Part shown: piece after piece, positions 1 to 20,022 of the stretch
How positions within the stretch are numbered: position 1 is the stretch's first letter
How the letters are laid out: every line of letters begins with the position of its first letter
IMG/VR virus record: IMGVR_UViG_3300048042_000010
Coordinates: 1-20,022 of that record
From: a virus
Reading direction: 5' to 3' (one strand)
Length of the DNA stretch: 20,022 bases
Made by a program: the position numbers and the translations under genes
The notes under the pieces: model-generated
The model's database searches: none
Told to the model about the DNA's origin: nothing
The model's input: the letters and a program-made list of their open reading frames with translations, nothing else

Positions 1-37
1 TTTATTAATTTCGTGAAAATATCGCAAAAATTAGGTC

Positions 38-56
38 AATATCGCAATGCGATATT
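38..56. promoter_or_regulatory. Perfect inverted repeat, probable operator
   Basis: The 9-base arms AATATCGCA (38-46) and TGCGATATT (48-56) pair perfectly around one central base. The right arm runs into the -35 box at 55-60, so a protein bound here would block the promoter of the first gene. A further partial half-site, ATATCGCA, lies at 19-26. That it is an operator is inferred from position and symmetry. Confidence 0.5.
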
Positions 57-84
57 GACATCGTATTTCGTTAAATAGTATTAT
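55..84 (+). promoter_or_regulatory. Sigma70-like promoter
   Basis: A consensus -35 box TTGACA (55-60) is followed after 18 bases by TATTAT (79-84). It sits 32 bases upstream of the ATG at 116 and is overlapped by the palindrome at 38-56. Confidence 0.65.
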
Positions 85-115
85 TAGCGATAATATTTAA
101 TAGAGGAGCGATATT

Positions 116-604
116 ATGAATGAAATACCAGAAACAGATTTCTCAGTAGCTTACAATATAGCTTGTATTTTTACTGACCTAATGAAAAATAATACTGATG
201 CGCAAAACATATGTATAAATGAACAGCTTGCAAAAACACCAGGATTGGTTGATTTTGTATTATCTCAGCAACCAAAATCAAAAAATAATAGAAAATATCC
301 ATTGGATAAACATCAATTAATGTATGTTACACATTTAATGAAAAATGGATCTAAATATACTCATAAGAATACTATAGAAGATATATTATCTCAAGAATTA
401 CAAAAGATGGGACTTTCTCACACAATAGAAATAGTCCACACTGCTTATTTGAATCTTTATTCCGAAACACGATCTATACTTAATAAATATGGTATTCAGA
501 TCCAAGCGTACAATTCTACAAGTGATTCATACAGAATTGAAGATACTACAAGGTATCCCAATTCAGTAAGTAATGCTAAGAAATATTTTTCAGACTTGGT
601 ATAA
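116..604 (+). CDS. Hypothetical protein, 162 aa
   Basis: I do not recognise this protein. It is soluble-looking, has no signal peptide or membrane segment, and is mostly helical and polar. A C-terminal stretch (about residues 122-141), in which YGIQI is followed by YRIED, resembles the wing of small winged-helix proteins, but that is only an impression. The ATG follows a clear ribosome site, GAGGAGCG, at 103-110. The gene has its own sigma70-like promoter, whose -35 box is overlapped by a 9+9 bp palindrome, which suggests early, repressed and possibly autoregulated expression. The gene ends 19 bases before tRNA-Leu(CAA). Confidence 0.8.
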   Translation: MNEIPETDFSVAYNIACIFTDLMKNNTDAQNICINEQLAKTPGLVDFVLSQQPKSKNNRKYPLDKHQLMYVTHLMKNGSKYTHKNTIEDILSQELQKMGLSHTIEIVHTAYLNLYSETRSILNKYGIQIQAYNSTSDSYRIEDTTRYPNSVSNAKKYFSDLV

Positions 605-622
605 TATGCATTTAATAATTGA

Positions 623-699
623 GCCCTCGTAGTCCAACCGGCAGAGGCGCTGGTTTCAAAAACCAGATGTTGACAGTTCGAATCTGTCCGAGGGCACCA
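623..699 (+). tRNA. tRNA-Leu(CAA), short variable loop
   Basis: A complete 77-nt cloverleaf with encoded CCA. The acceptor is GCCCTCG/CGAGGGC, the anticodon stem CTGGT/ACCAG with loop TTCAAAA (anticodon CAA), and the T-arm GACAG-TTCGAAT-CTGTC; the discriminator is A. The variable loop is only five bases (ATGTT), so this is a class I body, whereas bacterial tRNA-Leu has a long variable arm. The D-arm resembles that of tRNA-Leu(UAG) at 15894, also short-armed. The anticodon reads UUG codons. Whether leucine is really attached cannot be told from sequence. Confidence 0.9.
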
Positions 700-708
700 A
701 ATTAACTG

Positions 709-736
709 TTGACAAAACTTTGCTAGATGTTACTAT
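709..736 (+). promoter_or_regulatory. Sigma70-like promoter
   Basis: TTGACA (709-714), a 16-base spacer and TACTAT (731-736) preceded by TGT, an extended -10. It is 25 bases from the start codon at 761. Confidence 0.6.
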
Positions 737-760
737 GATTCTTCGAATGAGGTAATTTGT

Positions 761-1132
761 ATGAGTAAGATGTTTGCATTTGAATTTATTCAATTTGACA
801 ATAGTCGAATAGACGAAGCTGACGAAGGAATTGTACGTACAACTTATACGTTTGATTTCATTGGCGGCGATGAAGATATTCAAGCTTTATACGATAAATC
901 AATGAATGGGTTCGAATATGACGACTGGGTATCTGAAGTCGAAAGTGATTTCGGACTTCATGATTTTTTTGGTACTGAAAAGGTACTTTACGGATTTTCG
1001 TCAGATGAGGTTCAACCAGATCAATATGATCGATTGATTGACCATTGGAAACACTATTTCGTGAAAAATGGCTTCCAAGTTGGAGAGACGACAATTCATA
1101 AAGGTATAGCAATGGATGATCTAATCGGTTGA
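761..1132 (+). CDS. Hypothetical acidic protein, 123 aa
   Basis: Not recognised. It is strongly acidic (many Asp/Glu) and rich in aromatic residues, without membrane segments. Acidic proteins of this size are common among phage early genes that bind host enzymes, but nothing specific is visible here. The start follows a weak ribosome site (GAGGTAA, 749-755) and a dedicated sigma70-like promoter at 709-736. The next promoter, TTGACA at 1129, begins inside its last codons, so the genes are packed but independently transcribed. Confidence 0.75.
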   Translation: MSKMFAFEFIQFDNSRIDEADEGIVRTTYTFDFIGGDEDIQALYDKSMNGFEYDDWVSEVESDFGLHDFFGTEKVLYGFSSDEVQPDQYDRLIDHWKHYFVKNGFQVGETTIHKGIAMDDLIG

Positions 1133-1159
1133 CACAAGCTTAAAATTTTAAGTTAAGAT
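1129..1159 (+). promoter_or_regulatory. Sigma70-like promoter upstream of HNH gene
   Basis: TTGACA at 1129-1134 with TAAGAT at 1154-1159 (19-base spacer, weaker than its siblings). It would give an early transcript that includes the whole hairpin at 1179-1205. Confidence 0.4.
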
Positions 1160-1171
1160 GTACGTTTACCA

Positions 1172-1205
1172 TATAAATAACATATAGAAGGAGACTGTAT
1201 ATGTT
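1172..1205 (+). promoter_or_regulatory. Late promoter TATAAATA plus hairpin over the start codon
   Basis: TATAAATA (1172-1179) is the T4 late promoter. Right after it, AACATATA (1179-1186) pairs perfectly with TATATGTT (1198-1205), putting the ribosome site GAAGGAG in the loop and the ATG (1201) in the stem. A late transcript would start within or after the left arm and so free the start. This is the arrangement known from T4 I-TevI and lysozyme mRNAs. Confidence 0.65.
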
Positions 1206-1914
1206 ATGTGAATATGGGTGTAATAAAGAATCAAATTTTACTTTGAAAAATGGTAGGCATTGTTGTTCACCGCGACCGGCAGGATGTGAAATTCAAAAGA
1301 AAATCAATAGTAATGCACTGAAGAATGCATATAAGACAGGTGAACACAGATTATCAGCTGGCGGCCGAAATTATCATAATTTTCCGCAATCTAGTAAAGA
1401 TGCCATGGCATGGAATAGAGGTAAAACTATAACATCAAATGATGTTATATTTGTTGAACATAGCAAGTATACAAATGAATTAGTTAAGGGTAGAATATTA
1501 AAAGACTCATTGATAGTCTATCAGTGTATGATATGTAAGATAAAAGAATGGCAGAATGAAAATATTGTTCTCGAATTAGATCATATCAATGGCGTTAACA
1601 ATGACAATCGTTTAACAAATTTACGATTTTTATGTCCAAATTGCCACAGTCAGACCTTAACATATAAAGGACGAAATAAAAATACCGGAAAAATTATCGT
1701 TACAGATGAAGAACTGTTGACAGCTTATCATAAAGAAGGTAATATACATAGAGCATTAAAGAGTGTTGGTCTTGCTGCAAAAGGTGGTAATTACAGTAGG
1801 ATAAATAGAATAATACGCCCGCTTGGTGGAATGGCAGACACCGGAGATTTAAAACCTCCCGCCTTATGGCATACCAGTTCGAATCTGGTAGCGGGTACCA
1901 TCAATACAGATTAG
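1201..1914 (+). CDS. HNH homing endonuclease (237 aa, reads through tRNA-Leu)
   Basis: A freestanding DNA endonuclease of the HNH family. The zinc-supported HNH core is clear: CMIC (109-112), LDHING (126-131), an Asn-rich segment with NRLTNLRFL, and CPNCH (145-149). An N-terminal Cys-rich segment (residues 3-29) may hold another zinc. After the core, residues about 168-204 form a small helical DNA-binding-like segment. From residue 206 the frame runs through the tRNA-Leu(UAA) gene at 1817-1900, so the last ~32 residues are tRNA sequence read as protein and probably only tolerated. Its translation start is in a hairpin next to a late promoter. Such enzymes cut a site near their own insertion and promote their own spread. 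Confidence 0.88.
   Translation: MLCEYGCNKESNFTLKNGRHCCSPRPAGCEIQKKINSNALKNAYKTGEHRLSAGGRNYHNFPQSSKDAMAWNRGKTITSNDVIFVEHSKYTNELVKGRILKDSLIVYQCMICKIKEWQNENIVLELDHINGVNNDNRLTNLRFLCPNCHSQTLTYKGRNKNTGKIIVTDEELLTAYHKEGNIHRALKSVGLAAKGGNYSRINRIIRPLGGMADTGDLKPPALWHTSSNLVAGTINTD
1817..1900 (+). tRNA. tRNA-Leu(UAA), class II
   Basis: An 84-nt tRNA with encoded CCA. The acceptor is GCCCGCT/AGCGGGT, the anticodon loop TTTAAAA (anticodon TAA), the variable arm is long with GCC/GGC pairing, and the T-arm is CCAG-TTCGAAT-CTGG; the discriminator is A. The anticodon stem GGAGA/CCTCC has an A-C mismatch next to the loop. The gene lies inside the 3' end of the HNH reading frame. This is the only normal class II leucine tRNA in the window. 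Confidence 0.9.
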
Positions 1915-1920
1915 TAGTTT

Positions 1921-2071
1921 GTTCTGGATAGAGGAAATGGTAAACTCGCCCACGTGAAAAGTGGGAGGTTATGCGGGGTATGATGAGCTTCACTGGCGGA
2001 TGCTGCAGACGAGACCGGTGGCAAGGCATATTCCAATGACATTGAAGGTTCGAGTCCTTCTCCGGACACCA
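1921..2071 (+). tRNA. tRNA-Phe(GAA) with ~73-nt insertion in the variable region
   Basis: The 5' part is tRNA-Phe-like: acceptor strand GTTCTGGA (one bulged T), D-arm GAGG...CTC, and anticodon arm CCCAC-GTGAAAA-GTGGG with anticodon GAA. The matching 3' part, T-arm GAAGG-TTCGAGT-CCTTC, acceptor TCCGGAC and ACCA, comes only at 2044-2071. Between them are 78 nt instead of the usual five. The insertion closes with TATGC (1970-1974)/GCATA (2026-2030) and contains CACTGG (1991-1996)/CCGGTG (2015-2020). It could be an intron, an extreme variable arm, or a broken gene. The anticodon assignment is firm; the mature form is not. Confidence 0.6.
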
Positions 2072-2159
2072 AAATTGAATCGATACTGGTAATATCGGTA
2101 GTAAAGTAGGCTACAACGGTAATGTACTGCGCACAATGCCTTACTAGAGGACCGAAACA

Positions 2160-2234
2160 CTTTCTGGGAGGTGAGTATCTCCTTCGGTAACAAGCCGAAG
2201 GAAGCAAGTGCAAATCTTGCAGAATCATAACCAT
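2160..2234 (+). other. tRNA-like element with degenerate acceptor
   Basis: Three hairpins in tRNA order and spacing: D-like GGAG/CTCC, anticodon-like TTCGG-TAACAAG-CCGAA, and T-like GCAAG-TGCAAAT-CTTGC (one change from a standard T-loop), followed by ACCA at 2230-2233. The acceptor pairs over only four bases (TTCT/AGAA) and the anticodon loop lacks U33. Just upstream (2096-2156) TCGGT/ACCGA and AGTAA/TTACT enclose further sequence. It is either a decayed tRNA or a tRNA mimic. Confidence 0.35.
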
Positions 2235-2239
2235 TATAT

Positions 2240-2299
2240 GGGTGGGTCACTCTGGAGAGATAGCCGGCGAGGCGGGTTCAATTCCCGTCCCATCCACCA
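2240..2299 (+). other. Short tRNA-like gene lacking an anticodon arm
   Basis: A full acceptor GGGTGGG (2240-2246)/CCCATCC (2289-2295) with encoded ACCA and a normal T-arm GCGGG-TTCAATT-CCCGT. Only 25 nt lie between acceptor and T-arm, too few for D- and anticodon arms. Part of that stretch (GGAGAGATAGCCGG) resembles the 5' end of a serine tRNA. It is probably a deletion remnant, or a minihelix that could still receive CCA-end enzymes. Confidence 0.4.
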
Positions 2300-2305
2300 A
2301 AATTT

Positions 2306-2379
2306 AGGGGCATAGTACAATTGGCCAGTACGCCGAAGCGCTAGGCGCGGAAATACAGGTTCGAATCCTGGAGCCCCTG
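2306..2379 (+). tRNA. tRNA, anticodon arm unresolved
   Basis: The acceptor AGGGGCA/AGCCCCT, D-arm GTAC-AATTGGCCA-GTAC with the conserved GG, and T-arm CAGG-TTCGAAT-CCTG are standard. No CCA is encoded (the sequence after T72 is GCT). The anticodon region does not form a 5+7 arm: the best fold is GCGC-TAG-GCGC inside CC/GG, or CGCC/GGCG with a nine-base loop. I therefore give no amino acid. Confidence 0.5.
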
Positions 2380-2383
2380 CTAT

Positions 2384-2391
2384 TATAAATA
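2384..2391 (+). promoter_or_regulatory. T4-type late promoter TATAAATA
   Basis: An exact TATAAATA five bases before the ATG at 2396. Transcription from it would begin close to or inside that short gene, so it more likely serves 2396-2563 as a leaderless message, or the tRNA-Thr beyond it. Confidence 0.5.
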
Positions 2392-2395
2392 ACTG

Positions 2396-2563
2396 ATGAA
2401 GATATCAGAATTATTGTCCAAAAAATTTCAGACTATTGCAAGTGCAACTGGTCCTCATGGGAAAATTGATCGCAATAAAGCCAATCAAATGGTTGACCCA
2501 AGAGGTTATTTTGCTAAGAATAAACGATCAATTAAACACAAAGATAACATAATAAATAAGTAA
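2396..2563 (+). CDS. Hypothetical basic protein, 55 aa
   Basis: A short frame from ATG 2396 to TAA 2561-2563, starting MKISELLSKKFQ and rich in Lys, Arg and Asn. Nothing is recognised. There is no Shine-Dalgarno site, and a late promoter TATAAATA ends five bases before the ATG, so a late transcript would be close to leaderless. The stop codon lies two bases before tRNA-Thr(CGU). The balanced composition and exact fit between two RNA genes favour a real gene, but it is unproven. Confidence 0.5.
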   Translation: MKISELLSKKFQTIASATGPHGKIDRNKANQMVDPRGYFAKNKRSIKHKDNIINK

Positions 2564-2565
2564 TC

Positions 2566-2640
2566 GCTCTGTTAGTTTAATGGGCAAAACACCGATCTCG
2601 TAAGTCGGAGTCGGACGTTTGAACCGTCCCCGGAGCACCA
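2566..2640 (+). tRNA. tRNA-Thr(CGU)
   Basis: A 75-nt cloverleaf with encoded CCA. The acceptor is GCTCTG/CGGAGC, with the seventh pair mismatched. The D-stem is GTTT/AAAC, the anticodon arm CCGAT-CTCGTAA-GTCGG (anticodon CGT), and the T-arm GGACG-TTTGAAC-CGTCC, where the loop has TTTGA in place of TTCGA. AATAAATA, a late-promoter variant, lies just upstream at 2551-2558. Confidence 0.88.
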
Positions 2641-2652
2641 CAAAGGATTATC

Positions 2653-3027
2653 ATGCAGGTATTTGTAAAAGCTGTAGACATTAATCAATCTAATAAGTTT
2701 TGGATTGAATTAAATGGTGATAGACGTTTGCTATCACCAAATTTATTTGCTGTAATTACAAACATATATGAACGATTAATAAATGGAGCTAAGTATTCAG
2801 TAACTATAGATGGGCTTGTGACTCACACACATTTATGGGAAACTGAATGTACAAAATTGCAACGTGCATGCAACGATGCGCTGGACTTTCTGAGTTCTTT
2901 TCCAGACCAAACTGATCAATTCATAAGCAAATTTAATAATACGTACATAGAATACCTACAAGAAATGCATAGAATGAATGTAGAATTACGATTTGCTGGA
3001 AAAATAAACATCATTAACACCATTTGA
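2653..3027 (+). CDS. Hypothetical protein, 124 aa, paralogue of 3784-4137
   Basis: Function unknown. The C-terminal half (about residues 68-110) matches the protein at 3784-4137: an aromatic-acidic segment, a helix, then the shared pattern LxSxPDQxDxFxxK. The two related genes bracket the synthetase-like gene, so a role with it is possible but only inferred. The ATG follows AAAGGA (2642-2647). No promoter of its own is visible; it may be co-transcribed with the upstream tRNA-Thr. Confidence 0.75.
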   Translation: MQVFVKAVDINQSNKFWIELNGDRRLLSPNLFAVITNIYERLINGAKYSVTIDGLVTHTHLWETECTKLQRACNDALDFLSSFPDQTDQFISKFNNTYIEYLQEMHRMNVELRFAGKINIINTI

Positions 3028-3052
3028 CAAAGCGTACATTATATGCTAAATT
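3024..3052 (+). promoter_or_regulatory. Sigma70-like promoter of the synthetase operon
   Basis: TTGACA (3024-3029), 17 bases, TAAATT (3047-3052) preceded by ATGC, the extended -10 shared with other promoters here. It overlaps the stop codon of the previous gene and lies 21 bases before the ATG at 3074. Confidence 0.65.
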
Positions 3053-3073
3053 AGTACAAATAGGAAATCTAAT

Positions 3074-3787
3074 ATGAGTATAGCATTAGACTGCTACCAA
3101 ACTGCACAATTGAGGTGTTGGTTAGAAGCTGACCTTGAACACAAAGAATTAGCTATTAAAACCATTACGCGAACTTTAAGTGATAGCTTACTAGGAATCA
3201 ACAGAGCGTGGTCATTCAATAGATGCCGAACGCCATTGATTGTACCAAATAACATGGTATCACCAGAATATTCTGCAGATGATGTCTGGCAGTTTACTAC
3301 AAGCGCACACACAATGCGTCCAGAAACAACCGCTGGATCATATGCGGTTGCAAGACATATTCTACAAACTTCTAAAGTTAAACTCCCTATTTGCGTTTGG
3401 CAAGAAGGGCCTAGCTTTAGAAAGGAAAGTTCGGATGGTGCTAATGCTGCCAAACTAAGGTATTTCCAATTTGACCAACTTGAATATCAGTGCATCTATT
3501 CAGCTGATACTAAAGCAGATTACAGAGCTACGGTTATGCCTGAATTAGAAACAAAATTAACTTGGTTGGCTGATAGACGATCAAGGGTTGTCGAGTCTGA
3601 TAGACTACCTAAATATTCAGATTCAACAATAGATATAGAAGTGTTGATCCCATCTGATAATGGTGGAAGATGGACTGAGATAGCATCAATTTCTATCAGG
3701 AATGATTTTGGCCCAAATACCAAAGTCCTTGAGATAGCTGTTGGATTAGATAGAATAGTTGATATTTTCAACTTACCACATACATGA
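3074..3787 (+). CDS. Class II aminoacyl-tRNA synthetase catalytic domain, glycyl-type
   Basis: The three class II motifs are in order. Motif 1 is a long helix ending at Pro54/Pro58. Then come RPET (82-85) and KLP (103-105). Motif 2 is FRKE (115-118) followed by LRYFQFDQLEYQ (128-139). Further on are WTEI (200-203) and motif 3 GLDRI (224-228). RPET plus Q-G-x-SFR-E followed by R-x-x-F-x-Q-x-E fits dimeric glycyl-tRNA synthetase best; His or Thr types are less likely. At 237 aa it is about half the usual length: the anticodon-binding domain and insertions are missing. It should form glycyl-adenylate and perhaps charge an acceptor stem, but specificity is inference. The ATG follows AGGAAA. Its TGA overlaps the next ATG (ATGA), so the two are translationally coupled. 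Confidence 0.8.
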   Translation: MSIALDCYQTAQLRCWLEADLEHKELAIKTITRTLSDSLLGINRAWSFNRCRTPLIVPNNMVSPEYSADDVWQFTTSAHTMRPETTAGSYAVARHILQTSKVKLPICVWQEGPSFRKESSDGANAAKLRYFQFDQLEYQCIYSADTKADYRATVMPELETKLTWLADRRSRVVESDRLPKYSDSTIDIEVLIPSDNGGRWTEIASISIRNDFGPNTKVLEIAVGLDRIVDIFNLPHT

Positions 3788-4137
3788 GAATACAAGGACC
3801 AAAATCACTACCTATTACAGTTTCAAATTTAGCTTGGTTAAGTTTGAATGATAAGAATCGCTTGTCAGTTAATATGCAGTATTTCGATGTGCTAAAAGCA
3901 TATAAGAAATTCTCCGAAGAACCTACATTTAATGTAGCAGGAGCTACAAAAATTTGGTTTATTGAACTAGACCAATTTAATGAAATTTGCATAGATGCAA
4001 TTGAATTATTAGAGTCAATGCCAGATCAAGACGATGATTTTGTGATCAAAAAAATGTATAAGATAAAATTGTTCATGAATAAGATGAGACAATTTACTGC
4101 TGCATTGGAGAATACAAAGAAAATTAATAGGAAATAA
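3784..4137 (+). CDS. Hypothetical protein, 117 aa, coupled to the synthetase gene
   Basis: Unknown function; related to 2653-3027 through the segment around residues 73-90 (LLESMPDQDDDFVIKK). The ATG overlaps the TGA of the synthetase gene in ATGA, which implies translational coupling and comparable expression. That stoichiometry and the duplicated arrangement around the enzyme make a partner or regulatory subunit conceivable, but no domain is recognisable. The gene ends one base before tRNA-Met. Confidence 0.75.
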   Translation: MRIQGPKSLPITVSNLAWLSLNDKNRLSVNMQYFDVLKAYKKFSEEPTFNVAGATKIWFIELDQFNEICIDAIELLESMPDQDDDFVIKKMYKIKLFMNKMRQFTAALENTKKINRK

Positions 4138-4138
4138 T

Positions 4139-4214
4139 GCTTCTGGGGAGGTAAAAGAATCTCTCTGATTTCATACGTCAGTTAAAGTTGGGGCAGAGCC
4201 AACCAGAAGCACCA
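4139..4214 (+). tRNA. tRNA-Met or Ile2 (CAU) with non-canonical T-loop
   Basis: A full 76-nt cloverleaf: acceptor GCTTCTG/CAGAAGC with ACCA, D-stem GAG/CTC, anticodon arm CTGAT-TTCATAC-GTCAG (anticodon CAT), and T-stem GTTGG/CCAAC. The loops are odd. The T-loop is GGCAGAG, not TTCRANY, and the D-loop GTAAAAGAAT lacks the GG that normally docks with it. It has neither the three G-C pairs nor the C1-A72 mismatch of initiators, so it is elongator Met or, if C34 is lysidinylated, Ile. General tRNA finders could miss it. Confidence 0.7.
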
Positions 4215-4410
4215 ATTTTTAATTTCATTAAAAGCAGTTTGTAGAGTATAAAATCTATCTTCAAATATCATAGTTGAATGACAATTAGTGGTTGACATTA
4301 GATCTAGAGATGCTAATGTATGTGTGTAGATAATATATGCTGTTTGAAAATTAAACTGTTTATCCGCCAACGACTAATATAGTCGATTGCTGATCACAAT
4401 CACTGAAAAA
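4215..4410 (+). other. Intergenic stretch with one promoter
   Basis: About 200 bases without a convincing reading frame. The only clear signal is TTGACA (4292-4297), a 16-base spacer and TAATGT (4314-4319) preceded by ATGC. It would transcribe the tRNA-like and hairpin region downstream and reach gene 4692-4925. Confidence 0.5.
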
Positions 4411-4560
4411 GTGTTGGTAGTTTAAATGGCCAAAAACAGGTGAACGAGGACGGGTTCGAGACCCATCACAAATGGCCAGGTTAATAGCCGGGAATGTTGG
4501 CAAACAGGTGCAAGGGAACCAAATACAGAGATTCGAGACACTCTGTGCAGTACGATTGGG
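4411..4560 (+). other. Two degenerate tRNA-like segments
   Basis: The first (from about 4411) has a tRNA-like 5' end with D-arm GTTT-AAATGGCCA-AAAC and a T-loop-like GGG-TTCGAGA-CCC (4452-4464), but its acceptor strands do not pair. The second (from about 4487) begins like a leucine tRNA (GCCGGGA) and holds CAGAG-ATTCGAGACA-CTCTG (4525-4544). Neither yields a cloverleaf. They look like decayed tRNA genes, though given the strange tRNAs elsewhere I cannot exclude function. Confidence 0.3.
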
Positions 4561-4587
4561 CGTTGGCGTATAAACAGAATTATTACT

Positions 4588-4694
4588 CTGTTATAGTTCC
4601 GTAAAATACATAGGAATTATAGCAGCATAAAGGAAGCTCTGAGGAGCTTCCTGCTAATTCCTTATAATAAATAACGATATAAGGAATTAAAATG
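4588..4694 (+). promoter_or_regulatory. Switch-like alternative hairpins hiding the ribosome site of 4692
   Basis: Four complementary strands: S1 4588-4600, S2 4612-4625, S3 4651-4666, S4 4678-4689. S1:S2 forms 13 bp. S3:S4 forms a perfect 12 bp (TAATTCCTTATA/TATAAGGAATTA) that buries the ribosome site AAGGA (4681-4685). S2 can instead pair with S3 (12 bp with a two-base bulge) around a stable 8-bp hairpin GGAAGCTC/GAGCTTCC (4632-4651), which frees S4. The S3:S4 loop contains AATAAATA, a late-promoter-like sequence. It may be an attenuator or a T4-style late-gene translational block. Confidence 0.6.
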
Positions 4695-4925
4695 ATATTA
4701 ATAGAAGATAAATTATTTGAAAGTAAAATTTTAGAAAGCAAATATCCAAACTGTGATTTAGAAATTGTTTATTCACCAGATAGACCTGGACTTAACTATG
4801 TTCAAGTAACTGAAGAATTAATGATTAAATGGCAAAAAATGCTCGAAGATGCATATAACTCTAATATTGAAACAAATGCTCTAATAAAACAATACGAGCA
4901 TACCATTCCACAGAATAATAACTAA
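4692..4925 (+). CDS. Hypothetical protein, 77 aa
   Basis: Not recognised. A small soluble protein with many Glu, Leu and Asn and no membrane segment. Its interest lies in its control: the ribosome site AAGGA at 4681-4685 lies inside a perfect 12-bp hairpin (4655-4689) that has a competing upstream pairing partner, and a late-promoter-like AATAAATA is in the hairpin loop. Long transcripts from the promoter at 4292 would keep it silent, and short late transcripts would translate it, if the T4 late-gene model applies. Confidence 0.75.
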   Translation: MILIEDKLFESKILESKYPNCDLEIVYSPDRPGLNYVQVTEELMIKWQKMLEDAYNSNIETNALIKQYEHTIPQNNN

Positions 4926-4973
4926 CATGCGTTTATATGAAATTACTCCTGTACAGCAATCATGAAACTGATA

Positions 4974-5042
4974 CGTCCATTGGTGTGGGAATAAGGCGGC
5001 AGCCGTACATGAAAATGTATCGTAACGGCCTCCTACACTGTA
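4974..5042 (+). ncRNA. Compact hairpin RNA, unknown
   Basis: GTGTGGG (4983-4989) pairs with CCTACAC (5032-5038) and encloses GCCG (5002-5005)/CGGC (5026-5029) and a TACAT-GAAA-ATGTA hairpin capped by a GNRA tetraloop (5006-5019). This is a three-tier folded RNA of about 56 nt with no reading frame. It may be an acceptor-like minihelix or a small regulatory RNA. TATAAATG, a late-promoter variant, follows at 5041. Confidence 0.35.
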
Positions 5043-5073
5043 TAAATGATATCGCGTAAATATAATTATATAG

Positions 5074-5101
5074 TTGACTCTATTATTAATGATTATATAA
5101 T
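5074..5101 (+). promoter_or_regulatory. Strong sigma70-like promoter before tRNA-Pro
   Basis: TTGACT (5074-5079), a 16-base spacer and a perfect TATAAT (5096-5101). A late-like CTAAATAG lies at 5112-5119. Transcription would begin just upstream of the extended stem of tRNA-Pro. Confidence 0.65.
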
Positions 5102-5134
5102 AAGATGAAAACTAAATAGAATAGATCCATTTGT

Positions 5135-5210
5135 CGGGGATTGGCTCAGTCTGGTAGAGCATTCGCTTTGGGAGCGAAGGGTCGAGTGTTCGAATCACTC
5201 ATCCCCGACA
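5135..5210 (+). tRNA. tRNA-Pro(UGG) with 17-bp extended acceptor stem
   Basis: A standard cloverleaf: acceptor CGGGGAT/ATCCCCG, D-arm GCTC...GAGC, anticodon arm TTCGC-TTTGGGA-GCGAA (anticodon TGG), T-arm GAGTG-TTCGAAT-CACTC, discriminator A. C1 and A73 fit bacterial tRNA-Pro. CCA is not fully encoded (CAA follows). The flanks extend the acceptor helix: ATCCATTTGTCGGGGAT (5125-5141) is the exact complement of ATCCCCGACAAATGGAT (5201-5217), so 10 extra base pairs must be removed to make the mature ends. Confidence 0.92.
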
Positions 5211-5211
5211 A

Positions 5212-5299
5212 ATGGATTCACTTTCAAGGCGGCGGTAACTGTCTTGAAAGTCTTAGCAACCTACTAGATTGTTGGTTTTACCGAACTGATAATTTAGTT
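5212..5299 (+). other. Structured intergenic RNA
   Basis: ACTTTCAAG and CTTGAAAGT form a perfect 9-bp hairpin around a GC-rich 14-base loop (about 5219-5250). Alternatively CGGTAA pairs with TTACCG (5278-5283). No reading frame and no cloverleaf were found. Confidence 0.3.
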
Positions 5300-5300
5300 G

Positions 5301-5372
5301 TAACTATTAGCTCAGGGGAGAGAGCGTCGGCGTAAAGTCCGAAGGACGTTGGTTCGAGGCCAACATAGTTTC
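5301..5372 (+). tRNA. tRNA, aberrant anticodon loop, identity unresolved
   Basis: The D-arm GCTC-AGGGGAGA-GAGC and T-arm GTTGG-TTCGAGG-CCAAC are standard. The acceptor pairs AACTAT/ATAGTT with a T-T first pair, and there is no CCA. The anticodon arm is short by one base: TCGG/CCGA with an eight-base loop CGTAAAGT. If U33 is missing the anticodon could be GUA (Tyr); if T is position 33 it would be AAA (Phe). An eight-base anticodon loop is rare and may reflect decay. Confidence 0.5.
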
Positions 5373-5392
5373 TTGTTGCGAAAGTTTAAATT

Positions 5393-5554
5393 GGGGCTGT
5401 AGCTCAGATGGGAGAGCGATTGCTTTTTCCGTGGCGGGTAACGCTATCAACTAGAAGCATTGCTTCTAGTTGAGTTGTGGGTCCAAAGAGCCTAAAGCTT
5501 CGAGGACCAACCGGCAAGCAATAGGTCGTCGGTTCGATCCCGACCAGCTCCACC
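5393..5554 (+). tRNA. tRNA-Ala(UGC) interrupted by ~87 nt in the anticodon loop
   Basis: The two ends join into a perfect alanine tRNA: acceptor GGGGCTG/CAGCTCC with G3-U70 (the alanine identity pair), D-arm GCTC-AGATGGGA-GAGC, anticodon stem ATTGC/GCAAT, T-arm GTCGG-TTCGATC-CCGAC, and ACCA. The loop reads TTT, then about 87 extra bases (5427-5513), then GCAA, giving TTTGCAA if cut after U34 and after a terminal G. Inside the insertion are a 12-bp hairpin (TCAACTAGAAGC/GCTTCTAGTTGA, 5447-5473) and GGTCC/GGACC. A P1-like pairing of TGCTTT with GAAGCA is possible, with U-G at the junction, but the insertion is far too short for a complete group I intron. Confidence 0.8.
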
Positions 5555-5584
5555 ACTGATTTATATGTATAATTAAAGAATAAT

Positions 5585-5661
5585 GGGGGCAGTAGTGGGT
5601 GTACGGATTTCCCTTGCAAGGAAATTGTCTTTTAGGAGTTCGATTCTCCAGGCCTCCACCA
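5585..5661 (+). tRNA. tRNA-Ala(UGC), second copy
   Basis: The anticodon arm is TTTCC-CTTGCAA-GGAAA (anticodon TGC) and the T-arm GGAG-TTCGATT-CTCC. The acceptor GGGGGC/GCCTCC includes G3-U70, the alanine identity pair, and ACCA is encoded. The D-arm is weakly paired and the variable region is nine bases, so this copy looks relaxed compared with the interrupted one 30 bases upstream. The HNH gene at 5701 starts 40 bases after it. Confidence 0.78.
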
Positions 5662-5670
5662 TTTTTCTTT

Positions 5671-5704
5671 ACATTATTAATTAATGCTTTATAATTAATA
5701 ATGT
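5671..5704 (+). promoter_or_regulatory. 13-bp hairpin burying the start codon of the HNH gene
   Basis: ACATTATTAATTA (5671-5683) is the exact complement of TAATTAATAATGT (5692-5704), with an eight-base loop. The ATG (5701-5703) lies within the right arm, and no Shine-Dalgarno site is seen. Translation should be blocked on long transcripts. TATAAT is present in the right side of the loop, but the late-promoter match is weak here. Confidence 0.55.
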
Positions 5705-6552
5705 CTGATAAAATAATATGCCCTGATTGTAATAGAGAATTCTCTGTAAAAGGATTTCATACACATTATGCCAGAACTCATTTAGGTGATAAGAAATATT
5801 CATCTGGTAATAATGGAAAATATGAGATTTTATCAAGCAGATGGAAAGAAAAATATTATCAAAATCCAAAAACTTGTTTACAATGTAAAACAGTAATACC
5901 TTTCAAACATAAAGCTAATAAATTTTGTGATCATTCTTGTGCTGCTAAATTTAATAATAATAAACGTATAGAGATTGAATGGTCATTATCTATAGAAAGT
6001 AGAAAAAGAATTTCAGAGAAATTATCGGGAAAAATATCAATAAAACCATACTATAAATTGAAAATTTGTGAAAATTGTAATAATGAATTTCAATGTCTTA
6101 TTCATGGATATAGACGACAAAAACGTTTTTGCTCAAAAAGTTGTGGTACAACATATGTTGCTAAAATACGATATGAAAAATTAAGATTAACAAAAACAGA
6201 ACGTGAAAATTATAAAAGAGATTGCAATTTCAGATTTAGTCTAAAAGATTACCCAGCTGAATTTGACTTTACACTGCTCGAACAATATGGGATTTATAAA
6301 GCTAAAAACCGAGGAGATAATCTAACTGGTGTCAGCAGAGATCATATGGTGAGTGTTATGTGGGGTTGGAAGAATAATGTTCCGACTGAACATATTGCAC
6401 ACCCGGCGAATTGTAGATTAATTCGGCATTCTGAGAATGCATCAAAGGGTACGAAAAACCACATAACTTATGAAGAGTTATTAGCACGAATCACACTGTG
6501 GAATGAACGGTATAATTTGTCTTGCACAATTACAAAATTTAGTGTATGTTAA
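5701..6552 (+). CDS. HNH homing endonuclease with zinc fingers, 283 aa
   Basis: Freestanding homing endonuclease. The N-terminus carries a C2H2-like finger (C7, C10, His pair near 20-27). Two further Cys4-type modules follow: CLQC...CDHSC, and CENC...CSKSC. The nuclease core is SRDHMVSV (Asp214-His215), then GW and HPANCRLIRHSENASKG, the phage HNH subtype seen in T5-like and T4-like homing enzymes. It would make site-specific cuts in DNA lacking the gene. It sits 40 bases after tRNA-Ala, and its start is buried in a hairpin. Very AT-rich with few G+C third positions. Confidence 0.88.
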   Translation: MSDKIICPDCNREFSVKGFHTHYARTHLGDKKYSSGNNGKYEILSSRWKEKYYQNPKTCLQCKTVIPFKHKANKFCDHSCAAKFNNNKRIEIEWSLSIESRKRISEKLSGKISIKPYYKLKICENCNNEFQCLIHGYRRQKRFCSKSCGTTYVAKIRYEKLRLTKTERENYKRDCNFRFSLKDYPAEFDFTLLEQYGIYKAKNRGDNLTGVSRDHMVSVMWGWKNNVPTEHIAHPANCRLIRHSENASKGTKNHITYEELLARITLWNERYNLSCTITKFSVC

Positions 6553-6574
6553 CGATCTTAAACAGGAGTGAATA

Positions 6575-6808
6575 ATGTCTGATTTGGAAAATTTCAAAGC
6601 TATGCTCGATAGGTGCGATGCAGGGTATAATGAATATACTGGTGCCGCAGAATGGGACGAAGATAGTATGTTGAATAGTTGGACTTCAGAATTAGATCCG
6701 AAAACTGCAACGATTATTGTCGTTATGCCTGGATATAGGTGTCATTACGAGGCAGCATTTGATACTGAGGGCAATATGCTCGAAACTGGCCAGTTTGGGG
6801 AGATGTAA
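6575..6808 (+). CDS. Hypothetical acidic protein, 77 aa
   Basis: First gene of a tight four-gene operon (6575-8069). The ATG follows CAGGAG (6563-6568). The protein is acidic; its C-terminal half, with a YRCHYEAAFD-type strand followed by DTEGNMLETG, resembles a common family of small phage proteins in which a beta strand is followed by a D-x-x-G-x-L turn. Function unknown. The stop overlaps the next start (TAATG). Operon-mates include a GatB-like protein, so a link to tRNA metabolism is possible but only by context. Confidence 0.78.
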   Translation: MSDLENFKAMLDRCDAGYNEYTGAAEWDEDSMLNSWTSELDPKTATIIVVMPGYRCHYEAAFDTEGNMLETGQFGEM

Positions 6809-7083
6809 TGTCTAGCAAAAAGTACTCACCGGACAAGCTATTCTTTGACATTAAGAAAGTAAAGTCAGCTTGGGATAGTAAAATCAAAATTACGGCTGTG
6901 GTATTGTCAGATAATCATGGCGCAGATGACATTGGGTTTTACAATACGTCGGGATTACCGAAGTATTTTGAACTTGGTGTAACATGTGAGTGTCTTTGGG
7001 AATTTGAACTAGAGATGTTTGACCAAGTTAAGAATGATCTCACACTTAGTGGATTCAAATATAAAAAAATGCGGGATTGGTAA
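6808..7083 (+). CDS. Hypothetical protein, 91 aa, first of a tandem pair
   Basis: Unknown function. It is clearly a duplicate of the next gene: same length, shared start (KKY..xKLxFDxKKxxSAW), shared FDQVKNDL segment and identical last three residues RDW. Start and stop overlap with the gene before (TAATG), implying coupled translation. No membrane segments; alternating strands and helices suggest a small alpha/beta fold. Confidence 0.78.
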   Translation: MSSKKYSPDKLFFDIKKVKSAWDSKIKITAVVLSDNHGADDIGFYNTSGLPKYFELGVTCECLWEFELEMFDQVKNDLTLSGFKYKKMRDW

Positions 7084-7091
7084 TCTGAACA

Positions 7092-7367
7092 ATGCCTTAC
7101 AAAAAATATGATCTGACTAAACTATGCTTTGACACAAAAAAGACAGAGTCAGCTTGGAACAACAAAACCAAAGTTACAGCAGTTATGTTTTGGAATGATA
7201 AAAATCCCGATGATATTTGGTTTGGCCATCCATCAAGTTTACCAGGTTATTTTAAAGACGAACAAGCAAGTGATTGTTATTGGGAAATTGATGTAAACTT
7301 GTTTGATCAGGTCAAGAATGATTTGATCACTGCTGGATTTAAATTTAAGAAACTGCGAGACTGGTGA
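7092..7367 (+). CDS. Hypothetical protein, 91 aa, second of a tandem pair
   Basis: Paralogue of 6808-7083, about half identical, with the most conserved parts at the N-terminus and in FDQVKNDL...GFKxKKxRDW. It starts eight bases after the previous stop and ends where the GatB-like gene begins (TGAATG). Two copies that have diverged while keeping their ends suggests a heterodimer or two related targets. Function unknown. Confidence 0.78.
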   Translation: MPYKKYDLTKLCFDTKKTESAWNNKTKVTAVMFWNDKNPDDIWFGHPSSLPGYFKDEQASDCYWEIDVNLFDQVKNDLITAGFKFKKLRDW

Positions 7368-8069
7368 ATGAAAATAGTTCAGAAAAAGCCTCCTGTAAAA
7401 ACATCAAAAATTGTTCGGGAGGATAGCAAATTTGAATATGGCCAAGACTATGAGGATGATGTATTAGTATCCGATTGGATGCGAGTAAAAACAGATCATT
7501 GGTCTTCTCTTAATTCCTATGATCTCGTTAGGCACTGTGGGTTTGAGATTGGTTATCAAAAATCACATGATTTGATTAACTTTGCCGACGGGAATTACGA
7601 AACCATTTACTATATCGCTTCTCTTTCACACGAAGAAGCTATAAAATGGTTAATGGGACCTATCGCGGTTGAATTAAAAGCCTCTAAGAGAAATCTTAAA
7701 GATTTGATGCCAGTTAGTTATTTGAACCTATTTGTGGATTACTTGTTGAGTGGTAAATTTGACAAAAGCTTTGCGAAGGATATATTTGATGTATATGCCA
7801 CTGCTGTTAAATTTAGAACTGTACCAATAGTTGCTGGTGAAATCATGCTCGACATTATTATTAGTGATCCAAAGTATAGGGTGGCTGGTACTTCTGAAGT
7901 TGACACAGTCATTGATAAGGTTATATCTAATAATCCAGTTCAGGTTGAGAAAGCTAAGGCTGACCATCGTATCATGCATTGGCTAGTTGGTCAATGCATG
8001 AAGGAGTTGAAAGGTAAAGCTTCTGCTCCTGTATTGCTCGAAAAGATCACAAAACTGTTAACAGCTTAA
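7368..8069 (+). CDS. GatB C-terminal-half homologue (GatB/YqeY tRNA-binding domain)
   Basis: Residues about 60-233 match the helical and tail part of GatB, the tRNA-binding subunit of Asp-tRNA(Asn)/Glu-tRNA(Gln) amidotransferase. The segment AIKWLMG (about 92-98) equals the NWLMG helix. MPVSYLNLFVDYLLSGK aligns with the linker domain. VDTVIDKVISNNP, then LVGQCMKELKGKA (about 207-219), matches the YqeY tail signature (NP-x-x-V, LVGQxMKxxKGxA). The GatB kinase/amidotransferase cradle is absent, so it cannot amidate by itself. It may bind tRNA or replace or compete with the host tail. It is last in the operon 6575-8069 and starts directly after the previous TGA. Confidence 0.82.
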   Translation: MKIVQKKPPVKTSKIVREDSKFEYGQDYEDDVLVSDWMRVKTDHWSSLNSYDLVRHCGFEIGYQKSHDLINFADGNYETIYYIASLSHEEAIKWLMGPIAVELKASKRNLKDLMPVSYLNLFVDYLLSGKFDKSFAKDIFDVYATAVKFRTVPIVAGEIMLDIIISDPKYRVAGTSEVDTVIDKVISNNPVQVEKAKADHRIMHWLVGQCMKELKGKASAPVLLEKITKLLTA

Positions 8070-8092
8070 CTAAAGTTTTTATGGAATATATT

Positions 8093-8267
8093 ATGAAATT
8101 ACAACCAATTTTTATATATGGCAATTGACGACGGAGAAATATACTGTGGTTGGTATTGTAGTTATTCTTTAACTGGCATTCTTCGTGATGGAGACGTATA
8201 TGACCCATTTTAATCTGAGGATGATGCTAAAAATATTTACAATGCAATACGCATTTTGTATAATTAA
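8093..8267 (+). pseudogene. Broken small gene (frameshift plus in-frame TAA)
   Basis: A short frame from ATG 8118 gives 31 residues (MAIDDGEIYCGWYC...DPF) and stops at TAA 8211-8213, but the same frame continues sensibly for 17 more codons (SEDDAKNIYNAIRILYN, TAA 8265-8267). The upstream ATG 8093 opens another frame (MKLQPIFIY) that would join with one frameshift. Together they would make a ~57-residue protein. A decayed gene is likelier than recoding, because TAA ends many intact genes here. Confidence 0.45.
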
Positions 8268-8280
8268 CTATAAAATTTAT

Positions 8281-8347
8281 GGTGGCTATAGTTTAATAGT
8301 AGGACGGGTCCCTGTGAAGGATTCAGCGACGGGGACCGCGCCCGCCA
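8281..8347 (+). tRNA. tRNA-His(GUG)-like, aberrant 3' half
   Basis: The 5' half is a normal histidine tRNA: GGTGGCT, TA, D-arm GTTT...GGAC, and anticodon arm GGTCC-CTGTGAA-GGATT (anticodon GTG). The 3' half is not standard. There is no TTCRA loop; candidate arms are CGGG-GACCGCG-CCCG, or GCG/CGC, and the acceptor pairs only as TGGTGG/CCGCCA after a mismatch. CCA is part of the acceptor. It is either decayed or one of the non-canonical tRNAs of this phage. Confidence 0.5.
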
Positions 8348-8502
8348 GTTACATTGGAATATGATTTAAACTAATTTGTAACCCAAACGAAGAAGTAAAA
8401 TCAAGAGCCGTTTGGTGACAAAAGGAAACTGTTCCTATTGGTATGGTAGGGCAGAAATAACAGGGGTAAGAGTCCCAACTGCCAGATGAGAAATTAAAGT
8501 AT
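8348..8502 (+). other. Structured noncoding stretch with T-arm-like hairpin
   Basis: CCAAACG (8383-8389) pairs with CGTTTGG (8409-8415). GGCAG (8450-8454) pairs with CTGCC (8479-8483) and encloses GGG-TAAGAGT-CCC (8464-8476), a seven-base loop one or two changes from a T-loop. No reading frame was found. It resembles an acceptor/T-arm minihelix. Confidence 0.35.
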
Positions 8503-8570
8503 GGGCGTCTAGTCTAATGGTAAGGTCGATGACCGTGCAATGGTAGGTTCGATTCCTCCGACGCCTACCA
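8503..8570 (+). tRNA. tRNA-Cys(GCA)-like, 68 nt, shortened
   Basis: The acceptor GGGCGTC/GACGCCT with ACCA and T-arm TAGG-TTCGATT-CCTC are standard. TGACC before the loop and GGTAG after it surround GTGCAAT (anticodon GCA, 8537-8539), but the 3' strand of that stem overlaps the 5' strand of the T-stem. The gene is about eight bases shorter than normal, as if the variable loop and part of a stem were lost. Identity is tentative. Confidence 0.5.
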
Positions 8571-8582
8571 AATTACTAATAA

Positions 8583-8659
8583 CCACTGCGACCCAGCAAG
8601 AGAAGGGGCAGAGCCGATAACTCTGTAGTAGCAAGGAGCGTTACCTTGGCGGTGGACCA
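8583..8659 (+). tRNA. tRNA-Ile(GAU)-like with non-canonical loops
   Basis: All four helices are perfect: acceptor CCACTGC/GCGGTGG with ACCA, D-stem CCC/GGG, anticodon stem CAGAG/CTCTG, T-stem CAAGG/CCTTG. The loops are not. The anticodon loop CCGATAA has C at position 33, the T-loop is AGCGTTA instead of TTCRANY, and the D-loop AGCAAGAGAA has no GG. The 11-mer GGAGCGTTACC around the T-loop recurs in tRNA-Gly(UCC) at 15415-15425. With four intact helices but no standard loop signature, it is probably functional and likely to be missed by covariance models. Confidence 0.65.
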
Positions 8660-8691
8660 TCAATTTTATAGACAAAATCAAAATAATATGT

Positions 8692-8699
8692 TATAAATA
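8692..8699 (+). promoter_or_regulatory. T4-type late promoter TATAAATA
   Basis: An exact match, 15 bases before the mature 5' end of tRNA-Gln(UUG) and 5 bases before its extended stem (8705). TAATATGTTA is repeated on both sides of it. Confidence 0.6.
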
Positions 8700-8714
8700 A
8701 TATGTTAGCTCTGC

Positions 8715-8788
8715 TGGGGAATATTTTAATGGTAGAAAAATTGCCTTTGAAGCAGTATAATCTGGGTTCGAGTCCTAGTTCCCCAGCA
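8715..8788 (+). tRNA. tRNA-Gln(UUG) with 17-bp extended acceptor stem
   Basis: Acceptor TGGGGAA/TTCCCCA, D-arm TTTT-AATGGTAG-AAAA, anticodon arm ATTGC-CTTTGAA-GCAGT (anticodon TTG), T-arm CTGGG-TTCGAGT-CCTAG, discriminator G. U1-A72 and G73 are glutamine identity features in bacteria. CCA is not encoded (CAG follows the discriminator region). The flanks extend the helix perfectly: TTAGCTCTGCTGGGGAA (8705-8721) with TTCCCCAGCAGAGCTAA (8779-8795), the same 17-bp length as at tRNA-Pro. Confidence 0.9.
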
Positions 8789-8850
8789 GAGCTAATTTAC
8801 CATCTTCTAACATTATCATATTAATGCTAGATTTTTATAAAAGGTGATCT

Positions 8851-9186
8851 GTGATTAATATTCTTGTAACTGAAATTGATTTAACTACATCGAATTATGA
8901 ACACATACAACATTTACGTTTTGATTTAGATAACGGTAAGGATTTTTGTTATCGGTCTCGTATGTCATATAATGCATTTGCATACGGAGGAGCATCAAAG
9001 AAACCTGCAAAGAAGTCACCATGTTGGGGGAAGAATGGTAAACTTTATAGATGTGATCATGAAGACGACCCTATTCAATTTGGCAAATTTGATCCTCATT
9101 TGCCTTTGGTTAATCTTAAGTCTCTTTGGGAATTTTACGAATATATTGGATACAACTATAAACTTAAAATATGGGCGAAAGAATAA
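8851..9186 (+). CDS. Hypothetical protein, 111 aa (GTG start)
   Basis: Starts at GTG 8851 behind AAGGTGAT (8841-8848). The sequence is mixed alpha/beta with a Lys- and Gly-rich middle (KKPAKKSPCWGKNGKLYRC), two Cys and an aromatic C-terminus; no family is recognised. The Cys/His content (CWG, CDHED) could bind a metal, which is a guess. It is followed 13 bases later by the next gene, probably one transcript. Confidence 0.72.
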   Translation: MINILVTEIDLTTSNYEHIQHLRFDLDNGKDFCYRSRMSYNAFAYGGASKKPAKKSPCWGKNGKLYRCDHEDDPIQFGKFDPHLPLVNLKSLWEFYEYIGYNYKLKIWAKE

Positions 9187-9199
9187 AATTGAGGACATT

Positions 9200-9460
9200 A
9201 TGAAAAGAAATATTACAATCTCAGAGAATCGAGATATTAACATTTTCTATAATATAGATTACATTGAAAGTATGTGTACATTTTGCATTGATCCAGTGTA
9301 TCCAACTGAATCTTTATTAAAGGATGATGTAGATCAAATATATAGTACGGTCAAAGATATTGTTGAATGCAATATCGGAATGGTAGATTACGCTAAATTT
9401 AAAGCATCTTTTGTTACGCGCAATTCAACATTTTGGAACCCTGAATGGGACAAAATTTAA
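9200..9460 (+). CDS. Hypothetical acidic protein, 86 aa
   Basis: Begins at ATG 9200 behind GAGGA (9191-9195); the open frame upstream lacks a ribosome site and overlaps the preceding gene. Acidic, soluble, two Cys near residues 26-29 (CTFC), no recognised domain. It ends eight bases before the promoter of the structured noncoding region. Confidence 0.7.
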   Translation: MKRNITISENRDINIFYNIDYIESMCTFCIDPVYPTESLLKDDVDQIYSTVKDIVECNIGMVDYAKFKASFVTRNSTFWNPEWDKI

Positions 9461-9467
9461 AATCAGG

Positions 9468-9495
9468 TTGACACATATCACAAAGATGCTATTAT
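9468..9495 (+). promoter_or_regulatory. Sigma70-like promoter
   Basis: TTGACA (9468-9473), a 16-base spacer and TATTAT (9490-9495) preceded by ATGC. It drives the structured noncoding region 9496-9850 and, by read-through, the small gene cluster that follows. Confidence 0.7.
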
Positions 9496-9850
9496 ATGAA
9501 CGTGGAGAAGCAAATACGCAGGCTGGATAGGTAACTACATAAACTGATAAGTTGCTCAATATAGTTGTATAAGGTCTTGGATAGGTACCCAAGTCTGGAC
9601 CGTTTAGGGTTATTACAAGGCTGTTTTAGGACAGTTGCAATGCTAAATCGGAAAAGCGCTCAGATGCCATGTTGGTTAGATTAACTAAGTGAGTTAATGG
9701 CCTGCCTGGCTAGAAATTGGAATAGCCCTATTCATACAATTCAAGTGCCGCTCGCAAGTAAATATCGGATATTAAAATAAAAAGGCCCTTTAAGCTAATG
9801 CATCGTCTTAAGTGACCATTTTGTAGGAGCCTAGCCTACACCGAAGCGGC
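9496..9850 (+). ncRNA. ~350-nt structured noncoding RNA or long leader
   Basis: No reading frame, but many local helices: GTAACT/AGTTGC (9530-9555), CTTGG/CCAAG inside GGTC/GACC (9573-9601), CTGT/ACAG (9622-9635), TTAACT/AGTTAA (9682-9698) inside GCCA/TGGC, GGCTA/TAGCC, GAATAG/CTATTC (9720-9733), and GTAGG-AGCCTAG-CCTAC (9823-9839). GGATAGGTA occurs twice, at 9525 and 9580. It is neither a tRNA array nor a recognisable tmRNA or RNase P RNA. A dedicated promoter at its start suggests a real transcript, either a free RNA or the 5' leader of 9871-10089. Confidence 0.5.
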
Positions 9851-9870
9851 AGTTGATTTTTGAGGTGGAA

Positions 9871-10089
9871 ATGACAAAAATAATTCATATCAATCGTAAT
9901 ATTATTCAACAGAACTCTAGAAATGGTACTACTGAACCTGTGTGTAGAGTGCAGGAAGGTACAAAAGTTACCTACGGTATGACTGTAGAAATTCTTGGTC
10001 CAAGCAAAATGGTTTATCGTCCAGACGCTCCGTTATCATGCGGAGCAAAGCTTTGGATCGAAACTGATGCAGAGGTAATAATTTCATAA
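9871..10089 (+). CDS. Conserved small phage protein, 72 aa
   Basis: Start at ATG 9871 behind GAGGTGGA (9862-9869). The pattern (short basic N-terminus, NxxxGxxEPVxxVxxG, then GPSKMVYRPDAPLSCGAKLWIETD) is a small protein found in many tailed phages and some prophages, with a conserved PLxCGAxxWxET motif; its role is not known to me. It follows the structured leader at 9496-9850 and starts a run of small genes (9871-10840). Confidence 0.75.
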   Translation: MTKIIHINRNIIQQNSRNGTTEPVCRVQEGTKVTYGMTVEILGPSKMVYRPDAPLSCGAKLWIETDAEVIIS

Positions 10090-10090
10090 T

Positions 10091-10285
10091 ATGGCAGTTA
10101 TAGAATCAACAACCCGATTCATTATAGGTATATTATTTGGTTGGGCAGGTGCATCAATTATGATACATTTGTTGCATCCTACTAACGACTTTAGAAAAGT
10201 ATCAATATTGATGTTAACTTTTGTTGCTGAATTGATTATAATCGATGTTATAGGTAAAATACAAAGTTGGCGCAATGCAAAATAG
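10091..10285 (+). CDS. Small membrane protein, 64 aa
   Basis: Two hydrophobic segments, about residues 8-28 and 38-54, separated by a short polar loop, with a basic C-terminus (KIQSWRNAK). Probably an inner-membrane hairpin protein. It overlaps the next gene, another small two-segment membrane protein, by 11 bases, so they are likely co-translated. Membrane proteins of this sort in phages are often superinfection-exclusion or lysis-related, but nothing here decides between those. Confidence 0.65.
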   Translation: MAVIESTTRFIIGILFGWAGASIMIHLLHPTNDFRKVSILMLTFVAELIIIDVIGKIQSWRNAK

Positions 10286-10460
10286 GTTTTTGAAGTATAT
10301 AATATATACTTGCTTTGCTGTGATTGGTGGGGTAACTATCATACATAGTTTAGGTGCTACTACTCTTATTGGAATAATACTAACTTGGTTATTAGTACTT
10401 ATGTTTGATAGTATTGTCTATATAATAGTTACATTGATATATAATCAATTGAAAGGATAA
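10275..10460 (+). CDS. Small membrane protein, 61 aa
   Basis: Two hydrophobic segments (about 8-28 and 32-56) after a short basic N-terminus (MQNRFLK). It overlaps the 3' end of the preceding membrane protein by 11 bases. Function unknown; it might act with its neighbour as a pair. Confidence 0.62.
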   Translation: MQNRFLKYIIYTCFAVIGGVTIIHSLGATTLIGIILTWLLVLMFDSIVYIIVTLIYNQLKG

Positions 10461-10462
10461 TT

Positions 10463-10840
10463 ATGAAAATATTACAAAATGATTTGGCGAATGAAGCCCG
10501 AGGTATGTTTTCGCATAATCCAGATGGATATCCTGAATATGCAGCATGGGCTACAAAAGTTAAAATCGAAATCAAGAATCTAATCGACAGACGACTGTAT
10601 TTGTCTAATATTGCTAGTGAAGAGGATTTGGCCCCTATATTAAAATTGTGCGATTTAAAAACCGAAGCGGCCGTCCACTTAATAGTAGCTAACATGATAC
10701 AAGAAGGGATTACCTGGGAACATTTGGCGTTGCTACGAACTCTTGTTGGGCGCTCACCGGTTCCTAAGGAACATAGTGGCAAATTCTATCTACAAATTGC
10801 TGACTGGCTGTATTGGTACTCCCAAGTTTTCGATAAATAA
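10463..10840 (+). CDS. Hypothetical protein, 125 aa
   Basis: ATG 10463 with AAAGGA (10453-10458) three bases downstream of the membrane pair. A soluble helical protein rich in Leu, Ala and Trp, with no recognised family. It ends five bases before a tRNA 5'-half fragment. It has somewhat higher GC than the genes around it. Confidence 0.72.
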   Translation: MKILQNDLANEARGMFSHNPDGYPEYAAWATKVKIEIKNLIDRRLYLSNIASEEDLAPILKLCDLKTEAAVHLIVANMIQEGITWEHLALLRTLVGRSPVPKEHSGKFYLQIADWLYWYSQVFDK

Positions 10841-10845
10841 ATTGT

Positions 10846-10872
10846 GGGCCTATAACTCAATGGGTGATATAG
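10846..10872 (+). pseudogene. tRNA 5'-half fragment
   Basis: GGGCCTA-TA-ACTC-AATGGGT... is the acceptor strand and D-arm start of a tRNA, closely resembling the D-arm of tRNA-Lys 14 bases downstream, but no anticodon arm, T-arm or TAGGCCC follows. It is a remnant of a duplicated tRNA, or a 5' half whose partner lies outside the window. Confidence 0.5.
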
Positions 10873-10885
10873 AAAATAAAATATT

Positions 10886-10959
10886 GGACTCGTAACTCAG
10901 AGGCAGAGTAATCGGCTCTTAACCGATATGGCGAGATTTCGAAATTCTCCGAGTCTACA
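10886..10959 (+). tRNA. tRNA-Lys(CUU)
   Basis: Acceptor GGACTCG/CGAGTCT, D-arm ACTC-AGAGGCA-GAGT, anticodon arm ATCGG-CTCTTAA-CCGAT (anticodon CTT), T-arm GAGA-TTTCGAAAT-TCTC (the pair closing the loop is T-T), discriminator A. CCA is not fully encoded (ACATA). The D- and T-arms are identical to those of tRNA-Val(UAC) at 15649, so the two are paralogues with swapped anticodon and acceptor stems. Confidence 0.88.
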
Positions 10960-10965
10960 TAAGCG

Positions 10966-11015
10966 CCTCAGTTGCATAAATAGCAGTAACGATAAGACTG
11001 TTTATGCAACTGAGG
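10966..11015 (+). promoter_or_regulatory. 15-bp hairpin with embedded late promoter before GIY-YIG gene
   Basis: CCTCAGTTGCATAAA (10966-10980) pairs perfectly with TTTATGCAACTGAGG (11001-11015). The ribosome site TGAGGGA (11011-11017) is in the right arm. CATAAATA (10975-10982), one base from the late consensus, lies across the left arm and loop, so late transcripts would lack the left arm and release the site. This matches the published control of T4 I-TevI. Confidence 0.75.
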
Positions 11016-11027
11016 GACTAGCACTAT

Positions 11028-11567
11028 ATGTTTTATACAATATACAAAATAACAAATTTAATCAATAACAAATATTATATAGGTAAACATCAAACTAAGA
11101 AATTAGATGATGACTATATGGGTTCTGGTAACTTGCTTAAAAGAGCTATTACTAAGTATAGTTTGGAAAATTTTAAGAAAGAAATACTTCATATATTTGA
11201 TAATGAAGAAGAAATGAATGCTAAAGAAAAAGAACTTGTTGTTATATGTGAGGAAAGTTATAATTTATGTGATGGCGGCAAAGGCGGATTTAGTTATATC
11301 AACAGATCAGACATATTAAAATTTAAAGGTAAAAGACATACCGTCAAAACAAAAGAAAAATTACGTCTAGCTGCAGCATCCCAAGAAAATAGACATGATA
11401 TAGCACTTTTCTGTAAAGAAAATAAAATAAATGGAATGTCTGGAAAAACACATTCTGATATAACAAAACAAAAAATGTCGGGCCCTAGAGGGAAATACAA
11501 CGTTCAAAAATTTGGTGTTAAACGAGGCCCATATAAGAAAACCAATCAAAATTCGTTTTCAAAATAA
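11028..11567 (+). CDS. GIY-YIG homing endonuclease, 179 aa
   Basis: The N-terminal GIY-YIG nuclease is plain: YTIYKITN (3-10) and KYYIGKH (15-21), with Asp/Tyr-Met-Gly-Ser-Gly after it, then the conserved helix region up to Glu69. The C-terminal half contains two NUMOD3-like DNA-binding repeats (GKRHTVKTKEKLR and GKTHSDITKQKMS). This is the architecture of phage SegA-like freestanding enzymes. It lies just after tRNA-Lys, and its ribosome site is sequestered by a 15-bp hairpin that spans a late promoter. Confidence 0.92.
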   Translation: MFYTIYKITNLINNKYYIGKHQTKKLDDDYMGSGNLLKRAITKYSLENFKKEILHIFDNEEEMNAKEKELVVICEESYNLCDGGKGGFSYINRSDILKFKGKRHTVKTKEKLRLAAASQENRHDIALFCKENKINGMSGKTHSDITKQKMSGPRGKYNVQKFGVKRGPYKKTNQNSFSK

Positions 11568-11604
11568 GGTTAAATGGTAACCAAATATTCCGTAAAAATA
11601 ACAA

Positions 11605-11632
11605 TTGACAACATTATGATAGATGCTATCAT
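11605..11632 (+). promoter_or_regulatory. Sigma70-like promoter
   Basis: TTGACA (11605-11610), a 16-base spacer and TATCAT (11627-11632) preceded by ATGC. It is 45 bases before the membrane protein gene. Confidence 0.65.
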
Positions 11633-11676
11633 AAAGTATACTCTATTATGAGTATTAGATTTAAACTTCGGAGAAT

Positions 11677-12249
11677 ATGAATATGTTTACATTTGCTTTA
11701 GCCAATAGCGTGCTATTTTTGTATATTGCCGTCCCATTGTATTTGATCTTTTTAACCATCCTGATCGAAGGTACAAATAGTACTGGCCTTGCTACATTAT
11801 CGCTAGGTATAATATTGGTTGGATTGCAATTGTTTACTGATATCCATCCATTTACGTTTGCACTATATAACCCACTAACTACTCTTGCTTATGCTGTAGG
11901 ATATCTTGTAATTGGCGTGATATATGTCTATTTCAAGTGGAAGAGCTACACGAGAATGGCTCGACGAGCTATGGAAGCTTGGCTCGAAAATCACAAGCTA
12001 CAGGCACCTACTGACGCTGCTCGCTCATTAGGATACATTTCCGTCCCGCTGCGGGTTAACACATATAAGTACAAGATTACAAGCTGGATGGCGTACTGGC
12101 CGGTCAGTATGGCATGGACTTTGTTGAATGATCCGCTACGCAGGTTGTTCGAGTCAGTGTATTACCGCATTTCTTCGTCCTTGCAGACTATCAGCAACCG
12201 AGAATTTGCTGACATGGTCAGCAAATATAATATTCCTAAGGATGAGTAA
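11677..12249 (+). CDS. Membrane protein, 190 aa
   Basis: Three hydrophobic segments near the N-terminus (about 5-30, 37-56, 64-88) are followed by a basic amphipathic region (KWKSYTRMARRAMEAW) and a soluble C-terminal half. The topology suggests an inner-membrane protein with its C-terminus in the cytoplasm. No family is recognised. It has its own early-type promoter (11605-11632) and a weak ribosome site CGGAG; an ATG at 11683 is an alternative start. GC content in the second half is higher than in its neighbours. Confidence 0.75.
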   Translation: MNMFTFALANSVLFLYIAVPLYLIFLTILIEGTNSTGLATLSLGIILVGLQLFTDIHPFTFALYNPLTTLAYAVGYLVIGVIYVYFKWKSYTRMARRAMEAWLENHKLQAPTDAARSLGYISVPLRVNTYKYKITSWMAYWPVSMAWTLLNDPLRRLFESVYYRISSSLQTISNREFADMVSKYNIPKDE

Positions 12250-12250
12250 G

Positions 12251-12258
12251 TATAAATA
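12251..12258 (+). promoter_or_regulatory. T4-type late promoter TATAAATA
   Basis: An exact match, nine bases before the mature 5' end of tRNA-Gln(CUG). Transcription would start almost at the mature end. Confidence 0.65.
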
Positions 12259-12267
12259 GAATACCAT

Positions 12268-12343
12268 TGGAGGGTAGTTCAGTTGGTAGAACGCAGGTCT
12301 CTGAAATCTGATGTCGGTGGTTCGAGTCCATCCCCTCCAGCCA
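12268..12343 (+). tRNA. tRNA-Gln(CUG)
   Basis: A canonical 76-nt tRNA with encoded CCA: acceptor TGGAGGG/CCCTCCA, D-arm GTTC...GAAC, anticodon arm CAGGT-CTCTGAA-ATCTG (anticodon CTG), T-arm GGTGG-TTCGAGT-CCATC, discriminator G. U1-A72 and G73 fit glutamine. An exact late promoter lies nine bases upstream and a terminator 12 bases downstream, so it is a single-gene transcription unit. Confidence 0.95.
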
Positions 12344-12354
12344 ATTAACAAAAG

Positions 12355-12380
12355 AAAACGGTTGCATTGCAACCGTTTTT
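12355..12380 (+). terminator. Rho-independent terminator
   Basis: AAAACGGTTGCA pairs with TGCAACCGTTTT (12-bp arms, minimal loop), followed by T residues. It closes the tRNA-Gln(CUG) unit. Confidence 0.85.
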
Positions 12381-12498
12381 ATTGACACTATAGCATGGTA
12401 ATTTAGGCAATAATTTCCCAATTTTAAATGTGAATATGTTTCATTAAACCACATAGATCATTCATGCGTTCTAGTTATGATACTAATACATATGCCAT

Positions 12499-12885
12499 TT
12501 AATTTAATTCTATCCAGGTTTGTGTAATTCCATTTTTAGTATAATATGCTAGCATCATATTGAAATATGCATTAGTTTTCAATGACTTTTTAAACATATT
12601 ACTATTTACTTTAGTATTAAATACATATACATCTTCCAAAGTATAATCATCTGTAGTTCCTCTAAGATGGTATTGAAACCCAGTCTGTGTTAATGCCCAA
12701 GCGTTAAAATTATCAAATATTGATATAGTTGAATCAGTCACTGTTGAATTTGCAATCGTTGCATTATGTGAAGATTCAATCCATAGTTTTAAACTGCCTT
12801 TGTTGAAAGAATGTTCTAATGCATTAGCAAGGTCGTGATTGACAGGAGAGCCACTAGTGATCTTTGATATTAATACAAATGCCAT
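12499..12885 (-). CDS. Hypothetical protein, 128 aa, reverse strand
   Basis: Unknown function. A moderately polar beta-rich protein (many Thr, Asn, Ser), without a signal peptide or membrane helices. It is one of four reverse-strand genes in an otherwise forward region. Upstream on its strand lies an exact TATAAATA (12931-12924), about 40 bases from the ATG, overlapping a perfect 12-base palindrome at 12913-12924, so it is probably late-expressed. Confidence 0.75.
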   Translation of the reverse strand: MAFVLISKITSGSPVNHDLANALEHSFNKGSLKLWIESSHNATIANSTVTDSTISIFDNFNAWALTQTGFQYHLRGTTDDYTLEDVYVFNTKVNSNMFKKSLKTNAYFNMMLAYYTKNGITQTWIELN

Positions 12886-12912
12886 ATAATATACCTATAA
12901 TTTTAAGACTAA

Positions 12913-12931
12913 ATAGTATACTATATTTATA
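12913..12931 (-). promoter_or_regulatory. Reverse-strand late promoter with overlapping palindrome
   Basis: Read on the reverse strand, 12931-12924 is TATAAATA. The palindrome ATAGTATACTAT (12913-12924) sits at the expected transcription start and could be an operator or a hairpin at the 5' end of the message. Confidence 0.5.
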
Positions 12932-13219
12932 TACCAAATTGCAATAGTATTCTCAGTAAAATGTATGTTAATATTGACTTAGTAATTGAGAATAATGCAC
13001 ACTATAAATACTTTATAAGTTATGCATATAATAACGGTCTCATGCGGAGGTGGAACCTGCCACCGCAAGGTTGATAGTTCTATTACCTTCCTCCATTTTA
13101 CTCTATAAATACTGTAATAAGCCAATTATCACTGCCATCTAATATGGGCATTAGCTAGGTGGAAAGCTTCTTTCAAACAGCATAATGACTTTTAGATACC
13201 CGGCGACATACGAATTTGA
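12932..13219 (+). other. Intergenic RNA-rich stretch with two late promoters
   Basis: No gene was found. TATAAATA occurs at 13003-13010 and 13104-13111. After each comes folded sequence. First, TGCGG/CCGCA around AGGT-GGA-ACCT, with a GGAGG/CCTCC acceptor-like pairing and a TCCA end (13033-13095). Second, CCATC/GGTGG with TAAT/ATTA, then GAAAG-CTT-CTTTC (13135-13175). Neither folds as a cloverleaf, but promoter spacing and the CCA-like end mirror the tRNA units, so decayed or unusual tRNA-like RNAs are likely. Confidence 0.4.
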
Positions 13220-13250
13220 TTGACATCAACCCTGAGTTATGTGCTATAAT
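13220..13250 (+). promoter_or_regulatory. Sigma70-like promoter
   Basis: TTGACA (13220-13225), a 19-base spacer and a consensus TATAAT (13245-13250) preceded by GTGC. It is 30 bases before the ATG at 13281. Confidence 0.65.
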
Positions 13251-13280
13251 AAACAACGTATAAAGAATTCGAGAGGCAGT

Positions 13281-13397
13281 ATGATTTTAGGTATGGCCGG
13301 TATTGTGTCCGCACAATATTTTGGTGAGCATATGATCACGCGCAAGCGTAGAATTCAGAGGCACAGCTATATCGAGGTCGGGAGATATACAACATAG
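13281..13397 (+). CDS. Small protein, 38 aa
   Basis: A short frame from ATG 13281 to TAG 13395-13397 behind GAGAGGCAG and a dedicated promoter with a perfect -10. The first ~14 residues (MILGMAGIVSAQYF) are hydrophobic; the rest is basic (TRKRRIQRHS). It may be a membrane-anchored micropeptide. No family is recognised, but the promoter and ribosome site argue that it is expressed. Confidence 0.55.
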   Translation: MILGMAGIVSAQYFGEHMITRKRRIQRHSYIEVGRYTT

Positions 13398-13475
13398 TAT
13401 AGACCATTCATTGTCTATTATGGCAATATTGCTAGTCCTATCTTGCTAAGTATATTGTAACCTTTGCAACCCGGG

Positions 13476-13513
13476 TATTGAAAAGAGGGTCGACACTCGT
13501 CCCTCTCGATAAT
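13476..13513 (+). other. Stable hairpin in leader of 13538-14173
   Basis: TATTG/CGATA and AGAGGG/CCCTCT form an 11-bp stem with an A-rich bulge. There is no T-run, so it is not a classic terminator; it may stabilise or attenuate the following message. Confidence 0.4.
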
Positions 13514-13537
13514 TTTAAAGGAAATAAAATAGTAATA

Positions 13538-14173
13538 ATGACTGAGGAATGGTTTGAAAGTTTAAAATATGATTTCAGAACTGAATTTGTTGAATCGTGG
13601 TTGTTCGAATCTCCACAACGAATTAATTCAACTAATACATGGCATATCTTAACGCAAGATTTACAAGGAAAAATTGGTCGAGGAAATCCTATTGTTAACT
13701 GTCAAGATAATTATAAGAAAATAATCGTTAATAACGATTGGTGGTATTGGCATGAAACAAACAATATTCCAGATTTGATAGTATCAGTTATTGAAAAAAA
13801 TCAAAATTTATATATTAATATGTCAGGTAAATCTAATATAGGATCACCTCCATGGATGGACGATGCGTATCAATTTATCGTTAATGACAATAACCATAAA
13901 CTTGCGTTACTAAGTGATTCAAAGTTAACAGATTCTAGTATTAAATTGTGGAAAAGAATGGTTGCAAAGGGATATAATGTATCTGTATATAATTTGCAAA
14001 ATCCTGGTCTAACTATACAAAAGATAACTGATCCAAATCAAGTAGATGAATTTATGTCTAATAATTTTGATAAACAAAATTGGAGATTTTATTTAAATGA
14101 AGATAATAAGGAAGAAAATATTTGGGGTATTTTTTCAATTAGACGTATGAAAGAACGAGCAGGAACATGGTAA
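13538..14173 (+). CDS. Hypothetical protein, 211 aa
   Basis: The frame is open from a TTG at 13478, but the region before ATG 13538 (MTEEWFES...) is occupied by a strong hairpin, so I take the ATG; its ribosome site is poor (AAAGGA is 16 bases away) and the start remains uncertain. The protein is Trp- and Asn-rich with alternating strands and helices (for example LLSDSKLTDSSIKLWKRM) and ends in a basic tail. Not recognised. Confidence 0.65.
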   Translation: MTEEWFESLKYDFRTEFVESWLFESPQRINSTNTWHILTQDLQGKIGRGNPIVNCQDNYKKIIVNNDWWYWHETNNIPDLIVSVIEKNQNLYINMSGKSNIGSPPWMDDAYQFIVNDNNHKLALLSDSKLTDSSIKLWKRMVAKGYNVSVYNLQNPGLTIQKITDPNQVDEFMSNNFDKQNWRFYLNEDNKEENIWGIFSIRRMKERAGTW

Positions 14174-14189
14174 ACAACATAATAGGAGG

Positions 14190-14399
14190 TTGATATATGA
14201 CAATGCATTTGGCCGAGAACACATATTAACTAGCTGGTATGAACTGGTTAAATTATCACCAGTTAATTGGAAAGATAAAGAATCTATTAAGAGGTTCAGA
14301 ATAGCTAGTGACGCTTATGCAAAAACATGGTCAAGATTAGACTATGAAGAGCAAGGTTGGATAAGTGAACAGATATTAAATAATGTATATGGAAGGTGA
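14190..14399 (+). CDS. Hypothetical protein, 69 aa, start problematic
   Basis: A strong ribosome site AGGAGG (14184-14189) is seven bases before ATG 14197, which opens a ten-codon frame (MTMHLAENTY) in a different register. The 69-codon frame has only a TTG at 14190, touching the ribosome site. A frame change near 14205-14215 would join them. So this is a frameshifted gene, a programmed frameshift, or a leader peptide followed by a reinitiated gene. The long frame looks like a genuine helical protein (WxRLDYEEQGWISEQ). Its stop overlaps the 5' end of tRNA-Ser. Confidence 0.5.
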   Translation: MIYDNAFGREHILTSWYELVKLSPVNWKDKESIKRFRIASDAYAKTWSRLDYEEQGWISEQILNNVYGR

Positions 14400-14478
14400 A
14401 CCAGATGGGATCTGGCACTGATTGGAAATCAGTCGGGCGCCGCGAGGGGCTGTGGATCGAGACCACCTCCTTCCTCCA
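14391..14478 (+). tRNA. tRNA-Ser(GGA), class II, U73
   Basis: Acceptor GGAAGG/CCTTCC, D-arm CCAGATGGGATCTGG, anticodon arm ACTGA-TTGGAAA-TCAGT (anticodon GGA), a long variable arm, T-arm GTGG-ATCGAGA-CCAC (T54 replaced by A), and CCA encoded. The discriminator is T, whereas bacterial serine tRNAs have G, which could affect charging. The 5' end overlaps the stop codon of the preceding gene. Confidence 0.75.
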
Positions 14479-14484
14479 AATTAT

Positions 14485-14575
14485 AGAGAGGGTTGTCGGG
14501 CGGTCCCGACCTCGGCTTCGAACACCGATGATACGTTAATAGCGTATGGAGATCAACACTGCCTCCTCTCTTCCA
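14485..14575 (+). other. tRNA-like element with class II-type arms
   Basis: Acceptor AGAGAGG (14485-14491)/CCTCTCT (14565-14571) followed by TCCA. Inside are GTCGGG-CGGT-CCCGAC in the D position, TCGG-CTTCGAACA-CCGA in the anticodon position (nine-base loop), ATACG-TTAATAG-CGTAT as a variable-arm-like hairpin, and no convincing T-arm (GGAG...CTCC overlaps the acceptor). It is either a degraded serine- or arginine-type tRNA or a tRNA mimic with four hairpins. Confidence 0.45.
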
Positions 14576-14605
14576 TTTTAAATTGCAAATTAGATAATTG
14601 TATGA

Positions 14606-14613
14606 TATAAATA
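14606..14613 (+). promoter_or_regulatory. T4-type late promoter TATAAATA
   Basis: An exact match, seven bases before the mature 5' end of tRNA-Gly(GCC). Confidence 0.65.
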
Positions 14614-14620
14614 GTAGTAC

Positions 14621-14718
14621 GCTGGAGTAGCTCAATGGTAGAGTATAACATTGCCTGAAGACATCACGGTGTCTTGAACAATGTTATGACGAGGGTTCGA
14701 TTCCCTCCTCTAGCTCCA
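14621..14718 (+). tRNA. tRNA-Gly(GCC) with 24-nt anticodon-loop insertion
   Basis: Removing 14656-14679 gives a textbook tRNA-Gly: acceptor GCTGGAG/CTCTAGC, D-arm GCTC-AATGGTA-GAGT, anticodon arm TAACA-TTGCCAA-TGTTA (anticodon GCC), T-arm GAGGG-TTCGATT-CCCTC, U73, CCA. The insertion lies just 3' of C36 (the exact cut is ambiguous by one C) and forms AAGACA-TCACGG-TGTCTT. As transcribed, TTG also pairs with CAA, so the unspliced arm is one long stem in which the anticodon cannot read codons. It is unlike any group I or II intron in size. Confidence 0.85.
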
Positions 14719-14735
14719 AAATTTGAGGCACCATA

Positions 14736-14900
14736 ATGACTGTTCAGACTGCTAAGGCAGCAAGTTCTAAAATTAGACCAAGACCTCCAGCAAAGCCAAC
14801 TGATAAACCGTTAGCTTTACCATTAGCAAATAGATACAACATTAAAGCAAGCCAACTTAGAACTCAACAGGTACAACGGTCCGGCGGCCGTGGCAGATAA
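14736..14900 (+). CDS. Small basic Pro-rich protein, 54 aa
   Basis: ATG 14736 behind GAGGCA, stop TAA 14898-14900, placed directly after tRNA-Gly(GCC). Strongly basic, with a Pro-rich disordered segment (IRPRPPAKPTDKPLALPL) and a Gly-Arg tail (RSGGRGR) typical of nucleic-acid-binding tails. Not recognised. It precedes the promoter of the WGR-like gene. Confidence 0.6.
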   Translation: MTVQTAKAASSKIRPRPPAKPTDKPLALPLANRYNIKASQLRTQQVQRSGGRGR

Positions 14901-14913
14901 TTTTATTTTCTGG

Positions 14914-14942
14914 TTGACAGCATAAGCATATGGTGCTAATGT
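14914..14942 (+). promoter_or_regulatory. Sigma70-like promoter
   Basis: TTGACA (14914-14919), a 17-base spacer and TAATGT (14937-14942) preceded by GTGC. It lies 31 bases before the ATG at 14974. Confidence 0.6.
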
Positions 14943-14973
14943 ATCAAAGTTAGAGCAGGCTCAGGAGTTTCAA

Positions 14974-15285
14974 ATGAGCGTTGACGTTGGTTTGATATGG
15001 GCCGGTTGGAATACCGAAGGAAATAGTGATAAGGTTTGGGGCGTCATTAAGCAAGGTGCGGTTGCGCTTCCGCAACGAAATTCAAAGGTTTATGTATTTT
15101 GGGGTGCGCGCGGCAAAAGCATGATGTTCAAAGCCGATACGTATACGTATGAAATCGAAGATTTGATTAGAAAGAAACAGAAGAAGGGTTATAAGGAAAT
15201 TGACTATGCTAAGCTGCTGAAAATTTGGCCAGACTTCGAAGATACCCTTTCACAACGATTTACGTTCTTCCTTTTGAGTCAATAA
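14974..15285 (+). CDS. WGR-domain-like protein, 103 aa
   Basis: The N-terminal ~85 residues resemble a WGR domain, a small nucleic-acid-binding fold known from PARPs and bacterial regulators: a strand pair before VYVFWGARGK (39-48, the WGR-type core), a Phe-containing strand, then a helix and KKGYKEID. It ends with an aromatic helix. A stand-alone WGR-like protein might bind nicked DNA or RNA ends. The ribosome site is CAGGAG; the promoter is at 14914-14942. Higher GC than its neighbours suggests acquisition. Confidence 0.55.
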   Translation: MSVDVGLIWAGWNTEGNSDKVWGVIKQGAVALPQRNSKVYVFWGARGKSMMFKADTYTYEIEDLIRKKQKKGYKEIDYAKLLKIWPDFEDTLSQRFTFFLLSQ

Positions 15286-15300
15286 ATTACAATAAATCAG

Positions 15301-15331
15301 TTGACAAGAGAATAGGTTTGTTGTATAAATA
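15301..15331 (+). promoter_or_regulatory. Overlapping early and late promoters before tRNA-Gly(UCC)
   Basis: TTGACA (15301-15306), a 17-base spacer and TATAAA (15324-15329), which is also the start of an exact TATAAATA (15324-15331). The mature tRNA starts at 15339, so both early and late transcription would begin near its 5' end. Confidence 0.65.
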
Positions 15332-15338
15332 GTAATAT

Positions 15339-15439
15339 GCGGGTGTAACATAGAAGCTAAATGTATCAGTCTTCCTGTGGAGTGCTAGTCACTCTAGAGG
15401 AAACTGAAGAAGTCGGAGCGTTACCGATCACCCGCTCCA
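15339..15439 (+). tRNA. tRNA-Gly(UCC) with 25-nt anticodon-loop insertion
   Basis: Without 15376-15400 it is a complete tRNA: acceptor GCGGGTG/CACCCGC, D-stem ACAT/ATGT, anticodon arm TCAGT-CTTCCAA-ACTGA (anticodon TCC), T-stem GTCGG/CCGAT, U73 and CCA. The insertion again lies right after C36 and folds GAGTG-CTAGT-CACTC, while TTCC pairs with GGAA, sequestering the anticodon. The T-loop is AGCGTTA, identical to that of the tRNA-Ile-like gene at 8583, and the D-loop AGAAGCTAA lacks GG. A second, uninterrupted tRNA-Gly(UCC) follows at 15452. Confidence 0.78.
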
Positions 15440-15451
15440 AATTAAATATGC

Positions 15452-15525
15452 GCAGTGATAGCTCAATGGTAGAGTGGCTGGGTTCCACCTAGTAGACGAT
15501 AATTCGATTTTATCACGCTGCTCCA
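15452..15525 (+). tRNA. tRNA-Gly(UCC), uninterrupted
   Basis: Acceptor GCAGTG/CGCTGC (seventh pair A-A), D-arm GCTC-AATGGTA-GAGT, anticodon arm GCTGG-GTTCCAC-CTAGT (anticodon TCC), T-arm GATAA-TTCGATT-TTATC, U73 and encoded CCA. The loop begins with G32, unusual. It gives the phage a second reader of GGA/GGG codons. Confidence 0.85.
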
Positions 15526-15648
15526 ATAATTTCTGTGGACGTATAGAGTATATATAAAAAGACCATGGTATCCACTCAGGTTGCTGCATTCCTAGGAACA
15601 TAAATGCAGGAAGAAATTCGATGACACATAAATAATGTGTCATCATAT
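15526..15648 (+). other. Structured leader with hairpin-embedded late promoter
   Basis: GTGGA/TCCAC (15535-15577) and TGCATT/AATGCA (15586-15609) form local stems. ATGACACAT (15621-15629) pairs perfectly with ATGTGTCAT (15635-15643) around CATAAATA (15627-15634), a late-promoter variant, 15 bases before tRNA-Val. No reading frame above 12 codons. Confidence 0.5.
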
Positions 15649-15723
15649 GGTCGGGTAACTCAGAGGCAGAGTACTGGTGTTACATACCAGATGGCGAGAT
15701 TTCGAAATTCTCCCCGACTACCA
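15649..15723 (+). tRNA. tRNA-Val(UAC)
   Basis: Acceptor GGTCGGG/CCCGACT, D-arm ACTC-AGAGGCA-GAGT, anticodon arm CTGGT-GTTACAT-ACCAG (anticodon TAC), T-arm GAGA-TTTCGAAAT-TCTC, and ACCA encoded. The D-arm, variable loop and T-arm are identical to tRNA-Lys(CUU) at 10886, including the T-T mismatch closing the T-loop, so one arose from the other by replacement of acceptor and anticodon stems. A hairpin-embedded late promoter lies 15 bases upstream. Confidence 0.9.
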
Positions 15724-15893
15724 TTTATCAGATAGTACCAATTTTATTTAATGTAGTCTTCGTCATGAGTAATACCGCTCATTTCCTAGTATCGCCTGAT
15801 ATGAAAAACTGCAAAAATATATAATATTACCTATGAAGTATGTAAAGGTAGATACTACAGAGCCAAAGGTAAAGTTAAGACTAAATAATATAT
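15724..15893 (+). pseudogene. Frameshifted small reading frame and leader of tRNA-Leu(UAG)
   Basis: ATG 15764 opens MSNTAHFLVSPDMKNCKNI and stops. The +1 frame after AAAAAC continues KTAKIYNITYEVCKGRYY and a Lys-rich tail, ending at TAA 15887-15889. Joined, they would give a ~40-residue basic protein. No good ribosome site is seen, so decay is the simplest reading. CTAAATAA at 15880-15887 is a late-promoter variant serving tRNA-Leu(UAG). Confidence 0.3.
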
Positions 15894-15971
15894 GCGCTAC
15901 TAGCCCAACTGGTCAGAGGTGATTGCCTTAGAAGCAATAGGTTCTCGGTTCGAATCCGAGGTGGCGCACCA
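15894..15971 (+). tRNA. tRNA-Leu(UAG), short variable loop
   Basis: Acceptor GCGCTAC/GTGGCGC with ACCA, D-stem GCC/GGT, anticodon arm ATTGC-CTTAGAA-GCAAT (anticodon TAG), T-arm CTCGG-TTCGAAT-CCGAG. The variable loop is only AGGTT, so like tRNA-Leu(CAA) at 623 this is a class I body carrying a leucine anticodon, and its D-arm resembles that tRNA. The anticodon reads CUA (it is not a stop suppressor). Charging identity is open. Confidence 0.9.
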
Positions 15972-15995
15972 AATTATCAATTTTTATAATAGCGT

Positions 15996-16023
15996 GTCGG
16001 TTCGAGTCCGACATCCCGCACCA
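15996..16023 (+). pseudogene. Orphan tRNA 3' half
   Basis: A T-arm GTCGG-TTCGAGT-CCGAC, acceptor strand ATCCCGC and ACCA with nothing tRNA-like before it; the required GCGGGAT strand is not found in the window. It is a remnant of recombination at a tRNA gene, or a split half. The stop of the reverse-strand repeat gene is at 16025, two bases away. Confidence 0.6.
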
Positions 16024-16024
16024 T

Positions 16025-16738
16025 TTATATATTATCATGAGCAAGTGATTTTTTAATAATATCAAGTTCTGGCCAATTGGTATCATTTAATTTATTAAAT
16101 ATAGAATCATTTAAAGTAATATCTCCATTTTTCATTTCTATTAAAATATATTTAATAATACTATTTTTACATAAATTTAATAATGCATCTGATGGATGTT
16201 CAATATATCTTATTGAACTTCCATTTTGTTTAACAGCAGCTAATTGTACTTGTTCTGATGGATTTTTGATATAGTCTATTGAATCGCCATTTTGTTCAAC
16301 AGCAGCTAATTGTACTTGTTCAAATGGATTTTTAATAAATCTTATTGAATCGCCATTTTGTTCAACAGCAGCTAATTGTACTTGTTCAGATGGATTTTTA
16401 ATATATCTTATTGAATCGCCATTTTGTTCAACAGCAGCTAATTGTACTTGTTCAGATGGATTTTTAATATAGTCTATTGAACTTCCATTTTGTTTAACCG
16501 CAGCTAATTGTACTTGTTCTGATGGATTTTTGATATAGTCTATTGCATATCCATTTTGTTCAACAGCAGCTAATTGTACTTGTTCAGATGGATTTTTAAT
16601 GTATTCTATTGCATATCCATTTTGTTCAACAGCAGCTAATTGTACTTGTTCAGATGGATTTTTAATGTATTCTATTGCATATCCATTTTCACTAACAGCA
16701 GCTAATTGTACACTGTCAGTGACAGAATTTAATTCCAT
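16025..16738 (-). CDS. DUF4116-like repeat protein, 237 aa, eight 22-residue repeats
   Basis: After a short start come eight consecutive 22-residue repeats of the form VQLAAVxQNG-xxIxYIKNPSEQ, then a ~45-residue non-repetitive tail. The pattern matches DUF4116-type repeats seen in giant viruses, large phages and intracellular bacteria; these form an alpha-helical solenoid that probably binds proteins. The repeats vary only in a few positions (YAIE, SSID, DSIR), so copies have been amplified or homogenised recently. Its reverse-strand promoter TTGACC-N16-TATTAT is at 16770-16797. It is convergent with the tRNA region and could be a host-interaction protein. Confidence 0.82.
   Translation of the reverse strand: MELNSVTDSVQLAAVSENGYAIEYIKNPSEQVQLAAVEQNGYAIEYIKNPSEQVQLAAVEQNGYAIDYIKNPSEQVQLAAVKQNGSSIDYIKNPSEQVQLAAVEQNGDSIRYIKNPSEQVQLAAVEQNGDSIRFIKNPFEQVQLAAVEQNGDSIDYIKNPSEQVQLAAVKQNGSSIRYIEHPSDALLNLCKNSIIKYILIEMKNGDITLNDSIFNKLNDTNWPELDIIKKSLAHDNI
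16190..16720 (-). repeat. Eight tandem 66-bp coding repeats
   Basis: Direct repeats of 66 bp encoding the 22-residue units. Long blocks such as CAGCAGCTAATTGTACTTG are identical in most copies. High DNA identity makes copy number likely to change by slippage or recombination. Confidence 0.85.
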
Positions 16739-16769
16739 TTTAACTCTTTTACTTCTTTATTATAATCCT

Positions 16770-16797
16770 ATAATAGCATCTTTAGAAAAAAGGTCAA
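16770..16797 (-). promoter_or_regulatory. Reverse-strand sigma70-like promoter
   Basis: On the reverse strand TTGACC (16797-16792), 16 bases, TATTAT (16775-16770) preceded by ATGC. It drives the repeat-protein gene. Confidence 0.65.
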
Positions 16798-16803
16798 CCA
16801 AAA

Positions 16804-16971
16804 TCAGCACCAAACGATGGTGATATTCTCATGGGCGACCAATTCAGCATCAGGCTTGCCAGTATCTGACAAATCACGCAATGCACGAGCACATAGCCAA
16901 TAAATCCCACATTCTGTCTGCAATTCCTTGAACGGGACACCGTATTCAGTTTCGATTTGTTCAATGTACAT
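16804..16971 (-). CDS. Hypothetical protein, 55 aa
   Basis: Starts at the ATG at 16971 (reverse strand) behind GAGGTG; a longer frame reaching 17010 has no ribosome site and would overlap the upstream gene. An acidic helical protein (YIEQIETEYGVPFKELQ) with two Cys in CGIYWLCAR. Not recognised. Second gene of a two-gene reverse operon with 16991-17215. Confidence 0.65.
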   Translation of the reverse strand: MYIEQIETEYGVPFKELQTECGIYWLCARALRDLSDTGKPDAELVAHENITIVWC

Positions 16972-16990
16972 TTTACACCTCGTTAATAGA

Positions 16991-17215
16991 CTATCCCAGG
17001 CAAACGTCACCGTTCACGTCAACATACCCAAAATTATTAAGATACATTTCTAGTTCTCTGGGAGTAGTTGAATCAACGAAGCTGCTTAGGAAGAATGTAG
17101 CTTCAGCTTTTGTGATTTTGACATTGTGTTCAGACACTCCAAACCGTACCTTAATAAATACTCGCTTAGCTGATTTTACAGCTTTACAGGCCTGAGGAAT
17201 GGTCAAAAGTTCCAT
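16991..17215 (-). CDS. Hypothetical protein, 74 aa
   Basis: First gene of the reverse operon, starting 30 bases after the -10 box (promoter 17245-17272). Basic N-terminal half (ACKAVKSAKRVFIKVRFG) with strand-like segments, acidic C-terminus. Function unknown. Its 5' leader begins close to the divergent virion operon. Confidence 0.7.
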   Translation of the reverse strand: MELLTIPQACKAVKSAKRVFIKVRFGVSEHNVKITKAEATFFLSSFVDSTTPRELEMYLNNFGYVDVNGDVCLG

Positions 17216-17244
17216 ATTTGATCTTCCCTAATTTCTATTAGCGA

Positions 17245-17272
17245 TAATAGCATATCTGTCCAAAAGGTCAAC
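17245..17272 (-). promoter_or_regulatory. Reverse-strand sigma70-like promoter
   Basis: TTGACC (17272-17267), 16 bases, TATTAT (17250-17245) preceded by ATGC, nearly the same as the promoter at 16770-16797. Confidence 0.7.
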
Positions 17273-17293
17273 CGAAATATCTTAAATTGTCAA

Positions 17294-17301
17294 CATAAAT
17301 A
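17294..17301 (+). promoter_or_regulatory. Late promoter variant CATAAATA
   Basis: One base from TATAAATA, 25 bases before the first virion gene at 17326. Late control is expected for structural genes. Confidence 0.55.
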
Positions 17302-17325
17302 ATATCAACAGAATAGGATCGTATT

Positions 17326-18459
17326 ATGCCACCACTAGTCCTTTGGAAGGGCGTCAATGTTAGAACCAATGATTACAAATTTGTTGATCGAACAGTTGGC
17401 GAGTATTTTAAAATAAGCGGTACTGAAATATGGGTACACAAGTATCTAGGACCAGTAGACGCACCAAAATCAAAGGATGCCACCAAACCAGGTGGTGATG
17501 GATTTAATGCAACCGACGCACCAGAATTGGGCATACAGGATGTATTAAATATGGAAATTAGAGATCGAAAATATGATCCGGATATCTATAGCCTCAAGGG
17601 TCACTACCAAGTAAGCGATACAGAATTTGATTTGAGACAGTTTGGATTATTCTTAAGTAACGATACAATATTCATAACGTTTCATCTTAATGATATGGTT
17701 AACAGTATTGGTCGTACATTAATGAGTGGTGATGTTGTCGAAATATGTCACAGGCGAGATGATCTGGTTATTGGTCAGGATGAAAGTATTAGTAAATTTT
17801 ATGTAATACAAGAAGGTACAAGACCTGCAGAAGGTTGGGGTCCGACATGGTGGTCACATATGTGGAGAATCAAATGTACACCAATTACTGATAGTCAAGA
17901 ATATAAAGGCATTCTTAATCTACCTGCAACTGATGTTAACGGTGATCTGATACCAAACGGAAATAGCAGTAATGTGATTACATTAAGTGATTTAATAAGC
18001 AATTATAATAAAGAAATTGAAATTACTGAAAGAGGGTTAGAACAAGCTCATAGAGAAGTTCCATTCTTAAACTTACAATCTACTCATTTTTACTTTTATC
18101 CTACCAATCATGATCCACAAATTAGTTTGTTCGTAAGTGACAATATACCACCAGATGGTAGTAAACCTGTCCCATGCGGTACTACATTTCCCACACAGCC
18201 ATTAATAGGTGATTATTTTATTAGAACTGACTATCTCCCAGCTATGTTGTTTAAGCGTGAAGTTGGGCCACAAACTGGTAATGGTATTTGGGTACGTACA
18301 CAAGTAAACTGGAGAACAAGTTGGACACCTGCTAATAAACTATTAAGTACGTTTATAAATAATAACAATAAAACAACGCTCAATGATGGCAGCGTAGTGC
18401 CAGAAAGACAAAATATCAGGGATCTAATGAAAGCCAAACTAGATCCAGATATAATTTAA
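17326..18459 (+). CDS. Neck protein, T4 gp14-like, 377 aa
   Basis: Probable head-tail connector (neck) protein. Residues about 75-195 carry the gp14-type pattern: a Lys-Pro-Asp rich segment, an FGLFLSNDTIFITF strand pair, then GDVVEICHRRDDL, FYVIQEG and WRIKCTPI, matching the T4 sequence of GDLIYFPxxxxLFEI followed by an aromatic strand. It is longer than T4 gp14 (256 aa) because of a C-terminal extension. First of the late virion operon, ten bases before the GH19 gene; the expected gp15 homologue follows, which supports the call. Ribosome site AGGA, late promoter variant at 17294. Confidence 0.65.
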   Translation: MPPLVLWKGVNVRTNDYKFVDRTVGEYFKISGTEIWVHKYLGPVDAPKSKDATKPGGDGFNATDAPELGIQDVLNMEIRDRKYDPDIYSLKGHYQVSDTEFDLRQFGLFLSNDTIFITFHLNDMVNSIGRTLMSGDVVEICHRRDDLVIGQDESISKFYVIQEGTRPAEGWGPTWWSHMWRIKCTPITDSQEYKGILNLPATDVNGDLIPNGNSSNVITLSDLISNYNKEIEITERGLEQAHREVPFLNLQSTHFYFYPTNHDPQISLFVSDNIPPDGSKPVPCGTTFPTQPLIGDYFIRTDYLPAMLFKREVGPQTGNGIWVRTQVNWRTSWTPANKLLSTFINNNNKTTLNDGSVVPERQNIRDLMKAKLDPDII

Positions 18460-18468
18460 GGAATTGTC

Positions 18469-19116
18469 ATGACAGGATTTGATTTTAATTTTACAGTTAC
18501 ACAGTTATCACAAGTGATGCCAGGTATAAAAGATGCAGAAGATTGGTTTACAGCCTTGAGTAACTTGCTACCAACTTTTGAAATCACTAATGCTAAAAGA
18601 ATTGCAATGTTTCTTGCAATGACTGGCCACGAAAGTGGAAATTTCTCTGTATTAATAGAAGACCTGAATTACAGTGCTGCCGGACTTGCTGCGACATGGC
18701 CAAGTGAGTTTAAGACTAATAACCCAGATGATTATGCACGTCAGCCAGAAAAGATTGCCAATTTAGTTTATGCTAATCGTATGGGCAATGGCAATACAGC
18801 AAGTGGAGACGGCTGGAACTTCCGTGGGCGTGGCCTTATACAGTTAACAGGTAAAGAAAATTATAGCGTATGTAGTACATCAATTTATGGTGATGCAAGA
18901 TTACTAAGTACTCCAGAATTATTATTAACTATGGACGGTGCAATAGCATCGGCTTGTTGGTTTTGGAATTTACACAACTTAAATCCACTTAGTGATGACG
19001 GAAATATTAAGCAAGTTAGACTTATAGCCAATGGTGGCTATATTGGTCTGGCAGATTGTGAAACAAGATATGCTAAGGCATTAAGTGTTTTTGGTATCGA
19101 TGGGATTATAAGTTAA
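18469..19116 (+). CDS. GH19 chitinase-like peptidoglycan hydrolase, 215 aa
   Basis: A glycoside hydrolase family 19 domain that cleaves peptidoglycan (endolysin type). Key features are FLAMTGHESGNF with catalytic Glu55, the RGRGLIQLTGKENY core (119-132), WFWN, and a C-terminal NGGYIGLADCETRY. It has neither a signal peptide nor a membrane segment. In phages this fold usually serves as endolysin, but here it sits between gp14-like and gp15-like tail-completion genes in a late operon, so it could be a virion-borne wall hydrolase used at entry. The frame starts ten bases after the neck gene and abuts the next ATG. Confidence 0.85.
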   Translation: MTGFDFNFTVTQLSQVMPGIKDAEDWFTALSNLLPTFEITNAKRIAMFLAMTGHESGNFSVLIEDLNYSAAGLAATWPSEFKTNNPDDYARQPEKIANLVYANRMGNGNTASGDGWNFRGRGLIQLTGKENYSVCSTSIYGDARLLSTPELLLTMDGAIASACWFWNLHNLNPLSDDGNIKQVRLIANGGYIGLADCETRYAKALSVFGIDGIIS

Positions 19117-20022
19117 ATGGAATTTTGGTATACAGAACAATTACGTAATTATCGATTACAGTTTCAACGAGCATTTTCTGAATTCTATGTACAATATGGA
19201 CCAGATGAAAAAGGTGAAACTACATTAAGCAAAGTTCCTTGCCGTTATGGTGATCCAACAAGACTAGCTGAAATTGTTATAAACGGTAATTCTGAAAACA
19301 AAATACCACCAGTACCGTTTATAACGTATCATATCCAATCATTGAACATGACTCCCGAACGTAGGCAAGATCCATATTTTGTTGGAAAATATCATGCCAA
19401 TGAAAGATTGTATAACGAAGAAACACAGCATTATCTGCAGGCCGTAGGAAATAGGTACACAATTGAACGTTACATGCCTGTTCCGTATGATTTGTTTATA
19501 GCGTTAGATATTTGGTCAAACAATCTCCAGATTAAAGATCAAATATTAGAACAAATACTAATGCTATTTAATCCAAGTATTGTAATACAAACCAGCAATA
19601 ATGTATTCGATTGGACAAGTATTAGTTTAATAGAACAAACAGAAGTAGCATGGAGCAGTATAAGCATTCCCATTGGCATTGATAATCCAATAGATATTAC
19701 TACTATAACATATAAAATACCTATTTGGATAAATCCGCCAGCTAAAGTAAAAGAACAGGTGCTAATTGAAGAAATTATAACAAATATAATGCACGGTATT
19801 AAAGAATATCCCGAACAATGGGGGTGGAGCGAATATGAGGAATTTGGTAAGCGTTATACTACTCCAGGTGACAACCATATAAGACTAAGATTAGACGGTC
19901 CAGAATATCATATTAGCTTAAATACGTCAGCTGGTACACCGGTATCAGCAACGGTAGTTCCTACGATTAACATAACCAGTAATAATCCTACATTAGTATC
20001 TGGTACAAGTTTTAGTTTCAAT
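19117..20022 (+). CDS. Tail sheath stabiliser, T4 gp15-like (5' part, 302 codons)
   Basis: Opens immediately after the GH19 stop (TAAATG) and runs off the window. The first ~220 residues follow T4 gp15: an aromatic N-terminus (MEFWYTEQLRNYR...AFSEFYVQYG), a strand giving VPCRYGDPTR, PFITYHIQSL, then an RYMPVPYDLFIALDIWSNN segment, ILEQILMLFNPS and a late WxxxxxPI strand. gp15 caps the tail tube and sheath and joins them to the neck. After about residue 275 the sequence becomes Thr/Ser/Asn-rich (TINITSNNPTLVSGTSF), suggesting a fused surface domain beyond gp15's usual length. Confidence 0.75.
   Translation, partial: MEFWYTEQLRNYRLQFQRAFSEFYVQYGPDEKGETTLSKVPCRYGDPTRLAEIVINGNSENKIPPVPFITYHIQSLNMTPERRQDPYFVGKYHANERLYNEETQHYLQAVGNRYTIERYMPVPYDLFIALDIWSNNLQIKDQILEQILMLFNPSIVIQTSNNVFDWTSISLIEQTEVAWSSISIPIGIDNPIDITTITYKIPIWINPPAKVKEQVLIEEIITNIMHGIKEYPEQWGWSEYEEFGKRYTTPGDNHIRLRLDGPEYHISLNTSAGTPVSATVVPTINITSNNPTLVSGTSFSFN

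Follow-up and report, generated by a model that had tools for sequence, protein, structure and literature searches.

A conserved 24-nt hairpin in the anticodon loop of jumbo-phage tRNA-Gly genes is a candidate mini-intron

Bacteria are not known to splice their tRNAs by means other than self-splicing group I or group II introns. Group I introns also occur in the tRNA anticodon loops of bacteria and phages, but they measure about 200 nt or more and have a catalytic core. The tRNA introns of archaea and eukaryotes are small, lie in the anticodon loop at the canonical position 37/38, mask the anticodon and depend on protein enzymes for their removal, the cut being made by EndA/TSEN endonucleases; in archaea, the splice sites lie in a bulge-helix-bulge (BHB) motif, in which two 3-nt bulges on opposite strands are separated by a 4-bp helix. 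Phage T4 provides a further point of reference, since an anticodon-loop nick made by PrrC is sealed there by the ligase Rnl1 together with Pnkp. Introns in phage tRNAs are not in themselves new, as tRNAs with conserved 'enigmatic introns', their mechanism left open, are described for the Lak megaphages in the tRNA passages of a 2019 report (Nat Microbiol 2019, PMC6784885).

The DNA analysed here (the window) is a complete viral record of 20,022 bp with a scattered set of tRNA genes. Its structural protein is homologous to a protein of the metagenomic relative G005 (IMG/VR 3300010158_000177), and the nearest isolates found with the latter as query are Sinorhizobium phage Phosso, Agrobacterium phage Atu_ph07, Salicola phage SCTP-2 and Pseudomonas phage PA5oct, all of them jumbo phages. 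An earlier note on this DNA had referred to T4-like phages, which is too simple; judged by its structural protein, the window comes from a jumbo phage related to Atu_ph07, Phosso and SCTP-2. On the + strand it encodes a stand-alone 237-aa catalytic core of the glycyl-tRNA synthetase type (3074–3787), which has no close relative in IMG/VR and co-occurs with three tRNA-Gly genes, and a protein with a GatB/YqeY tail domain, a tRNA-binding domain of tRNA amidotransferase (7368–8069). The open reading frame at 16025–16738 consists of near-identical tandem DUF4116 repeats, with seven matched stretches. A tRNA-Phe-like gene (1922–2071) has an additional structured stretch in its variable region, and ARAGORN assigns it a 57-nt insert. 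Two tRNA-like cloverleafs with 3' CCA in the window (4139–4214 and 8583–8659) and one in Phosso (423686–423760) have non-canonical D- and T-loops, the latter reading GGCAGAG and AGCGTTA in the window and GTCAGAA in Phosso, and an Ile(GAU)-type loop, CCGATAA, is common to the cloverleafs of both phages.

The tRNA-Gly(GCC) gene lies on the + strand and is composed of a 5' exon (14621–14655) ending at the anticodon G34 C35 C36, a 24-nt insert (14656–14679; TGAAGACATCACGGTGTCTTGAAC) between C36 and A37, and a 3' exon (14680–14718) ending in U73-CCA. With introns disallowed, ARAGORN fails to recognise the unspliced gene as tRNA-Gly; once the 24 nt are removed, tRNA-Gly(gcc) is called at full score, with a standard cloverleaf and the glycine identity elements in place. 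ARAGORN's own reading of the gene, tRNA-Val(aac), was rejected because insert removal restores the glycine loop TTGCCAA, which matches that of relatives. RNAfold predicts the structure (.(((((((....))))))).).. for the insert: a U1-A22 pair, a G2.G21 mismatch, 7 bp, a CACG loop of the YNMG type and a 2-nt 3' tail, A23 C24.

The second insert-bearing gene, a tRNA-Gly(UCC)-like gene on the same strand, comprises a 5' exon (15339–15375), a 25-nt insert (15376–15400; TGTGGAGTGCTAGTCACTCTAGAGG) between C36 and base 37, and a 3' exon (15401–15439) ending in U73-CCA. The two inserts differ in sequence but share one topology, the 25-nt form folding as (.(((((((.....))))))).).. with a 5-nt instead of a 4-nt loop and with GG as its 2-nt 3' tail. 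The earlier note had placed both insertions at this one site 3' of the anticodon, with exact coordinates, and had described them as short hairpins that let anticodon bases pair in the unspliced RNA, all of which is borne out: G34 pairs with insert base Y24 in Gly(GCC), and in Gly(UCC) pairing takes up the entire anticodon, U34, C35 and C36. Its statement that both become perfect tRNAs on removal holds for Gly(GCC) and not for Gly(UCC), which is called Gly(tcc) at the relaxed (90%) threshold only, because its D-loop (AGAAGCTAA, without the usual GG) and its T-loop (AGCGTTA) are non-canonical. Glycine identity in tRNA is set by U73, G1-C72, C2-G71, C35 and C36, and the insert-bearing Gly(UCC) copy retains them all, as do the five Gly(GCC) genes described below. 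An uninterrupted tRNA-Gly(UCC) follows 12 nt downstream (15452–15525, + strand), so the insert-bearing copy may be spare or specialised, and on its own it could be non-functional. A pattern scan found no Gly(UCC) with an anticodon-loop insert in other phages. What the pattern matched instead were tRNA-Gly(UCC) genes of many large phages (L269–L285, all but L278), which have a long variable loop with a conserved GGCGAATAGTT(T/C)AC.

A consensus-free cloverleaf scan of the window recovered both tRNA-Gly genes on the + strand and nothing on the minus strand, in 10 shuffles of the window or in shuffles of its relatives. Taken alone, the hairpins are only mildly unusual: when each insert was shuffled 5000 times, folds just as good arose 105 times for the 24-nt form and 133 times for the 25-nt form. 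Their significance lies in conservation and covariation among relatives. A search of IMG/VR for tRNA-Gly(GCC) that allowed inserts of about 9–40 nt returned, among true tRNA-Gly(GCC) genes, the 24-nt form only, the remaining stretches not being intron-bearing genes of this kind. The form occurs at the same site in four further jumbo-phage lineages: G001 (IMGVR_UViG_3300025357_000616) and G002 (3300025410_000672), which are one and the same phage or very close relatives, G003 (3300006128_000663), G004 (3300025723_000191) and G005. All of these records are metagenomic contigs, mostly fragments, and the family is small (n=5 sequences). Searches for the same insert under other anticodons found it in Gly(GCC) only, one further match being due to chance, and 9 matches across the genomes of 84,980 bacterial species included no tRNA gene.

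The five anticodon arms align without gaps, and 97.5% of paired cells in the alignment are complementary, a value reached by none of 500 shuffles and compared with 34–51% in slid controls. Both sides have changed in 8 of 16 pairs, in a set that amounts to about four independent lines because G004 and G005 are close kin. The insert loop is always of the YNMG type (CACG, CAAG or UAAG), and a covariance model (R1) trained on the four other lineages only places the window gene at the top of all tRNAs in 49 records.

Uninterrupted tRNA-Gly(GCC) genes are present in Rhodobacter phage RcXuper, Atu_ph07, Phosso, G022 and G023, and the comparison with relatives lacking insertions that the earlier note had proposed shows an exact fit of the exons, the exon boundary of the window gene matching theirs. 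Without its insert, the G005 gene is 93% identical to that of RcXuper, and the two differ in length by exactly 24 nt. The insert ends in C in the window and in U in G001 and G003–G005, so that outside the window the boundary cannot slide without a change of anticodon. In a tree of the structural protein, the window stands apart from G004/G005, and the intronless G022 is sister to the latter, which implies at least two gains or losses; such a patchy distribution counts against an intron.

The earlier note had also suggested a phage RNA ligase and kinase as the joining machinery, and here the relatives give a divided answer. In G005, an Rnl1 homologue (16702–17961; TIGR02308, 2.8e-47; phrog_562, 6.5e-74), a kinase (18001–18477) and a phosphatase (19158–19607; phrog_505) make up a T4-type set at 16.7–19.6 kb, about 4–7 kb from the tRNA genes at 23.4–31.8 kb. 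The full set was found in G005 only among the intron-bearing contigs, the others being partial; no ligase was matched in the window, G003 or G004, while the phosphatase gene lies close to the contig end in G002. Searches for the splicing endonuclease domain PF01974 gave no match in 10 records, the intron-bearing contigs being mostly partial, and detected 4 of 4 archaeal controls; RtcB was not found in G000–G005. No phage-encoded RNase III was found either, so that RNase III, if involved, would have to come from the host.

We consider it probable that the inserts are tRNA introns, excised as a hairpin with a 2-nt 3' overhang by a staggered cut and followed by ligation of the exons. In the predicted precursor, the anticodon stem would extend through U32-A38, U33-A37 and G34-Y24, with C35 and C36 facing A23 and the insert helix beyond, and such an extension through the loop would leave the RNA unable to decode. 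An endonuclease may then make two cuts on opposite strands, one following C36 and the other preceding A37, which would free a 24–25-nt hairpin with a 2-nt 3' overhang from either precursor. Since such an overhang has the geometry of a double-strand cut, the strongest candidate for the nuclease would be a double-strand RNase of the host, for instance RNase III. RNase III leaves 3'-OH and 5'-phosphate ends, which are direct substrates of T4 RNA ligase 1; a phage ligase of the T4-Rnl1 type could thus seal the anticodon-loop nick, with the 5' kinase and 3' phosphatase acting if the ends need healing. Two features weigh against this route: a stem of 15–17 bp is short for RNase III, and the cut region of Gly(GCC) is an asymmetric internal loop and no plain duplex.

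At least two further classes of small tRNA inserts exist in the same phage group. The tRNA-Ala gene of the window (5393–5555, + strand) has an 87-nt insert in its anticodon loop (5426–5512), and TTTCCGTGGCGGGTAA, AGCCTAAAGCT and CCAA recur in the inserts of other tRNAs, one Thr/Lys-like from L266/L267 and one from G023. Members of the class (window 5426–5512, L266:3244–3406 and L250:9172–9335) sit in three different tRNAs and have 16 and 11 invariant bases and, in an alignment of three sequences only, covarying helices; the class has no Rfam match and may represent a new kind of small intron, either self-splicing or processed. The second class comprises insert-bearing Lys- and Asn-like tRNAs of Atu_ph07 (MF403008, 68156–68280 and 323904–324023) and a tRNA-Asn of SCTP-2 (MF360958, 298729–298850), with minihelix-like inserts of 45–48 nt that contain a T-arm-like hairpin and whose last bases, ahead of TAA, are AAMAG. 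Excision of these by RNase P and RNase Z is attractive on anatomical grounds and was not adopted, because the predicted exon ends leave extra loop bases. Atu_ph07 was reported to be without tRNA-Asn (PMC6102473), and the tRNA body of a gene that ARAGORN labels Tyr reads Asn(GUU) once its small insert is removed; together with the SCTP-2 gene, this suggests that Atu_ph07 has a tRNA-Asn(GUU) after all. Both classes make it likelier that this phage group removes inserts from its tRNAs.

The rival to excision that survives best, though still unlikely, is that the insert is never removed and that the tRNA-Gly body, with its long and stable anticodon-arm hairpin, is an RNA that takes no part in decoding; it might, for instance, serve as a decoy or sponge that draws off host anticodon nucleases or a regulator that uses glycyl-tRNA. 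This would explain why the hairpin structure is conserved, why the insert is more alike between the window and G001 (21/24, counted by eye) than the exons are (73%), why the unspliced RNA has a very stable fold (z about -4) and why an intact Gly(UCC) accompanies the interrupted one. It does not account for the decoding features that persist: anticodon GCC, U33, A37, A38, U73 and CCA are conserved in 5/5 Gly(GCC) genes, exact removal of the insert always restores a standard 7-nt loop, and the insert-bearing gene is the sole tRNA-Gly found in G004 and G005, beside near-full sets of 16 and 21 tRNA genes, respectively.

Self-removal, by a minimal RNA activity or a phage RNA acting in trans and with no dedicated protein nuclease, is improbable. 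The strongly conserved loop and tail would fit, as would the conserved cores of other insert classes (16 invariant nt in the 87-nt class), but the window matches no known ribozyme family, the insert has neither the terminal G nor the preceding U of group I, and at 24 nt it is shorter than any self-cleaving ribozyme known to us. Decayed or mis-assembled pseudogenes are slightly more improbable still. The Gly(UCC) gene, with its odd loops and its complete copy downstream, would suit such an origin; for Gly(GCC), where the earlier note had asked about decay in relatives, the opposite is seen, with intact tRNA bodies, an insert that keeps its length and site across five phages of separate metagenomic origin, compensatory changes, and a structure-only scan free of chance hits. 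Pseudogenes and assembly artefacts were rejected for Gly(GCC) on this conservation and covariation, and by the sequences compared here its insert is not decay. An archaeal- or eukaryotic-type intron, cut by an EndA/TSEN-like endonuclease at a relaxed BHB, fits the size range, the loop and the helix–internal loop–helix architecture, but is hardly credible, because the two cut sites share a single small internal loop, where a BHB would have two bulges around a central helix, and lie at position 36/37 instead of 37/38, and because neither PF01974 nor RtcB was found in the searches described above.

Excision as mini-introns thus remains the preferred reading, and we see about an even chance that these phages run their own tRNA splicing, in which structured mini-introns of 24–25 nt at position 36/37 would be removed by staggered cuts and the exons sealed by phage tRNA repair. 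If true, it would mark the first case of tRNA splicing without a ribozyme in a bacterial setting, and these introns would be one among several such classes in the phage group; a conserved, covarying 24-nt phage tRNA-Gly intron would imply cut-and-join splicing of tRNAs in bacterial cells. Some 'missing' jumbo-phage tRNAs may also be explained, because standard tRNA finders overlook insert-bearing genes.

The 24-nt hairpin matches no known intron type of bacteria, archaea or eukaryotes, in keeping with the earlier note, as it fails the tested features of group I, group II and BHB introns. Unlike a group I intron, it has no core, follows C36 instead of U at its 5' site and ends in C or U instead of G; a 278-nt insert in tRNA-Leu(UAA) of Atu_ph07, detected by ARAGORN, looks group I-like by eye. 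A group II intron, which would have a domain V and the size of a ribozyme, is excluded by size, and Rfam matches no family except tRNA at the tRNA-Gly loci. Folds and pair counts give one 2x1 (or 3x2) internal loop in place of a BHB. The Lak phages resemble this group in being jumbo phages with large tRNA sets, in which some tRNAs are interrupted, and the tRNA passages of that report (PMC6784885) place introns in tRNAs that include Tyr(GTA) and Thr(TGT), a tRNA being predicted within one of these introns, with no 24-nt covarying tRNA-Gly hairpin among those described, a distinction by description only. Closest in its enzymes is the T4 system, whose Rnl1 and Pnkp have homologues in G005; T4 repairs a cut inflicted by the host, whereas the tRNA-Gly inserts would be excised by two cuts from the phage's own transcripts, and the widespread phage RNA ligases and kinases may thus have a constructive role besides repair.
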